This document shows, in pieces, positions 1 through 64,000 of a stretch of DNA of 64,000 bases (its first letter is position 1; each line of letters begins with the position of its first letter). The translations under genes were made by a program, and so were the position numbers. The notes under the pieces are model-generated. The model was given only the letters and a program-made list of their open reading frames with translations, searched no databases and was not told the origin of the DNA. This stretch comes from Roseomonas gilardii (GTDB taxonomy: Bacteria; Pseudomonadota; Alphaproteobacteria; Acetobacterales; Acetobacteraceae): contig NZ_CP015583.1 in assembly GCF_001941945.1 (NCBI RefSeq), forward strand, positions 3,800,001-3,864,000, in the 5' to 3' direction.

Positions 1-524
1 AAGACGAGGGAAAGGGCGATGAAGGCGTTGCCGATCCCGCCGCCCATGGCGCCCGAGATGGCGACCGCGAGCAGGATGGAGGGGAAGGCGTAGAAGACGT
101 CCATCACCCGCATGATCAGCGTGTTGGTGCGGCCTCCGACGAGGCCCGCCAGCACGCCCAGCCCGCCGCCGACCGCAGTGGCGATGGCCACGGGGACGAA
201 GCCCATCAGCAGCGTCAGCCGCCCGCCATAGAGGAGGCGGGAGAGCATGTCGCGCCCGAGTTCGTCCGTGCCCAGCGTATGGCCCATGTAGCCGGGGGGC
301 TTGAGCCGGCGGACGATGCTTTCCTTGTAGGGATCGAAGGGCGCCAGCCAGGGCGCCGCCACGGCCAGCAGGATGATGGTCAGCAGGACCAGGCCAAAGA
401 AGAGGGTCACGTAGTCGTAGCGCAGGCGGTAGCCGACGGTGCCCCAGTAGCCGCGGACCTTGGGCAGGCCGATGCTGTCCGGAATGGCCGTGGGGGAGGT
501 CCGGCCGGCGGTGGTGCTGCTCAT
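1..524 (-). CDS. DppC-like ABC transporter permease (3' end outside window)
   Basis: Inner-membrane permease of a peptide/nickel/opine-type ABC importer. Only the first 174 codons are present; the gene runs off the left edge. The visible part has a soluble N-terminus, a first membrane segment (LFFGLVLLTIILLAVAAPWL) and the family motif GTDELGRDMLSRLLYGGR just before the permease core. The EAA loop that contacts the ATPase would lie outside the window. It starts 13 nt after the DppB-like gene, so the two are co-transcribed with the upstream binding protein. The ATPase genes are presumably further left. Confidence 0.85.
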   Translation of the reverse strand, partial: MSSTTAGRTSPTAIPDSIGLPKVRGYWGTVGYRLRYDYVTLFFGLVLLTIILLAVAAPWLAPFDPYKESIVRRLKPPGYMGHTLGTDELGRDMLSRLLYGGRLTLLMGFVPVAIATAVGGGLGVLAGLVGGRTNTLIMRVMDVFYAFPSILLAVAISGAMGGGIGNAFIALSLV

Positions 525-537
525 GGCGCCGCTCTCC

Positions 538-1485
538 TCAGACACGCTTGATTCGGGGGTCGATGGCGGTCTGCACCAGATCGACCGTGAGGTTGGTCAC
601 CACGAAGATCATGGCCAGCACCAGGATCGTGCCCTGGAGCACGGGGATGTCGCGCGTCAGGATCGCCTTGCTCAGCAGGAAGCCGGTGCCTGGCCAGGCG
701 AAGACCGTCTCGACCAGGATGGAGCCGCCCATCAGCGCGCCGAACTGCAGCCCCATCACCGCCAGGATCGGCGGCAAGGCGTTCTTCAGCACGTGTCGGA
801 TCGCCTTGCTTTCCGGCAGTCCGTTGGCACGCAGCGTGGTGACGAATTCCTGCGCCATCACCTCGGTGATCGCGGAGCGGGCGGTGCGGGCGATGATGCC
901 GACCGGGATCATCGACAGGGTGATCACCGGCAGGATCATGAAGGGCAAGGTGCTCCAGCCGATCGAGGCGGAGCCGCCCGGCCCCATGCCGGAGGCGGGC
1001 AGGATCTGCGCCTCCACCGAGAAGAGGATCACCAGCACGATGCCGAGCCAGTAGTTCGGCACCGAGACGCCGAGGATGGCGGTGCCGGTGACCATCCGGT
1101 CCAGCCAGCTTCCGGCGCGGTAGCCGGCGATGGCGCCCAGCGCGATGGCCACCGGGAAAGCGATCAGCACCGCGAGCAGGGAGAGCAGCACGGTGTTGCC
1201 GAGGGAGCGCAGGATCTCCTCCAGCACCGGGCGCCCCGTGGCGATGGAACGCCCGAGATCGCCCGTCAGCACGCTGCCGAGCCAGGAGAGGTACTGGACC
1301 GGCAGAGGCCGATCGAGGCCGTAGAGCGCCTTCAGCTTCGCGACCGTCTCGGCATCGGCGTCCGGCGGCAGCATGGTCTGCAAGGGGTCGCCGGGCGCCA
1401 GATAGACCAGCAGGAAGCAGATGATGGACACGCCCAGCGCGATCGGCAGGACGGCCAGCAGACGGCGTTGGACGTAGACCAGCAT
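538..1485 (-). CDS. DppB-like ABC transporter permease
   Basis: 315-residue integral membrane permease, the usual length for DppB/OppB. The N-terminal membrane anchor (RRLLAVLPIALGVSIICFLL) is followed by the typical PGDP motif and GLDRPLPVQYLSWL. The EAA-type loop region (KNALPPILAVMGLQFGALMG) and the terminal motif VETVFAWPGTGFLLSKAI are present. It lies 13 nt downstream of the binding-protein gene and 13 nt upstream of the DppC-like gene, forming one operon. The substrate cannot be read from the permease; the neighbouring amidases suggest an amide or peptide. Confidence 0.9.
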   Translation of the reverse strand: MLVYVQRRLLAVLPIALGVSIICFLLVYLAPGDPLQTMLPPDADAETVAKLKALYGLDRPLPVQYLSWLGSVLTGDLGRSIATGRPVLEEILRSLGNTVLLSLLAVLIAFPVAIALGAIAGYRAGSWLDRMVTGTAILGVSVPNYWLGIVLVILFSVEAQILPASGMGPGGSASIGWSTLPFMILPVITLSMIPVGIIARTARSAITEVMAQEFVTTLRANGLPESKAIRHVLKNALPPILAVMGLQFGALMGGSILVETVFAWPGTGFLLSKAILTRDIPVLQGTILVLAMIFVVTNLTVDLVQTAIDPRIKRV

Positions 1486-1498
1486 GGAACTCTGTCCC

Positions 1499-3118
1499 TC
1501 AGGGCTGCACGGTGACTTGCGTCAGGTCCTGGAACCAGCTCTGCGCCTGCACGAATCCCTTCACCTTGGGCGACAGGGCGCGCGGGTTCAGGTCATGTGC
1601 CACCCAGATCATCACGGCCTGCTCGTTCATGCGCTCGTGGACCTTGGTCAGGATCGGCAGACGCTTCTCCGGGTCGAAGGTGTTCATGGCCTCCGCGACC
1701 AGCTGATCGACTTGCGGGTCCTCGAAATGCCCCCAGTTGCTGCCTGCCGGCGACCACTGCGACTTCATGATGAAGCGGAACATCCCGTTGAACGGGTCCT
1801 GCGTCGCGCGGGTGATGTTGATGCCGTTGATGTCGTGGTGCTTGTCCACGCCCTCGCGGCCCACCTGCAGCAGCGCGTTCCAGTCCATGACCTGAAGGTT
1901 GACCTTGAAGCCGACCTCCTCCAGCTGCGCCTTCACCAGCTCGTTCATCGGCAGCGGCTGCATCTGACCGGAGCCGGAGGTAGAGATGGCGAAGGTGACG
2001 TTGCAGGGGACGCAGCCGGCCTCCTTCAGCAGCGCCTTGGCCTTGTCCGGATTGTACTCGTACTTCACCGGCTTGCCGTAATAGGCGGTGGAGGGCGGCA
2101 CGGTGGCGTAGCCCGGCAAGGCGACGCCGCCCAGCATCTCCACCATATCATCCCGGTTCAGCGCGTAGTTGGCCGCCTGCCGCACCCGGATGTCGTTGAA
2201 GGGCTTGTCCACGAAATTGAGCTGGTAGGCCCAGTTATGCGGATAGGCATTGGTGATCACCTGCATGCCCGAGGATTTCAGGCGGGGGATGGTGTCGGGC
2301 GCCGGGGCCTCGATCCAGTCCACCTGTCCGGAAAGCAGCGAAGCGGTGCGCGTCGATGCCTCCGGCATCGGCAGCAGCACCAGCCGGTCCTGCTTCGGGA
2401 CACGGGCCTTGTCCCAGTACTCCTTGTTCGCCACCAGCTCCAGCCGCTCGCCCGGCACCATGCGGGAGAAGCGGTAGGGGCCCGTGCCCGAGGGATTCTT
2501 GGCGAAGGCGTTGGCGTCGTTCTTCAGCTCCTCCGCACGGGCGGGGCTGACCATCATCAGGAAGGACAGGTTGTAGGGAAAGATGCTGTCCGGCTGCTTG
2601 GTGGTGAAGGCGACGGTGTAGTCGTCGATCTGCTCGACGCCCGCGAAGTTGGTCAGGTAGCTGCGGGCGAAGGCGAATTGCTGTGCATTGAACTGGGGCG
2701 CGCCCTCCTTGGTCATGCGCTCCATGTTCCAGACCACCGACTTCGCGTTGAAGTCACTCCCGTCGTGGAACTTCACACCCTTGCGGAGGGTGAAGATCCA
2801 GCGTCGGCTGTTGTTGGGGTCGATGTGCCATTCGGTGGCCAAGCCCGGCTTGATATCGGCGATCTTGTCGCCCTTCGACAGGTCCCAGAGGATCAGGGAG
2901 TCGTAGAGGTTGTAGCCGACGAAGCGCCAGCCCTCGAAGCCCTGGTCCGGCATGCCAGCGGTGAGCGGGATGTCGCCCGCCGTCATGGCCACACGCAGTA
3001 CGCTTTCCGCCGAGGCGGGCGCCACGGTGCCCAGCAGCGTGGTCATCAGGCCCAGGGTGACGCCGAAACGGGTCGCACACAGCCGCGTCGCACCCAGGCG
3101 CAGGGATGGCACCGTCAT
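1499..3118 (-). CDS. Extracellular solute-binding protein, family 5 (DppA-like)
   Basis: 539-residue periplasmic binding protein of the peptide/nickel class, first gene of the importer operon. An N-terminal export signal (about residues 1-38, ending near APASA) precedes the mature part. The family pattern is clear: LATEWHIDPNN, TLRKGVKFHDGSDF around residues 100-120, GTGPYRFSRMVPGERLELV in the middle, and the domain around VRQAANYALNRDDMVEM. The gene is divergent from the amidase module starting at 3483, with a 364-bp gap between them, so the imported compound may be an amidase substrate; that link is inference. Confidence 0.9.
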   Translation of the reverse strand: MTVPSLRLGATRLCATRFGVTLGLMTTLLGTVAPASAESVLRVAMTAGDIPLTAGMPDQGFEGWRFVGYNLYDSLILWDLSKGDKIADIKPGLATEWHIDPNNSRRWIFTLRKGVKFHDGSDFNAKSVVWNMERMTKEGAPQFNAQQFAFARSYLTNFAGVEQIDDYTVAFTTKQPDSIFPYNLSFLMMVSPARAEELKNDANAFAKNPSGTGPYRFSRMVPGERLELVANKEYWDKARVPKQDRLVLLPMPEASTRTASLLSGQVDWIEAPAPDTIPRLKSSGMQVITNAYPHNWAYQLNFVDKPFNDIRVRQAANYALNRDDMVEMLGGVALPGYATVPPSTAYYGKPVKYEYNPDKAKALLKEAGCVPCNVTFAISTSGSGQMQPLPMNELVKAQLEEVGFKVNLQVMDWNALLQVGREGVDKHHDINGINITRATQDPFNGMFRFIMKSQWSPAGSNWGHFEDPQVDQLVAEAMNTFDPEKRLPILTKVHERMNEQAVMIWVAHDLNPRALSPKVKGFVQAQSWFQDLTQVTVQP

Positions 3119-3482
3119 CTTCTCTCCTTGTCCCGGCAGGACGGATCGGAATCTCTGCTTTCCGTGTCAGCAATCGCCGTGCCAGATTTCGCGCGACGCG
3201 GCCGGCCAGGGCAGCACGCAACGCCGACGCGGGACGGGCCGCGATCCGTGCCGTGCCGGGCGGCATTTCACCCGGCGGGAATGCCACAGCGCGCGGCAGA
3301 TGCGCGCCGATGTCCCACAGCGCGCGCCGCTTATGACGCCAGAACAACGGCTTTCATCCTTGTCCAGCACTGGGAGCATGGAAAATCCTGCCATTTCTTT
3401 GGGCGCGACAGACCGGCGGCGCGGACGTAACCTCGTGCCGTTCCTCCCTTGGCCTGACAGGCCCCTGCCGGAGTCTCTCCCC
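3119..3482. other. Divergent intergenic region
   Basis: 364 bp between the leftward importer operon and the rightward amidase operon. It must hold both promoters. I see no convincing -35/-10 pair, no clear palindrome and no conserved small ORF. A good ribosome site (GGAG, about 9 nt before the ATG) supports the start at 3483. Confidence 0.5.
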
Positions 3483-3686
3483 ATGACGACCGAAACCGAT
3501 CCCGAACTGGATATGGCGCTCGCGCGCGCCGGTATCACCCTGCCGCCGGGACGCTATGCCGGCGTGCTCGCCACCCATCGCGACCTGCAGAAGATGATGC
3601 CGATCCTGCGCCAGCCGCGCACCGCCGCGGCCGAGCCGGCGGGGATCTATGTGCTGGACACCATCACGCGGGAGCAGGCGCCGTGA
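3483..3686 (+). CDS. AtzG/GatC-like small amidase companion subunit
   Basis: 67-residue acidic protein. The pattern around LARAGITLPPGRYAGVLATH followed by a short helix and an EPAGIYVL tail resembles the AtzG-like family (DUF4089), small proteins that bind and stabilise amidase-signature enzymes much as GatC binds GatA. Its stop overlaps the GTG start of the amidase (GTGA), so the two are translationally coupled. A longer reading frame extends upstream, but the ATG at 3483 has a good ribosome site and begins the family-like part. A second companion of similar design precedes the other amidase (6818-7030). The family call is by pattern only. Confidence 0.7.
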   Translation: MTTETDPELDMALARAGITLPPGRYAGVLATHRDLQKMMPILRQPRTAAAEPAGIYVLDTITREQAP

Positions 3687-5098
3687 ACGACGCGAAGCTG
3701 GAAGACCTCTCCATCGCCGAGGCCGGGGCGAAGCTGCGCGACGGCAGCCTGACCTCCGCCGCCCTGACGCACCATGCACTGGACCGGATCGCGAAGCTCG
3801 ATGGCGCCCTGCATGCCTTCGTGCTGGTCACGGAGGAACGCGCCATGGCCGATGCGGCCAGGGCCGATGCCGAGCTCGCCGCCGGCACCGATCGCGGGCC
3901 GATGCACGGCATCCCCTATGCGCTGAAGGACATCTACGACACCGCCGGCATCCGCACGACATGCCATTCCAAGCTGCTGATCGACAATGTCCCCACCGAG
4001 GACAGCGTCGTGGCGGCGAAGCTCGCCGCGGGCGGCGGCGTGCTGCTGGGCAAGCTGGCGACGCATGAATTCGCCATGGGCGGGCCGAGCTTCGACCTCC
4101 CCTTCCCGCCCGCGCGCAATCCCTGGAACACCGACCACATCACCGGCGGTTCCTCCTCCGGCTCCGGCGCCGCCGTCGCCGCCGGCCTGGTGCGCATGGC
4201 AATGGGCTCCGACACCGGCGGATCGATCCGCGGTCCCGCGGCCTATTGCGGCACGGTGGGCCTCAAGCCGACCTATGGGCTGATCAGCCGGCGCGGCGTC
4301 TTCCCGCTTTCCTACACGCTCGACCATTGCGGCCCGCTGACGCGCAGCGTCGAGGATGCGGCGATCACCACCGAGATGCTGGCGGGCTTCGACCCGCTCG
4401 ACCCCGCGAGCGCCGACAAGCCGGTCGTCGATCTGCGCAGCGGGCTGGAGGATGGCGTCGCGGGCCTGCGCGTCGGCATGCCGCGCAACCTCTACCGCGA
4501 TGCCGAAGGGCTTTCGCCCGAGGTCTATGACGCGATCGAGCGTGTCGGACAGGCACTGGAAGCGGCGGGCGCGATCGTCGAGGAGGTCACGCTTCCCGAC
4601 TATTCCCTCTTCAATGCCTGCGGCCGCGTGATCCTGACCGCCGAGGCCTTCGCCATCCACGAGAAGGACCTGCGCGAGCGGCCGCAGGATTACGGCGAAC
4701 TCTTCCTCATGCGGATCGTCACCGGTGCCGCGATCAGCAGCGCGGACTACATCCAGGCTCAGCGCCTGCGCCGCGAACTCTCCATGGCGGTGAACCGCGA
4801 GGCGCTGAAGACGTACGACGTGCTGCTCACCGCCTGCGCCCTCGGCCCGGCCCCCGCCTTCGCCGACTGCCCGCCGGACCGCCCCATGTTCTGGCCGATC
4901 CAGACCATGCCCTTCAACGTCACGGGCAATCCGGCCCTTTCCATGCCGGCCGGCCTCTCCGCCTCCGGCCTGCCGCTCTCCGCCCAGATCGTCGGCCGCC
5001 CCTTCGACGAGGCCACACTCCTCCGCGTCGGCCGCGCCGTCGAGAAAGCCACGGCCCACTGGGGCGCCACCGCTCCGGCTCTGCTCGCGGCTGAATGA
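3683..5098 (+). CDS. Amidase signature family hydrolase
   Basis: 471-residue amidase (AS superfamily), likely cytoplasmic. The Ser-cisSer-Lys triad is visible: Lys82 in YALKDIYDTAGI, the cis-serine in GGSSSGSG (Ser157/158) and the nucleophile Ser181 in SDTGGSIRGPA. Length and motif spacing match aryl/aliphatic amidases and AtzE/GatA-like enzymes. It starts with GTG overlapping the stop of the small companion. The neighbouring gene encodes a second amidase in convergent orientation. Hydrolysis of a carboxamide is well supported; the actual substrate is unknown. A GatA role is unlikely because no gatB lies nearby. Confidence 0.9.
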   Translation: MNDAKLEDLSIAEAGAKLRDGSLTSAALTHHALDRIAKLDGALHAFVLVTEERAMADAARADAELAAGTDRGPMHGIPYALKDIYDTAGIRTTCHSKLLIDNVPTEDSVVAAKLAAGGGVLLGKLATHEFAMGGPSFDLPFPPARNPWNTDHITGGSSSGSGAAVAAGLVRMAMGSDTGGSIRGPAAYCGTVGLKPTYGLISRRGVFPLSYTLDHCGPLTRSVEDAAITTEMLAGFDPLDPASADKPVVDLRSGLEDGVAGLRVGMPRNLYRDAEGLSPEVYDAIERVGQALEAAGAIVEEVTLPDYSLFNACGRVILTAEAFAIHEKDLRERPQDYGELFLMRIVTGAAISSADYIQAQRLRRELSMAVNREALKTYDVLLTACALGPAPAFADCPPDRPMFWPIQTMPFNVTGNPALSMPAGLSASGLPLSAQIVGRPFDEATLLRVGRAVEKATAHWGATAPALLAAE

Positions 5099-5102
5099 TC
5101 TG

Positions 5103-5364
5103 GCCTGGGAACCGGGAGGCTCTGCCTCCCGGACCCTTTGCTGAAGAAGGGGCCGCTCAGGGGGATAGTATCCCCCTGAGACCCCGCCATGAGCGCTCCG
5201 CGAGGAGGGGATTCCCGCCGTTGCGCCAATAGCGACCGGTGTCCTGTTCCCCCTCCTCGCGGAGCGCTCATAGGGTTCCCATGGGGGCGAAGCACTGCTT
5301 CGCCCGTCCCTGGGCGGGTGGGTTTCAGGGAGGGCAGAGCCCTCCCTGGACCCGGCCCGATCAC
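5103..5364. repeat. Intergenic repeat, subtype A, copy 1
   Basis: Non-coding element between two convergent amidase genes. It has an internal perfect 21-bp inverted repeat (5190-5210 and 5250-5270, TGAGCGCTCCGCGAGGAGGG core) with a 39-nt spacer. The outer ends are hairpins in opposite orientation: GGGAGGCTCTGCCTCCC on the left and GGAGGGCAGAGCCCTCC on the right. A second copy lies at 13676-13913 and shares the arms, the spacer end GCGACCGGTGTCCTGT and the flanking hairpins. Probably a REPIN/MITE-like element acting as a bidirectional terminator. Confidence 0.8.
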
Positions 5365-6821
5365 CCAGCGCCGAGCGCCGGCACGCGGTTGTGCCAGTCG
5401 GTGTCGCGCTGGTAGGCGTCGCCGATGGTCATGAGGCGGGCCTCGGCGAAGGGGCGGCCGACGAGCTGGAGGCCGACGGGCAGGCCGCGATCGTCGAAGC
5501 CGCAATGCACGCTCAGCCCGGGCAGGCCGAGATAGTTGATCGGCCGCGTGTTCTGCGTGATCAGGCCGAAGCGGCGGATGGCCTCGGGGTCGCCGCCGTC
5601 GATGCGGCATTCCGCGCGCGTCGGGATCTTGCGCGGGATGGTGGGCATGGCGAGCACGTCCACCTGCGAGAAGACCTCGTCGCAGAAGGCCTTGAGCACC
5701 GGGCCGCGCCGGCTCAGCGCCTCGATGTAGTAGCTGGCCGGGATGGCATAGCCCGGGAACATGCGGCCGCTGAGGTGGCTGGCGTAGTCGCCCGGGCGTT
5801 CGCGCATCCAGTTGGCGTGGATGGTCGGACCCTCGCTGCGGCTGACGACGGAGCCGTAGGTCAGGACCTGTTCCATTACCGGCAGGCGGATGCGGGTGAC
5901 GGTGGCGCCGCGGCCACGCAGCACCTCGATCGAGGCCTCGAAGGCGGCCAGGATGTCCGGGTCGGCGCCGTCGAGGAACCAGGTTTCCGCCACGCCGATG
6001 CGCTGGCCGCGTAGGTCGCCAGTCAGCGCGGCCTCGTAGTCGGGCACCGGCTCCTTTGCGCTGGTCGGGTCCTTCGGATCATGGCCGGCGATGACGCCCA
6101 TCACCCGGGCGCAGTCGCGCACGGTGCGCACCAGTGGGCCGACATTGTCGCAGGAGAAGGAGAGCGGCATCACGCCGTGGCGGCTGACGCGGGTCTGCGT
6201 CGGCTTGAGGCCCACCACGCCGCAGGCCGAGGCGGGCAGGCGGATCGAGCCGCCGGTGTCGGAGCCGAGCGCCATGAAGGCGAAGCGGGCGGAGACGGCG
6301 GCGCCGGAGCCGGAGGAGGACCCGCCGGTGATGTAGTCGCCGTTCCAGGGGTTCAGGCAGTCGCCGAAATGCTGGTTGTGACCGGTCGGATTCTGCGCGA
6401 ACTCCGCCATGTTGAGGCCGCCCATGGTGATGGCGCCGGCACCTTCGAGCCGCTCGATCACGGTCGCGGTGTAGTCGGGCCGGAAGTCGCCGCGGATGGC
6501 GGAGCCACAGGTCGAGAGCTTGCCGGCCTTGTAGTACATGTCCTTGTGCGCCATCGGCACGCCGGCCAGCGGGCCGGAGGCGGTGCCGGCGGCGCGGGCC
6601 TTGTCGGCGGCGTCGGCGGCCTCCAGCGCGGCCTCGCGCTCGATCCAGGTGGTGGCATTGACCGCCGGCTCATGCGCCTCGATGCGGTCCAGGCAGGCCT
6701 GGGTCAGGGCGGTGGCGGTGACCTCGCCCCGGGCGAAGGCGTCGGCGGCCTCGGCGAGGCTCAGGCCGGCGAGACCCGCCGTGCTGGCCATTGGGGGAGC
6801 CATCGGCACGGCGTCCATCAC
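5361..6821 (-). CDS. Amidase signature family hydrolase (second)
   Basis: 486-residue amidase-signature enzyme, convergent with the amidase at 3683-5098. The triad is visible: Lys93 in MAHKDMYYKAG, the cis-serine in ITGGSSSGSGAA and the nucleophile in SDTGGSIRLPASACG. It overlaps the small companion gene upstream by 4 nt (ATGA), so the pair is translationally coupled. The two enzymes are homologous but not recent duplicates, since the regions outside the motifs differ. The substrate is not readable. The repeated amidase-plus-companion layout suggests both enzymes need a small partner. Confidence 0.9.
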   Translation of the reverse strand: MMDAVPMAPPMASTAGLAGLSLAEAADAFARGEVTATALTQACLDRIEAHEPAVNATTWIEREAALEAADAADKARAAGTASGPLAGVPMAHKDMYYKAGKLSTCGSAIRGDFRPDYTATVIERLEGAGAITMGGLNMAEFAQNPTGHNQHFGDCLNPWNGDYITGGSSSGSGAAVSARFAFMALGSDTGGSIRLPASACGVVGLKPTQTRVSRHGVMPLSFSCDNVGPLVRTVRDCARVMGVIAGHDPKDPTSAKEPVPDYEAALTGDLRGQRIGVAETWFLDGADPDILAAFEASIEVLRGRGATVTRIRLPVMEQVLTYGSVVSRSEGPTIHANWMRERPGDYASHLSGRMFPGYAIPASYYIEALSRRGPVLKAFCDEVFSQVDVLAMPTIPRKIPTRAECRIDGGDPEAIRRFGLITQNTRPINYLGLPGLSVHCGFDDRGLPVGLQLVGRPFAEARLMTIGDAYQRDTDWHNRVPALGAG

Positions 6822-7030
6822 GCGCGCTCCTTGCAGCTCTGCAGCGCCGCCTCGAAGGAGGAGGGCTCGTCCTCGAAGCGCAGCGTGCCGCGCAGCGCCT
6901 CGAAATCCGCGATCAGCTTCGGGATATCCATCGACGCCATCTGCCGGCCCGTCTCGTTGGGCAGCGCGACCCCCGTCCAGAGGCGAATATCCTCCGCCAC
7001 GCGCGTCACCAGGGCTTCGTCCATCGTCAC
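6818..7030 (-). CDS. Small amidase companion protein (AtzG-like)
   Basis: 70-residue acidic helical protein directly before, and overlapping by ATGA, the amidase at 5361-6821. Its layout parallels the 67-residue protein at 3483-3686: an acidic start, a ...TGVALP... turn, a central helix and an EPSSF tail. That matches the general design of AtzG/GatC-type subunits, though the similarity is too weak by eye to assign a family firmly. Role inferred: stabilising partner of the amidase. Confidence 0.6.
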   Translation of the reverse strand: MTMDEALVTRVAEDIRLWTGVALPNETGRQMASMDIPKLIADFEALRGTLRFEDEPSSFEAALQSCKERA

Positions 7031-7301
7031 TTTCCCCTCACTGCACAGGGCGGATCATCCCGCCTCGCGAACCTGCATCGCGTAGGTCCCCTCGCCCCGG
7101 CGCAGCGCGTGGAAGCAGTCGGCGGCGGCGCCTGCCACGGACTTCCGGTTGCGGGGCATTGCGCGGGTTCCGGCTCCTGTTGCGACGGGGCGGGAGACTG
7201 CGCCCGAATCAGCTGGGGCATGAGAGGCTAATCTCTCCTGTCGCGCGGCAAAAACCCCAACGGGGCAAAGAATTGCCGAAATTTTAGCCTCTATTTCTGA
7301 A

Positions 7302-7330
7302 ATTTGATGATCGAATGATCTTCATTTCAA
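7302..7330 (-). promoter_or_regulatory. Candidate promoter of the small companion/amidase operon
   Basis: On the minus strand, TTGAAA (7330-7325) is followed by a 17-nt spacer and TCAAAT (7307-7302), in the AT-rich island upstream of the companion gene. Matches to the housekeeping consensus are 5/6 and 4/6. A prediction only. Confidence 0.35.
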
Positions 7331-7334
7331 CGCT

Positions 7335-7354
7335 GAATTAGGAATGCCTAATTC
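7335..7354. promoter_or_regulatory. 20-bp palindrome, possible operator
   Basis: GAATTAGG-AATG-CCTAATTC is a perfect inverted repeat with 8-bp arms, immediately upstream of the candidate minus-strand promoter at 7302-7330. It may be a repressor or activator site for the amidase operon; no regulator gene is adjacent. Confidence 0.35.
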
Positions 7355-7420
7355 CGGGTCTATCCGGAAAGCCCGATCCGGCCTGCCCGTACTGGGGCGG
7401 CTTGACGGCGGAAACGAAAA

Positions 7421-7446
7421 GCCCCGCCAGGCGAACCGGGCGGGGC
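7421..7446 (-). terminator. Intrinsic terminator of rho
   Basis: GCCCCGCC (7421-7428) pairs with GGCGGGGC (7439-7446) across a 10-nt loop. Read on the minus strand, the hairpin is followed by TTTTCGTTTC. It lies 24 nt past the rho stop codon, so rho itself ends at a factor-independent terminator. Confidence 0.75.
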
Positions 7447-7470
7447 TGGAAAGGGAACCGGACAGTCCGG

Positions 7471-8754
<1,284 letters not shown>

Positions 8755-9126
8755 GCGGCGGACGTATCCGTCATCGACAGGGAGGGCGGGACCCTTCCCG
8801 GTGAGTCGTCCGGCTGGCGGTTGACCAAGCGATTGGCCAAGGGCAGGACGACTGTGTTGCCGGAACGGCGCGCCCGACTTACGAGAAGCGGCACGTCCGA
8901 CAATGTCCCGATGTGCGAGGAGGGAGAGCAGCGAAGGCCGGCAGGCCCGCCGCCCCTATGGGAAGCGGTGGGACAGATAAGGCTGGTTGCACCATCCGTC
9001 AATCAGAAATCGCGGATTTTGCAGGAAAAACGGGGGATTTCTGCCCGTCACCCCGCTTGCCGCCTCCGCCATGTCGTGGGAGGCCGGAAAAACCCGCCAT
9101 TCCCGAGCCACCCGGAGCCTGATCCC
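8755..9126. other. Divergent region between rho and the GNAT gene
   Basis: 372 bp holding the candidate rho promoter (8975-9002) and the rho leader of about 215 nt. No small gene is convincing on either strand. The ribosome site in front of the rho ATG is weak. Confidence 0.5.
8975..9002 (-). promoter_or_regulatory. Candidate promoter of rho
   Basis: On the minus strand, TTGACG (9002-8997) and TTATCT (8980-8975) are separated by 16 nt. This is the best housekeeping-type promoter upstream of rho and would give a 5' leader of roughly 215 nt. Confidence 0.45.
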
Positions 9127-9885
9127 TTGCCCGCCGAAGCCCCCGCCATCGATGTCCTGACCCTGGAGCGCGCGGCCCTGACCTCGGTTCCAGCGCCGCG
9201 CCTGGCCTGGGATGGGGGCTTCGTGCTTCGCGGCTTCCTGAATGGCACCGGACGGGCCAATGCCGCCTGCTCGCTCGACCCCTCCCCCGATCCCGGGCTG
9301 GAGGCGCGGCTGGACCGGATGGAGGCCGACTTCGCCCGGATGGGCCTGCCGGCCCGCTTCCGCTCCACCCCGCTCGATCCGCCGGGGCTGAAGCAGGCGC
9401 TGCTGGCGCGCGGCTATGCGGAGCATGAGGGGGCCTGCGTGATGGCCGGCCCGCTGCGGCCCCTGGCCGATTCGGCCGACACGGGCGTCGAGATCCTGGA
9501 CAACCCGGCGGAGGACTGGCTCGCCGTGCTGGCCACGGCGGAATACCAGACCGAGGCGCGCCGTGCGGAAAAGGCCGGCGGAGCCGCCATGCTGGCCCGC
9601 CCGGGCTGCTGGCTTCTGCTGCGGGAGGACGGGGTGCCGGCGGCCAGCGCGCATGTGGTCGCGGATGCGACGCTCTGCGGCCTCTTCGACGTGGCGACCG
9701 ATCCGCGCTTCCGCCGCCGGGGTCTGGCTCAGCGCGTCCTCGCAACCGGTGCGGCCTGGGCGGCGGGGCTGGGGGCGACGACCGCCTGGCTGCAGGTCTC
9801 GCCCTCCAACACCGGGGCACGGAACCTCTACGCCCGCCTCGGCCTGTCCGAGATCTACCGCTACACCTACTTCCTGCGGGACTGA
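9127..9885 (+). CDS. GNAT family N-acetyltransferase
   Basis: About 252 residues with a C-terminal GNAT fold. The acetyl-CoA-binding motif is visible as FDVATDPRFRRRGLAQRVL, followed by GATTAWLQVSPSNTGARNLY and the closing YRYTYFL strand typical of the family. The N-terminal half may be a degenerate second GNAT domain. The acceptor is unknown. Start uncertain: TTG at 9127 is used because the sequence upstream is unlike a protein; GTG at 9076 is the alternative. A hairpin terminator and a Pho box separate it from phnC, so it is not simply part of that operon, and it is longer than PhnO. Confidence 0.7.
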   Translation: MPAEAPAIDVLTLERAALTSVPAPRLAWDGGFVLRGFLNGTGRANAACSLDPSPDPGLEARLDRMEADFARMGLPARFRSTPLDPPGLKQALLARGYAEHEGACVMAGPLRPLADSADTGVEILDNPAEDWLAVLATAEYQTEARRAEKAGGAAMLARPGCWLLLREDGVPAASAHVVADATLCGLFDVATDPRFRRRGLAQRVLATGAAWAAGLGATTAWLQVSPSNTGARNLYARLGLSEIYRYTYFLRD

Positions 9886-9893
9886 GCCTCGCA

Positions 9894-9923
9894 ACCCGGC
9901 CATCTCCCCTCTCCTGGCCGGGT
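9894..9923 (+). terminator. Hairpin after the GNAT gene
   Basis: ACCCGGCCA (9894-9902) pairs with TGGCCGGGT (9915-9923), 9 bp with a 12-nt loop, starting 9 nt past the GNAT stop and lying before the phnC Pho box. There is no T-run, so Rho-assisted or weak termination is possible. Confidence 0.5.
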
Positions 9924-9947
9924 CCGGCAAACCATTCCGCCCGGGCT

Positions 9948-9965
9948 CTGTCATGAATCCATCAT
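9948..9965 (+). promoter_or_regulatory. Pho box upstream of phnC
   Basis: CTGTCAT-GAAT-CCATCAT: two 7-mers on an 11-bp period. The first is identical to the PhoB consensus half CTGTCAT and the second matches 5 of 7. It ends 69 nt before the phnC start. Known from the family: PhoB binds such tandem 7-mers and activates phosphate-starvation genes. Confidence 0.65.
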
Positions 9966-10034
9966 CGCTTTGAAACGGCCGCGTCACCCGCCTGCGCTAC
10001 CCGCCCCAGCCGACAGGGTAAGACGGGACCGCAT

Positions 10035-10862
<828 letters not shown>

Positions 10863-10888
10863 CACCCACCCTTAAGGATCATCCGATC

Positions 10889-11809
10889 ATGCTGAACCGT
10901 CGCATGCTGCTCGGCGCCGGCGCCCTGCTGGCCTCGCCGCTGGCAGTGCCCTCGCTGGCCCGCGCCCAGTCCGCCGCCTGGGCCAAGGCCTATCCGGAGC
11001 TGGTCTTCGCCATCATCCCGTCGGAGAACGCCTCGGGCGTGATCGACCGCTGGTCGCCCTTCACCGAATACCTGTCGAAGAAGCTCGGCACCAAGGTGAC
11101 GCTGCGCATCGCCAACGACTACGCGGCGGTGATCGAGGGCCAGCGCTCCGGCAACATCCACATCGCCTCCTACGGCCCCTCCTCCTTCGCCCGCGCGCTG
11201 ATGACCGGCGCGAAGGTCGAGGCCTTCGCCATCGAGACGAACCTCGACGGCACCAAGGGCTACTACTCCGTCTTCTACGTGAAGAAGGACTCGCCCTTCC
11301 AGAAGGTGCAGGATCTGAAGGGCAAGAACCTCGGCCTGGTGGACCCGAACTCCACCTCCGGCAACAACGTGCCCCGCTTCTCCCTCGACAAGATGGGCAT
11401 CAAGCCGGACGAGTTCTTCGGCAAGGTCGTCTATACCGGCAGCCACGAGAACGCGATCATCGCCCTGCAGCAGGGTACGGTGGACATGGCCGCGAACTGG
11501 TGGAACGACGAGCAGGAAAGCAACCTGCTGCGCATGGCCCGCAAGAACATGGTGAAGGCGGAGGATTTCCGCATCGTCTTCAAGTCCGAGCAGATCGTGA
11601 ACTCCCCGATGGCCTATCTGACCAGCCTGCCGGAGGATCTGCGCACGGCGATCCGTACCGCCGTGCTGGCCATGCCGACGGAAAACAAGGCGGCCTTCGA
11701 CAAGATCTATGACGGCAAGTCAGGCCCGTGGATGCCGGTGGACAACAGCGCCTACCAGCCGATCATCGAGCTGAACCGCTTCGTCGACAGCCTCCGCCGC
11801 CGCGCCTGA
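10889..11809 (+). CDS. phnD: Phosphonate-binding periplasmic protein PhnD
   Basis: 306-residue binding protein of the PhnD family. A Tat-like signal (NRRMLLGAGALLASPLAV...ARAQ, about 27 residues) is followed by FAIIPSENASGVIDRWSPFTEYLSKKLG, the family's N-terminal lobe. DLKGKNLGLVDPNSTSGNNVPRF is the conserved ligand-proximal segment. It captures phosphonates (2-aminoethylphosphonate and similar) for PhnC/PhnE. A strong hairpin follows the gene, probably protecting this message relative to the permeases. Confidence 0.95.
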   Translation: MLNRRMLLGAGALLASPLAVPSLARAQSAAWAKAYPELVFAIIPSENASGVIDRWSPFTEYLSKKLGTKVTLRIANDYAAVIEGQRSGNIHIASYGPSSFARALMTGAKVEAFAIETNLDGTKGYYSVFYVKKDSPFQKVQDLKGKNLGLVDPNSTSGNNVPRFSLDKMGIKPDEFFGKVVYTGSHENAIIALQQGTVDMAANWWNDEQESNLLRMARKNMVKAEDFRIVFKSEQIVNSPMAYLTSLPEDLRTAIRTAVLAMPTENKAAFDKIYDGKSGPWMPVDNSAYQPIIELNRFVDSLRRRA

Positions 11810-11853
11810 GGCAGGCTTCCCGAAGCTCGGATTCCCATCTGGGCCGCCCAGAA

Positions 11854-11883
11854 GGGCCGCCCGGTCTCCGGACCGGGCGGCCC
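11854..11883 (+). terminator. Strong hairpin between phnD and phnE
   Basis: GGGCCGCCCGGTC (11854-11866), loop TCCG, GACCGGGCGGCCC (11871-11883): a perfect 13-bp stem with a stable tetraloop and no T-run. Placed between the binding-protein and permease genes, it probably stabilises the upstream mRNA and/or attenuates the downstream genes. Confidence 0.65.
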
Positions 11884-11909
11884 AGCCGTTCGAACAGGTC
11901 TTCCCCGCC

Positions 11910-12803
11910 ATGAGCATCGCCCTGCCCCGCTTGCCGGAGCCGCGCCTCGCCAGCCTGATGGGCGACTACGCGCAGAGCCGCAGGGCCGCGCGGCGCCAGA
12001 TCCTGCTGTCCCTCCTGATCGTCGCCGCGCTCGCCCTCCTCTCCGCCTGGGTGGCGGAGGTCGATCCCGCGCAGCTCGGTCGGCATATCGGCGCCTTCTT
12101 CGGCTATTTCGACCGCATCACCATGCTGGAAGGCAGCAGCACCGGCGCGCGCGTCTGGACCAGCCCCGGCGAATGGTTCTGGGGCCTGCGGAAGTGGGGC
12201 CTGCTGCTCTTCGATACGATGCTGATGGCCTATGTCGGCACGCTGCTGGGGGCGGCAGCAGGCTTCGCGCTCTGCTTCGTGTCCAGCGCCAATCTCGTGC
12301 GGAACCGCTGGCTGCGCGGCACAGCGCGGCGCCTGCTGGAATTCTGCCGCACCGTGCCCGACATCGTCTTCGCGCTGATCTTCGTGATCGCCTTCGGCCT
12401 CGGCGCGCTGCCGGGCGTGCTGGCCATCGCCATCCACACCGCCGGCGCGCTGGGCAAGATGTGCACCGAGGTGGTGGAGAACATCGACATGAAGCCGGTC
12501 GAGGGCATCCGCTCCACCGGCGGCGGCTGGATGAGCGCGGTGCGCTTCGGCACCCTGCCGCAGGTGCTGCCGAACTTCGCCAGCTACGCGCTTCTGCGCT
12601 TCGAGATCAACGTGCGGCAGGCTGCCGTGCTCGGCTTCGTCGGCGCCGGCGGCATCGGGCAGGACCTGCTCGAAGCGATCCGCAAGTTCTACTATAATGA
12701 CGTCTCGGCCATCCTGCTGCTGATCATCCTGGCCGTGATGGCGATCGACATGCTGACCGAACGCCTGCGCCATCACCTCATCGGACTGGAGCAGAAGGCA
12801 TGA
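11910..12803 (+). CDS. phnE: Phosphonate ABC transporter permease PhnE (first copy)
   Basis: 297-residue inner-membrane permease. Hydrophobic segments begin at about residue 31 (ILLSLLIVAALALLSAWVA). The PhnE signature region includes RRLLEFCRTVPDIVFALIFV, GALGKMCTEVVENIDMKPVEGIRSTGG (EAA-type loop) and VLGFVGAGGIGQDLLEAIR. It overlaps the next permease gene by ATGA, so the two probably form a heterodimer, as in other phnCDEE systems. Confidence 0.95.
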   Translation: MSIALPRLPEPRLASLMGDYAQSRRAARRQILLSLLIVAALALLSAWVAEVDPAQLGRHIGAFFGYFDRITMLEGSSTGARVWTSPGEWFWGLRKWGLLLFDTMLMAYVGTLLGAAAGFALCFVSSANLVRNRWLRGTARRLLEFCRTVPDIVFALIFVIAFGLGALPGVLAIAIHTAGALGKMCTEVVENIDMKPVEGIRSTGGGWMSAVRFGTLPQVLPNFASYALLRFEINVRQAAVLGFVGAGGIGQDLLEAIRKFYYNDVSAILLLIILAVMAIDMLTERLRHHLIGLEQKA

Positions 12804-13666
12804 GCGGCGCCATCCGCAACGCCGCGCTGGCGGATCTCCCGGGCCTCGCCGCGCGCCACCCGCAAGCCTTCCGGCGCCTGCCGCCCTCCCGCCTCCGGGC
12901 GCTGGCGATCACCGTCGCGGCGCTGGCGCTCCTCGCCCTCAGCATCTGGCGCCTGGAGCTTTCGCCGCTGCGCGTCTTCGCCGGAATGGGGCAGATGCTG
13001 CACTTCCTGACGCTGATGCTGCCACCCGATCCGGGCTCCTGGACGCGCTTCGTGCAGATGCTGCAGCTCCTGGCCGAAACGCTCGCCATCGCCTTCCTAG
13101 GCACGCTCTTCGCCGCCATCCTGGCCATCCCGCTCGGCTTCCTCGCGGCGCGCAACACCACCGTCAACCGCGTGGTGCATTTCCTGTCCCGCCGCGCGCT
13201 GGACGGCATCCGGGGCGTGGACGCACTGATCTGGGCGCTGATCTGGATCAGCGTGGTCGGCCTCGGCCCCTTCGCCGGGGTGCTGGCCATCGTCACCTCC
13301 GATATCGGCACCTTCGGCAAGCTCTATTCCGAGGCGATCGAAGCGGTGGACCGCAAGGCGGCGGAGGGCGTCGCCTCCACCGGTGGCAACCGGCTGCACG
13401 GCATCCGCTACGGCGTGCTGCCGCAGGTCCTGCCCGTCCTGGCCGGTCAGGTGCTCTACATGTTCGAATCCAACACCCGTTCCTCCTCGATCATCGGCAT
13501 CGTCGGCGCGGGCGGCATCGGACTCATGCTCTCGGAGATGATCCGCACCCTGGAATGGCCGGCCGTCTCCATGATCGTCGTCCTCATTCTCGTCATGGTC
13601 GCCGCCATCGACGCGCTCTCCAGCCGCCTCCGCACCGCCATCGCCGGCACACCGTCGGGGCATTGA
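12800..13666 (+). CDS. phnE: Phosphonate ABC transporter permease PhnE (second copy)
   Basis: 288-residue permease homologous to the preceding gene. Visible parts are RALDGIRGVDALIWALIWISVVGLGPFAG, the coupling loop FGKLYSEAIEAVDRKAAEGVASTGG and SSIIGIVGAGGIGLMLSEMIR. It begins in the ATGA overlap with the first phnE. It is the last gene of the importer operon and is followed at once by repeat subtype A. Two different PhnE chains imply a heterodimeric channel. Confidence 0.95.
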   Translation: MSGAIRNAALADLPGLAARHPQAFRRLPPSRLRALAITVAALALLALSIWRLELSPLRVFAGMGQMLHFLTLMLPPDPGSWTRFVQMLQLLAETLAIAFLGTLFAAILAIPLGFLAARNTTVNRVVHFLSRRALDGIRGVDALIWALIWISVVGLGPFAGVLAIVTSDIGTFGKLYSEAIEAVDRKAAEGVASTGGNRLHGIRYGVLPQVLPVLAGQVLYMFESNTRSSSIIGIVGAGGIGLMLSEMIRTLEWPAVSMIVVLILVMVAAIDALSSRLRTAIAGTPSGH

Positions 13667-13675
13667 GAGGTGATA

Positions 13676-13913
13676 GGGCGTGGCGCTCCGGGAGGCTCTG
13701 CCTCTCGGACCCTCCGCTCAGGGGCACAGTGTGCCCCCGAGACCCCGCCATGAGCGCTCCGCGAGGAGGGGGATTCGACCGCCGGTATGCCATCCGGCGA
13801 CCGGTGTCCTGTCCCCCCTCCTCGCGGAGCGCTCACAGGGTTCCCAGGGACTAACGTCCCTGGGCGGGGTGTCCAGAGGGGCAGAGCCCCTCTGGCCCCG
13901 GCCCGATCACCCC
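13676..13913. repeat. Intergenic repeat, subtype A, copy 2
   Basis: Second copy of the element at 5103-5364, between convergent phnE and phnF. Internal inverted repeat 13751-13772 / 13814-13835 (22 bp). Left end hairpin GGGAGGCTCTGCCTCTC, right end AGAGGGGCAGAGCCCCTCT. Arms and the spacer end GCGACCGGTGTCCTGT are shared with copy 1, while the rest has drifted. Reading frames inside it are artefacts. Confidence 0.8.
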
Positions 13914-13914
13914 C

Positions 13915-14637
13915 TCACGCCGACAGTTCGACGCGGTCGGCGGCGAAGCGGGAGTGGGTGGCCTGGATGGGGCGGCCCTGGGCGTCGGTGTTGACGCTGT
14001 CGAGGACGAGGACGACGCGGCCGGGCGCGAGGTCGAGGGCCTTGGTTTCCTCCGGCGTGGCGTGGCGCGCGGTGATGCGGGTGGAGCGGCGGAGGTAATC
14101 GGTGACGCCGTAGGAGGCGTAGGCGCGGGTGATGGAGCCGGTCTCGGCATAGCGCTCGGCGAAGCCGGCGAAGCGCGGCAGGGGCAGGCGGGTGAGGCCG
14201 GTGGAAATGGGCACGCCATCGGCTTCGTGCAGCGTGTCGAGCTCCAGGACGGGGCTGCCTGGCGGCAGGTCCAGCGCCTCGGCCAGCGCGGGGTCGGCGG
14301 TGATCTCCCGGGCGGAAAGCAGCCGGCCCCAGGCCTCGCGCCCTGCGGCGGTGGCGATCTCGGAGAAGCGGGTGCGCGGCCCGATCGGATAGCGAAGTGG
14401 CGGGGCCTCGACGAAGGTGCCACTGCCCTGGGTGGCACGGACCAGGCCGCGCTCGGCCAGGGCGGAAAGAGCACGGCGGACGGTGTGGCGGTTCACGCCA
14501 TGTTGGGCGGCGAGCTGAGCCTCCGTGGGCAGGCGCTCGCCGCGCCGGAAGCGGCCAGCGGCAATCTCGCCCTCCAGCCCGTCGGCTATGCGCTTCCAGG
14601 CGGCGATCCCGTCGCCACGGCGGAAGGGCGCGTTCAT
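13915..14637 (-). CDS. phnF: GntR/HutC-family regulator PhnF
   Basis: 240-residue transcription factor divergent from phnG. The N-terminal winged helix (about residues 10-75) includes GERLPTEAQLAAQHGVNRHTVRRALSAL. It is followed by a UTRA/HutC-type ligand domain containing LDTLHEADGVPISTGLTRLPLPRF and ending in the SVNTDAQGRPIQATHSRFAADRVEL segment typical of PhnF. ATG at 14637 is preferred over a TTG two codons upstream. It probably represses phnG-N and itself through the palindrome at 14680-14699. Confidence 0.92.
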   Translation of the reverse strand: MNAPFRRGDGIAAWKRIADGLEGEIAAGRFRRGERLPTEAQLAAQHGVNRHTVRRALSALAERGLVRATQGSGTFVEAPPLRYPIGPRTRFSEIATAAGREAWGRLLSAREITADPALAEALDLPPGSPVLELDTLHEADGVPISTGLTRLPLPRFAGFAERYAETGSITRAYASYGVTDYLRRSTRITARHATPEETKALDLAPGRVVLVLDSVNTDAQGRPIQATHSRFAADRVELSA

Positions 14638-14655
14638 CGGCAATGAATCATCGAA

Positions 14656-14673
14656 TTGTCACTGGCTCGTCTT
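14656..14673 (+). promoter_or_regulatory. Pho-box-like site of the phnG promoter
   Basis: TTGTCAC-TGGC-TCGTCTT: first 7-mer 6/7 and second 4/7 to the PhoB half-site, 11-bp period. It ends 11 nt before a good -10 (TATACT, 14685-14690), the spacing expected for a PhoB-activated promoter lacking a -35. Confidence 0.5.
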
Positions 14674-14679
14674 GTTGAG

Positions 14680-14699
14680 ATGTCTATACTACTAGACAT
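14680..14699. promoter_or_regulatory. PhnF operator overlapping the phnG -10
   Basis: ATGTCTA-TACTAC-TAGACAT: perfect inverted repeat with 7-bp arms and the GTCTA...TAGAC core typical of HutC-type GntR regulators. The -10 TATACT (14685-14690) sits inside it, so bound PhnF would block the polymerase. It lies 23 nt before the phnG ATG and 43 nt from the phnF start. Confidence 0.65.
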
Positions 14700-14722
14700 A
14701 TTCGCAGAGGGGCTTCCGGGCA

Positions 14723-15223
14723 ATGGCGGCAGAGAGCGAAACACGAGACAGGGCCGGGGCGCCAGCCACCCCCGACACGGCAGCGCGGCAGGCGGTGATG
14801 ACACTCTGCGCCGCGGCGACCGGGGCGGAGCTGGAAAGCGCGCTGGCGGCGGTGGGCTATGCCGGGCCGATGGAGGCCAGGGTGCAGGAGCTGCGGCGGC
14901 CGGAAACCGGGCTGGTGATGGTGCGGGGCCGCGCCGGGGGCGATGGGCGCCGCTTCAACCTGGGCGAGGCCACAGTGACGCGTGCCGCGGTAAGGATCGA
15001 GGGCGGGGTGACCGGCTTCTCCTACCTTCTGGGTCGGGATGCGGCGCGGGCACGGCAGGCGGCGGTGCTGGATGCGCTCTGGCAAAGCGCGTCGCATCGT
15101 TCGGCAGTGGAAGCGGCGCTGCGGCCCGTCGCCGCGCGGCGAGAGGCCGAGCGGGCGCGGCAGGCGCGGCAGGCGGCCGCGACGCGCGTGGATTTCTTCA
15201 CCATGGTGCGCGGAGAGGATTGA
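14723..15223 (+). CDS. phnG: C-P lyase subunit PhnG
   Basis: 166-residue subunit of the PhnGHIJ core complex that, with PhnI, transfers the phosphonate onto ATP. The family regions MTLCAAATGAELESALAAVG, MVRGRAGGDGRRFNLGEATVTRAAV and GFSYLLGRDAARARQAAVLDAL are clear, as is the C-terminal TRVDFFTMVRGED. It is the first gene of phnGHIJKLMN. The stop overlaps the phnH start (TGATG). Confidence 0.96.
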   Translation: MAAESETRDRAGAPATPDTAARQAVMTLCAAATGAELESALAAVGYAGPMEARVQELRRPETGLVMVRGRAGGDGRRFNLGEATVTRAAVRIEGGVTGFSYLLGRDAARARQAAVLDALWQSASHRSAVEAALRPVAARREAERARQARQAAATRVDFFTMVRGED

Positions 15224-15822
15224 TGAACGCCGTCACCGGATTGCTGCCCGGCTTCGCCGATCCTGTCCTCGACGCGCAGCGGGTCTTCCGCGCCGTGATG
15301 GAAGCGCTGGCCCGCCCCGGCAGCCTGCAACCGTTGTCCGATCTGCCGGATGTGCCGGCGCCGCTGACGCCGGAACTGGCGGCGATCGCTCTGGCGCTGG
15401 CGGATGCGGATGCGCCGCTCTGGCTGGACGCGCCGCTGGCGGCGGTGCCGGCGGTGGCGGAGTTCCTGCGCTTCCACACCGGAGCGCCGATCGTGAAGGA
15501 CCCGGCGGAGGCCGCCTTCGCCCTGGTCGCCGATCCGGCACGCTGCCCGCCGCATGAGAGCTTCGCCCAGGGCACGCCGGACTATCCGGACGCTTCCACC
15601 ACGCTGGTGCTGGCCCTGCCACGGCAGGAGGGTGGAAGGCTTCTGCTGCTGGAAGGGCCGGGGATCGAGGGGTGCCGCAGCGTGACACCACCCCTGCCGG
15701 AAGGCTTCGCGGCGCGACTGAAGCGGAACCGGAAGCTGTTCCCGCTCGGGCTCGACCACCTGCTGGCCCTGCCGGGCGCGGTGATGGGCCTGCCCCGCTC
15801 CACCCGTGTGACGGAGGCCTGA
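15223..15822 (+). CDS. phnH: C-P lyase subunit PhnH
   Basis: 199-residue core subunit. The N-terminal pattern GFADPVLDAQRVFRAVMEALARPG is characteristic, and the closing region LPEGFAARLKRNRKLFPLGLDHLL (trimmed here) is the conserved PhnH end. It is a structural part of the PhnG2H2I2J2 core. The start overlaps the phnG stop by one base, and phnI begins 3 nt after its stop, consistent with equimolar translation. Confidence 0.96.
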   Translation: MNAVTGLLPGFADPVLDAQRVFRAVMEALARPGSLQPLSDLPDVPAPLTPELAAIALALADADAPLWLDAPLAAVPAVAEFLRFHTGAPIVKDPAEAAFALVADPARCPPHESFAQGTPDYPDASTTLVLALPRQEGGRLLLLEGPGIEGCRSVTPPLPEGFAARLKRNRKLFPLGLDHLLALPGAVMGLPRSTRVTEA

Positions 15823-15825
15823 CGC

Positions 15826-16923
15826 ATGTATGTGGCCGTGAAGGGCGGCGAGGCCGCCATCGACAACGCGCACCGGCTGCTGGCCGATGCGCGGCGCGGC
15901 GACCGCGCCGTGCCGGAGATCGGGGTCGATCAGATCCGCGAGCAGATGCGGCTGGCGGTGGACCGGGTGATGACGGAGGGCTCGCTCTACGACCCCGACC
16001 TCGCCGCGCTGGCGCTGAAGCAGGCACGGGGAGATCTGATCGAGGCGGTCTTCCTGGTGCGGGCGGCGCGGACCACCCTGCCTCGCTTCGGCGCCTCCGA
16101 GGCGATCGACACCGCCGCGATGGCGGTGCGGCGGCGGGTTTCCGCCACCTACAAGGACCTGCCGGGCGGGCAGGTGCTGGGGCCGACCTTCGACTACACG
16201 CACCGGCTGATCGACTTCGCCCTGGCGGCGGGGCTGGAACCGCCGGCCCCGGCCGAGGCGCCCGCCGATCCGGCGGAGCCGGTGCCGCATGTCACGGCGC
16301 TGCTGGGCGGCGAGGGGCTGATCGAGCCCAGCGGCGAGGACGATGGCGCCGAGGTGGGCGACCTGACCCGGGCGCCGGTGGCCTATCCGGCGGAGCGGGA
16401 CATCCGCCTCCAGGCCCTGGCGCGGGGCGACGAGGGCTTCGTGCTGGCGCTCGGCTATTCCACCCAGCGCGGCTATGGCCGCAACCATCCCTTCGTCGGC
16501 GAGATCCGCTTCGGCACGGTGGAGGTGGAATTCGTGCCGGAGGAGCTGGGCTTCGCCGTGCCGCTGGGCGAGATCGAGGTCACCGAATGCGAGATGGTGA
16601 CGCAGTTCAAGGGCTCCTCCCAGGTGCCGCCCCAGTTCACGCGCGGCTACGGCCTGGCCTTCGGCCAGGGCGAGCGCAAGGCGATGGCCATGGCGCTGGT
16701 GGACCGGGCGCTGCGGGCGGAGGAGCTGGGCGAGGAGGTGAAGGCCCCGGCGCAGGACCAGGAATTCGTCCTTTCCCATTGCGACAACCTGCAGGCGACG
16801 GGTTTCGTCGAGCATCTGAAGCTGCCGCACTACGTGGATTTCCAGGCGGAGCTGGAGCTGGTGCGGCGGATGCGGGCGGAACATGCCGCCGCGCAAGAGA
16901 CGCGGAAGGAGGCGGCGGAATGA
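15826..16923 (+). CDS. phnI: C-P lyase subunit PhnI
   Basis: 365 residues, the usual PhnI length. PhnI acts as the nucleosidase/transferase that displaces adenine from ATP with phosphonate to give a 5-triphosphoribosyl phosphonate. The N-terminus MYVAVKGGEAAIDNAHRLL and the central ALGYSTQRGYGRNHPFVGEI are diagnostic. EIEVTECEMVTQFKG and DQEFVLSHCDNLQATGFVEH complete the match. It overlaps phnJ by 4 nt. Confidence 0.97.
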   Translation: MYVAVKGGEAAIDNAHRLLADARRGDRAVPEIGVDQIREQMRLAVDRVMTEGSLYDPDLAALALKQARGDLIEAVFLVRAARTTLPRFGASEAIDTAAMAVRRRVSATYKDLPGGQVLGPTFDYTHRLIDFALAAGLEPPAPAEAPADPAEPVPHVTALLGGEGLIEPSGEDDGAEVGDLTRAPVAYPAERDIRLQALARGDEGFVLALGYSTQRGYGRNHPFVGEIRFGTVEVEFVPEELGFAVPLGEIEVTECEMVTQFKGSSQVPPQFTRGYGLAFGQGERKAMAMALVDRALRAEELGEEVKAPAQDQEFVLSHCDNLQATGFVEHLKLPHYVDFQAELELVRRMRAEHAAAQETRKEAAE

Positions 16924-17849
16924 GCGCTGCAATGACCCCCGGGCAGCAGGCCGGTGCGGGCGTGGCCGGCTACAACTTCGCCTATCTGGACGAGGGCACG
17001 AAGCGGATGATCCGCCGCGCCATCCTGAAGGCCATCGCCATCCCCGGCTACCAGGTGCCCTTCGCCTCGCGCGAGATGCCGATGCCCTATGGCTGGGGCA
17101 CGGGCGGGGTGCAGGTGACGGCGGCGGTGCTGGGGCCCGAGGACCGGCTGAAGGTCATCGACCAGGGCTCGGACGACACCACCAACGCCGTCTCCATCCG
17201 CAAGTTCTTCGAGCGCACGGCGGGGGTGGCGACCACCACCCGCACGGCGGAGGCGACGGTGATCCAGACGCGGCACCGCATCCCGGAGCATCCGCTGACC
17301 GAGGGGCAGGTCCTCGTCTATCAGGTGCCGATCCCGGAGCCGCTGCGCTTCCTGGAGCCGCGCGAGACGGAGACGCGGCGCATGCACGCGCTGGCGGAAT
17401 ACGGGCTGATGCACGTGAAGCTCTACGAGGACATCGCGCGGCACGGCCATATCGCCAAGACCTATGCCTATCCGGTGGAGGTGGCGGGGCGCTACGTGAT
17501 GGACCCCTCGCCGACGCCGAAATTCGACAATCCGAAGATGAACGACTGCGCCGCGCTGCAGCTCTTCGGCGCGGGGCGGGAGCGGCGGATCTATGCCGTG
17601 CCGCCCCATACCACGGTGCGGAGCCTGGATTTCGAGGACCATCCCTTCACCGTGCAGAGTTTCGGCCAGCCCTGCGCGCTCTGCGGCGCCACCGGCACCT
17701 ATCAGGACGAGGTGGTGCTGGACGACCGGGGCGGGCGGATGTTCGTCTGCTCCGACACGGATTTCTGCGAGGAGCGGCGCGAGGACGGGCACCGCGGCCC
17801 GATGCTGGCCGATGCGCCATCCTTCGCGCGGAAGGAGGATGTCCGATGA
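16920..17849 (+). CDS. phnJ: C-P lyase catalytic subunit PhnJ
   Basis: 309-residue radical-SAM enzyme that breaks the C-P bond of ribosyl phosphonates. The four conserved cysteines are present with the family spacing Cys-x2-Cys-x21-Cys-x5-Cys near the C-terminus (starting at CALCGATG and ending at SDTDFC). Three of them carry the 4Fe-4S cluster and one is the catalytic thiyl cysteine. N-terminal landmarks are YNFAYLDEGTKRMIRRAILK and PMPYGWGTGGVQVT. Intact and coupled by ATGA overlaps to phnI and phnK. Confidence 0.98.
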   Translation: MSAAMTPGQQAGAGVAGYNFAYLDEGTKRMIRRAILKAIAIPGYQVPFASREMPMPYGWGTGGVQVTAAVLGPEDRLKVIDQGSDDTTNAVSIRKFFERTAGVATTTRTAEATVIQTRHRIPEHPLTEGQVLVYQVPIPEPLRFLEPRETETRRMHALAEYGLMHVKLYEDIARHGHIAKTYAYPVEVAGRYVMDPSPTPKFDNPKMNDCAALQLFGAGRERRIYAVPPHTTVRSLDFEDHPFTVQSFGQPCALCGATGTYQDEVVLDDRGGRMFVCSDTDFCEERREDGHRGPMLADAPSFARKEDVR

Positions 17850-18622
17850 GCGGCCTGCCCTTGCTGACGGTCGAGGGGCTGAGCAAGCGCTATGGCGCGC
17901 GCATCGGCTGCGATGATGTCAGCTTCGACCTGGAGGCCGGCGAAGTGCTGGCCATCGTGGGCGAATCCGGTTCCGGCAAGTCCACCCTGCTCTCCTGCCT
18001 CGCCACGGAGCTGATGCCCGACAGCGGCCGCATCCTGTACCGGGGTGGCGAGGACGAGGCGCGCGACATCCTGACGCTGGGCGAGGCCGAGCGGCGCCTG
18101 CTGCTGCGCACCGAATGGGGCTTCATCCGCCAGGATGCGGCGCAGGGGCTGCGCATGTCCGTCTCCGCCGGCGGCAATGTCGGGGAGCGGCTGATGGCGG
18201 TGGGGGCGCGGCACTATGGCCGCATCCGCGCCACGGCGCAGGACTGGCTGGGCCGCGTCGAGATCGGCGCCGACCGCATGGACGACACGCCGCGCAGCTT
18301 CTCGGGCGGCATGCGGCAGCGGCTGCAGATTGCGCGCAACCTCGTCACCCATCCGCGCCTCGTGCTGATGGACGAGCCGACCTCCGGCCTCGACGTCTCG
18401 GTGCAGGCGCGGCTGCTGGACCTCGTGCGCGGGCTGGTGGCGGAGCTGGGGCTGGCGGTGATCATTGTCACCCACGACCTCGCCGTGGCGCGGCTGCTGT
18501 CGCACCGGATCATGGTGATGCGCTATGGGCGGGTGATCGAGAGCGGGCTCACCGACCAGGTGCTGGACGATCCGTCCGAGCCCTACACGCAACTCCTCGT
18601 CTCCTCGGTGCTGGCGGCATGA
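17846..18622 (+). CDS. phnK: C-P lyase-associated ATPase PhnK
   Basis: 258-residue ABC-type ATPase that docks on the PhnGHIJ core rather than on a membrane permease. Walker [10 protein letters not shown] near residue 39, signature SFSGGMRQRLQIARNL, Walker B RLVLMDEPTSGLDVSVQ. The stretch WGFIRQDAAQGLRMSVSAGGNVGERL is typical of PhnK. Overlaps phnJ and phnL by ATGA. Confidence 0.96.
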   Translation: MSGLPLLTVEGLSKRYGARIGCDDVSFDLEAGEVLAIVGESGSGKSTLLSCLATELMPDSGRILYRGGEDEARDILTLGEAERRLLLRTEWGFIRQDAAQGLRMSVSAGGNVGERLMAVGARHYGRIRATAQDWLGRVEIGADRMDDTPRSFSGGMRQRLQIARNLVTHPRLVLMDEPTSGLDVSVQARLLDLVRGLVAELGLAVIIVTHDLAVARLLSHRIMVMRYGRVIESGLTDQVLDDPSEPYTQLLVSSVLAA

Positions 18623-19353
18623 ACCCCTCCATGAACGGGCCTCTCGTCGCGCTGGACGGCGTCGGCAAGACCTTCACCCTGCATCTGCGCGGCGGCACCC
18701 GGCTCGGCGTGGTCGACGGCGTGTCCTTCTCGGTCGATCCGGGAGAATGCGTCGTGCTCGGCGGCCCTTCGGGCGCGGGCAAGTCCTCGCTGCTGCGGAT
18801 GATCTACGGCAACTACCGCTGCGACACGGGCCGCATCCTGATCCGCGACGGGGAGGAGATGGTGGATGTCGCCAACGCCGGGCCACGCCGCGTGCTGGCG
18901 CTGCGGCGGACCACCATGGGCTATGTCTCGCAGTTCCTGCGCGTCATCCCCCGTGTCGGCGCGCGCGAGATCGTGGCCGCCGCCGGGCGCGAGGGCGGGC
19001 TCGACGCGGAGACCGCCAGCGCCCGCGCGGCGGAGATGCTGGCGGCGCTGAATCTGCCGGAACGGCTCTGGGACCTGCCGCCCGCCACCTTCTCCGGCGG
19101 CGAGCAGCAGCGCGTGAACATCGCGCGTGGCCTGATCGCCGAGCGGCCGGTACTGCTGCTGGACGAGCCCACCGCCTCGCTGGATGCGCGCAACCGCGCC
19201 GTGGTGGTGGAAATGATCCGCCGGAAATCCGCGGCCGGGGTGGCGATGATCGGCATCTTCCATGACGAGGACGTGCGCGACGCGGTGGCGAGCCGCGTGG
19301 TGGACGTCACGCGCTTCTCCGCCGCTCCCGAATCCCAAGCCGACGCCGCCTGA
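18619..19353 (+). CDS. phnL: C-P lyase-associated ATPase PhnL
   Basis: 244-residue ABC-type ATPase partnering PhnK on the lyase core. Walker A GGPSGAGKSSLLRMIYGNY near residue 46 carries the MIYGNY run characteristic of PhnL. Signature TFSGGEQQRVNIARGL, Walker B VLLLDEPTASLDARN. The segment LRRTTMGYVSQFLRVIPRV also fits PhnL. It starts in the ATGA overlap with phnK, and phnM follows after 11 nt. Confidence 0.96.
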   Translation: MNPSMNGPLVALDGVGKTFTLHLRGGTRLGVVDGVSFSVDPGECVVLGGPSGAGKSSLLRMIYGNYRCDTGRILIRDGEEMVDVANAGPRRVLALRRTTMGYVSQFLRVIPRVGAREIVAAAGREGGLDAETASARAAEMLAALNLPERLWDLPPATFSGGEQQRVNIARGLIAERPVLLLDEPTASLDARNRAVVVEMIRRKSAAGVAMIGIFHDEDVRDAVASRVVDVTRFSAAPESQADAA

Positions 19354-19364
19354 CAGGAACGACG

Positions 19365-20534
19365 ATGCTCGAACCCGTGGACCTGATCGAGAATGCCGAG
19401 ATCGTGCTGCCTGACCGCGTACAGCGTGGCTGGGTGCGCCTGGAGGATGGGCGGATCGACGCCATCGGGGAAGGCGACGCGCCCCGCGCCCTGCGCCCCG
19501 CCAGCGGCGAGGGGCGGCGCGTGGACCTGCGCGGCGCGCTGCTGATCCCGGGCCTGGTGGAGCTGCACACCGACCACCTGGAGGCGCACTACATCCCGCG
19601 CCCCAAGGTGCGCTGGCATCCGCTGGGCGCCGTGCTGGCCTATGACGCGCAGATCGCGGCCTCGGGCATCACCACCGTCTTCGACAGCCTGCGCGCCGGC
19701 TCCGACATCGATGGCGGCGGGCTGGGCGGGGAGCTGTTCGATCTGGCGGAGGCGATCGACGCCGCGCGGCTGGACGACCTGCTGCGCGCCGAGCACCGCA
19801 CGCATCTGCGCTGCGAGATCCCGGCGCCGGACGTGGTGGAGATGGTGGAGAGGTTCTGCGCGCGCTACCCGGTGGACCTGCTTTCGCTGATGGACCACAC
19901 GCCGGGGCAGCGGCAGTTCCGCGACCTGGAAAAGTACTTCATCTATGCCCGCCGTTCCGGCAAGTCCAACGAGGAGCTGAAGGCGCTGACCGCGCTGCGC
20001 ATGGAGACGGGCGCGGAGCGCGCGGCGCAGAACCGGCCGCCCCTGGTTGCGCTGGCGGAGCGCCACGGCATCGCGCTTGCCAGCCATGACGACACCACCC
20101 TGGCCGATGTGGCGCAGTCGGTGGCGGAGCATGTCGGCATCGCCGAATTCCCGACCACGCGCGAGGCGGCGGCGGAAAGCCATGCGCGTGGCATCCGCGT
20201 GATGATGGGCGCGCCGAACCTGATCCGCGGCGGCTCGCATTCCGGCAATGTCGCGGCGGAGGAGCTGGCGCGGCACGGGCTGCTGGACATCCTCTCCTCC
20301 GACTATGTGCCGGGGAGCCTGTTGCTGGCGGCCTTCGACCTGCCGGAACGCGTGCCGGGCATCACCCTGCCCCAGGCCATCGCCACGGTGACCGCCAACC
20401 CCGCCCGGGCCACCGGCCTGGACGACCGGGGCGTGATCGCGCCGGGCCAGCGCGCCGACCTGGTGCATGTCACCCTGGCGGGCGGCGTGCCGGTGGTGCG
20501 GCAGGTCTGGCGCCAAGGAAGGCGGGTCGCCTGA
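19365..20534 (+). CDS. phnM: Ribosyl-triphosphonate diphosphohydrolase PhnM
   Basis: 389-residue amidohydrolase-fold metal enzyme that removes diphosphate from the triphosphoribosyl phosphonate before PhnJ acts. Metal-binding region VELHTDHLEAHYIPRPKVRW near residue 64, then LLSLMDHTPGQRQFRD and GIALASHDDTTLADV. GAPNLIRGGSHSGNVAAEEL and DILSSDYVPGSLL are conserved C-terminal blocks. Normal length. Confidence 0.97.
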   Translation: MLEPVDLIENAEIVLPDRVQRGWVRLEDGRIDAIGEGDAPRALRPASGEGRRVDLRGALLIPGLVELHTDHLEAHYIPRPKVRWHPLGAVLAYDAQIAASGITTVFDSLRAGSDIDGGGLGGELFDLAEAIDAARLDDLLRAEHRTHLRCEIPAPDVVEMVERFCARYPVDLLSLMDHTPGQRQFRDLEKYFIYARRSGKSNEELKALTALRMETGAERAAQNRPPLVALAERHGIALASHDDTTLADVAQSVAEHVGIAEFPTTREAAAESHARGIRVMMGAPNLIRGGSHSGNVAAEELARHGLLDILSSDYVPGSLLLAAFDLPERVPGITLPQAIATVTANPARATGLDDRGVIAPGQRADLVHVTLAGGVPVVRQVWRQGRRVA

Positions 20535-20535
20535 C

Positions 20536-21087
20536 ATGCAAGGGGGATTCGTGCTGGTCGTCGGCCCGAGCGGCGCCGGCAAGGACACGGTGATCGCGGG
20601 CGCCCGCGCGGCGCTGGAGGGAGAGCCGCGCCTGCTCTTCCCCCACCGGGTGGTGACGCGCCCCGCCTCGGAATGGGAGGCGCATGACAGCCTGGACGAA
20701 GCAGGCTTCCGCCAGGCCGAGGCGGAGGGTGCCTTCGCCCTGTCCTGGCGGGCGCACGGGCTCTGCTACGGCATCCCAGCGGAGGCAGCCGCCGCCGCGC
20801 GGGCGGGAAAGCTGGTGCTGTGCAACGTCTCCCGCGCCGTGGTGTCTCAGGCGCGGGAGCGTTTGCCCGCCGTGAGTGTGGTGGAGATCACCGCGCCGCC
20901 GGAGGTGCTGGGGCAGCGCCTCGCCCGCCGCGCCCGGGCGGAGGACGGGGATGTCGCCCTGCGCCTGCGCCGCGCCCCGGTGCTGGACGGGCCGCCGGCC
21001 GAGCTGCGCATCGTCAATGACGGCACACCGGAGGACGCGGTGGCGCAACTCCTGGCGCATCTGCGCGACAGGCTGGCGGTGGGCTGA
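20536..21087 (+). CDS. phnN: Ribose 1,5-bisphosphate kinase PhnN
   Basis: 183-residue P-loop kinase that makes PRPP from ribose 1,5-bisphosphate, closing the ribose salvage of the C-P lyase pathway. P-loop GPSGAGKDTVI at about residues 9-20, then FPHRVVTRPASEWEAHDSL and SWRAHGLCYGIP, both diagnostic of PhnN. It starts one base after phnM. It is the last gene of the operon; phnP (cyclic phosphodiesterase) and a PhnO-type gene are not in the window. Confidence 0.95.
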   Translation: MQGGFVLVVGPSGAGKDTVIAGARAALEGEPRLLFPHRVVTRPASEWEAHDSLDEAGFRQAEAEGAFALSWRAHGLCYGIPAEAAAAARAGKLVLCNVSRAVVSQARERLPAVSVVEITAPPEVLGQRLARRARAEDGDVALRLRRAPVLDGPPAELRIVNDGTPEDAVAQLLAHLRDRLAVG

Positions 21088-21119
21088 TCCGCCCCCCACT
21101 GTTGTTCCGGCGTTTCATT

Positions 21120-21480
21120 CTGTGGCTACCCGCCGGGGGCAAGGCTCCGCCTCGCCCCCGAGACCCCCACTCCGCCGGGGACCGAAGCCAGTCCCCGGAC
21201 CCCGGGCTTGAGTTGGCACCTGTGGTAGCCGTCAGCCTGCGGAACGATCCCTGGGCACAGGTGGATCGGCGGGGCTCCCGAAGAAGAAAATCACCGTGTC
21301 CGCGTTGGTGGCACCCGCAGTCGCCGAAGAGCCATGCTTTCCGGCGCGATCCGGCGTCAGCGAGAGCCAACGAACGTGGTCCAGGGCGCGCAGCGTCCTG
21401 GCGGATAAGGGGGTCCGGGGGAAAAGGCGGAGCCTTGTCCCCCGGGGCCAGAGCGACACCGGCCAGCGGAAGCGGCCAAC
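21120..21480. repeat. Intergenic repeat, subtype B, copy 1
   Basis: About 360 bp between convergent phnN and the asparaginase gene, filling the 397-bp gap. Outer hairpins GGGGCAAGGCTCCGCCTCGCCCC on the left and GGGGGAAAAGGCGGAGCCTTGTCCCCC on the right are in opposite orientation. The interior aligns with the reverse complement of 52320-52650, best in the stretch GGTCCAGGGCGCGCAGCGTC followed by CTGGCGGAT. No believable gene inside. Confidence 0.8.
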
Positions 21481-21484
21481 CGGA

Positions 21485-22489
21485 TCAGGCCAGAGTGGCC
21501 GCCGGGCGCAGGGCGCCGACCTCGATGCCGTTCCAGTTGCGCAGGACCGGGTTGGCGAGCGGGGTAAGGGTGTTGCGGGCCGCCTCTTCGGGGTCGAGGA
21601 GGCGGAGCAGCAGCGCGGCCAGCACCACCTCCGCCGCGCGGCCGGCGCCGTCGTCGCACTTGATGGCGATGCCCAGCCCCTGTTCCGGCAGGGCGGCGCA
21701 GAAGACGCCCTCGGCCCCGACCTTGGTGAAGGCGCGCTCGCCCAGCGCCTGCATGATCACCGTGTCGGCCCGCTTGGTGCCCGCGACCAGGAAGGGGTTC
21801 GCCGCCACCGCCGCGCGCAGCCGGCGCGCCGCCGCCGCGCGGGCCGGGCCGAAGCCGTGGCCGGTGCCGATCCGGGCGAAGCCATGGGCCAGGGCGCGGA
21901 GCGGGATGGCATAGGTCGGGATGGAGCAGCCGTCGGTGCCACGCCGCGCCGCATCCAGCGCCGTGCCGGTCACATCCTCCAGCGCCGCCTTCACCTCCTG
22001 CTGCACCCGGTGGTCGGGGCGGACATAGCCCGCCACATCCACCCCCAGGGCACAGGCAGTGCAGACGAAGCCCGCATGCTTGCCGGAGCAGTTGTTGTGC
22101 AGGGCCGTCGCCTCGGCGCCCGAACGCGCCAGGTCCCGCATTGCCTGGGCGTTGCTGGGCCAGTGGGTGCCGCATTCCAGGCAGCCCGCATCCTGCCCCG
22201 CCTTGCGCAGCATCGCGGCGGCGGTTTCGGCGTGCAGCGGCTCGCCGGAATGGGAGGCGCAGGCGAGCGCCAGTTCCGCCTCGGTCAGGCCGAAGCGGTC
22301 GGCCGCGCCGCTCTCGATTAGCGGCAGGGCCTGGATCACCTTTACCGCCGAGCGCGGGAAAACGGGCCGCTCCACGTCGCCGGCAGAGAGGACGAGCCCG
22401 CCCTCCGCATCCACCACCGCGAAGGCCCCCGCATGGCGCGACTCCACCTCGGGGCCGCGCGTGACTTCCACCAGAACCGGATCTTCCAT
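21485..22489 (-). CDS. Type II (Rhizobium etli-class) L-asparaginase
   Basis: 334-residue member of the asparaginase II family (PF06089 type), unrelated to E. coli AnsA/AnsB. Landmarks are VEVTRGPEVESRHAGAFAVV at the start, PVFPRSAVKVIQALPLIESG, LACASHSGEP, LHNNCSGKHAGFVC and RGTDGCSIPTY. In the R. etli enzyme two cysteines and a lysine in the last two segments bind zinc, and they are retained here. Likely hydrolyses asparagine to aspartate and ammonia. It lies downstream of, and on the same strand as, an Lrp-type regulator, 111 nt away. Confidence 0.88.
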   Translation of the reverse strand: MEDPVLVEVTRGPEVESRHAGAFAVVDAEGGLVLSAGDVERPVFPRSAVKVIQALPLIESGAADRFGLTEAELALACASHSGEPLHAETAAAMLRKAGQDAGCLECGTHWPSNAQAMRDLARSGAEATALHNNCSGKHAGFVCTACALGVDVAGYVRPDHRVQQEVKAALEDVTGTALDAARRGTDGCSIPTYAIPLRALAHGFARIGTGHGFGPARAAAARRLRAAVAANPFLVAGTKRADTVIMQALGERAFTKVGAEGVFCAALPEQGLGIAIKCDDGAGRAAEVVLAALLLRLLDPEEAARNTLTPLANPVLRNWNGIEVGALRPAATLA

Positions 22490-22600
22490 GCCTGTCTCCT
22501 CCCACGGGCGGGGCCGGGAATCCAGGGGAGGCGCCTTCTCCCGCCGGGGGTCTGTCCCGCTTTTCCCGGACCCCTCCCGTCCGGTAGGTGGGGCGCCCTT

Positions 22601-23071
22601 CTACATGTCGACCGGGCGGATCACGGTGCGGATGGTGAAGTTCGACTGGATGCGCGCCACGCCGGGCAGGCGGGACAGCACCTCCTTGTGCAGCCGCTCG
22701 TAATCCGCCGCATCCTCCACCACGATGCGCAGCAGGTAGTCCGAGGCGCCGGTCATCAGATAGCACTCGCGGATCTCGGCATGTTTCCGCGCCGCCTGCT
22801 CGAAGCGGCCGAGGCAGTCGTCGGTCTGCCGTTCCAGCGTGATCTGCACGATCACCACGGTGCCGCGCCCGGTGCGGCGGTCGTCGAGGATGGCGGTATA
22901 GCCCCGGATCACCCCGTTCGCCTCGAGCTGCCGCACCCGTCGCAGGCAGGCGGAAGGGGAAAGCCCGACCGCCTCCGCCAGATCGGCATTGCTGATGCGG
23001 CCCTGCGCACGCAGCAGGCGGATGATGCGCTCGTCGAGGCTGTCCAGGAGCATGGGGGCAGGAAATTTCAC
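22601..23071 (-). CDS. Lrp/AsnC-family regulator
   Basis: 156 residues: N-terminal helix-turn-helix (ISNADLAEAVGLSPSACLRRVRQLEANGVI, residues about 25-55 in all) followed by an AsnC/RAM ligand domain with IRECYLMTGASDYLLRIVV. Divergent from alanine racemase and D-amino-acid dehydrogenase, the layout of DadR-type regulators, so it probably activates alr-dadA in response to alanine or another amino acid. It may also control the downstream asparaginase gene. The divergent 127-bp gap should hold its sites; no clean palindrome stands out. Confidence 0.88.
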   Translation of the reverse strand: MKFPAPMLLDSLDERIIRLLRAQGRISNADLAEAVGLSPSACLRRVRQLEANGVIRGYTAILDDRRTGRGTVVIVQITLERQTDDCLGRFEQAARKHAEIRECYLMTGASDYLLRIVVEDAADYERLHKEVLSRLPGVARIQSNFTIRTVIRPVDM

Positions 23072-23198
23072 GGTGGTGCGGATTCTGCGGAATTCCTAGC
23101 ACCGGATCGCAGGATCTTCGACTCTTCGCATGAACATGCCGGCCTCTCCTGGCCAGAATCTTGCTTTCATTCCCTCCGCTGATTCGGAGACAGGCGGC

Positions 23199-24389
23199 AT
23201 GCACAGCCCTGCCCGGGAAAGGCTCTGGCCGGCGGCCGGCGCGATCCTGACCATCGATCTGGGAGCGATCCGTGCCAACTGGCGCTGGCTGCGCGACCGT
23301 GTGGCGCCCGCCGCCTGCGGCGCGGTGCTGAAGGCCGATGCCTATGGCCTGGGGGCGGCGCTGGTCGGTCCGGCGCTGCTGGCCGAGGGCTGCCGCGACT
23401 TCTTCGTGGCGCATCTGGAGGAGGGCATCGCCTTGCGCCAGGACCTGCGAGGGCAGCCCGGAGCGGAGGAGGCGCGCATCCATGTGATGCACGGCCTCTT
23501 CGACGGCACCGAGCGGGAGGCGCTGGCGCATGGGCTGATTCCGGTCCTGAACAGCCTGGAGCAGGTGGCGGGCTGGGCCGGCCTGTCGCGGGCGGAGGGG
23601 CGGCGCCTGCCGGCCTGGCTGCAGCTTGACACCGGCATGGCCCGCTTCGGCTTCTCCGTCGGGGAGCTGGACCGGCTGCTGGAGGATGGGCGCGACCTGG
23701 CGGCAGTGGAGCCCATCCGGGTGATGAGCCACCTCGCCTGCGCCGACGAGCCGGGGCATCCGGCCAACGCGGCGCAGCTCGGCGCCTTCAACGCGATGCG
23801 CCGGCGCCTGCCGCACCTGCCGACCAGCCTCGCCGCCTCCTCCGGCATCTTTCTCGACCGCGCCTGGCATGGCGACCTCGTGCGCCCTGGCGTGGCGCTG
23901 CACGGCGTGGCGCCGCTGCCGCGCGGGGAGAACCCGCTGCGCCCGGTGCTCCGCCTGGATGCGCGGGTGGTGCAGACCCGCAGCGTCCCGGCGGGCACGG
24001 CGGTGGGCTATGGCCACAGCTTCACCACCCGGACGCCAAGCCGCCTGGCCACGATCGCGGTCGGCTATGCGGACGGCTTCCTGCGCAGCGCCAGCAACCG
24101 TGGCCGGGCGATGTGGAAGGGCATGCCAATGCCGATCCTGGGCCGCGTCTCCATGGACAGCATCGTGCTCGATGCCAGCGCCCTGCCGGAGAATGCGCTG
24201 CGTCCCGGCGACACGGTGGAACTGATCGGGCCGGATCACGATCTGGAGGCGGTGGCCGAGGCCGCCGGCACCATCCCCTACGAGATCCTGACCAGCCTCG
24301 GCCAGCGCTACCACCGCCGCTACGAGACCGGAGCCCCGGGGAGCAGCGGGGAAGTGCTGCAGCCCACAGGGCCGGCGGTCACCGCCTGA
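23199..24389 (+). CDS. alr: Alanine racemase (PLP-dependent)
   Basis: 396 residues. The N-terminal strand [18 protein letters not shown] leads into the PLP-lysine motif [13 protein letters not shown] conserved [26 protein letters not shown] block and [12 protein letters not shown] near the C-terminus fit the family. It interconverts L- and D-alanine. ATG at 23199 is chosen because GGAG lies 9 nt upstream; an ATG at 23130 would add 23 residues. Followed by D-amino-acid dehydrogenase, so it is probably the catabolic (DadX-type) racemase. Confidence 0.92.
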
Positions 24390-24498
24390 CCCTTCCCGCC
24401 TGGCCCCCCCGCGCCAGGCCTCCCGTTCCGGCCGGTTTCCAGCGGCTGTCCATCCCCCATTGCGGCGCCGCCCCGGTGCGCCGCCCCAGGAGCCCCTC

Positions 24499-25797
24499 AT
24501 GAAGGTCCTCATCCTCGGCAGCGGCGTGGTCGGCACCGCCTCGGCCTACTACCTCGCCAGGGCGGGCCACGAAGTCACCGTCATCGACCGCCAGCCGGCG
24601 GCGGGGATGGAGACTTCCTTCGCCAATGCGGGGCAGCTTTCCTATGGCTATTCCTCGCCCTGGGCCGGGCCGGGCATCCCGATCAAGGCGCTGAAATGGC
24701 TGATGATGCGCTACCGCCCCTTCGTGATCTGGCCGCGCCCGGACGCGCGGCTCGGCTGGTGGCTGGCGCAGATGCTGGCCAACTGCAACGAGGAGGCCTA
24801 CCGCCTCAACAAGAGCCGCATGGTCCGCATTGCGGAATATGCCCGCGAATCCCTGACCGCCCTGCGCGCCGAGACGGGCATCACCTATGACGACCGGCAG
24901 CGTGGCACCTTGCAGGTCTTCCGGACGCAGAAGCAGCTCGACCATGTCGGGGACGACACGGGCGTGCTCGACCAGTACGGCATTCCCTACGAGGTCCTGG
25001 ACGCTGTCGGCTGCGTGGACAAGGAGCCCGCGCTCGGCCTGGTGCGCGAGAAGATGGTGGGCGGCCTCTATCTGCCGCAGGACGAGACCGGCGACGTCCA
25101 CCAGTTCACCCAGCGGCTCGCGAAGATCTGCGAGGGCATGGGCGTGGCCTTCCGCTATGGCACCACGGTCCGGACGCTGGATACCGAGGGCAGCCGCGTC
25201 ACCGGCGTCGTGACCGATACCGGCCGGCTGACCGCGGACCGCTATGTCGTGGCGCTCGGCAGCTACTCCGCCGCGCTGCTGCGGCCGCTGGGGATGAACC
25301 TGCCGGTCTATCCGGTGAAGGGCTATTCCATCACCGTGCCGATCACCGATCCGGACGGCGCACCGGTCTCCACCGTGATGGACGAGACCTACAAGGTCGC
25401 CATCACCCGGTTGGGCGAACGCATCCGCGTCGGCGGCACGGCGGAGCTGGCCGGGTTCAGCCTGACGCTGCGCCAGCCGCGCCGCGCCACGCTGGAGCAT
25501 TCGGTGCACGACCTCTTCCCCAGAGGCGGCGACCTGAGCAAGGCCAGCTTCTGGACCGGGTTGCGGCCGATGACGCCGGACGGCACGCCGATCGTGGGTG
25601 CCACGCCCTTCGGCAACCTCTTCACCAACACCGGCCACGGCACGCTGGGCTGGACCATGGCCTGCGGCTCCGGGCGGCTGCTGGCCGATCTCGTCTCCGG
25701 CCACACGCCGGAGATCGACAGCAGCGACCTCAGCCTGGAGCGCTACCGCCACGTGCCGCCGGAGGGGAAGGCGGCGGCCCGGAAGCAGGCGGCCTGA
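24499..25797 (+). CDS. dadA: D-amino acid dehydrogenase DadA
   Basis: 432-residue FAD enzyme that oxidises D-alanine and other D-amino acids to keto acids, feeding electrons to the respiratory chain. N-terminal dinucleotide fold [20 protein letters not shown], then [19 protein letters not shown], a DadA hallmark, and [15 protein letters not shown]. The C-terminus has [21 protein letters not shown] and [17 protein letters not shown]. Start at 24499 is supported by CAGGAG upstream. Follows alr by 109 nt. Confidence 0.95.
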
Positions 25798-25966
25798 TCC
25801 GCCCCCCCCTTGCGGCGCGGCCCGGATGGTGGGAGGTCCACAGGCTCTCCCGTGCCGGGAAGGTATGACCTTTTCCCCGGGGATCGCGCCCCGCCGCCCG
25901 CGTAGGGGGGTTAATCCGGGGCGATGCGGTCCCATTTGGGCCCTGACCACTTCGACGGAGGACTAC

Positions 25967-27400
25967 ATGTATCCGGACGTCCAACTCTTCATCAACGGAA
26001 CCTGGCGCGCCGCGACCGGCGGCCGCACGGAGCCGGTGATCAACCCGGCCACCGAGGAGACGATCGGCACCGTGGCCTATGCGTCCCGTGCCGACCTGGA
26101 CGAGGCGCTGGAGGCCGCGGCGAAGGGCTTCCGGACCTGGCGCGCCACCTCGGCCTTCGAGCGCTACAAGCTGATCCGCAAGGCGGCGAACCTGCTGCGC
26201 GAGCGGGCCGACAAGATCGCCCGCATCATGACCCTGGAGCAGGGCAAGCCGCTGGCCGAGGCGAAGATGGAGGTGATGGGCGCCGCCGACACCGCCGACT
26301 GGCTGGCCGAGGAAGGCCGCCGCACCTATGGCCGCGTCGTCCCCGCCCGGGCGGAGGGCGTGTACCAGCTGGTGATCAAGGAGCCGGTCGGCCCCGTTGC
26401 CGCCTTCACGCCCTGGAACTTCCCGATCAACCAGATCGTGCGCAAGCTCTGCTCGGCGCTGGCCACCGGCTGCTCGATCATCGTCAAGGCGCCGGAGGAG
26501 ACCCCGGCCTCCCCGGCCGAGTTGATCCGCGCCTTCGCCGATGCGGGCATTCCGGATGGCGTGGTCGGCCTCGTCTATGGCGTGCCGGCGGAGATCTCGG
26601 AATACCTCATCCCGCACCCGGTGATCCGCAAGATCACCTTCACCGGCTCCACCCCGGTGGGCAAGCAGCTCGCCGCCCTGGCCGGCCAGTACATGAAGCG
26701 CGCGACGATGGAGCTCGGTGGCCATGCCCCGGCCTTCGTCTTCGACGACGCGGATGTAAGCCTCGCGGCCAAGACGCTCGCCACCTCCAAGCTTCGCAAC
26801 GCGGGCCAGGTCTGCGTCTCGCCGACGCGCTTCCTGGTGCAGGAGAAGATCTTCGACCAGTTCGTGGAGCAGTTCTCCGGCCATCTCGCCGCGGCGAAGG
26901 TGGGCAACGGGCTGGAGGAAGGCGTGACCATGGGCCCGCTGGCCAATGAGCGCCGCATCCCCTCCATCGAGGGGCTGATCAACGACGCCAAGCAGAAAGG
27001 CGCCGAGGTCCGCACCGGCGGCAACCGCATCGGCAACAAGGGCTATTTCTTCGAGCCCACGGTGCTGACCGGCGTGACGCGCGAGATGCGGGCGATGAAC
27101 GAGGAGCCCTTCGGCCCGCTGGCGCTGGTGATGCCGTTCCGCGACTTCGACGAGGCGATCGAGGAAGGCAACCGCCTGCCCTTCGGCCTCGCCTCCTACG
27201 CCTTCACCCGCTCCGCCAAGACGGCGCAGGCGCTGGGCGACAAGGTCGAGTCCGGCATGATGACCATCAACCATCTGGGCCTCGCCCTGCCGGAAGTGCC
27301 CTTCGGCGGCATCAAGGACAGCGGCTACGGCTCCGAGGGCGGTACCGAGGCACTGGAATCCTACGTCAACACCAAGTTCGTTTCCCAGGCCGGACTCTGA
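25967..27400 (+). CDS. gabD: NAD(P)-dependent succinate-semialdehyde dehydrogenase-like ALDH
   Basis: 477-residue aldehyde dehydrogenase. Cofactor region [32 protein letters not shown] and [12 protein letters not shown]. Catalytic Glu in [16 protein letters not shown] and nucleophile Cys in [12 protein letters not shown]. The C-terminus [17 protein letters not shown] is typical of SSADH and alpha-ketoglutaric semialdehyde dehydrogenases. Oxidises a semialdehyde to a dicarboxylate; which one cannot be settled by reading. Single gene with an intrinsic terminator, preceded by GGAG. Confidence 0.85.
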
Positions 27401-27433
27401 GCCCGGACCCTCGGGAGTAGGACCCACGATCAG

Positions 27434-27462
27434 GGGGAAGGGCTTCGGTCCTTCCCCTTTTT
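27434..27462 (+). terminator. Intrinsic terminator of the ALDH gene
   Basis: GGGGAAGG (27434-27441), 8-nt loop, CCTTCCCC (27450-27457), followed by TTTTT (27458-27462). A textbook factor-independent terminator 33 nt past the stop. Confidence 0.88.
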
Positions 27463-27564
27463 CGTGGCTTTCACGCGCCGGCGAAAATGGGCCCAGGGCA
27501 CACAGTGTCCTGACGGATGGGGCTTGGTGGAAGCCGGACCCTTCCCCAAAGGCCAATGCACTGC

Positions 27565-28197
27565 TCAACCTGGCAGGCTGGCCCCGATCAGCGCATGGGC
27601 GGAGCTTTCCAGCGAGCGGGAGGCCGCCTCGTTGCCCAGGGCGGGGGCGACGGCGAAGGCCCCCTCGATCAGCAGTTGCAGGGAATCACCCAGAGTGGCG
27701 GGGGCGCCGGCTTCGGCGCAGAGGCGGCGCAGCGTCTCGCGCATCGCCTGCTTGTGGTGGTCCGCCACCTGCCGTGCCGGATGCCCGGGATCGGGGAATT
27801 CCGCGATGGCGAGGCCCAGCGGGCAGCCCCGGAAGCCTGGCGTCAGCACCGTCGCCGCGGCCATGTTGACGAAGGCCAGGAGCCGTTCGCGCGGGGAGAG
27901 CGAGTCGTCCCCGGTGGCACAGGCCAGCTTCTCCTGCGCCTCGCAGCGTTCCTGCAGGATCGTCTCGATCAGCGCGTCCTTGGAGGGATAGGCGCGGTAG
28001 AGACCCATCTTCGTGGTGCCGGCGACCCGGCAGATCTCGTCCACGCCGGTGGCATGGATGCCCTGGCGATAGAACAGCTCGCGCGCCGCCTCGCGGACAC
28101 GCTGCGCCACGGGGCGCTTGTCCGGCGGTCCCGCATTCCCGGCAGCGTCCCTCTCGGGCTCCCCTTTCGGGGTCTGGCCGGTCCTGGCTTCGCTCAC
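27565..28197 (-). CDS. TetR-family regulator of the divergent RND pump
   Basis: 210 residues. HTH region VAQRVREAARELFYRQGIHATGVDEICRVAGTTKMGLYRAYPSKDALI at about residues 30-78 (listed in part) is of the TetR/AcrR type, followed by a ligand domain containing PGFRGCPLGLAIAEF. GTG at 28197 is chosen because AGGAG lies 6 nt upstream; longer starts read arginine-rich, non-domain sequence. Divergent from the efflux genes, with two matching operator-like sites between them. Predicted repressor of the pump. Confidence 0.85.
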   Translation of the reverse strand: MSEARTGQTPKGEPERDAAGNAGPPDKRPVAQRVREAARELFYRQGIHATGVDEICRVAGTTKMGLYRAYPSKDALIETILQERCEAQEKLACATGDDSLSPRERLLAFVNMAAATVLTPGFRGCPLGLAIAEFPDPGHPARQVADHHKQAMRETLRRLCAEAGAPATLGDSLQLLIEGAFAVAPALGNEAASRSLESSAHALIGASLPG

Positions 28198-28332
28198 GGC
28201 TTTCTCCTTGCCTCCTGCACCTCTGAAGGGGCCGCGCCTGCGAGGGAAGAGAACGACCGAGCCTCGCCGCCGGGCCCCTGGATTGCGCCTCGGGCCGGAC
28301 ACCTACTGGCCTAGCCCCTTGCAATGAGACTG

Positions 28333-28372
28333 ACCGGTACGTATCAATAGGAGGACGAACCGGTCGGTATCA
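28333..28372. promoter_or_regulatory. Tandem operator-like sites upstream of the RND operon
   Basis: ACCGGTACGTATCA (28333-28346) and ACCGGTCGGTATCA (28359-28372) are near-identical direct repeats 26 bp apart, lying 19 nt before the membrane-fusion-protein start. The second contains ACCGGTCGGT, which reads like a TetR-family half-palindrome. Likely bound by the divergent TetR protein. Confidence 0.6.
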
Positions 28373-28391
28373 CCCGACCAGGAGATAGGTC

Positions 28392-29573
28392 ATGCACCCT
28401 CCCGAACGCAAGCCTCTGGTCGCCCTCCTCCTTCTCGCCCTGGCGATGGCGGCCCCTTCCCTCCCGCATGCCGCCCGGGCGCAACAGCCGGGCGCCGCGC
28501 CCCCCGCCGTCACCGTTGCCCAGCCGCTGCGCCGGCAGGTCACCGAATGGGACGAGCATCTCGCCCGGCTGGAACCCTCCGCCCGCGTGGAGCTGCGTGC
28601 CCGGGTCTCTGGGCAGGTGGCGGCGGTGCATTTCCGCGACGGACAGGTGGTGCGGCAGGGCGACCTGCTCTTCACCCTCGACCAGCGGCCCTTCGGGATC
28701 GCGGTGGACAGCGCCCGGGCCGATCTGGCCCGCACCCAGGCCCAGGCGGTGCTGGCGCAGCAGGAGGTGGACCGCACCCTGCCGCTGATCAGCAGCCGCA
28801 TCGCCCCGGTGGCGCAGCTCGATGCCCGCCGTGCCGCCCTGGCCGAGGCCGTGGCGCAGCGCGACGCCGCCCAGGCCGCGCTCCGCAAGGCGCAGCTCGA
28901 CCTGGAATGGAGCGAGATCCGCGCCCCGATCGGCGGCCGCATCTCCGACCGGCGGGTGGATGCGGGCAACCTGGTGCAGTCGGGCGAGACGCTGCTGACC
29001 ACGATCCTGCAGATCGACCCGATCTACGCCGTCTTCGACGCGCCGGAATCCGACTATCTCCGCCTCGCCCGGCTGGCGCGCAGCGGCACGCGGCCCAGCG
29101 ACCAGCCCGCCCGCGCGGGCCAGGGCAACCCGGTGGAGATCCGCCTCGCCGACGAGGAGGACTGGGGGCGCCAGGGACGCATGGACTTCACCGACGTGGC
29201 GCTGGACCCGCGCAGCGGCACGGTGCGCGCCCGGGCGGTGCTGGCGAACCCGGACCTGTTCCTGACGCCCGGCGTCTTCGCCCGGCTGCGGCTGCGGACC
29301 GGTGCCTCGGACTCCCTGCTGCTGCCCGATGCCGCGGTGGCGGCGGACCAGGCCGAGCGCATGGTGCTGACCGTGGCGCAGGACGGCACGGTGGTGCCGA
29401 AGCCGGTCTCGCTCGGGCCCCTGGTGGACGGGCTGCGCGTGATCCGCAGCGGGCTGGCGGCGGAGGACCGGGTGGTGGTGGCGGGGCTGCACCTCGCCCG
29501 CCCCGGCAGCCGCGTCACCGCCGAGGCCGGGCGCATCGGCCCCGCCAACGCACAGCTCACGCAGGCGCAATAG
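28392..29573 (+). CDS. RND efflux membrane fusion protein (AcrA/MexA type)
   Basis: 393-residue periplasmic adaptor with an N-terminal export signal (about residues 1-33). The lipoyl-like half-motifs are LRARVSGQVAAVHFRDGQVV and SEIRAPIGGRISDRRVDAGN, flanking an alpha-hairpin coiled coil at about residues 100-165. A beta-barrel follows (DFTDVALDPRSGTVRARAV). It links the pump to an outer-membrane channel not encoded here. Good ribosome site AGGAG. Followed after 27 nt by the pump. Confidence 0.93.
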   Translation: MHPPERKPLVALLLLALAMAAPSLPHAARAQQPGAAPPAVTVAQPLRRQVTEWDEHLARLEPSARVELRARVSGQVAAVHFRDGQVVRQGDLLFTLDQRPFGIAVDSARADLARTQAQAVLAQQEVDRTLPLISSRIAPVAQLDARRAALAEAVAQRDAAQAALRKAQLDLEWSEIRAPIGGRISDRRVDAGNLVQSGETLLTTILQIDPIYAVFDAPESDYLRLARLARSGTRPSDQPARAGQGNPVEIRLADEEDWGRQGRMDFTDVALDPRSGTVRARAVLANPDLFLTPGVFARLRLRTGASDSLLLPDAAVAADQAERMVLTVAQDGTVVPKPVSLGPLVDGLRVIRSGLAAEDRVVVAGLHLARPGSRVTAEAGRIGPANAQLTQAQ

Positions 29574-29600
29574 CGCCACCCACGCCGCAGGAACCGCGCC

Positions 29601-32600
29601 ATGCGCTTCGCCCGCTTCTTCATCGACCGGCCGGTCTTCGCGGCGGTCATCTCCATCGCCATCACCCTGATCGGCGGCATCGCCCTGCTGCGCCTGCCGA
29701 TCAGCGAGTATCCCGACATCGCGCCCCCCACCGTGACGATCACGGCGAACTATCCCGGCGCCTCCGCCGCCACGGTGGCGGAGACCGTGGCCACGCCGAT
29801 CGAGCAGGAGGTGAACGGCGTAGAGGGGATGCTCTACCTGAACTCGCAATCCACGGGCGACGGCAAGCTGTCCATCAACGTGGTGTTCCGCCAGGGCACC
29901 GACGTGGATGCGGCGCAGGTGCTGGTGCAGAACCGCGTCGCCATCGCCGAGCCGCGCCTGCCGGAGGAGGTGCGGCGGCTGGGCCTCGTGGTGCGCAAGG
30001 CCTCGCCCGACCTGATGATGGTCGTGCACATGTACTCGCCGGACGGGTCGCGGGACCAGCAGTACGTCTCCAACTACGCCACGCTGAACGTGCGCGACCG
30101 GCTGGCGCGGCTGGACGGGATCGGCGACGTGCAGGTCTTCGGCGCGCGCGACTATTCCATGCGCGTCTGGCTCGATCCGGCCAAGGTGGCGGCGCGCGGG
30201 CTCACCGCCGGGGAGGTGGTGGAGGCGCTGCGCCGGGCCAACCTCCAGGTCGCGGCGGGCGGGCTGAACAAGCCGCCGACGGGCGATACCGGCACGGGCT
30301 TCGAGCTGAACATCCAGGCGCTGGGGCGCCTCGCCACGCCGGAACAGTTCGGCGAGATCGTGGTCGCCACCAATGCACGCGGCGCCCCGGTGCGGGTGCG
30401 CGACATCGCGCGGGTGGAGCTCGGCAGCCAGGACTATTCCGTTTCCGCCTATCTGGACAATGCGGTGGCGACGGCGATCCCGATCTACCAGCGGCCGGGC
30501 TCCAACGCGCTGGCCACCGCCGAGGCGGTGCGCCACACCATGGAGGAGCTGTCGCATTCCTTCCCGCCCGGCATCACCTATGGCGTGGTCTATGACACCA
30601 CGCGCTTCATCGAGCAGTCGATGGAGGCGGTGGTGCATACCTTCGGCGAGGCGGTGCTGCTGGTCGTGGTCGTGGTGGTGCTGTTCCTGCAGTCCTGGCG
30701 GGCGGCACTGATCCCGCTCCTGGCCATCCCCGTCTCGATCATCGGCACCTTCGCCGCCATGGCGGCGCTGGGCCTGTCGCTGAACACGCTCTCCATGTTC
30801 GGGCTGATCCTGGCCATCGGCATCGTGGTGGATGACGCCATCGTGGTGGTGGAGAACGTGGAGCGGCATCTGGCGCAGGGCGCCACGCCGCGCGACGCCG
30901 CCCGCCGCACCATGGACGAGGTGGGCATGGCGCTGGTCGCCATCGCCCTGGTGCTCTGCGCCGTCTTCGTGCCGACCGCCTTCATCTCGGGCATCGCCGG
31001 CGCCTTCTACGGCCAGTTCGCGGTGACCATCGCGGTGGCGACGCTGCTCTCGGCGCTGGTCTCGCTGACCCTCTCCCCCGCCCTGGCGGCACTGCTGCTG
31101 CGCCCGCACACGCATGAGGCACCGCGTGGACGGTTGTCCTGGATCGGGGCACCCTTCCGCTGGTTCTTCCAGGGGTTCAACCGGGTCTTCGACGCGCTGT
31201 CGATGGGCTATGGCGGGCTGACGCGGCGGCTGGTGCGGCTGCCGGTGATCCTGCTGCTGCTCTATGCCGGGCTGCTGCTGGCGACGGGGCAGATGGTGCG
31301 GACGACGCCGACCGGGCTGATCCCGCCGCTCGACCGCGGCTACCTGATCGCCGCCTTCCAGCTTCCGCCCGGCGCGGCGCTGGCACGCACCGACGCGGTG
31401 ATCCGCCGCGCCTCGGAGACGGTGCTGTCCGTGCCGGGGGTGGAGCATGCCATCGCCTTCACCGGCTTCGACGGCGCCACCTTCACCAACGCGCCGAACA
31501 CGGGCGTGATCTTCGTCGGGCTGAAGTCCTTCGAGGAGCGGGCAAAGGAGGGCGTCTCCTACGGCGCCCTCATCGGCCAGATCCAGGCGAAGCTGGCGCA
31601 GGACCGGGAGGCGCTGGCGCTGGTGATCCCGCCGCCCTCGGTGCCCGGCATCGGCACCGGCGGCGGGTTCAAGCTCTATGTGCAGGACCGGGCCGGGCGC
31701 GGGCCGAGGGCGCTGGAACAGGCGACCCAGGCGGTGCTGGCGGCAGCGCGGAAGCATGGCGAGGTCGGCTTCGCCTTCTCGCTCTTCAAAACCGCCACGC
31801 CCACCCTGCGCGCCGAGGTGGACCGCACCAAGGCGGAGATGCTGGGCGTGCCGCTGGACAAGGTGTCGGAGACGCTGTCGGTCTATCTCGGCTCGGCCTT
31901 CGTGAACGACTTCAACATCCTGGGCCGCACCTACCGCGTCACCGCCCAGGCCGAGGAGGCGCAGCGCCGCACGCCGCGCGACGTGGCGCTGCTGCGCACC
32001 CGCAACGCCGACGGGCAGATGGTGCCGATCGGCGCGCTGGCGAGCTTCCGGGACGACAGCGCGGCCTATCGCGTGCCGCGCTACAACCTCTATCCGGCGG
32101 CGGAGATCCAGGGCACGCCCGCGCCCGGCGCCTCCACCGGCCAGGCCATCGCCGCGATGCAGGCGGCGCTGGAGGAAGCCCTGCCGGACGGATTCTCCTA
32201 CGAATGGACGGAGCTGGCCCTGCAGGAGACGACGCAGGGCAACACCGCGCCGCTCGCCTTCGGGCTGGCCGTGGTCTTCGTCTTCCTGCTGCTGGCCGCC
32301 CTCTACGAAAGCTGGCTGCTGCCGCTGGCGGTGGTGCTGATCGCGCCGATGTCGGTGCTGGCGGCGCTGCTCGGCGTGGTCTGGCGCGGGCTGGACAACA
32401 ACGTGCTGGTGCAGGTCGGGCTGGTGGTGCTGGTCGGTCTGGCGGCCAAGAACGCCATCCTGATCGTGGAATTCGCCCGGGCCGCCGAACGCGACGGCAT
32501 GAGCCGCTGGCAGGCCGCGGAGGCGGCGGCGCGCACGCGGCTGCGGCCGATCCTGATGACATCGCTGGCCTTCATACTGGGCGTGCTGCCGCTGGCGGTG

Positions 32601-32774
32601 GCGACCGGCGCGGGTGCGGAGATCCGCCAGAGCCTGGGCACCGCGGTCTTCGCCGGCATGTTGGGGGTGACGCTGTTCGGCCTGCTCTTCACCCCGGTCT
32701 TCTATGTCGTCGCCAGCGCCATGGCGCGGCGCCAGGAGCGACGGGCGGCCGGCGCCGTGGCTCCGGCGGAATGA
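29601..32774 (+). CDS. RND multidrug efflux pump (HAE-1, AcrB/MexB type)
   Basis: 1057-residue inner-membrane proton antiporter. Begins MRFARFFIDRPVFAAVISI and carries the TM4 proton-relay pair Asp-Asp in GLILAIGIVVDDAIVVVENVE. Both large periplasmic loops are present, including FELNIQALGRLATPEQFGEI. The second transmembrane half has NNVLVQVGLVVLVGLAAKNAIL. Exports hydrophobic or amphiphilic compounds together with the adaptor. No outer-membrane factor gene follows, so it presumably shares a TolC/OprM encoded elsewhere. Confidence 0.95.
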   Translation: MRFARFFIDRPVFAAVISIAITLIGGIALLRLPISEYPDIAPPTVTITANYPGASAATVAETVATPIEQEVNGVEGMLYLNSQSTGDGKLSINVVFRQGTDVDAAQVLVQNRVAIAEPRLPEEVRRLGLVVRKASPDLMMVVHMYSPDGSRDQQYVSNYATLNVRDRLARLDGIGDVQVFGARDYSMRVWLDPAKVAARGLTAGEVVEALRRANLQVAAGGLNKPPTGDTGTGFELNIQALGRLATPEQFGEIVVATNARGAPVRVRDIARVELGSQDYSVSAYLDNAVATAIPIYQRPGSNALATAEAVRHTMEELSHSFPPGITYGVVYDTTRFIEQSMEAVVHTFGEAVLLVVVVVVLFLQSWRAALIPLLAIPVSIIGTFAAMAALGLSLNTLSMFGLILAIGIVVDDAIVVVENVERHLAQGATPRDAARRTMDEVGMALVAIALVLCAVFVPTAFISGIAGAFYGQFAVTIAVATLLSALVSLTLSPALAALLLRPHTHEAPRGRLSWIGAPFRWFFQGFNRVFDALSMGYGGLTRRLVRLPVILLLLYAGLLLATGQMVRTTPTGLIPPLDRGYLIAAFQLPPGAALARTDAVIRRASETVLSVPGVEHAIAFTGFDGATFTNAPNTGVIFVGLKSFEERAKEGVSYGALIGQIQAKLAQDREALALVIPPPSVPGIGTGGGFKLYVQDRAGRGPRALEQATQAVLAAARKHGEVGFAFSLFKTATPTLRAEVDRTKAEMLGVPLDKVSETLSVYLGSAFVNDFNILGRTYRVTAQAEEAQRRTPRDVALLRTRNADGQMVPIGALASFRDDSAAYRVPRYNLYPAAEIQGTPAPGASTGQAIAAMQAALEEALPDGFSYEWTELALQETTQGNTAPLAFGLAVVFVFLLLAALYESWLLPLAVVLIAPMSVLAALLGVVWRGLDNNVLVQVGLVVLVGLAAKNAILIVEFARAAERDGMSRWQAAEAAARTRLRPILMTSLAFILGVLPLAVATGAGAEIRQSLGTAVFAGMLGVTLFGLLFTPVFYVVASAMARRQERRAAGAVAPAE

Positions 32775-32779
32775 CCCGC

Positions 32780-32813
32780 TTCCGGCAGGCCCCTCCCCAG
32801 GAGCCTGCCGGAA
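32780..32813 (+). terminator. Hairpin after the RND operon
   Basis: TTCCGGCAGGC (32780-32790) pairs with GCCTGCCGGAA (32803-32813), 11 bp with a 12-nt loop, starting 5 nt past the pump stop. No T-run follows. Confidence 0.6.
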
Positions 32814-32899
32814 ATCGTGATCGCCCTCCCCCCCGGCGACCGTCTGGCGCAACACCGCCCCGCATGGGCAATGTCACGGAACGTGGCTGGAGCGTGACG

Positions 32900-33469
32900 A
32901 TGCTGAGACGGATTCTGGCGGTCCTCCCCGTCCTGTTCCTCTGCTCCGGCCCGATGCGGGCGGAGGCGGCGGTGCTGGACGGGGTGACCTTTCCCGACAC
33001 CCAGACGGTGGCCGGGCGCAGGCTGGTGCTGAACGGCACCGCGCTCCGCACCTATTCCATCCTGCGCGTGCATATCTACGTGGCTGCCCTCTATCTGGAG
33101 CGGCCTTCCTCCAACGCCTCGCAGATCCTGGGATCGGACCAGATGAAGATGGTCCAGTTCGTCTTCTCCCGGAACATCGACGCCCCCGATGCCCGCAAAT
33201 CCTGGGAGGAAGGGCTGGCCGCCAACTGCCGCGCCCCCTGCCGGTTGCAGCCGCAGGATGTGACCCGCTTCCTCGACGCTGTCCCGGCCGTGCACCAGGG
33301 GGAAAGCGGTTCCCTGCTCTTCACCCCGGACGGGCTGGACGTCTTCACGGATGGCCGCTTCATCGGCCGGATCACCGACCCGACCTTCTCGCGCGTCGTG
33401 CTGTCCACCTTCATCGGGCCGCAGAGCCTGTTGCCGGACGTCCGCAGCGGGCTGCTCGGGCAGCACTGA
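32900..33469 (+). CDS. Exported chalcone-isomerase-like protein
   Basis: 189 residues with a signal peptide (RRILAVLPVLFLCSGPMRAEA). The mature part has GVTFPDTQTVAGRRLVLNGTALRTYSILRVHIYVAALYLE split across the fold, followed by KMVQFVFSRNIDA and DGRFIGRITDPTFSRVVLSTFIG, the pattern of bacterial chalcone-isomerase-like periplasmic proteins. The family is widespread and its role is mostly unknown; it need not be an enzyme. The start at ATG 32900 puts the signal peptide at the N-terminus. Confidence 0.8.
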   Translation: MLRRILAVLPVLFLCSGPMRAEAAVLDGVTFPDTQTVAGRRLVLNGTALRTYSILRVHIYVAALYLERPSSNASQILGSDQMKMVQFVFSRNIDAPDARKSWEEGLAANCRAPCRLQPQDVTRFLDAVPAVHQGESGSLLFTPDGLDVFTDGRFIGRITDPTFSRVVLSTFIGPQSLLPDVRSGLLGQH

Positions 33470-33510
33470 CCTGCGCCGGTCCTGCCGGGAGGTTTCAGCC
33501 GGCCACCGGA

Positions 33511-33539
33511 ATGTCATCCGATCGTCATCCGAGTATCAC
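33511..33539 (+). promoter_or_regulatory. Triple Pho-box-like array upstream of the phosphonate ester hydrolase
   Basis: ATGTCAT-CCGA-TCGTCAT-CCGA-GTATCAC: three 7-mers on an exact 11-bp period (33511, 33522, 33533), with the first two sharing GTCATCCGA. Half-sites match the PhoB consensus CTGTCAT at 6, 5 and 4 positions or so. It ends 54 nt before the hydrolase start. A clear -10 is not obvious (GATTAA at 33558 is a candidate). Confidence 0.55.
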
Positions 33540-33593
33540 GGGCGCGTCGTGCAGGGCGATTAAGCCGCCCGCCGAACACGTTCGGATCGGCTC

Positions 33594-35126
33594 ATGGCGT
33601 CTCAGCGTAACGTCCTTCTCATCGTGGTGGACCAGTGGCGGGCGGATTTCATGCCCGTGCTGGGCGCGGATTTCCTGCGCACGCCGAATCTCGACCGGCT
33701 GTGCCGTGAGGGTGTCACCTTCCGCAACCATGTGACCACTGCCGTGCCCTGCGGCCCGGCCCGCGCCAGCCTGCTGACCGGCCTGTACCTGATGAACCAC
33801 CGGGCAGTGCAGAACACCGTGCCGCTCGACGCGCGCCACATGAACCTGGGCAAGGCGCTGCGCGGTGTGGGCTACGACCCGGCGCTGATCGGCTACACCA
33901 CCACCACGCCGGACCCGCGCGGCACCAGCCGCAACGACCCGCGCTTCTCCCTGCTGGGCGACCTGATGGAAGGCTTCCGCAGCGTCGGTGCCTTCGAGCC
34001 CTCGATGGACGGGTATTTCGGCTGGCTGGCGCAGAAGGGCTATGACCTGCCGCCGAACCGCGAGGATATCTGGCTGCCGGAAGGTATGGACGACGTGCCG
34101 GGGGCCACCGACCGTCCCAGCCGCATCCCGACCGAGCTCTCCGACACCGCCTATTTCACCGAGCGCGCCCTGACCTACATCAAGGGCCGCGGCGAGAAGC
34201 CCTGGTTCCTGCATCTCGGCTACTGGCGTCCGCACCCACCCTTCATCGCGCCGGAACCCTACAACCGCATGTACACGGCCGCGCAGATGCCGGCCCCGGT
34301 GCGCATGCCGCACTGGCGGGAGGAAGCGGCGCAGCACCCGCTGCTCGACTTCTATCTGCGCGGCGTGCAGCGGGGGTCCTTCTTCCACGGCGCCGGCGGC
34401 GCGGCGAACGAGATGGCCGAGGCGGAGATCCGCCAGATGCGCGCCACCTATGCCGGGCTGATCTCCGAGGTCGATGCCGCGCTGGGCGAGGTCTTCGCCC
34501 ATCTCGACGCCACGGACCAGTGGAAGGACACGCTGATCATCTTCACCTCCGACCATGGCGAGCAGCTCGGCGACCACTACCTGCTCGGCAAGATCGGCTT
34601 CCATGACGAGAGCTTCCGCATTCCCCTGGTGGTGGTAGACCCGGATGCGCCGGAACAGGCCGGCCGGATCGAGAGCGCCTTCACCGAAAGCGTGGACGTG
34701 CTGCCCAGCATCATCGACTGGCTGGGCGGCGAGGTGCCGCGCGCCTGCGACGGGCGCTCGCTCCTGCCTCTGCTGCGCGGCCGCCGGCCGGCCGACTGGC
34801 GCGAGCACCTCTTCTACGAATACGACTTCCGCGACGTGTACTACTCGCACCCCGAGGCGCCGCTGGGCCTCGGCATGGACGACTGCTCGCTCTGCGTCGT
34901 CCAGGACGAGCAGTGGAAATACGTGCATTTCGCGGCGCTCCCGCCCCTCCTCTTCAACCTGGAGGAGGATCCGAACCAGTTCGTGAACCTGGCCGACGAC
35001 CCGGCCCATGCCGGCATCGTGGCGGACTACGCGCAGCGCGCCCTGTCGCACCGCATGCGCCATGCCGAGCGCACCCTGACGCATTACCGATCCACGCCCC
35101 AGGGCCTGGAGGAGAGAAGCCGATGA
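33594..35126 (+). CDS. pehA: Phosphonate monoester hydrolase / phosphodiesterase (sulfatase superfamily)
   Basis: 510-residue enzyme of the alkaline-phosphatase superfamily, very close throughout to the Rhizobium leguminosarum and Burkholderia PMH/PehA enzymes as I know them (KNVLLIVVDQWRADF-type start, LYLMNHRAVQNTVPLD, DDCSLCVVQDEQWKYVHFAAL). Cys53 in the motif CGPAR would become formylglycine, the catalytic nucleophile. Metal ligands include Asp13 and Asp320-His321 in SDHGEQLGDH. PMHs split phosphonate monoesters and phosphodiesters, and promiscuously sulfate esters. No signal peptide, so cytoplasmic. The stop overlaps the next gene (ATGA); first gene of a seven-gene operon. Confidence 0.92.
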   Translation: MASQRNVLLIVVDQWRADFMPVLGADFLRTPNLDRLCREGVTFRNHVTTAVPCGPARASLLTGLYLMNHRAVQNTVPLDARHMNLGKALRGVGYDPALIGYTTTTPDPRGTSRNDPRFSLLGDLMEGFRSVGAFEPSMDGYFGWLAQKGYDLPPNREDIWLPEGMDDVPGATDRPSRIPTELSDTAYFTERALTYIKGRGEKPWFLHLGYWRPHPPFIAPEPYNRMYTAAQMPAPVRMPHWREEAAQHPLLDFYLRGVQRGSFFHGAGGAANEMAEAEIRQMRATYAGLISEVDAALGEVFAHLDATDQWKDTLIIFTSDHGEQLGDHYLLGKIGFHDESFRIPLVVVDPDAPEQAGRIESAFTESVDVLPSIIDWLGGEVPRACDGRSLLPLLRGRRPADWREHLFYEYDFRDVYYSHPEAPLGLGMDDCSLCVVQDEQWKYVHFAALPPLLFNLEEDPNQFVNLADDPAHAGIVADYAQRALSHRMRHAERTLTHYRSTPQGLEERSR

Positions 35127-36769
35127 TCCTGTCCCGCCGTTCCACGCTCCTCGGCGCCGCCGGCTTTGGCGCGGCCAGCCTGCCGCGCTTCGCGATCGCC
35201 CAATCCACCAGCACGGGCGACACGCGGCGCAGCATCGACATCGCCGTGCAGAAGATCAGCAACTCCAACACGCTGGAGGTGCTGCGCGAGCAGTCCAATG
35301 TCGGCGAGCGGATCTTCTTCTCCTCGATCTGGGAAGGGCTGATCGGCCGCGACTGGCTGGGCGAGCTGCGCGCCGTGCCGTTGCTGGCCACCGAATGGAA
35401 GCGGCTGAGTGACAGCGCGGTGGAGCTGAAGCTGCGCCCCGGCGTGCGCTTCCACAACGGCGACGAGATGACGGCCGAGGACGTCGCCTTCTCCTTCGGT
35501 CCCGAGCGCATGTTCGGCGACACGCCGGCCACGGCGCAGGGCCGCACCATCGCGGTGAAGGGCGAGGGCATCCCGACCCGCGCCGGCCGCGAGCTGCCGC
35601 CCGAGGTGCCCGCCGTCGCGCGCCGCGCCTGGCCGGCGCTGGAGCGTGTCGAGGTGGTGGACCGGTACACGGTCCGCTTCCACAACGCCTCGCCGGACGT
35701 GACGCTGGAGGGCCGCCTCGCCCGCTACGGCAGCGAGATCATCTCCCGCCGCGCCTATGTCGAGGCGCCGAGCTGGTTCGACTGGGCGCGCAAGCCCGTC
35801 ACCACCGGCCCCTACATGGTGGCCGACTTCAAGCCGGACCAGTCGCTGACGCTGGTGGCGCATGACGCCTACTGGGGCGGCCGCCCGCCGCTGAAGCAGA
35901 TCCGCTTCCTGGAGGTGCCGGAAGTCTCCGCCCGCATCAACGCGCTGCGCTCCGGCGAGGTGCAGTTCGCCTGCGACATCCCGCCCGACCAGATCCCGGG
36001 CATCGAGAGCAACGCGGCCTATGAGGTGCAGGGCGGCACCATCCTGAACCACCGCCTGACCGTCTTCGACAAGAACTTCCCGGCGCTCCAGGATGCCCGC
36101 GTCCGCCGCGCCTTCACCCATGCGATCGACCGTCAGGCGATCGTGGACAGCCTCTGGAGCGGCCGCACCGTGGTGCCGCGCGGGCTGCAGTGGGACTATT
36201 ACGGCGACATGTTCATCGCCGACTGGTCGGTGCCGAAATACGACCCGGCCGAGGCGAAGCGCCTGCTGAAGGAGGCGGGCTACAAGGGCGAGCCGATCCC
36301 CTACCGCCTGCTGAACAACTACTACACCAACCAGACCCCGACGGCGCAGGTGCTGGTGGAGATGTGGAACCAGGTCGGCCTGAACGTCCAGATCGAGATG
36401 AAGGAGAACTGGACCCAGATCTTGGAGCGCAGCCCGTCCCGCGCCGTGCGCGACTGGTCCAATTCCGCGCCCTTCAACGACCCGGTCTCCTCGCTGGTCG
36501 CGCAGCATGGGCCGAACGGGCAGCAGCAGCAGGTGGGCGAGTACAGCAACGAGGAGCTGAACCGGCTCTGCGTGGAGCTGGAGACCAGCACCGACCGTCC
36601 CCGCCGCAAGCAGGTCTTCCGCCGCCTGCTGGAGATCGCCGAGCGCGAGGACCCGGCCTATACGGTGCTGCACCAGAACGCGACCTTCACCGCCAAGCGG
36701 AAGGACATCCGGTGGAAGGCCGCGCCGGCCTTCGCCATGGAGTTCCGCGCCAACAACTGGTCGGCCTGA
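35123..36769 (+). CDS. Family 5 solute-binding protein, first of a tandem pair
   Basis: 548-residue periplasmic binding protein with a Tat-like signal (SRRSTLLGAAGFGAASLPRFAIAQ). A signature VQKISNSNTLEVLREQSNVG near the mature start is shared with the next gene and is unlike ordinary DppA. Family motifs KLRPGVRFHNGDEMTAEDV and TTGPYMVADFKPDQSLTLV are present. Translationally coupled to the phosphonate ester hydrolase upstream, which suggests that its ligand is the hydrolase substrate. An insertion (about residues 135-170) relative to the partner contains RAGRELPPEVPAV. Confidence 0.9.
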   Translation: MILSRRSTLLGAAGFGAASLPRFAIAQSTSTGDTRRSIDIAVQKISNSNTLEVLREQSNVGERIFFSSIWEGLIGRDWLGELRAVPLLATEWKRLSDSAVELKLRPGVRFHNGDEMTAEDVAFSFGPERMFGDTPATAQGRTIAVKGEGIPTRAGRELPPEVPAVARRAWPALERVEVVDRYTVRFHNASPDVTLEGRLARYGSEIISRRAYVEAPSWFDWARKPVTTGPYMVADFKPDQSLTLVAHDAYWGGRPPLKQIRFLEVPEVSARINALRSGEVQFACDIPPDQIPGIESNAAYEVQGGTILNHRLTVFDKNFPALQDARVRRAFTHAIDRQAIVDSLWSGRTVVPRGLQWDYYGDMFIADWSVPKYDPAEAKRLLKEAGYKGEPIPYRLLNNYYTNQTPTAQVLVEMWNQVGLNVQIEMKENWTQILERSPSRAVRDWSNSAPFNDPVSSLVAQHGPNGQQQQVGEYSNEELNRLCVELETSTDRPRRKQVFRRLLEIAEREDPAYTVLHQNATFTAKRKDIRWKAAPAFAMEFRANNWSA

Positions 36770-36776
36770 GGGAACC

Positions 36777-38345
36777 ATGTCCGGCCTGACCCGTCGCGCT
36801 GCGCTGGCCTCGGCCGGCGCGGCGCTCTGCTTGCCGCGCCTCGCCATCGCCCAGGGCGCGCGCCCCGCCATCACCGTGGCGGTGCAGAAGATCAGCAACA
36901 GCAACTCGCTGGAGATGCTGCGCGAGCAGTCGAATGTGGGCGGCCGGATCTTCTACTCCTATGCCGAGCCGCTGATCGACACGGACTGGACCGGCGACCT
37001 GTCGCTGCGCCCGGGGCTCGCCACCTCCTGGCGCCGCCTGGACGCGCAGCGGCTGGAGCTCACGCTGCGCGAGGGCGTGCGCTTCCACGACGGGCGCCCG
37101 ATGACGGCGGAGGATGTCGTCCATTCCTTGGGCCCGCGCATGTGGGGCGCCGAGGGCAGCCCGCGCAACCCGCCGCCCGAGGCGGTGGCCGTGGCACGTC
37201 GCTCCTTTCCCGGCTTCGAGCGGGTGGAGATCGTCGATGCCCGCACGGTGCGCTTCGTCAACCGCACCCCCGACGTGACGCTGGAGGGCAAGCTCAGCCG
37301 CTCACTGGCCACCATCCATTCCGCCGCCGCCTATGAGGCGGTCGCGGACTGGCCGCAATGGTCGCGCCGGCCCGTGGGCACCGGTCCCTACCGCGTCGTG
37401 GAGTTCCGCCCGGACCACCATCTGATTCTGGAAGCCTTCGACGACTACTGGGGCGGCCGCCCGCCGCTTTCGCGCATCCGCTTCCTGGAGGTTCCGGAGG
37501 TCGCCGCCCGCATCGCCATGCTGCAATCCGGCGAGGCGGATTTCGCCTGCGACATCCCGCCCGACCAGATCGCCGAGGTCGAGCGCAGCCCGCGCCACGA
37601 GGTGGTGGGTGGGTTGATCGGCAACCACCGCATGCTGGTCTTCGACAAGCACCATGCCGCGCTCGCCGATCCGCTGGTCCGGCGCGCCCTGACGCATGCG
37701 ATCGACCGCGAGGCCATCGTGCAGGCGCTGTGGTCCGGCCGCACCCGCGTGCCGCCCGGCCTGCAGTTCGAGTTCTTCGGCGACATGCTGGTGCGCGACT
37801 GGACCGTGCCGAAATACGATCTGGCCGAGGCCCGGCGCCTGCTGAAGCAGTCCGGCTATCGGGGCGAGCCGATCCCCTATCGCGTGCTGAACAACTACTA
37901 CACCGCGCAGACCTCGACGGCACAGATCCTGGTCGAGGGCTGGCGCGAGGCCGGGGTGAACGTGCGCATCGAGATGCGGGAGAACTGGTCCCAGATCACC
38001 GAGCCAGGGCCGGACCGCGCCATTCGCGACTGGTCCAACGGCGCCTCCTTCGGCGATCCGGTGTCGCAGACCCCGCCGAATTTCGGCCGGCAGGGTTCGG
38101 CCTGGGTCGGCGGCGAATGGCGCAACGAGGAGTTCGGCGATCTCGCCGCAGTGCTGGAGAACGCCACCGACGCAGCGCAGCGCCGGCGCGCCTGGGCCCG
38201 CATGCTGGAGATCGCCGAGCGTGAGGATCCGGCCTGGACGGTGCTGCACCAGACCGCGAACTTCACCGGCAAGCGCCGCGACATCCGCTGGAAGCCGGCC
38301 CAGGCCTTCGTGATGGATTTCCGCGCGGGGAACTGGGGCGCCTGA
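36777..38345 (+). CDS. Family 5 solute-binding protein, second of a tandem pair
   Basis: 522 residues, a clear paralogue of the preceding protein: VQKISNSNSLEMLREQSNVG near the mature N-terminus, LREGVRFHDGRPMTAEDVVH, EVPEVAARI, FACDIPPDQIAEVE, and the same C-terminal ending (MDFRAGNWGA here, MEFRANNWSA there). Tat-like signal LTRRAALASAGAALCLPRLAIAQ. Begins 7 nt after its sister, and its stop overlaps the ATPase start (TGATG). Two binding proteins for one membrane complex suggest two related ligands or affinities. Confidence 0.9.
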   Translation: MSGLTRRAALASAGAALCLPRLAIAQGARPAITVAVQKISNSNSLEMLREQSNVGGRIFYSYAEPLIDTDWTGDLSLRPGLATSWRRLDAQRLELTLREGVRFHDGRPMTAEDVVHSLGPRMWGAEGSPRNPPPEAVAVARRSFPGFERVEIVDARTVRFVNRTPDVTLEGKLSRSLATIHSAAAYEAVADWPQWSRRPVGTGPYRVVEFRPDHHLILEAFDDYWGGRPPLSRIRFLEVPEVAARIAMLQSGEADFACDIPPDQIAEVERSPRHEVVGGLIGNHRMLVFDKHHAALADPLVRRALTHAIDREAIVQALWSGRTRVPPGLQFEFFGDMLVRDWTVPKYDLAEARRLLKQSGYRGEPIPYRVLNNYYTAQTSTAQILVEGWREAGVNVRIEMRENWSQITEPGPDRAIRDWSNGASFGDPVSQTPPNFGRQGSAWVGGEWRNEEFGDLAAVLENATDAAQRRRAWARMLEIAEREDPAWTVLHQTANFTGKRRDIRWKPAQAFVMDFRAGNWGA

Positions 38346-39376
38346 TGCAGATGACCGAAGCACCATCCCATCGCACGCCGCTCGTCGAGATCCGCAACCT
38401 CGCCGTCAGCTTCGACGGCACGCCTGCCCTGCGCGGCGTGGACCTCACCATCGGACGTGGCGAATCCCTGGCCCTGGTGGGCGAATCCGGCTGCGGCAAG
38501 TCCGTCACCTGGCTGGCCGCCCTGGGCCTGCTGCCGCCCAAGGCGCGCGTCACCGGCAGCGTGCGTCTCGATGGCCAGGAGCTCCTGGGCGCCGCGCCAG
38601 AGGTGCTGGACCGCGTGCGCGGCGGCCGCGTCGCCATGATCTTCCAGGACCCGGCGAGCAGCCTGAACCCGGTCCACCGGATCGGCCGGCAGATCACCGA
38701 GGCTCTGTCGCTGCATCGTGGCATGACGGGCGCGGCGGCGCGGGCCGAGGCGAAGCGGCTGCTCGACCAGGTCGGCATGCCCGATGCGCGGCGGCGCCTG
38801 GATGCCTATCCGCACGAACTGTCGGGCGGGCAGAACCAGCGCGTGATGATCGCCATGGCGCTCGCCGGCCAGCCGGAGCTGCTGGTGGCGGACGAGCCGA
38901 CCACGGCACTCGACGTCACCATCCAGGCGCAGATCCTGGAGCTTCTCACCGAGATCCGCCGCGACACCGGCATGGCGCTGGTGCTGATCAGCCACGACCT
39001 CGGCGTGGTGGGGGAGACCTGCGAGCGGGTTTGCGTCCTCTATGCGGGGCGGGTGATCGAGGAGGCCGCCACGGAGCGCCTGCTCAAGGCCCCGCTGCAT
39101 CCCTATGCGGACGGGCTGCTCGCCGCCCTGCCGCCGATCAGCGGGCCGCGCCGCCCGCTCGCCGCCATTCCCGGCGCCGTGCCGGAGCCCTGGGCCATGC
39201 CCCCCGGCTGTCCCTTCGGGCCGCGCTGCCCCCGCCATGTGGCCGCCTGCGACGCTGCCCTGCCGCGCCTGACCACCGTGGAGCCCGGCCATCGCGCCGC
39301 CTGCTTCCGCCCGGTGCCGCCGCGCGGCATCCCGCCGCTGCCCATCCCCCGGCAGCAGGAGATGCACTCGGCATGA
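38345..39376 (+). CDS. DppD-like ABC transporter ATPase
   Basis: 343-residue ATPase of the peptide/nickel class. Walker [20 protein letters not shown] near residue 40, Q-loop [19 protein letters not shown], signature [16 protein letters not shown], Walker [20 protein letters not shown]-terminal oligopeptide-type domain with [15 protein letters not shown] (Cys residues of the Opp/Dpp iron-sulfur-like motif) is present. Pairs with the following DppF-like gene, which it overlaps by ATGA. Confidence 0.93.
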
Positions 39377-40383
39377 GCCTACTCCTGCAGGCGCAGGGCC
39401 TCGTGCGCCGCTACGCCATGCGACGCGGCCTGCTGGGCCGGGTCACCGAGGTCCGTGCCGTGGACGGCGTGTCGCTGGAGCTGCGGCCGGGCGAGACGCT
39501 CGGGCTGGTGGGCGAATCCGGCTGCGGCAAGTCCACCACCGGCCGCCTCGTGCTGGGGCTGGAAAGCCCGGACGAGGGCGTGGTCCGCTTTGAGGGCGCG
39601 CCGATGCCGGTGCCGGGCAGCCCGGCCTGGCGCCGCCAGCGGGCCCGGATGCAGATGGTGTTCCAGGACCCGCTGGGCGCGCTCGACCGCCGGCTGACGG
39701 TCGCCGCGCAGATCGCCGAGCCGCTGGAGATCCACGGCCTCGGCGGCGCCTCCGAGCGGGCGGCGAAGGCCGAGGCGCTGCTGCGCGCCGTGGGGCTGCG
39801 CCCCGACCAGGGCGCGCGCTATCCGCACGAGCTCTCCGGCGGGCAGCGGCAGCGCGCCGTGCTGGCCCGCGCCCTGGCCACTGACCCCGCCCTGCTGGTC
39901 TGCGACGAGCCGATCAGCGCGCTGGACGTCTCGATCCAGGCGCAGGTGATGAACCTGCTCTGCGAGGTGCAGGAGCGCACCGGGATCGCCATGCTCTTCG
40001 TCAGCCACGACCTGCGGGCGGTGCGCCAGGTCAGCCGCCGGGTGGCGGTGATGTATCTCGGCCGCATCGTGGAGGAAGGCGATCCCGACGCGGTGCTGCA
40101 CGACCCCGTCCATCCCTATGCGCGCGCCCTGGTTTCCGCCATCCCGCAACCCGGGCGGCGCGGTGACCGCATCGTGCTGCGCGGCGATCCGCCCAATCCC
40201 GCGGCGCGGCCCACCGGCTGCGCCTTCCACCCCCGCTGCCCCGTGGCGGGCCCGCTCTGCCGGCGGGAGGCGCCGGCGCTGAAGCTGCGTGGCGACGGCC
40301 GCCTCGTCGCCTGCCACGTGGCACAGGGCGACATGCCCGCCGGCACCGGCCTGTCGGACACACCCGTGCTGGAAGCCGCCTGA
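39373..40383 (+). CDS. DppF-like ABC transporter ATPase
   Basis: 336-residue second ATPase of the importer. Walker [21 protein letters not shown]-loop [19 protein letters not shown], signature [16 protein letters not shown], Walker [18 protein letters not shown]. The C-terminal [20 protein letters not shown] is the Cys-containing Opp/Dpp tail. The start overlaps the DppD stop, and the permease begins directly after its stop with no gap. Confidence 0.93.
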
Positions 40384-41316
40384 ATGCTCCGTTTCCTCGG
40401 CATCCGCCTGTTCCGCGCGCTGCTGACCCTGCTGCTCGTGGTCAGCTTCGCCTTCATCGTGCTGCGCCTGTCCGGCGACCCGGCGCTGCTGATCATGAGC
40501 GCCGATGCGCCGCCCGAGGCCATCGCCGCCTTCCGCCGCGCCTGGGGCCTCGATGACCCGCTCTGGGTGCAGTACCTGCGCTATTTCGGCGCCATCCTGC
40601 ACGGCGATCTCGGCCAGTCGATGCGCGACGGCCGTTCCGCCATCGAGCTGGTGGCGGAACGTGTGCCGGCCACGCTGGCCCTCACCATTCCCGCGCTGCT
40701 GATCAAGCTCTGCCTCGGCATTCCGGCCGGCGTCTATGCCGCCCTGCACCGCAACTCCTGGATCGATCGCGGCGTGATGTTCCTGGCTGTCGCCGGCTTC
40801 ACCGTACCCTCCTTCGTGCTGGGCCTGGTGCTGGTGCTGGTCTTCGCGGTGCAACTCGGCTGGCTGCCCTCCGGCGGGCAGGATAGCTGGCGCCATGCCG
40901 TCCTGCCGGTGATCACCCTGGGCCTGGGCGGGGCCGCCGTGCTGGCGCGCTTCACCCGCTCCGCCATGCTGGAGGTGCTGGGCCAGCCCTATATGCGCAC
41001 CGCCCTCGCCAAGGGGGTACCCTGGCATGTCGCCGTGCGCCGCCATGCGTTGCCCAACGCCGCCATCCCCACCGTGACCATCGTGGGCTTCATGGTGGGC
41101 AGCCTGCTGGCAGGCGCGGTGGTGGTGGAAAGCGTCTTCTCCTGGCCCGGCGTCGGCCGCCTGCTGGTGGTGGCGGTGGCGAACCGGGATCTCGCGGTGG
41201 TGCAGTGCATCCTGCTGCTGGTGGCCGCCACCATGGTGGCCGCGAACCTCGCCGTGGACCTGCTCTACGGCACGCTCGACCCGCGTCTGCGGGCCGGCAC
41301 CGCCAGCGCGCATTGA
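40384..41316 (+). CDS. DppB-like ABC transporter permease
   Basis: 310-residue permease. N-terminal membrane anchor LFRALLTLLLVVSFAFIVLRLSGDPALL, AWGLDDPLWVQYLRYFGAILHGDLGQS, and the coupling/terminal block RRHALPNAAIPTVTIVGFMVG and VVVESVFSWPGVGRLLV. Starts on the base after the DppF-like stop. Part of the hydrolase-linked importer; note that ATPases precede permeases here, unlike the importer at 54998-60625. Confidence 0.93.
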   Translation: MLRFLGIRLFRALLTLLLVVSFAFIVLRLSGDPALLIMSADAPPEAIAAFRRAWGLDDPLWVQYLRYFGAILHGDLGQSMRDGRSAIELVAERVPATLALTIPALLIKLCLGIPAGVYAALHRNSWIDRGVMFLAVAGFTVPSFVLGLVLVLVFAVQLGWLPSGGQDSWRHAVLPVITLGLGGAAVLARFTRSAMLEVLGQPYMRTALAKGVPWHVAVRRHALPNAAIPTVTIVGFMVGSLLAGAVVVESVFSWPGVGRLLVVAVANRDLAVVQCILLLVAATMVAANLAVDLLYGTLDPRLRAGTASAH

Positions 41317-41327
41317 GGCCCCGCCGC

Positions 41328-42212
41328 ATGTCCGACCTCGCCCTCCCCGCCGCCACCCCTGCCACCCCAGCCCCGCCCGCACCCAGGCGTGTCCCCGTCC
41401 CGCTGCCCGTGCTGCTCGGCCTGGGCTGGGTGGCGCTGATGCTGGCGGTGGCCCTCGCGGCGGACTGGATCAGCCCCTTCCCCATCACCGCGCTCGACCT
41501 GCGCGCCCGTCTTGCCCCGCCGGTCGGGCTGGGCGGCACCTGGCTGCACCCACTGGGCACGGACGAGCTGGGCCGTGACGTGCTGAGCCGGCTCATCGCC
41601 TCGATCCGCATGAGCCTGCTGATCGCCTTCGGCGCCACCGCCATCTCGGCGGTGCTGGGCACGCTGCTGGGCTTCCTGGCGGCGCATTTCCGCGGGCTGG
41701 TGGAACAGGCGGTGATGGCGCTGGTGGATTTCCAGGCGGCCATGCCCTTCCTGATCCTGGCCCTCGCGGTGCTGGCCTTTTTCGGCAACAGCCTGCCGCT
41801 CTTCATCTGCCTGCTCGGCCTCAACGGCTGGGAACGCTATGCCCGCATCGCCCGCGGCCTCGCCATCAGCGCTGGCTCACAGGGCTATGCGGCGGCGGTG
41901 CGGCAGCTCGGCGCCTCGCCCTGGCGCATCTATGGCCGGCACGTGCTGCCCAACATCGCCTCCACCCTGATCGTGTCGATGACGCTGGCCTTCCCGGAGA
42001 TCATCCTGCTGGAAAGCGGGCTCTCCTTCCTTGGCCTGGGCGTGCAGCCGCCGATGACCTCGCTCGGCAACATGGTGGGCTATGGGCGCGAGTACCTGAC
42101 CCGCGCGCCGTGGATCCTGCTCGCCCCCTCCGCCGTGATCGTGCTGACCACCCTCTCGGTCAGCCTGGCGGGCGACTGGCTGCGCGACCGGCTGGACCCG
42201 ACGCTGCGGTAG
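41328..42212 (+). CDS. DppC-like ABC transporter permease
   Basis: 294-residue permease, last gene of the hydrolase operon. A proline/alanine-rich N-terminus precedes the first membrane segment; GTDELGRDVLSRLIASIRMSL is the DppC hallmark; the coupling loop is GASPWRIYGRHVLPNIASTL; and ESGLSFLGLGVQPPMTSLGNM closes the core. Starts 11 nt after the DppB-like gene. An inverted repeat follows (42234-42295), probably ending the operon. Confidence 0.93.
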   Translation: MSDLALPAATPATPAPPAPRRVPVPLPVLLGLGWVALMLAVALAADWISPFPITALDLRARLAPPVGLGGTWLHPLGTDELGRDVLSRLIASIRMSLLIAFGATAISAVLGTLLGFLAAHFRGLVEQAVMALVDFQAAMPFLILALAVLAFFGNSLPLFICLLGLNGWERYARIARGLAISAGSQGYAAAVRQLGASPWRIYGRHVLPNIASTLIVSMTLAFPEIILLESGLSFLGLGVQPPMTSLGNMVGYGREYLTRAPWILLAPSAVIVLTTLSVSLAGDWLRDRLDPTLR

Positions 42213-42233
42213 CCATCGGGCATCCCAAGGAGA

Positions 42234-42295
42234 CATCCCAGGGGGCTGACCGGGGCACCGTCCCTGGGTCTCTCCCTGGGTCTCCCCCTGGGATG
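42234..42295 (+). terminator. Large inverted repeat with tandem 12-mers after the importer operon
   Basis: CATCCCAGGGGG (42234-42245) pairs with CCCCCTGGGATG (42284-42295). The loop holds two copies of TCCCTGGGTCTC (42261-42272, 42273-42284) plus a partial third, so several alternative hairpins are possible. Probable terminator between the importer and glpD. Confidence 0.55.
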
Positions 42296-42348
42296 ACCTC
42301 GCTTGCCCCGCCTCGAACGGCGGCAGATCCGCCCGGCCCACTCCAATT

Positions 42349-42376
42349 TTCGCTTGCGAACATTTTTTCTTCGCTT
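42349..42376 (+). promoter_or_regulatory. Candidate GlpR operator upstream of glpD
   Basis: TTCGCTTGCGAA (42349-42360) is a perfect palindrome, and its left half TTCGCTT recurs at 42370-42376, a 21-bp period (two helical turns). The T-rich stretch between may form part of the glpD promoter. DeoR-type GlpR proteins bind TTCG/CGAA-containing sites; assignment is by analogy. Confidence 0.5.
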
Positions 42377-42452
42377 ATCTTCCTTTTGCGGGTGTTAAGC
42401 CCCGTAATGCCGCCCGGCCTTCGCGAAGGCGGCAGGAAGAGGAGCGAGGAAC

Positions 42453-43979
42453 TTGGCCAGCCAGGCGGATTACGATCTTCTCGTCGTTGGTGGCGGCATC
42501 AATGGTGCCGGCATCGCTCGCGACGCCGCCGGGCGGGGGCTGAAGGTCCTGCTGGTCGAGCAGGACGACTTCGCCCGCCACACCTCCTCCGCCAGCACCA
42601 AGCTGATTCATGGCGGGCTGCGCTATCTCGAATACTACGAGTTCCGCCTGGTGCGGGAGGCGCTGATCGAGCGCGAGCGCCTGCTGGCCGCGGCGCCGCA
42701 CATCATCTGGCCCCTGCGCTTCGTGCTGCCGCACCGGAACGATGTCCGCCCAGCCTGGATGGTCCGGCTCGGCCTGTTCCTTTACGACCATCTGGGCGGC
42801 CGCAAGCGCCTGCCGGGCTCGGAAGGTGTTCGTTTCCGAACCTCGCCGCTCGGTTCCGCGCTCAAGCCCGGGGTGGAACGCGGCTTCGTCTATTCCGACT
42901 GCTGGGTGCAGGACAGCCGCCTCGTCGTGCTGAACGCCCGCGACGCGGCGGAGAAGGGGGCGGAACTGCACACCCGCACCCGCTTCCTCGGCGCGCAGCG
43001 CGAGGGTGGCATCTGGCATGCGGAGATCGAGGACCTGCGCGGTGGCGGACGGCGTCCGGTCACGGCTCGCATCCTGGTCAACGCTGCCGGCCCCTGGGTG
43101 AGCGAGTTGCTGACCCGTCGCCTCAAGATCAACGACGCGGACAAGGTCCGGCTGGTCAAGGGCAGCCACATCGTGGTGCCGCGCCTCTACGAGGGCGACC
43201 ACTGCTACATCCTGCAGAATCCCGATCGCCGCATCGTCTTCGCCATCCCCTACGAGGGCGACTTCACGCTGGTCGGCACCACGGACGTGCCCTGGAACGA
43301 GGCACCCGGCCCCGTCTCGATCAGCGCGGAGGAAACGCGGTATCTCTGCGACACGGTCAACCGCTACTTCAAGCGGGAGGTCGCCCCGGAGAACGTGGTC
43401 TGGAGCTATGCCGGCGTGCGGCCGCTCTATGACGACGCCGCGAAGAACGCCTCGGCGGTCACGCGCGACTATGTGCTGAAGGTGGACGCACCGGAGGGAG
43501 AGGCGCCGCTGCTCTCCGTCTTCGGCGGCAAGATCACCACCTATCGCAAGCTGGCGGAACATGCGCTGGAGAAGCTGGAGCCGCACCTGCCGGGGCTGAA
43601 GCCCGCCTGGACGGCGGTCGCGCCCTTGCCCGGCGGCGACATGCCGGATGCGGATTTCGACCGCTTCCTGGCCGGGCTACGGCAACGCTTTCCCTTCCTG
43701 CCGGAAGCCCTGGCCTATCGCCTTGCCCGTGCCTATGGCACGCGCGCCGACCGGCTGCTGGGCAAGGCGCGCAGCATGGAGGATCTGGGCGAGGATTTCG
43801 GCGCCGGCCTGACACAGGCCGAGGTCGATTACCTGATCCATGAGGAATGGGCGGTGACGGCGGAGGACATTCTCTGGCGCCGCTCCAAGCTCGGCCTGCA
43901 CGTGCCAGCCGGCACGGCCGAGCGGCTGGAAGCCTATCTCGCGCGGCAGAAGCAGTCGCAGGAGATCGCCGCCGGCTAA
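42453..43979 (+). CDS. glpD: Aerobic glycerol-3-phosphate dehydrogenase GlpD
   Basis: 508-residue membrane-associated FAD enzyme oxidising glycerol 3-phosphate to dihydroxyacetone phosphate with quinone reduction. N-terminal FAD motif LLVVGGGINGAGIARDAAGRG, then SSASTKLIHGGLRYLEYYEF and RPLYDDAAKNASAVTRDY. The C-terminal domain carries LLSVFGGKITTYRKLAEHAL. Starts with TTG, supported by the purine-rich GAGGAGCGAGGA immediately upstream and by the exact family N-terminus. First gene of glpDFK. Confidence 0.96.
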   Translation: MASQADYDLLVVGGGINGAGIARDAAGRGLKVLLVEQDDFARHTSSASTKLIHGGLRYLEYYEFRLVREALIERERLLAAAPHIIWPLRFVLPHRNDVRPAWMVRLGLFLYDHLGGRKRLPGSEGVRFRTSPLGSALKPGVERGFVYSDCWVQDSRLVVLNARDAAEKGAELHTRTRFLGAQREGGIWHAEIEDLRGGGRRPVTARILVNAAGPWVSELLTRRLKINDADKVRLVKGSHIVVPRLYEGDHCYILQNPDRRIVFAIPYEGDFTLVGTTDVPWNEAPGPVSISAEETRYLCDTVNRYFKREVAPENVVWSYAGVRPLYDDAAKNASAVTRDYVLKVDAPEGEAPLLSVFGGKITTYRKLAEHALEKLEPHLPGLKPAWTAVAPLPGGDMPDADFDRFLAGLRQRFPFLPEALAYRLARAYGTRADRLLGKARSMEDLGEDFGAGLTQAEVDYLIHEEWAVTAEDILWRRSKLGLHVPAGTAERLEAYLARQKQSQEIAAG

Positions 43980-44018
43980 GCGTGCAATGCGTCCAGCAAG
44001 ACGTGGAGAGAAACATCC

Positions 44019-44888
44019 ATGAACGAGAAGCGGCAGTTTCTCGGGGAACTTGTCTCCGAAGCCGTGGCCGTCGCCATCATCATCACCTTCGGTTGCTCCG
44101 TGGCGGCCATGTACGTGCTCTACGACCCCAGCCCCTATAAACTCGCCTATTGGGGCGTCTGCATCACCTGGGGCCTTGGCGTGACCGTGGCCATCTATGT
44201 GACCGGCGCGGTCTCCGGCACCCATGCCAACCCGGCCGTGACCCTCGCCCTGGCCCTCTACCGGGGTTTCCCCTGGCGCAAGGTCCTGCCCTTCTGGGTG
44301 GCGCAGGTGCTGGGCGGCATGGTGGGTGCCGCGATCGTGCTGAGCCTCTACGGCCCGGTCATCGACCACTTCAACGCCGCACAGGGCCTGACCCGCGAGG
44401 CGGGCGGCGCGGCCGGCGTCTTCTTCACCGCGCCCGGCCTGGCGGTGACGCCGATGCACGCGCTCTGGAACGAGATCGTCCTGACCGCGCTGCTGCTCTT
44501 CGGCATCTTCGCCATCACCGAGGAATTCAACACCATGGCGCCGCAGGCCAATTTCGGCGCGCTGGTCATCGGCCTCCTCGTCGCGATCATCGGTGCCTCG
44601 GCCGGCTATCTGGAGGCCTGGGCGCTGAACCCGGCCCGCGACTTCGGACCGCGCCTCTTCGCCTATTTCGCGGGGTGGGGGCCGGCTGCCCTGCCGGCGG
44701 CGCAGAACTACTGGTGGGTGCCGATCGTGGGGCCGCTGATCGGCGGTGTCGTGGGCGGCGGAGCCTACCAGTGCCTGATCCGGCCCTTCCTGCCCTCGCG
44801 CCGCCAGCAGCCCCAGGCCCAGCAGCCCCAAGCCGCGCAACTGCGGGAAGCACCCGACCTGTCGATCCGCCAGATCGGTGCCGACTGA
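44019..44888 (+). CDS. glpF: Glycerol facilitator GlpF (aquaglyceroporin)
   Basis: 289-residue MIP-family channel. Both pore motifs are present: [16 protein letters not shown] near residue 68 and [18 protein letters not shown] near residue 205. The Asp after the second NPAR is typical of glycerol-conducting channels. About six membrane segments; the C-terminus has a glutamine/alanine-rich cytoplasmic tail ([10 protein letters not shown]). Lets glycerol into the cell for GlpK. 39 nt after glpD. Confidence 0.95.
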
Positions 44889-44934
44889 GCCCCTCCCGAC
44901 CAACGAACGCTACAGAACGTCCCAAGGAACATCC

Positions 44935-46431
44935 ATGAGCCAAGCCCGCTACGTCCTGTCCATCGACCAGGGCACGACCTCGACCCGCTGCATCGTCTTC
45001 GACGACAAGGCCCAGCAGATCTCCCTGGCGCGGCGGGAATTCGCCCAGCACTACCCGGATGACGGCTGGGTCGAGCACGACCCGGAGGATATCTGGCGCG
45101 ACGTGGTGGACACGGTGCGCGAGGCGCTCGGCGAGGCCGGGCTCACGGACGGGGCCGGGGTGGCCGCGATCGGCATCACCAACCAGCGCGAAACGGTGGT
45201 GCTGTGGGAGCGGGAGACCGGCAGGCCCGTGTACCGCGCCATCGTCTGGCAGGACCGCCGCACCGCCGCCCTCTGCGCGAAGCTGAAGCAGGAAGGGGCG
45301 GAAGACCTGGTGCGCACCCGCACCGGCCTGCTGCTGGACCCCTATTTCTCCGCCACCAAGCTGGCCTGGCTGCTGGACAACCTCCCGGGCGTGCGGGAGC
45401 GGGCGGAGCGCGGCGAACTCGCCTTCGGCACGATCGACAGCTTCCTCCTCTGGCGCCTGACCGGCGGCAAGGTGCATGCGACGGATGCCACCAATGCCTC
45501 GCGCACCCTGCTGTTCGACATCCACCGGCAGGTCTGGGACGAGGACCTGCTGAAGCTGTTCCGCATTCCCGCCGCTGTCCTGCCGGAGGTGCGGGACAAC
45601 AGCACCGTCTTCGGCGAAAGCGATCCTGCGCTCTTCGGCCGCGCCATTCCCATCGCCGGCATGGCGGGGGACCAGCAGGCGGCGGTGATCGGCCAGGCCT
45701 GCTTCGCGCCGGGCATGGCCAAGTCCACCTACGGCACCGGCTGCTTCATGCTGCTGAACACCGGCGAGAAGCCGGTCTCCTCGGACAACCGCATGCTGAC
45801 CACCGTGGCCTATCGCCTCGGCGGCAGGACGGTCTATGCCGAGGAAGGGGCGATCTTCGTCGCCGGCGCCGCGATCAAATGGCTGCGCGACGGCGTGGGG
45901 GTGATCACCCATGCCTCGCAGACCGACGACATGGCCACCCGGGTTCCGGACAGCCACGGCGTCTACATGGTGCCGGCCTTCGTGGGCCTCGGCGCGCCGC
46001 ACTGGGATCCGGAGGCACGCGCCCTGATCTGCGGCCTGACCTTCAGCGCGACGGCGGCGCATCTGGCGCGGGCGGCGCTGGAATCCGTGGCCTTCCAGAC
46101 GCTCGACCTCGCCGAGGCGATGCAGCGGGATGGCGCCGGACAACTGAAGACCATCCGGATCGATGGCGGCATGTCGGCGAATGACTGGTTCTGCCAGTTC
46201 CTGGCCGACATGCTGCAGGCCGAGGTGGAGCGTCCCGCCTGCCTGGAGACCACCTCCATGGGGGCCGCCTTCCTGGCCGGCCTCGCGGTCGGTGTCTGGA
46301 AGGACCTGGACGAGGTCGCCGCCACTTGGAAGCGGGGGGCTGTCTTCAAGCCCCGCATGGATGGGGAGCAGCGGACCCGCATGATCGCGGGGTGGAAGGA
46401 TGCCCTGAAGCGCACCCTTCCGGCAAAATAA
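44935..46431 (+). CDS. glpK: Glycerol kinase GlpK
   Basis: 498-residue FGGY-family kinase making sn-glycerol 3-phosphate. N-terminal phosphate-binding loop [15 protein letters not shown], substrate region [36 protein letters not shown] and the C-terminal [16 protein letters not shown]. Standard length. Start at 44935 matches the family N-terminus; earlier in-frame codons overlap the glpF end and are not family-like. Last gene of glpDFK, convergent with a small minus-strand gene. Confidence 0.97.
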
Positions 46432-46554
46432 CCTCTCGCCTCCTCACCCGGGGGAGAAGTTTGTGGATAACGGGGATATTGACTGTGGAGTCCCACGCAC
46501 AGGCTGCGTGATCCCTGCCACAGGACTCACGACCCCGTCCCGGGAACGGCCGCC

Positions 46555-46830
46555 TCAGCCGGAGCTGCCGTTCCCGCCCTTGTCGTCCTGCTGCTTCTGG
46601 TCCTGCTTCTCGGCTTCGTGGCGGCGATGCACGCCCACGGCACAGCCTGCCGCGGCGCCTGCCACGGCGTGGCCCTTGCCGACGAAATGACCCGCCACCG
46701 CGCCCACGGCCCCATCCTTGACGCAGCCGCCCTCCTTGGCCGAGGCCGGGGCGCTCAGTGGCAGTGCGGCCAGCAGGCCGAGCCCCAGCAGCGGGGCCGC
46801 GAGGGCGGAGAGGGTGATACGACGACGCAT
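46555..46830 (-). CDS. Small exported glycine-zipper protein
   Basis: 91 residues: signal peptide ([30 protein letters not shown]), then a glycine-zipper segment KDGAVGAVAGHFVGKGHAVAGAAAGCAVGVH that could insert in a membrane, and a charged Q/K/D-rich tail. GGAGGA precedes the ATG. Proteins of this type are small envelope components of unknown function. The reading frame extends far upstream, but only this part has signal-peptide logic and a ribosome site. Convergent with glpK. Confidence 0.75.
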   Translation of the reverse strand: MRRRITLSALAAPLLGLGLLAALPLSAPASAKEGGCVKDGAVGAVAGHFVGKGHAVAGAAAGCAVGVHRRHEAEKQDQKQQDDKGGNGSSG

Positions 46831-46918
46831 GCAGCGGTCCTCCGAAGCTCTTTGCCTGGAAGCAACGCCGCACCGGGCGGGCGGGGTGGTTGCCGCAGGA
46901 TGAAGCCTGCGACATCCG

Positions 46919-46944
46919 CCGCCGGAGGGGCCTCCCTCCGGCGG
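46919..46944 (-). terminator. Hairpin after the orphan binding-protein gene
   Basis: CCGCCGGAGGG (46919-46929), loop GCCT, CCCTCCGGCGG (46934-46944): perfect 11-bp stem lying 15 nt past the stop of the minus-strand gene. No T-run, so termination strength is unclear. Confidence 0.6.
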
Positions 46945-46958
46945 CTGCAGCGGGGCGG

Positions 46959-48551
46959 TCAGGCCCAGCGGATATCGTAGAACTGCGGCAGCCCGCTGCG
47001 CATGCCCGTCAGCTTCGCGCTGAACACGGTCTGCGGGTAATAGGCGCCAAGCGGCAGGTAGGTCGGCTCCCGCATGAAATCGGCCTGGATCTCCTGGCAG
47101 ATGCGCTTCTGCTCGGCCTCGTTCGGCGCGTCGAACCACTGCTGGCGCAGTTCCTCCAGCTTCGGCGCGTTGGGCCAGCCGAACCAGGCCTTGTCGCCGT
47201 TGCCGCGCAGGCCGAGATGGCTTGCCGGGTCGAAGTTGTTGGTGCCGGTCAGGTTGGTGATGAAGGCGTTCCAGCCGCCCTGGGCGGGCGGGTCCTTCTT
47301 CGCGCGGCGCTGCACCACCGTGCCCCAGTCCGTCGTCTGGAGGTCCAGCTTCATGCCCGCGCGGCGCAGCATGTCGGCGACCACGAGGCCCGCCGCGTTC
47401 TGGTCCGGATAGTCGGTCGCCACCAGCAGCGCCACGGCCTCCCCCTTGTAGCCGGCGGCGGCGAGGTCGCGCTTCACCTTGTCCATGTCGCGCGGGCTGG
47501 TGAGCGCCTCCATCCCCGCATCGTTGGCGAAGGGCGTGCCGGGGCTGAAGACGCCGACATTGTCCTTCCACATGCTGCGGTCCTCGCCGGCGATGGACAT
47601 CATCACGTCGGTCTGGCTCACCCCGCCCAGCAGGGCGCGGCGGATCGCGGGATTGTCGAAAGGCGGGTGCAGCGTATTGAAGCGCATGATGGCCATGTTG
47701 CCGGAGGGGTCCAGCATCGAGCTCTTCAGGCTGCGGTTGCCCTTCAGCAGCGGCATCAGATCCGCCGTCGGCGACTGCCACCAGTCGGCCTCGCCGTTCA
47801 GCATGGCATTGGCGGCGGTGGAGGCGTCGGGGATGACCCGCCACTCGATCCGGTCGAAATGCGCCTGCTTCGGCCCGGCGGTGAAGCTCGCCGTACCGCC
47901 CTTGCGCGGCACATAGCCATCGAAGCGCTCATAGACCGCGAGCGAGCCCGCGACATGCTCGCTGGCCTTGTAGCGGAAGGGGCCGCTGCCGACCATTTCG
48001 TCCACGCGGGTGAAGGGGTCGGTCTTCGCCAGCCGCTCTGGCATGATCGCGGGCATCGAGGTGCCGGTCTTGCCCAGCGCGTTGGGCAGCAGCGGGAAGG
48101 GCTTCTTCAGCCGGAAGCGGAAGCGCCGGTCGTCCACCACGGACAGTTCCTCCGTCGCGGCCATCAGAGCGGCGGCGAAGGCATCGCGCGCGGCGATGCG
48201 GCGGATGCTGGTGACGGCGTCGATGGCGCGCACCGGCTCCCCGTCATGGAACCTCAACCCCTCGCGCAGCGTCAGGGTCCAGAGCCGGCCGTCATTCTCG
48301 ACGACATGCCCCTCCACCATCTGCGGCTGCATCGCATAGCTCTCGTCCTGGCCATAGAGCGTGTCGAAGACGAGATAGCCGTGGTTGCGGGTGACGGTGG
48401 CGGTGGTCCACATCGGGTCCAGCACCGTCGCGTCGCTCTCGGGGATGAAGCGCAGCAGCTTGTTCTCGGCGCCCAGGCCCAGGCGTGGCGCGGACAGCGC
48501 CCCGAAGGCGCCCATCGCGGCGGTGGCGGAAAGGAACTGGCGTCGCTGCAT
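46959..48551 (-). CDS. Orphan family 5 solute-binding protein
   Basis: 530-residue peptide-class binding protein with a twin-arginine-like signal (QRRQFLSATAAMGAFGALS). Mature start NKLLRFIPESDATVLDPMWTT; LREGLRFHDGEPVRAIDAV and VGSGPFRYKASEHVAGSLAVYERF are family motifs. No permease or ATPase gene is adjacent, so it must share a membrane complex, or it may sense a ligand for the hybrid kinase just upstream. Similar orphans are common in bacteria with many Dpp systems. Confidence 0.9.
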   Translation of the reverse strand: MQRRQFLSATAAMGAFGALSAPRLGLGAENKLLRFIPESDATVLDPMWTTATVTRNHGYLVFDTLYGQDESYAMQPQMVEGHVVENDGRLWTLTLREGLRFHDGEPVRAIDAVTSIRRIAARDAFAAALMAATEELSVVDDRRFRFRLKKPFPLLPNALGKTGTSMPAIMPERLAKTDPFTRVDEMVGSGPFRYKASEHVAGSLAVYERFDGYVPRKGGTASFTAGPKQAHFDRIEWRVIPDASTAANAMLNGEADWWQSPTADLMPLLKGNRSLKSSMLDPSGNMAIMRFNTLHPPFDNPAIRRALLGGVSQTDVMMSIAGEDRSMWKDNVGVFSPGTPFANDAGMEALTSPRDMDKVKRDLAAAGYKGEAVALLVATDYPDQNAAGLVVADMLRRAGMKLDLQTTDWGTVVQRRAKKDPPAQGGWNAFITNLTGTNNFDPASHLGLRGNGDKAWFGWPNAPKLEELRQQWFDAPNEAEQKRICQEIQADFMREPTYLPLGAYYPQTVFSAKLTGMRSGLPQFYDIRWA

Positions 48552-48673
48552 GGCAAGGGAACTCCCGTTTTCCCGGAGCGCCCGTTCGGGGAAGGGCATT
48601 CCCCATCCGGGCGCGACGGCGCCATGCTTCCTCTCCTGCCACGCCGGCCGCAAGGGGGCTTTGGCAGGGGTGG

Positions 48674-50995
48674 CTAGGGAGTGGCCGGCCGCTGCTTGGA
48701 GAGGACGTAGCGGATCTTGCGGGCCAGGGCCTCCCGCGTATAGGGCTTGGACAACAGCTCGACCCCCGGGTCCAGCCGGCCGCCATGGACGATGCCGTTC
48801 TCGGTATAGCCGGAGGTGAAGAGCACGGCGATGCCGGGCAGCCTTTCCCGCGCCTTGCGGGCCAGTTCCGGGCTGCGCAGTGTCCCGGGCATGACGACGT
48901 CGGTGAAGAGCAGGTCCACGGCGATCCCGCTCTCGATCACGGTCAGGGCGCTGGCGGCGTCGCGCGCCATCAGGACCTGGTAGCCCAGCTCGTTCAGCAT
49001 CTCCACCACCGTGGCCCTGACGCTGTCGTCGTCCTCGACCACCAGCACGATCTCGCGGCCCCCGGCGATGGGGGTGCTTTCCAGCGAGACGGGCTGGTCC
49101 TCGCCCTGGTGCGCGCGGGGCAGATAGAGCCGGATGACAGTGCCCTGGCCCGGCTCGCTGTAGATCTTCACATGACCGCCCGACTGCTTGACGAAGCCGT
49201 GCACCATGGAAAGGCCGAGCCCGCTCCCCTTGCCGTCGGGCTTGGTGGAGAAGAAGGGCTCGAAGGCCTGGCGCACCACCTCCGGGGGCATGCCGCTGCC
49301 CGTGTCGCTCACGGCCAGGAGCACGTACTGCCCGGGCACGACATCGGCGTGCAGCCGGGCATAGTCGGCATCCAGCATCGCGTTGCCGGCCTCGATGGTG
49401 ATGCGGCCGCAGCCTGCCATCGCGTCGCGCGCGTTGATGGCGAGGTTGAGCAGTGCGTTCTCCAGCTGCGTCGGGTCGATCAGGGTGTTCCACAGCCCGC
49501 CGGACACGACCGTCTCGATCTCGATCGCATCGCCCAGGCTGCGGCGCAGCATGTCTTCCATGCCGGCGATCAGCCGTCCGGCATTGACCACCTTCGGCTC
49601 CAGCGGCTGGCGCCGCCCGAAGGCAAGGAGCTGGGCGGCCAGCTTGGCGCCGCGCTGCACCCCGGCCATGGCATTGGCGAGGCGGCGTTCCGCCTTCTCC
49701 CGCCCCGCGACATCCGTCGCCAGGAGCTGCAGGTTGCCCGAGACCACCTGGAGGAGGTTGTTGAAGTCGTGCGCCACCCCGCCGGTGAGCTTGCCGATCG
49801 CCTCCATCTTCTGCGCCTGCTGCAGGGCGAGCTCGGCCTGCCGGCGCTCGGCGATCTCGGTGGCGACGCGGGCTTCCAGCGTCTCGTTGAGCTGCCGCAG
49901 GCGCTCCTCGGCCTCGCGCCGCTGCGCGATCTCGCGCTCCGCGGCTTGCAGGAGGCGGGCATTGTCGATCGCCACCGCCGCCTGCCCGGCCAGGCTCACC
50001 AGGCTGCTTTCGCTGCCGTCGTCGAAGCGGCCCGGCTCGCGATGACCGAAGAGCAGGGCGCCGATCGGGGCGCCGGTGCGGGAGCGGACCGGCACGGCAA
50101 GGTAGCTGCGCACCGGCAGATGGCCCGGCGGCATGCCGGCATGTGGTGCGTTGCGGCCATAGCGCGGGTCCCGGGTCACGTCGTCGGAGCGGACCACCGT
50201 CCGGCCCTCGAAGCTCGGCGCGAAGAGGAGCGTGGAACGCGGCAGCGGGAAATGGGCGAAGGCGGCGGGATCGGCCCCCGACAGGGCGTAAAGGCGGTAG
50301 CCCTGCCCCGTCTCATCCTCGGCATTGTAGAAGAAGGCACCGAATTCCGCGCCGGTCAGCGAGATGCCCGCATCGACCGCGAGCTGGGTGAGGCGGCCGA
50401 CATCGAGCTCGCTCGTGATGGAGATGCCGGCGCGGTTCACCGTCGCCAGGGTCTCGGTCCGCTGCCGCAGCGCCTGCAGCGCCGCCTGTTCGCGCTGTCG
50501 GGCAAGGACCTGTTCGGTCACCTCCATGGCCGCGCAGACCAGGCCGGCGATCCGGCCGCTCTCGTCACGCAGCGGGGTGTAGGAGAAGGTGAACCAGGTT
50601 TCCTCACGTCGGCCCTGGCGCAGCATCGGGATCGGCAGCTCGCGGTAGTACTGGGCCTCTCCCGAGAGGGTGCGGTCCACGATGGGACCGAACTGCGGCC
50701 AGATATCGGCCCAGACCTCGGAGAAGGGCCGGCCGAGCGCCCAGGGATGCCGCTCGGCGAAGATCGGCATATAGGCGTCGTTGTAGAGGAAGGCGAGGTC
50801 CGGTCCCCAGGCGACGAACTTGGCCTGGCGGGAGTTGAACACCATCTCGGCGATGGTGCGCAGGGAGGCCGGCCATTCGGCGACCGGCCCCAGCCCGCTG
50901 GCCTCGAAGCCCGGCTCCCGCACCCGCGTGCCGATATCGCCGCCCCCGAACGGCCACGGCCCCTGGACTGCCTCTGTGGTGTTCCTGGTCAGCAT
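48674..50995 (-). CDS. Hybrid sensor histidine kinase (PAS-GAF-HisKA-HATPase-REC)
   Basis: 773 residues, no obvious membrane segment, so probably cytoplasmic. Order: PAS-like domain (about 40-160), GAF domain (about 185-345), coiled coil, phosphoacceptor His409 in GVAHDFNNLLQ, ATPase domain with NLAINARDAM, DTGSGMPPEVV and GKGSGLGLSMVHGF (about 505-625), then a receiver domain with Asp699 in LLFTDVVMPG. No separate response-regulator gene is adjacent. The signal is unknown. The start at 50995 is uncertain; in-frame upstream codons exist but lack ribosome sites. Confidence 0.88.
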   Translation of the reverse strand: MLTRNTTEAVQGPWPFGGGDIGTRVREPGFEASGLGPVAEWPASLRTIAEMVFNSRQAKFVAWGPDLAFLYNDAYMPIFAERHPWALGRPFSEVWADIWPQFGPIVDRTLSGEAQYYRELPIPMLRQGRREETWFTFSYTPLRDESGRIAGLVCAAMEVTEQVLARQREQAALQALRQRTETLATVNRAGISITSELDVGRLTQLAVDAGISLTGAEFGAFFYNAEDETGQGYRLYALSGADPAAFAHFPLPRSTLLFAPSFEGRTVVRSDDVTRDPRYGRNAPHAGMPPGHLPVRSYLAVPVRSRTGAPIGALLFGHREPGRFDDGSESSLVSLAGQAAVAIDNARLLQAAEREIAQRREAEERLRQLNETLEARVATEIAERRQAELALQQAQKMEAIGKLTGGVAHDFNNLLQVVSGNLQLLATDVAGREKAERRLANAMAGVQRGAKLAAQLLAFGRRQPLEPKVVNAGRLIAGMEDMLRRSLGDAIEIETVVSGGLWNTLIDPTQLENALLNLAINARDAMAGCGRITIEAGNAMLDADYARLHADVVPGQYVLLAVSDTGSGMPPEVVRQAFEPFFSTKPDGKGSGLGLSMVHGFVKQSGGHVKIYSEPGQGTVIRLYLPRAHQGEDQPVSLESTPIAGGREIVLVVEDDDSVRATVVEMLNELGYQVLMARDAASALTVIESGIAVDLLFTDVVMPGTLRSPELARKARERLPGIAVLFTSGYTENGIVHGGRLDPGVELLSKPYTREALARKIRYVLSKQRPATP

Positions 50996-51276
50996 TGCTA
51001 CTCGGTTCTGCGGTGGCCGGCCCCGATCCAGCACCGGGAGGGCTGGGGGACAGGGCTCCTTCCGGTACGAAAAGGAGGTCGGAAGGCCCCATGATGCCAT
51101 TCCGGCAGGGCCTTCGCCAGACAGGGTGTCGGAGCGGGATGGATGGTGGGATATTGCGGGCCGGAGACAGGGGCCGGCCATGCAGCTTTCACCCGTCTTG
51201 CCGGTTCCTCCGCCGTGATGGGGCGCGTGGGTTCAAGCCCGGCCGCCTCCCGCCCACTTGCCAGAGGAGTGCTGTC

Positions 51277-52305
51277 ATGAAGGCCGTCGGCTATCGCAGG
51301 AGCCTGCCTATCGCCCATGATGAATCCCTGATCGACCTGGAGCTCCCCGTGCCGGAGCCCGGGCCACACGACCTGCGCGTCGCGGTGAAGGCGGTCTCGG
51401 TCAATCCGGTGGACACCAAGCAGCGTGCCCGCGCGACGCCGCCCGAGGGCGGGGTCCAGGTGCTGGGCTACGACGCCGCCGGGGTGGTGGAAGCGGTCGG
51501 CGCCGGGGTCACGCTGTTCCGGCCTGGCGACGAGGTCTTCTATGCCGGCAGCATCGACCGCCCCGGCACGAACAGCGAGTTCCACCTGGTGGATGAGCGA
51601 ATCGCCGGCCGCAAGCCGGCCAGCCTGTCCTTCACCGCGGCCGCCGCCCTGCCGCTGACCGCGATCACCGCCTGGGAGCTGCTCTTCGATCGCCTGGGCG
51701 TGCCCTATGGCGCCCTGACCGGCGGGCCGATGACAGGGGGCGGGACGTTGCTGGTCATCAACGGCGCCGGGGGTGTGGGCTCCATCCTGACGCAGCTTGC
51801 CCGCCGCCTGACGGGGCTGACCGTGGTGGCCACCGCCTCCCGCCCCGCGACCATCGAATGGTGCCGGAAGATGGGCGCGCATCACGTGATCGACCATCAC
51901 CGCCCGCTGGACGAGGCGCTGCGCGAGGCGGGAATCGAACAGGCGGAGTATGTCGCCAGCCTTTCCGCCTCCGACCGGCACCAGGCCGCCGTGGCGACGC
52001 TGATCGCCCCCCAGGGCAAGGTGGCCCTGATCGACGACCCGAAGAGCTACGACATCATGCCGTTCAAGCGGAAATGCGTCTCGGTCCACTGGGAGTTCAT
52101 GTTCGCGCGCCCGGTCTTCCGGACGGCGGACATGATCGCCCAGCACCGGCTGCTGAACGCGGTCTCGGCGCTGGTGGACGAAGGCTTCCTGCGCAGCACG
52201 CTGCATGAGGAGGCAGGCGCGATCAACGCCGCCAACCTGCGCCGCGTCCATGCCACGCTGGAAAGCGGACGGGCCATCGGCAAGACGGTGCTGACGGGGT
52301 TCTGA
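51277..52305 (+). CDS. Zinc-type alcohol dehydrogenase-like / quinone oxidoreductase (MDR family)
   Basis: 342 residues of the medium-chain reductase family. N-terminal GroES-like domain (DLRVAVKAVSVNPVDTKQRA, VLGYDAAGVVEAVGAGV), then the nucleotide fold with LLVINGAGGVGSILTQLARRL near residue 155. The catalytic zinc ligands of true alcohol dehydrogenases are not evident, so a zinc-independent NADPH:quinone/enal reductase-like role is more likely. AGAGGAG precedes the ATG. Divergent from the kinase; single gene. Confidence 0.85.
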   Translation: MKAVGYRRSLPIAHDESLIDLELPVPEPGPHDLRVAVKAVSVNPVDTKQRARATPPEGGVQVLGYDAAGVVEAVGAGVTLFRPGDEVFYAGSIDRPGTNSEFHLVDERIAGRKPASLSFTAAAALPLTAITAWELLFDRLGVPYGALTGGPMTGGGTLLVINGAGGVGSILTQLARRLTGLTVVATASRPATIEWCRKMGAHHVIDHHRPLDEALREAGIEQAEYVASLSASDRHQAAVATLIAPQGKVALIDDPKSYDIMPFKRKCVSVHWEFMFARPVFRTADMIAQHRLLNAVSALVDEGFLRSTLHEEAGAINAANLRRVHATLESGRAIGKTVLTGF

Positions 52306-52319
52306 GGCCGGTCCGGCGT

Positions 52320-52650
52320 TGCGCTGTCCCCGGGGGAAAGGCTCTGCCTTGTCCCCCGGACCCCCTATCCGCCAGGACGCTGCGCGCCCTGGACCCCATT
52401 CGTTGGCGCCTGCTGACGCCGGATCGCGCCGGAGAGCCGTGCTCTCCGGCGGACTGCCGGTGACACCACCGCGGACGAGGTGTTTTCCTTTTCCTGGGAG
52501 CCCCACCTTTCCGCCTGCTCCCAGGGATCAGGCCGCAGACTGACGGCCACCACGCGGAGCCAGCGAAAGCCTGGGGTCCGGGGACCGGCTTCGGTCCCCG
52601 GCGGAGGGGGACCGGGGGAGGCAGCGCCTCCACCGGGACCAGCCACGAAG
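52320..52650. repeat. Intergenic repeat, subtype B, copy 2
   Basis: About 330 bp between convergent oxidoreductase and IclR genes, inverted relative to the copy at 21120-21480. Outer hairpins GGGGGAAAGGCTCTGCCTTGTCCCCC on the left and GGGGGAGGCAGCGCCTCC on the right. Shared interior stretches include GGGGACCGAAGCC (rc), GCGATCCGGCGTCAGC (rc) and GCTGCGCGCCCTGGACC. No believable gene inside. Confidence 0.8.
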
Positions 52651-52694
52651 CGCAAGGGCCGGGACGGAGCGGCAGCGCCCCGCGACGATCCGCC

Positions 52695-53501
52695 CTATGC
52701 CTGCCGGGAAGCGCCGCCCTGCGCGCCCATGAGCCGAGAGAGTTCCGCCGCCGCATCCTTCACCCGCCGTTCCACCTCCACCCGGAACGAGGCCGAGCCG
52801 AACTGCGCGGTGGGCCCGGCGAGGCTAAGCGCGGCGATGGGCTGGTTGTCCTGGCCCAGCACCGGCGCGGCGCAGGAATCCACGCCGGGCTCATAAGCAG
52901 AGAAGCTCCAGGCACAGCCGCGCGCCGCGTCCTCGGCCAGCACGGTGTCCAGGGCCGCATGCGTGGCCGGGGAATGCGGCGTGGCGGTGGGCAGCGGGCC
53001 GGGGCCGAGGCGCGCCCGCCTTTCCGCGGGCGGCAGCGGCGCGAGCAGCATGCGGCCCGGCGTGGTCAGGTGCGCCGGCACGCGGCTGCCGATGCGGATA
53101 TGGCTGACCAGCGGCGTGTCCGGCATCTCGCGGGCGAGGTAGAGCGCCTCCCCGCCGCTGAGCACGACAAGATAGGAGGACAGGCCGGTTTCCGCCGCCA
53201 GCCGTGCCAGCACCGGCCGCGCCAGGGACACCAGGTCGCGCGAGGCCAGGGCGGAGGCGGCAAGGCCCAGGAAGCGCAGGCCCAGACGGAATTCGCCACC
53301 CTGGACGCGCTCCAGCACGCCCTCGTATTCCAGCGTGTCCAGCAGCCGGGCCAGCGTGGCGCGGTTGATGCCGGTGCGCCGCGCCGCCTCGCTGAGATTC
53401 GCGGTCGGACCGCCCTCCGCGATGTATTCCATCAGCCGGACGGCCCGCTGCACCGGAGAGATCAGATGCTCCGGCGCGGCCTCCGGTGCGCCGGCCGGCA
53501 T
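52695..53501 (-). CDS. IclR-family regulator
   Basis: 268 residues. N-terminal winged helix (SPVQRAVRLMEYIAEGG, NLSEAARRTGINRATLARLLDTLEYEGVLE, residues about 15-75), then the IclR effector domain with LSSYLVVLSGGEALYLARE and HLTTPGRMLLA. Its start overlaps the stop of the monooxygenase gene by one base, so the two share an operon and the protein probably controls it through the palindrome at 54693-54719. The ligand may be the monooxygenase substrate or product. Confidence 0.9.
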   Translation of the reverse strand: MPAGAPEAAPEHLISPVQRAVRLMEYIAEGGPTANLSEAARRTGINRATLARLLDTLEYEGVLERVQGGEFRLGLRFLGLAASALASRDLVSLARPVLARLAAETGLSSYLVVLSGGEALYLAREMPDTPLVSHIRIGSRVPAHLTTPGRMLLAPLPPAERRARLGPGPLPTATPHSPATHAALDTVLAEDAARGCAWSFSAYEPGVDSCAAPVLGQDNQPIAALSLAGPTAQFGSASFRVEVERRVKDAAAELSRLMGAQGGASRQA

Positions 53502-54646
53502 CAGGCCGCCGCCGCGGGCGCCGAGTCGAGCGGCACGCTCCAGGCGTCATAGCCATAGACCCAATCGGCATTGCCACCGGCGCGCAGCCAGGCATTGCCG
53601 CGGGATGCCACCTGGATCTCGGCGGTGCGCGCCATGCGGGCCTGCTCGTAGCGGCGCAGGGCGGCGGGGATGTCAGCGACGCCTTCGATCAGGCACCGCG
53701 CCAGCACCACGGCATCCTCCACCGCCATGCCGGCGCCCTGCGCCATGAAGGGCATCATCGGGTGGCAGGCATCGCCGAGCAGGGTGACGCGGCCGCGCGA
53801 CCAGGAAGGGAGCGGATCGCGTTCATAGAGCGCGGTCTTGAGCACACTGTCGCAGGCCGCCAACAGCGCCCGCGCCTCGGGGTGGTAGCCGGCATATTCG
53901 GCGCGCAGCTCCTCGACGCTGCCGGGCGTGGTCCAGGATTCCTCGCGCCAGCTTTCCTGCGGCGTGGTGGCGAAGATGAAGGTCTCTCGCCCCGCGCTGA
54001 TCGGGAAGGTGACGATCTGGCTCGCGGCATTCGGCCCCCACCACTTGGTGAAGCGGTCGAGGCCCGGCAGGTCCAGCCTGTCCCGCGGGATCACGGCGCG
54101 ATAGGCGACGACGCCGGTGAAGCGAGGCTGTTCCTCGCCGAACAGGGCGGAGCGCACCACGGAATGGATGCCATCCGCGCCGACCAGCGCCGAGACACTG
54201 GCCTGCGTGCCATCGGCGAAGGCGAGATTCACGCCCGTCTCGTCCTGCGTGATCCCGGTGGCGCGTTTGCCGAGGTGGATGCGTTCGGCGGGCAGCGCCG
54301 CCTCCAGCGCCTGAAGCAAGTCGGCGCGGTGCAGGGTGAGCTGCGGGGCGCCGTATTTCACCTCGGCCTCGCCGGACATGGCCAGCACGGAGGTTTCCTC
54401 GCCCGTGTCCCAGTTGCGGCTGACGCGGTGGGTGGGACGGGCGCCATGTTCGCGCAGCGCCGCGCCGATGCCGAGGCCGTCCAGAGCGCGCACGGCATTG
54501 GGGGTCAGGTTGATGTCGGCGCCGACGCGGGAGAACTGGCGCGCCTGCTCGAAGACCAGGACCTCATGCCCGGCGCGGTGCAGTGCGATGGCGGCGGCGA
54601 GGCCGCCGATACCGCCGCCGATGATGCCGATGGGGGAACCGGGCAT
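53501..54646 (-). CDS. NicC-like FAD-dependent aromatic monooxygenase
   Basis: 381-residue group A flavin monooxygenase. FAD fold SPIGIIGGGIGGLAAAIALHRAG, central DG-type motif ALVGADGIHSVVRSALFG, and LLGDACHPMMPFMAQGAGMAVEDA for ribityl/flavin binding. The C-terminal GNAWLRAGGNADWVYGYD strongly recalls 6-hydroxynicotinate 3-monooxygenase; salicylate hydroxylases are the alternative. Probably hydroxylates (perhaps decarboxylatively) an aromatic or N-heterocyclic acid. ATG at 54646 has CAGGAG 6 nt upstream. Upstream sits a palindromic operator. Confidence 0.85.
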   Translation of the reverse strand: MPGSPIGIIGGGIGGLAAAIALHRAGHEVLVFEQARQFSRVGADINLTPNAVRALDGLGIGAALREHGARPTHRVSRNWDTGEETSVLAMSGEAEVKYGAPQLTLHRADLLQALEAALPAERIHLGKRATGITQDETGVNLAFADGTQASVSALVGADGIHSVVRSALFGEEQPRFTGVVAYRAVIPRDRLDLPGLDRFTKWWGPNAASQIVTFPISAGRETFIFATTPQESWREESWTTPGSVEELRAEYAGYHPEARALLAACDSVLKTALYERDPLPSWSRGRVTLLGDACHPMMPFMAQGAGMAVEDAVVLARCLIEGVADIPAALRRYEQARMARTAEIQVASRGNAWLRAGGNADWVYGYDAWSVPLDSAPAAAA

Positions 54647-54692
54647 GTCCGCTCCTGTACGAATATGACGGCCCATCGGGGTCGCCATTGAT

Positions 54693-54719
54693 CATATTTG
54701 AATAATCTGTTCAAATATG
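54693..54719. promoter_or_regulatory. Palindromic operator, probably for the IclR regulator
   Basis: CATATTTGAA-TAATCTG-TTCAAATATG: perfect 10-bp inverted repeat with a 7-nt spacer, 47 nt upstream of the monooxygenase start and facing the divergent importer. The size and AT-rich centre fit IclR-type operators. Confidence 0.6.
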
Positions 54720-54980
54720 TTCGGTACAGCCAACCTCGAAGTCAAGCTGTTTTCGCTTTGTGCAACTGCTAACGACATTGGCGGCTTGAATGGAAAATGA
54801 GCGGAAAGCTTCCGGCCCATGCTCAGATTGGGCGGAATTTCAGCGTGCGGCCGGATTGACAGGCCTGTGACACCACGCCCAAGCTCCATCCCAATGACGC
54901 CGGCCGGGATTCCTTGTCTGAGGGATCGCGGGAAAAAGGCGGCCAAGCTTTCGGGAGCCTGACCAGTCGCCGGCGAAGCA

Positions 54981-54996
54981 ACGGATGGGGATCCGT
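54981..54996 (+). promoter_or_regulatory. Hairpin over the ribosome site of the binding-protein gene
   Basis: ACGGAT-GGGG-ATCCGT, 6-bp stem ending one base before the ATG at 54998. The only purine-rich ribosome-site candidate (GGATGGGG) is inside it, so folding could restrict translation. Confidence 0.35.
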
Positions 54997-54997
54997 C

Positions 54998-56653
54998 ATG
55001 TCTCGCTCGCGCGAAAACAGCCTCGGCCTGCCGCGCCGCCTCCTTCTCGGGGCGGGTGCCGCACTGCCTTTCGCCCTGACCGGCGCGCGGGCGCAGAACG
55101 TCCCGCCGCCGCCCTCCGCACCGCGCGGGCAGGTGGTGGTTGGCCTGTCGCAGGAACCCACCGTCTTCAACCCGCTGATGCCGTCCATCGAGGTGGACCA
55201 GGGTGTCTGGTGGAACCTCTTCGATCCGCTCTGGGGCGTCGATTCCGACGGCAACCTGACGCCGGCCCTGGCGAAGGAAGTCCCCTCCGTCGAGAATGGC
55301 GGCATCTCCAAGGACGGCCTGTCCTGGACCATCAAGCTGAAGGAGGGCGTCACCTGGCATGACGGCACGCCCTTCACCGCCGAGGACGTGAAGTTCACCA
55401 TCGACCTGCTGAACAACCCGTCCTTCCGGGCGCGGACGCGGCTCGGCGCCAATCTGGTCCGCGACATCACGATCAAGGGGCCGCACGAGATCTCCTGGCG
55501 CATGGAGAAGGCCTATTCGCCCTATCTCTCCCTGCTGGCCTGGACCTTCATCGTGCCGAAGCACCTGCTCGCCTCGGCCTCCGATCCCAACACGGCGCCC
55601 TTCAACAATGCCCCCGTGGGCACCGGCCCCTTCCGCTGGGGCGAGCGCGTGCCGGGCGACCACCTGACCCTGCTCGCCAACACCAAGTACCACGGCACGG
55701 GCCCGTATCTGGAGCGGGTGGTCTTCAAGTACATCCCGGACCTGACGGTGCTCTACACCCAGTTCCGCACCGGCCAGATCGACCATGCTAGCATCCAGGG
55801 CATCCTCGCGAACTTCTACGAGGAGGCGAAGAAGCTGAAGGGCCTCGTGCTCTCGGTGAATCCCAGTCAGCAGGTCGAGGCGATCGCGCCCAACCTCGAA
55901 TTCCCCGCGCTCGCCGACAAGGCGGTGCGGCAGGCGCTGTATCACGGCATCAACAAGCAGGCGATCACCGACATCGTCTATTACGGCCTGCCGAAGCCCA
56001 CGGAATCCTTCTATCCGCGCCAGTCCTGGGCCTACAACGCGGACCTGCCGGCGCATCGATACGACCCGGCGGCGGCCAACAAGATCCTGGACGAGGCGGG
56101 CTGGAAGCGCGGCGCGCGCGGCATCCGCGAGAAGAACGGCGTGCGGCTGGAGTTCAACTCCTCGACCACCGCCGGCAACCCGCTGCGCGAGCAGGTGCAG
56201 CAGCTCCTGGCGCAGGACTGGCAGAATATCGGCGCCTCGATGAAGATCGCCAACATGCCGGCGGCGGTGATCTGGGGCGAGTTCTTCACCATGTCGAAAT
56301 TCCAGTCGGTGCTGGTCTCCGCCACCTACCAGACGGGCAACGACCCGGACTGCGCCTATCGCTTCAGCAGCAAGGCGACGCCGGCCAAGGGCGGCGCGGG
56401 CTCCAACACGATGCAGTATTCGAACCCGGAGGTGGACCGGCTGCTGGAGGAAGCCACGGCCACCTTCGACCGCGAGGAACGGCGCACCGCCTACCAGAAG
56501 GTACAGGCCCTGGTGCGCGACGACCTGGCGATCCTGCCGATCTACCAGCCCGCGCCGGTCGAAGGGCTCAAGGAGGGGTTGATCGGCTACAAGCCGAACA
56601 TCAACGTGCAGTCCAACTGCTGGAACATGGCCACCTGGTACTGGGCCCGCTGA
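54998..56653 (+). CDS. Family 5 solute-binding protein (DppA-like)
   Basis: 551-residue periplasmic binding protein. Tat-like signal LPRRLLLGAGAALPFALTGARAQ, then GQVVVGLSQEPTVFNPLMPS, LKEGVTWHDGTPFTAEDVKF, VGTGPFRWGERVPGDHLTLL and the C-terminal RDDLAILPIYQPAPVEGLKEG. First gene of a complete importer (binding protein, two permeases, two ATPases) ending in a FAD oxidase gene. Divergent from the monooxygenase/IclR pair. ATG at 54998 is chosen to begin the signal peptide. Confidence 0.9.
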   Translation: MSRSRENSLGLPRRLLLGAGAALPFALTGARAQNVPPPPSAPRGQVVVGLSQEPTVFNPLMPSIEVDQGVWWNLFDPLWGVDSDGNLTPALAKEVPSVENGGISKDGLSWTIKLKEGVTWHDGTPFTAEDVKFTIDLLNNPSFRARTRLGANLVRDITIKGPHEISWRMEKAYSPYLSLLAWTFIVPKHLLASASDPNTAPFNNAPVGTGPFRWGERVPGDHLTLLANTKYHGTGPYLERVVFKYIPDLTVLYTQFRTGQIDHASIQGILANFYEEAKKLKGLVLSVNPSQQVEAIAPNLEFPALADKAVRQALYHGINKQAITDIVYYGLPKPTESFYPRQSWAYNADLPAHRYDPAAANKILDEAGWKRGARGIREKNGVRLEFNSSTTAGNPLREQVQQLLAQDWQNIGASMKIANMPAAVIWGEFFTMSKFQSVLVSATYQTGNDPDCAYRFSSKATPAKGGAGSNTMQYSNPEVDRLLEEATATFDREERRTAYQKVQALVRDDLAILPIYQPAPVEGLKEGLIGYKPNINVQSNCWNMATWYWAR

Positions 56654-56685
56654 GCGGTGGGGGCTGAGACGGGGGGCGGCGCCCG

Positions 56686-57636
56686 ATGAGGCGCTACCTC
56701 ACCCTGCGTCTGCTGCAGTCGCTGGTCCTGCTGCTGCTGGTCTCGATGATCGGCTTCGCCATCCTGCATCTGGCACCGGGCGGGCCGATGTCCCAGTTCA
56801 TGGCGGGCGGCGAGATGTCGCCGGAGGACATCGCCCGCGTCGAGCGCCAGCTCGGCCTCGACCGGCCCCTGCCGGTGCAGTACCTGGAATGGCTGGGGCG
56901 GATGCTGGTGGGCGACTGGGGCCGTTCCTACCGCGACCAGCAGCCGGTGCTCGCCGTGATCGGATCGCATCTGGGCGCGACGCTGGAGCTGATGGTCACC
57001 TCCACGCTGATCGCCATGCTGCTGGGCTGCTGGCTCGGTGTGCTCAGCGCGATCCGGCGCTACTCCTTCTTCGACATGCTGGTGACGGTGGGCTCCATGG
57101 TGGCGCTTTCCATCCCGACCTTCTGGTTCGGGCTGGTGGTCATCTTCATCTTCTCGGTGCATCTCGACATCCTGCCGGCAGGCAACCGCTACACGATGGG
57201 CGACGGCTCCCTCCTCGACCAGTTGCACCACCTGATCGCGCCCTCCCTGGTGCTGGCCATGGTCTCCACCGCGATCTGGAGCCGCTACATGCGCTCCTCC
57301 ATGATCGACGTGCTGCACCAGGATTTCGTACGCACCGCCCGGGCCAAGGGCATCCCGGAACGGCGCATCCTGCTGCACCACACGGTGCGCAACGCGCTGC
57401 TGCCGATGATCACCGTGGCCGGGCTGCAACTGCCGAACCTGCTGGGCGGCGCGCTGGTGACGGAGACGGTCTTCACCTGGCCCGGCATGGGACGGCTCTT
57501 CCTCGATTCCATCAGCTACCGCGACTATCCGGTGGTGATGGGCATCCTGATGTTCACCGCGGTGCTGGTGCTGCTGGGCAGCCTGATGGCGGACCTGCTC
57601 TATGGCGTGGCCGATCCGCGCCTGCGGCTGAAATAG
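56686..57636 (+). CDS. DppB-like ABC transporter permease
   Basis: 316-residue permease. N-terminal MRRYLTLRLLQSLVLLLLVS, QLGLDRPLPVQYLEWLGRML, coupling segment HTVRNALLPMITVAGLQLPN and the closing VTETVFTWPGMGRLFLDSI. Follows the binding protein by 32 nt and precedes the DppC-like gene by 12 nt. The sequence is closer in style to the DppB-like gene at 538-1485 than to the one at 40384. Confidence 0.93.
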   Translation: MRRYLTLRLLQSLVLLLLVSMIGFAILHLAPGGPMSQFMAGGEMSPEDIARVERQLGLDRPLPVQYLEWLGRMLVGDWGRSYRDQQPVLAVIGSHLGATLELMVTSTLIAMLLGCWLGVLSAIRRYSFFDMLVTVGSMVALSIPTFWFGLVVIFIFSVHLDILPAGNRYTMGDGSLLDQLHHLIAPSLVLAMVSTAIWSRYMRSSMIDVLHQDFVRTARAKGIPERRILLHHTVRNALLPMITVAGLQLPNLLGGALVTETVFTWPGMGRLFLDSISYRDYPVVMGILMFTAVLVLLGSLMADLLYGVADPRLRLK

Positions 57637-57648
57637 GGGGCGCGCGCC

Positions 57649-58536
57649 ATGCCCAGCGATGCCACGGCCGGCGTGCTCGCCACCCCGGCCCGCAGCACCC
57701 GCAACCCGGCGCTGCGCCGCTTCCTGCGGCACCGGCTGGCGCTGTTCGGCGCCGTCACCATCCTGCTCCTGGTGCTGCTCTGCGTCCTCGGGCCGCATCT
57801 GCTGCCCTATGACGACCTCTATATCGACCTGCGCGCCCGCTTCGCGCCGCCCTTCGCCGGGCCGCATGTCCTGGGCACCGACCAGCTCGGCCGCGACACG
57901 CTGGCGCGGCTGCTGATGGCGGGGCGGATCTCGCTGGCCGTGGGCTTCGCCGCCATGGCGCTGTCGATGCTGATCGGCATCAGCGTCGGGCTCATCGCCG
58001 GCTTCTATGGCGGGGTGGTAGGCGCGGTGCTGATGCGCTTCGTCGATGCGATGCTCTGCTTCCCCAGCATCTTCCTGCTGCTGGCCCTGGCGGCCTTCGT
58101 GCAGCCGGACGTGGTGAGCATCATCATCCTGATCGCGCTGACCGCCTGGATGGAGGTCGCGCGCATCGTGGAGGCGCAGATCCGCGCGCTGCGCGAGCGC
58201 GACTTCGCCGTGGCGGCGGAGGCGAGCGGCGCGGGCGATGCGCGGATCATGCTGCGCGAGCTGCTGCCCAACGCGCTGGCGCCGATCGTGGTCTCGGCCA
58301 CGCTGAACGTGGCGCATGCGATCCTGGCGGAATCCTATATCAGCTTTCTGGGCTATGGCATCCAGCCGCCGACGCCGAGCTGGGGCAACATGCTCGACAA
58401 CGCGCAGACCTATCTCGGCAGCGCCCCGTGGCTGGCCATCATCCCTGGTGCGGTGATCGCGCTGACGGTAACCTGCTTCAACTTCCTGGGCGACGGGCTG
58501 CGCGATGCGCTGGACCCGCGGGCGGCAGGGCGATGA
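57649..58536 (+). CDS. DppC-like ABC transporter permease
   Basis: 295-residue permease. LGTDQLGRDTLARLLMAGRISLA is the family signature, LRELLPNALAPIVVSATLN the coupling loop, and AESYISFLGYGIQPPTPSWGNM the conserved closing block. The stop overlaps the start of the first ATPase gene (ATGA), so the permease and ATPases are translationally linked. Confidence 0.93.
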   Translation: MPSDATAGVLATPARSTRNPALRRFLRHRLALFGAVTILLLVLLCVLGPHLLPYDDLYIDLRARFAPPFAGPHVLGTDQLGRDTLARLLMAGRISLAVGFAAMALSMLIGISVGLIAGFYGGVVGAVLMRFVDAMLCFPSIFLLLALAAFVQPDVVSIIILIALTAWMEVARIVEAQIRALRERDFAVAAEASGAGDARIMLRELLPNALAPIVVSATLNVAHAILAESYISFLGYGIQPPTPSWGNMLDNAQTYLGSAPWLAIIPGAVIALTVTCFNFLGDGLRDALDPRAAGR

Positions 58537-59618
58537 GCCGTTCCGCGATCCTCTCCGCGCCGGAGGCCGGTGCTGCGCCGGGTGCGGCACCGGGCACGGC
58601 CGCGGAGAACGTGCTGGAAGTGCGCGGGCTGAATGTCCGCTTCGGCGCCCTGCCGGCGGTGCAGGACGTCTCCTTCGCGGTGCGGCGTGGCGAGACCCTG
58701 GCGCTGGTCGGCGAGTCCGGCTCGGGCAAGAGCGTCACCAGCCTCGCCCTGCTGCGCCTGACCCCGCCCGCCCCTGCCTGCCGGGTGGAGGGGCAGGTCC
58801 TGCTGCACCGGAAGGACGGCGGCACGGTGGACCTGCTGGCCCTGCCGGAGGCGGAAATGCGCGCGATGCGCACCGCCAAAGTGGCCATGGTCTTCCAGGA
58901 GCCGATGACCTCCTTCAACCCCGTCCACACGATCGGCGCGCAGATCGCGGAGGCGATCCGCTTCCATGAGGGGCTCGGCCGGCGCGCCGCCGAGGGCCGG
59001 GCGGCGGAACTCCTGGACCTCGTCGGCATCCCCGATCCGAAGCGCCGCCTGTCCGCCTATCCGCACCAGCTTTCCGGCGGCATGCGGCAGCGGGCGATGA
59101 TCGCCATGGCGCTGTCCTGCGGGCCGGAGCTGCTGATCGCCGACGAGCCGACCACGGCGCTGGACGTCACCATCCAGGCGCAGATCCTGGAACTCCTCGC
59201 CCGGCTTCAGAAGCAGACGGGCATGGCGATGATCTTCATCACCCACAATCTCGGCGTGGTGGCGGAGATCGCGGACCGGGTGATGGTGATGTACGGGGGG
59301 CGGGTGGTGGAACAGGCCGACCTGCTGCCGCTCTTCCAGAGCCCGCGCATGCCCTATACCGCCGGGCTGATGCGCTCCGTGCCGCGCCTCGACCTCGCGG
59401 GACAGCGCCACGAGCCGCTTTTCGCCATCCCCGGACAGGTGCCCGACCCGCGCCAGCCGCCGCCGGGCTGTGCCTTCGCCCCGCGCTGCGCGCATCACCG
59501 GACCGATCCCTGCGACAACGCGGTGCCGCCACTGGAGGAAACCGGCGGCGGGCATCTCAGCCGCTGCTTCCTTTGGCGCGAACTGGCCGATGCCCTCGCG
59601 GCGCAGGGGGTGCCGTGA
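58533..59618 (+). CDS. DppD-like ABC transporter ATPase
   Basis: 361-residue ATPase with an alanine-rich N-terminal extension of about 25 residues. Walker [20 protein letters not shown]-loop [19 protein letters not shown], signature [16 protein letters not shown], Walker [18 protein letters not shown], Cys-containing tail [17 protein letters not shown]. Overlaps the DppC-like gene upstream (ATGA) and the next ATPase downstream (GTGA). Confidence 0.93.
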
Positions 59619-60625
59619 GCGCCGTGACGATGCCACCCGCACCGCTTCTGGAGGTGCGGGACCTCCGCAAGCACTTCCCGGTCGGGGGTGGGCTCTTCGG
59701 GCGGGGGCGGCAGCAGCTCCGCGCCATCGACGGGCTTTCCTTCTCCATCCGGCCGGGGGAAATCCTGAGCCTCGTCGGAGAATCCGGCTCGGGCAAGAGC
59801 ACGGTGGGCCGCACCGCGCTGCGCCTGCTGGAGCCGACCGAGGGCAGCATCCGCTTCAAGGGCGAGGACATCACCACCCTGTCGCGCGCCCGGCTGCGCC
59901 CGCTGCGGCGGCAGATGCAGCTGGTCTTCCAGGACCCCTATGCCTCGCTGAACCCGCGTATGACGGTGGAGCGGATCGTCGCCTCGCCGCTGGAGATCCA
60001 CGGCATCGGCGACACGCAGGCGGAGCGGATGGAGAAGGTGGAGGAGGCACTGCGCCTCGTCGGCCTGCTGCCGCAGCACGCGCAGCGCTACCCGCATGAA
60101 TTCTCCGGCGGGCAGCGCCAGCGCATCGGCCTGGCGCGCGCCCTGGTGACGCGGCCGGACTTCATCGTGGCGGACGAGCCGGTGAGCGCGCTCGACGTCT
60201 CTATCCAGGCGCAGGTGGTGAACCTGATGCTGGAGCTGCGCGACCGGCTGGGCCTGACCATGCTGGTCATCGCGCACGACCTCGCCGTGGTGGGGCACAT
60301 GTCCGACCGCGTGGCGGTGATGTATCTGGGCCGGCTGGTGGAGATCACGGAAACCCGCTCGCTCTTCACCGCGCCACGCCATCCCTATACCGAGGCGTTG
60401 CTTTCCGCCGCGCCCGACCCCGACCCGACGCGCCGCCGCAAGCGTATCGTGCTGACGGGCGACGTGCCGAGCCCGCTCAACCCGCCTTCCGGCTGTTCCT
60501 TCCGCACGCGCTGCCCCTACGCCCTTCCGGCCTGCGCGACGGAGCGGCCGCCGCTGCGCCAGGTCGCGCCCGGCCACCTCACCGCCTGCATCCGCGACGA
60601 CCTCAGCCTGCAACCCGCGGGATAG
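59615..60625 (+). CDS. DppF-like ABC transporter ATPase
   Basis: 336-residue ATPase. [25 protein letters not shown] is the DppF/OppF-type N-terminal part. Walker [21 protein letters not shown]-loop [19 protein letters not shown], signature [16 protein letters not shown], Walker [18 protein letters not shown], tail [23 protein letters not shown] at 59615 overlaps the previous stop; ATG at 59630 is the alternative start. Confidence 0.92.
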
Positions 60626-60666
60626 CGGTCGCCGCCCTTCTCTCCTGACCCAGGACAACGCCTCAC

Positions 60667-61995
60667 ATGTCGCCGCCCGTCGATCAAGTTCAGAGTGACC
60701 CGAAGCTGCCGGAAGCCGCCGATGTGGTGGTGATCGGCGGCGGCATCGCCGGCGTCTCGGCGGCCTGGCACCTCGCCGGGAAAGGGCATTCGGTCGCGCT
60801 GATCGAGAAGGGCGTGATCGCGGGCGAGCAGTCCAGCCGCAACTGGGGCTGGTGCCGGCAGCAGAACCGCGATGAGCGGGAACTGCCGCTGATCAAGTAC
60901 AGCCTGGATCTCTGGGGCCGGCTGAGCGAGGAGATCGGCGCCGATGTCAGTTTCCGCCGCACCGGGCTGATCTACACCACGGACCAGCAATCCGACCTGG
61001 ACGAATGGGAGGAGTGGTCGAACCTCGCCCGCGAGTATCAGGTGCACAGCCGGATGCTCACCGCCGAGGAAGCGAACGCGCTGACGCCGGGCTGCACGAA
61101 GAAGTGGATCGGCGGCGTGCATTCGCCGACCGACGGCCGTGCCGAACCCTCCAAGGCCGCTCCCGCTCTGGCCGAGGCGGCGCGGCGGCGCGGCGTCACC
61201 ATCCACCAGGGCTGTGCCGCGCGCGGGCTGGAAACCAAGGGTGGGCGCGTTTCCGCCGTGGTGACCGAGAAGGGCACGATCCGCACCCAGGCCGTGCTTC
61301 TCGCCGGCGGCGCCTGGTCCTCGATGTTCTGCCGCAGCTTGGGCATCGATCTGCCGCAGGCCGGCGCGCGCTCCACCGCCTTCTCCACCACCGAGGCGCC
61401 GGAGGTGACCGCGGGCGGGCTCTCCACCCCGGGCTTCGTCATCCGGCGGCGGCTGGATGGTGGCTATACCGTCTCCATCCGGGGGCGCGGGCTGGTGGAG
61501 CTGACGCCGCAGGGGCTGCGCTATGCCCGCAAGTTCTGGCCGGCTTTCCAGAAGCGGCGCGCGGGCGGGGTGAAGATCAGCATCGGCCGCTCCTTCCTGG
61601 AAGGGCCGGAGGCGCTCGGCCGCTGGAGCGCGGACAAGCCCACCCCCTTCGAGCGTATCCGCGTCTTCGACCCCGCGCCCGATACCGGCACGGTGGACGA
61701 GGCACTGAAGCAGCTCGTGGAGGCCTATCCGGCTCTGGCAGGGATCAAGATGAAGAATGCCTGGGGCGGCTGGATCGACTTCATGCCCGATGCGGTGCCG
61801 GTGATCTCCCCGGTGGAGAAGCTGCCGGGGCTGACGCTTTCCACCGGCTTCAGCGGCCATGGCTTCGGCATCGGCCCGGGGGCCGGCAGGCTGGCGGCGG
61901 ATCTGGTGGCGGGAGACGCGCCGATCGTCGATCCGACGCCCTTCCGCTACAAGCGCCTGATCGACGGCTCGCCCCTGCCGCCGGGGCCGATGTAG
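60667..61995 (+). CDS. FAD-dependent oxidoreductase of the D-amino acid oxidase superfamily
   Basis: 442-residue flavoenzyme. FAD fold ADVVVIGGGIAGVSAAWHLAGKG at about residue 20, then SSRNWGWCRQQNRDERELPL, a motif of a DAO subgroup acting on amines or imino/amino acids. GGWIDFMPDAVPVISPVEKLPG (part) and STGFSGHGFGIGPGAGRLAADL form the C-terminal FAD contacts. Located 41 nt after the importer ATPase, so it probably oxidises the imported amine or amino compound. The specific substrate is not readable. Confidence 0.87.
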   Translation: MSPPVDQVQSDPKLPEAADVVVIGGGIAGVSAAWHLAGKGHSVALIEKGVIAGEQSSRNWGWCRQQNRDERELPLIKYSLDLWGRLSEEIGADVSFRRTGLIYTTDQQSDLDEWEEWSNLAREYQVHSRMLTAEEANALTPGCTKKWIGGVHSPTDGRAEPSKAAPALAEAARRRGVTIHQGCAARGLETKGGRVSAVVTEKGTIRTQAVLLAGGAWSSMFCRSLGIDLPQAGARSTAFSTTEAPEVTAGGLSTPGFVIRRRLDGGYTVSIRGRGLVELTPQGLRYARKFWPAFQKRRAGGVKISIGRSFLEGPEALGRWSADKPTPFERIRVFDPAPDTGTVDEALKQLVEAYPALAGIKMKNAWGGWIDFMPDAVPVISPVEKLPGLTLSTGFSGHGFGIGPGAGRLAADLVAGDAPIVDPTPFRYKRLIDGSPLPPGPM

Positions 61996-62007
61996 GCGCA
62001 ACGGGGC

Positions 62008-62033
62008 GGCCTTCCCGCCCGTTCCGGAAGGCC
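62008..62033. terminator. Bidirectional hairpin between convergent genes
   Basis: GGCCTTCC (62008-62015) pairs with GGAAGGCC (62026-62033), 8 bp with a 10-nt loop, between the FAD oxidase stop and glpR. The adjacent GCCATGCTCTCGGCGGCTTG (from 62031) resembles part of repeat subtype B (52437-52468) and may be a remnant. Confidence 0.5.
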
Positions 62034-62058
62034 ATGCTCTCGGCGGCTTGCCGGTGTC

Positions 62059-62871
62059 TCAGCCCTCCGGCGCCGGCTTCGCATCCGCACGGGGGCGGCC
62101 CGCCACGTGACAGGCCACCCCATGCTCGCGCAGCAGCGCCTGGATGGCGCGCGGCGGCGGCTGGTCGGTGAAGAGCGCCGAGACCTCGGTGATGGAGCCG
62201 AGCCGCACCATGGGGCGGCGGGCGAACTTGGTGTGGTCGGCCAGCAGGAAGCTCTGCCGCGAATGGCGCAGGATGGCGCGGGCGGCGCGGATCTCGTCCG
62301 GGTCGAAATCCAGCAGCGTCCCGTCCTCGTCGATGCCGCTGATGCCGAGGATGCCGAAATCCACCCGGAACTCGGCGATCATGTCGCTCACCGTCTGGCC
62401 GACGATGCCGCCGTCGCGGTTGCGCACCGTGCCGCCCGTGACCACGACGGAAAAATCCGTGCGGTTGGACAGCAGCGCCGCCACGTTGAGGTTGTTGGTG
62501 ATGACGCGCAGCTCCCGGTGCCCCAGCAGGGCGTGGGCCAGGGCCTCGGTGGTGGTGCCGATATTGATGAAGAGGGAGGAACGGTCGGGGATCTCCGCCG
62601 CCGCCTGCCGGGCGATGGCCTCCTTGGCCTGCGGGTTCAGCACCTGCCGCTCGGCATAGGCGATGTTCTCGGTGGAGGAGGCCAGCCCCGCGCCGCCATG
62701 GTGGCGGGCGACCCGGCCTTCCTCCGCCAGCGCGTTCACGTCGCGCCGCACCGTCTGCACGGTGACGTCGAATTCCCGCGCCAGCTCCTCGTTGGACACG
62801 TAGCCACGCTGTCCGATCAAAGCGAGAATCCGCTGGTGGCGCGACGCCGCCTTGCTGCCTGCCAATGCCAT
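62059..62871 (-). CDS. glpR: DeoR-family repressor GlpR
   Basis: 270 residues. N-terminal HTH ILALIGQRGYVSNEELAREFDVTVQTVRRDVNAL (part), then the DeoR sensor domain with INIGTTTEALAHALLGH, VITNNLNVAALL, GGIVGQTVSDMI and ILGISGIDEDGTLLDFD, a combination typical of GlpR, which responds to glycerol 3-phosphate. ATG at 62871 is used; a longer start would overlap modC with basic, non-family sequence. It lies 16 kb from glpDFK, whose upstream region carries a fitting operator. Confidence 0.87.
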   Translation of the reverse strand: MALAGSKAASRHQRILALIGQRGYVSNEELAREFDVTVQTVRRDVNALAEEGRVARHHGGAGLASSTENIAYAERQVLNPQAKEAIARQAAAEIPDRSSLFINIGTTTEALAHALLGHRELRVITNNLNVAALLSNRTDFSVVVTGGTVRNRDGGIVGQTVSDMIAEFRVDFGILGISGIDEDGTLLDFDPDEIRAARAILRHSRQSFLLADHTKFARRPMVRLGSITEVSALFTDQPPPRAIQALLREHGVACHVAGRPRADAKPAPEG

Positions 62872-62908
62872 CTCCCGAAATTCTTCCCCGCCCCCTCGCC
62901 CCGGCGGG

Positions 62909-64000
62909 TCAGCCCGGCTCTTCCTCGCGGGCCGCGCCACCCTGGCTGAGGGCGACCGATTTCACCAGGGCCCAGAGCGGCTGCCCCGGGCGCAGGTCCA
63001 GGCGGCGCGCCGCCTCGGCGGTGATACGCGACAGGAGCACGCCGCCGGAACCCAGGCGGAGGCGCAACAGCACCTCCTCCCCCGCATCCGGCCCGATCTC
63101 CTCCAGCCGCACGGGCAGCACGTTGCGCACCGAGATCCCGCGCGGCGCCTCGATGGCGACCGACACGTCCCGCGCCCGCACCCGGACGCGCAGCCGCGTG
63201 CCCGGCGCATCCGGCAGCGATGGCAGCAGGAGCTCGCCGCCCTCGAAGCCCAGCCGGGCCAGCCCTTCCCCCGCCGCCCGCTCCCGCACCGTGCAGGCGA
63301 GCAGCACGCCCGCATCCCGCCGCCCGGCGAGCAAGGGCAGATCGGTGCGGGCGGAGAGTTCCTCGACACTGCCCTCGGCGAGCACGCGCCCCGCCTCCAT
63401 CAGCACCAGCCGGTCCGCCAGCCGGTCCACCTCCTCCATCGCATGGGTGACGTAGAGCACGGGGATGCTGAGCCGGTCGCGCAGCCGCGTCAGGAAGGGC
63501 AGGACCTCCGCCTTGCGCGCGGCGTCCAGCGCGGCCAGGGGCTCGTCCATCAGCAGCAGGCGGGGGCGCGACAGCAGGGCACGCCCCAGGGCGACACGCT
63601 GTCTCTCGCCCCCGGACAGGGCGGCGGGGCGGCGGCGCAGCAGGTGGCCGATGCCGAGCAGCGCCACCACCTCCTCGAAGCCCGGTCCCTCCGCGCCACG
63701 CGGTGCCCGGCGCAGTCCGTAGCGCAGGTTGGTGTCCACCGAGAGATGCGGGAAGAGCCGCGAATCCTGGAAGACCACGCCGCAGCGCCGCTGTTCGGGC
63801 GGCAGCATGCGCCGTGCCGCGCTGTCGAACAGCACCATGCCATCCAGCGCGATCCGCCCCTCCTGCGGGCGCAGCAGTCCGGCCACCGCAGCGAGCAGGG
63901 TGGACTTGCCACAGCCCGAAGGGCCGAAGACCGCCGTGACGCCCGGCGTCGGGGAAGCGAAGGACGCGTCGATGGCAAAGCCCGGCACGTCTGGGGCGGG
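62909..64000 (-). CDS. modC: Molybdate ABC transporter ATPase ModC (5' end outside window)
   Basis: At least 359 residues. Walker A FGPSGCGKSTLLAAVAGLL, the ModC-typical PPEQRRCGVVFQDSRLFPHLSV, signature ALSGGERQRVALGRAL and Walker B LLLMDEPLAALDAARK. The C-terminal molybdate-binding (TOBE/MOP) domain includes LPVRLEEIGPDAGEEVLLRL and RITAEAARRLDLRPGQPLWALVKSVAL. The first visible in-frame codons (a GTG at 63988) fall inside the usual N-terminal strand, so the true start is probably beyond the right edge. The permease and binding protein genes would lie there. Confidence 0.93.
   Translation of the reverse strand, partial: PAPDVPGFAIDASFASPTPGVTAVFGPSGCGKSTLLAAVAGLLRPQEGRIALDGMVLFDSAARRMLPPEQRRCGVVFQDSRLFPHLSVDTNLRYGLRRAPRGAEGPGFEEVVALLGIGHLLRRRPAALSGGERQRVALGRALLSRPRLLLMDEPLAALDAARKAEVLPFLTRLRDRLSIPVLYVTHAMEEVDRLADRLVLMEAGRVLAEGSVEELSARTDLPLLAGRRDAGVLLACTVRERAAGEGLARLGFEGGELLLPSLPDAPGTRLRVRVRARDVSVAIEAPRGISVRNVLPVRLEEIGPDAGEEVLLRLRLGSGGVLLSRITAEAARRLDLRPGQPLWALVKSVALSQGGAAREEEPG

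Follow-up and report, generated by a model that had tools for sequence, protein, structure and literature searches.

A putative Pho box and a predicted PhnF octamer array in the divergent phnF-phnG gap of a Roseomonas genome

The 85-bp gap separating phnF (minus strand) from the divergent phnG (plus strand) is proposed to be a composite control region, in which PhoB probably activates a phnG promoter without a -35 element while PhnF, placed over the -10, represses it. From sequence comparison we infer the binding of PhoB and PhnF, the role of TATACT as the -10, the release by a ligand and the resulting logic. An initial annotation of this DNA had already paired PhoB activation with PhnF repression at phnG and had called such two-level control unusually legible. 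The pairing is supported, as 96 of the family's 109 divergent gaps contain both a Pho box and a PhnF octamer and the exact palindrome has Pho-like boxes next to it in two further alphaproteobacterial lineages. The former Pho-box coordinates, the use of TCGTCTT as a half-box and the stand-alone operator are revised here, and the layout is not unusual but the rule among the divergent gaps of the family.

The locus and its predicted elements

The window (the whole stretch of 64,000 nucleotides analysed) comes from an R. mucosa-like genome, whose family we take to be the Acetobacteraceae; its PhnF and that of R. mucosa ATCC BAA-692 are 92% identical. The coordinates of the features are given in Table 1. 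The nearby genes phnH, phnC, phnD, two phnE genes and phnM all scored above the curated model cut-offs. PhoB is encoded in the genome (TIGR02154, 328.8 bits, cut-off 296.2), and pstC and pstS are also present. By sequence, the PDB relatives of the phnF product include DasR (9i0v, 4zs8) and 3f8m/3f8l, of which 3F8M is the PhnF of M. smegmatis (PMC4918961).

Table 1. Features at the phnF-phnG gap and upstream of phnC (window coordinates)
Feature	Position	Strand	Evidence
Strong Pho box CTGTCATGAATCCATCAT before phnC (10035), start of the transporter operon	9948..9965	+	2 mismatches, 23.5 bits
phnF, GntR/HutC-subfamily regulator	13918..14637	-	TIGR02325 C_P_lyase_phnF, 267.6 bits, cut-off 156.8
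Proposed Pho box GAATCATCGAATTGTCAC of two units (period 11 bp), the first of them weak	14645..14662	+	9.9 bits, PhoB matrix
Pho box of the initial annotation, TTGTCACTGGCTCGTCTT	14656..14673	+	0.9 bits, PhoB matrix
Operator segment, aligns to closest relatives far better reversed	14667..14705	-	Local alignment
Predicted PhnF octamer array GTTGAGAT GTCTATAC TACTAGAC, 8-bp register	14674..14697	.	Register test on operators of relatives; assignment in the window by inference
Palindrome ATGTCTA-N6-TAGACAT, ATGTCTATACTACTAGACAT; outer half-sites of two adjacent octamers	14680..14699	.	Sequence reading, genome search, conservation
Candidate -10 TATACT	14685..14690	+	Sequence reading; no -35 of at least 4/6 at 16-18 nt
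Likely phnG Shine-Dalgarno AGAGGGG	14706..14712	+	Sequence reading
phnG, first gene of the divergent C-P lyase operon	14723..15223	+	TIGR03293, 147.8 bits, cut-off 89; ORF

Next to the phnF start, a 5-codon open frame (ATG ATT CAT TGC CGA TGA) was seen on the minus strand at 14634-14651, sharing an ATGA overlap with it. Its length is unchanged in the close relatives G004 and G007 and its codons are altered; the frame may be what is left of an earlier phnF start.

Pho boxes in the genome, the gap and the family

A PhoB matrix was built from 31 pstS promoters, namely those of the 30 best-scoring loci of relatives and the one of this genome, and its consensus reads CTGTCATCGAAGCTTCAT. The threshold of 8.08 bits is the 99% level from shuffles of a set of 84 family gaps, which comprises the better-scoring PhnF places (30 + 60 loci) without G048. 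The pstS promoters themselves (L200-L229) show further conservation downstream of the Pho box, namely a third unit CTGCAAT and, counted from the start of the box, a GTC at +35 and a TAG at +50, which suggests a putative PhoB site longer than two units there.

Genome-wide, the pattern CTGTCAT-N4-CTGTCAT with up to 3 mismatches gave 76 forward and 77 reverse matches (153), whereas the reversed control gave 25 and 26 (51); most single matches to the Pho consensus therefore prove little. Such sites precede a Na/Pi symporter gene, a phytase-like gene, ugpB, pstS and phnC, and of five annotated ORFs downstream of Pho matches two (L129, L130) are not phosphorus genes. The box before phnC is the only site in the window with at least 14 bits.

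Between phnF and phnG, the likelier Pho box by matrix score is the one ending at 14662, and its equivalent in G004 reaches 11.9 bits. Its score occurs at 5 of 127966 strand positions of the window and in 1.6% of shuffles of the gap, and it exceeds the 8.08-bit level, though the first half contributes -0.8 bits and the spacer plus second half 10.7. Judged within this gap alone, the box is modest evidence for a PhoB site, and the weight comes from the relatives.

The initial annotation had set the repeat 11 bp further downstream. At 14656-14673, 5 mismatches to CTGTCAT-N4-CTGTCAT were counted by eye, the first half scores 9.6 bits and the spacer plus second half -8.7. TTGTCAC, the first half, doubles as the second unit of the proposed box, and the second half, TCGTCTT, derives from the flank of the operator and lies within the inverted alignment described below. 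As the main PhoB site this repeat was rejected on the matrix scores. G004 differs from the repeat at 2 of 18 positions.

PhoB-activated promoters usually have their -10 at 10-11 nt from the box and no -35. The candidate TATACT does lie inside the palindrome and 11 nt after 14673, as had been stated, and this spacing would suit a working Pho box made of TTGTCAC and TCGTCTT; TCGTCTT moreover retains the GTC seen downstream of the box in pstS promoters, and in the window no more than 39 of 127966 strand positions score as high. A box of this composition is nevertheless quite unlikely: 0.9 bits is reached somewhere on either strand in 29% of gap shuffles, and TCGTCTT matches the inverted operator flank and reads TCATCTT in G004. 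With the proposed box at 14645-14662, TATACT is 22 nt away, compared with 32 nt from the box to the conserved TAG in pstS promoters, and 11 nt away if a weak third unit at 14667-14673 is counted.

For the relatives, all places matching the PhnF model were examined, 139 in 124 of 249 family genomes, with about 1.2 kb of upstream sequence per place (1.5 kb for the first 30). A divergent phnG was found at 112 places and was absent from this sequence at 27, two of which had less than 500 bases upstream; one PhnF-like gene stands in another context, with no phnG within 1500 upstream bases (L034). Subtracting the three gaps of the mucosa clade leaves the 109 gaps counted here. An earlier tally gave 104 of 107 loci as divergent, in a set that includes duplicates of mucosa-clade loci.

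In 98 of the 109 gaps a plus-strand Pho box exceeds the 99% shuffle level, the remaining 11 being below threshold, and no gap has one on the minus strand (0/109). The background rate is 0.3% of 2218 single-strand stretches of 150 bp outside the gaps of the 84 loci. Where box and octamer occur together, the octamer starts 57-62 nt after the box in 85 of 96 gaps.

The family box often overlaps the phnF start, with CAT at the expected place of the start codon in 61 of 76 sites, and it was initially considered that the conserved element beside phnF might be nothing but the phnF start region. Start-codon context can inflate the matrix score, as minus-strand matches over the phnG start in Ruegeria show: of 9 loci, whose plus-strand boxes reach 10.1-24.9 bits, 5 have such matches of 12.0-18.2 bits and the others of 4.6-4.8. 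The start-region idea was set aside because a matrix derived from pstS and a half-box clear of the start codon fit a Pho box. The spacer plus second half alone, which is clear of the phnF start codon, has at least 5 bits in 79% of the 76 sites and in 0.26% of 784 background places.

An arrangement in which PhnF alone controls phnG in the mucosa clade, the Pho box having decayed after operator inversion and phosphate control running via the phnC operon, is unlikely, somewhat less so than the downstream box. The score of the phnG box against 23.5 bits at phnC and its negative first half would agree with such decay. However, TCATCGAA-N-TGTCAC is conserved in G004 and G007, and the box is as widespread in the gaps of relatives as stated above.

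The palindrome and the octamer array

The perfect palindrome reported by the initial annotation was confirmed in the sequence. It is identical at 20 of 20 positions in both G004 and G007, and in the 5.4-Mb genome it is the only copy with 0 mismatches. With 2 mismatches, two other places match in this genome, neither with an adjoining phnF or phnG match (L002, L003), while no match was obtained with the reversed control pattern. Allowing up to 3 mismatches, the window contains no second match; at least one such match arose in 12 of 100 shuffles. Some perfect inverted repeat with 7-bp arms (spacer 0-12) was found in 102 of 3000 gap shuffles. Within the gap alone, the palindrome is thus only moderately rare, and its conservation is the stronger evidence. 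Because a strong Pho box precedes phnC with no PhnF palindrome elsewhere in the window at up to 3 mismatches, the transporter and lyase operons may respond differently.

Among 385 alphaproteobacterial genomes, 14 places besides the one in this genome carry the palindrome. Divergent phnF-phnG gaps account for four of them, of which three belong to a single genus and one to another family; within about 1.5 kb of the other 10, phnF or phnG is absent, and at L199 both are absent from the examined locus sequence. Upstream of all four phnF-phnG palindromes, Pho-like boxes in the direction of phnG score 10.0, 7.8, 10.0 and 21.4 bits, the 7.8-bit box being under the 8.08-bit level. The strongest, TTGTCACGAAACAGTCAT in L194, ends 17 nt before the palindrome, which equals the distance from 14662 to 14680 in the window; TATGAA follows 10 nt after this box, and the palindrome starts one base later. 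L194 is a clearer form of the same predicted layout of box, -10 and palindrome. At L189-L191 (one genus, 3 of 3 loci), a reverse-oriented GATGACAG was seen between the Pho-like box and the PhnF palindrome.

Operators of the HutC subfamily have the consensus GTMTAKAC and are mostly of the form GT-N4-AC (PMC4494728). The predicted PhnF operator in the phnF-phnG gap shares this form, in GTCTATAC at 14682-14689, but differs in that octamers recur every 8 bp and so make a wide palindrome. In the family, GTCTAGAC is matched at 7-8 of 8 positions in 107 of the 109 divergent gaps, two missing the octamer, and the best octamer of the three mucosa-clade gaps matches it at 7/8.

Further octamers in register were found at -8 in 64 and at +8 in 42 of the 107 gaps; neighbouring offsets yielded 3 and 4 of 428. 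Matches to GTCTAGAC average 4.6 at -8, 4.0 at +8, 3.1 at -16 and 3.2 at -24, while neighbouring offsets give 1.8-2.2 and the offset +16, with 2.0, is not raised. The off-register offset -31 is also raised (3.46; at least 5 of 8 in 32 of 83), because the TTGAC of the -35 resembles a right half-site. GTCT-N8-AGAC occurs in 23 of 109 gaps, and the full palindrome with W ends in two (L109, L236).

Two octamers placed 8 bp apart yield GT-N12-AC, and the palindrome in the window is therefore best read as the adjacent putative octamers GTCTATAC TACTAGAC of an 8-bp array, not as a stand-alone operator; GTTGAGAT would be a third, weak member. A single 20-bp operator, the form in which the palindrome had first been described, is weakened by the register test. 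As a variant within the preferred explanation, one wide operator (GT-N12-AC) for a single PhnF dimer, in place of two octamers and two dimers, is rather unlikely, though it deserves more credence than the other alternatives considered here. In L036 (PhnF 68% identical) and in L194 the outer half-sites are kept and the inner ones degenerate, and a wide palindrome is on record for SdhR, another HutC-subfamily regulator (PMC4494728). Against it stand the near-canonical GT-N4-AC octamer in nearly all relatives and its additional copies at 8-bp steps.

Promoter model, operator inversion and related systems

In the preferred reading with PhoB and an octamer array, phosphorylated PhoB would bind the box at 14645-14662 under phosphate starvation, perhaps extended by the weak third unit, and would recruit RNA polymerase to the TATACT -10 without a good -35. 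PhnF from the divergent gene would bind the HutC-type array, seen as the 20-bp palindrome. As the array covers the -10 and the start region, bound PhnF would block phnG and probably also phnF, until a phosphonate or a pathway intermediate releases it.

A promoter scan requiring both hexamers did not list TATACT and found no -35 for it. The sole promoter-like match in 14600-14760 was TTGAGA-16-CATATT (14675-14702), which straddles the operator, agrees at 9/12 positions and has a shuffle mean of 0.1. That this ordinary sigma-70 promoter drives phnG without PhoB is the least probable of the alternatives and very unlikely, as its -35 reads TCGAGA in G004 and the start would presumably lie inside the likely Shine-Dalgarno.

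In the relatives, TTGAC[GC]nTA is present in 59 of 109 gaps, and within the 84-gap set the distance from the start of TTGAC to the octamer is 28 bp in 40 gaps and 27-29 bp in 51. In the same set, the TA following TTGACGn carries 1.42 and 1.29 bits, a conservation above that of the -35 itself, and lies in the 8-bp register of the octamers. TTGAC[GC]nTA is absent from all three mucosa-clade gaps, and the lack of a good -35 in this clade suggests that PhoB dependence may be stronger than in the relatives.

The segment 14667-14705 was aligned locally in both orientations. Against L020 (Roseomonas sp. 18066), the reverse orientation scored 51 and the forward 18, the largest score of 2000 shuffles, which preserved base composition and not dinucleotides, being 30. 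The Pseudoroseomonas loci L021 and L022 gave 47 and 41 in reverse versus 18 and 21 forward. L071 and L086 gave 42 and 43 in reverse; their forward scores of 27 and 24 were reached by 0.6% and 1.5% of shuffles, as is expected because the operator is partly palindromic. Of 97 aligned loci, 72 scored higher in reverse and 22 higher forward; L036, otherwise the nearest relative, scored 18 forward and 22 in reverse. In L020 the operator flank GTCTCAACAAGACGA is on the phnG side, and with the segment inverted it is thus on the phnF side in the window, where its reverse complement supplies TCGTCTT.

On these alignments, the operator segment of about 40 bp sits in the R. mucosa clade in the opposite orientation to that of its closest matches. 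Tentatively, this inversion may have accompanied the loss of a TTGACG-type -35 and created a new -10 within the PhnF array, a short distance downstream of the Pho box. A PhnF-repressed, PhoB-assisted promoter would so have become PhoB-dependent and blocked by cooperatively stacked PhnF dimers, an evolved AND gate; we hold this to be less likely to be right than wrong. For promoter rewiring, the inverted form found in one clade amounts to a natural experiment.

At the M. smegmatis phnF-phnDCE divergon, the phosphate two-component system also acts. By description, this divergon resembles the present locus in its GntR-family PhnF and its divergent gene, and differs in that it controls a phosphate transporter and not C-P lyase. 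Its PhnF exerts repression through two sequences that it binds within the bidirectional promoter region (PMC7866108). The E. coli operon phnCDEFGHIJKLMNOP is likewise under PhoB control with an upstream Pho box (PMC10574752, PMC7866108), but there phnF lies inside the operon, and the excerpts of these two papers describe no PhnF operator in a composite promoter. NanR of E. coli, a GntR-type repressor, assembles cooperatively as three dimers on (GGTATA)3 tandem repeats (PMC8012715); it has 6-bp direct repeats and an N-terminal extension, whereas the PhnF array has an 8-bp step and its cooperativity is putative. Pho control of C-P lyase and PhnF repression are each known (PMC10574752, PMC7866108), and relative to the excerpts of these papers their combination is a new variant. 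Titles and abstract openings in the literature gave no description of an alphaproteobacterial PhnF operator; PhnF motifs may be contained in the supplementary site lists of PMC4494728 or in RegPrecise.

The layout is conserved and testable and indicates how phosphate starvation and a pathway-specific repressor may be integrated at the C-P lyase genes of the family. The array of octamers at 8-bp steps is proposed as the PhnF operator, and an operator so defined could aid the search for the ligand in organisms with C-P lyase.

As to the wider genus, the phnG match is only 50-54% identical in 12 of 15 genus genomes (loci L007-L018), and in the 230 bases upstream of these matches no comparable gap was seen by eye. 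The PhnF places of three of these 12 genomes (G009, G011, G014) are without a divergent phnG. The phn cluster of the mucosa clade may have been gained from elsewhere.
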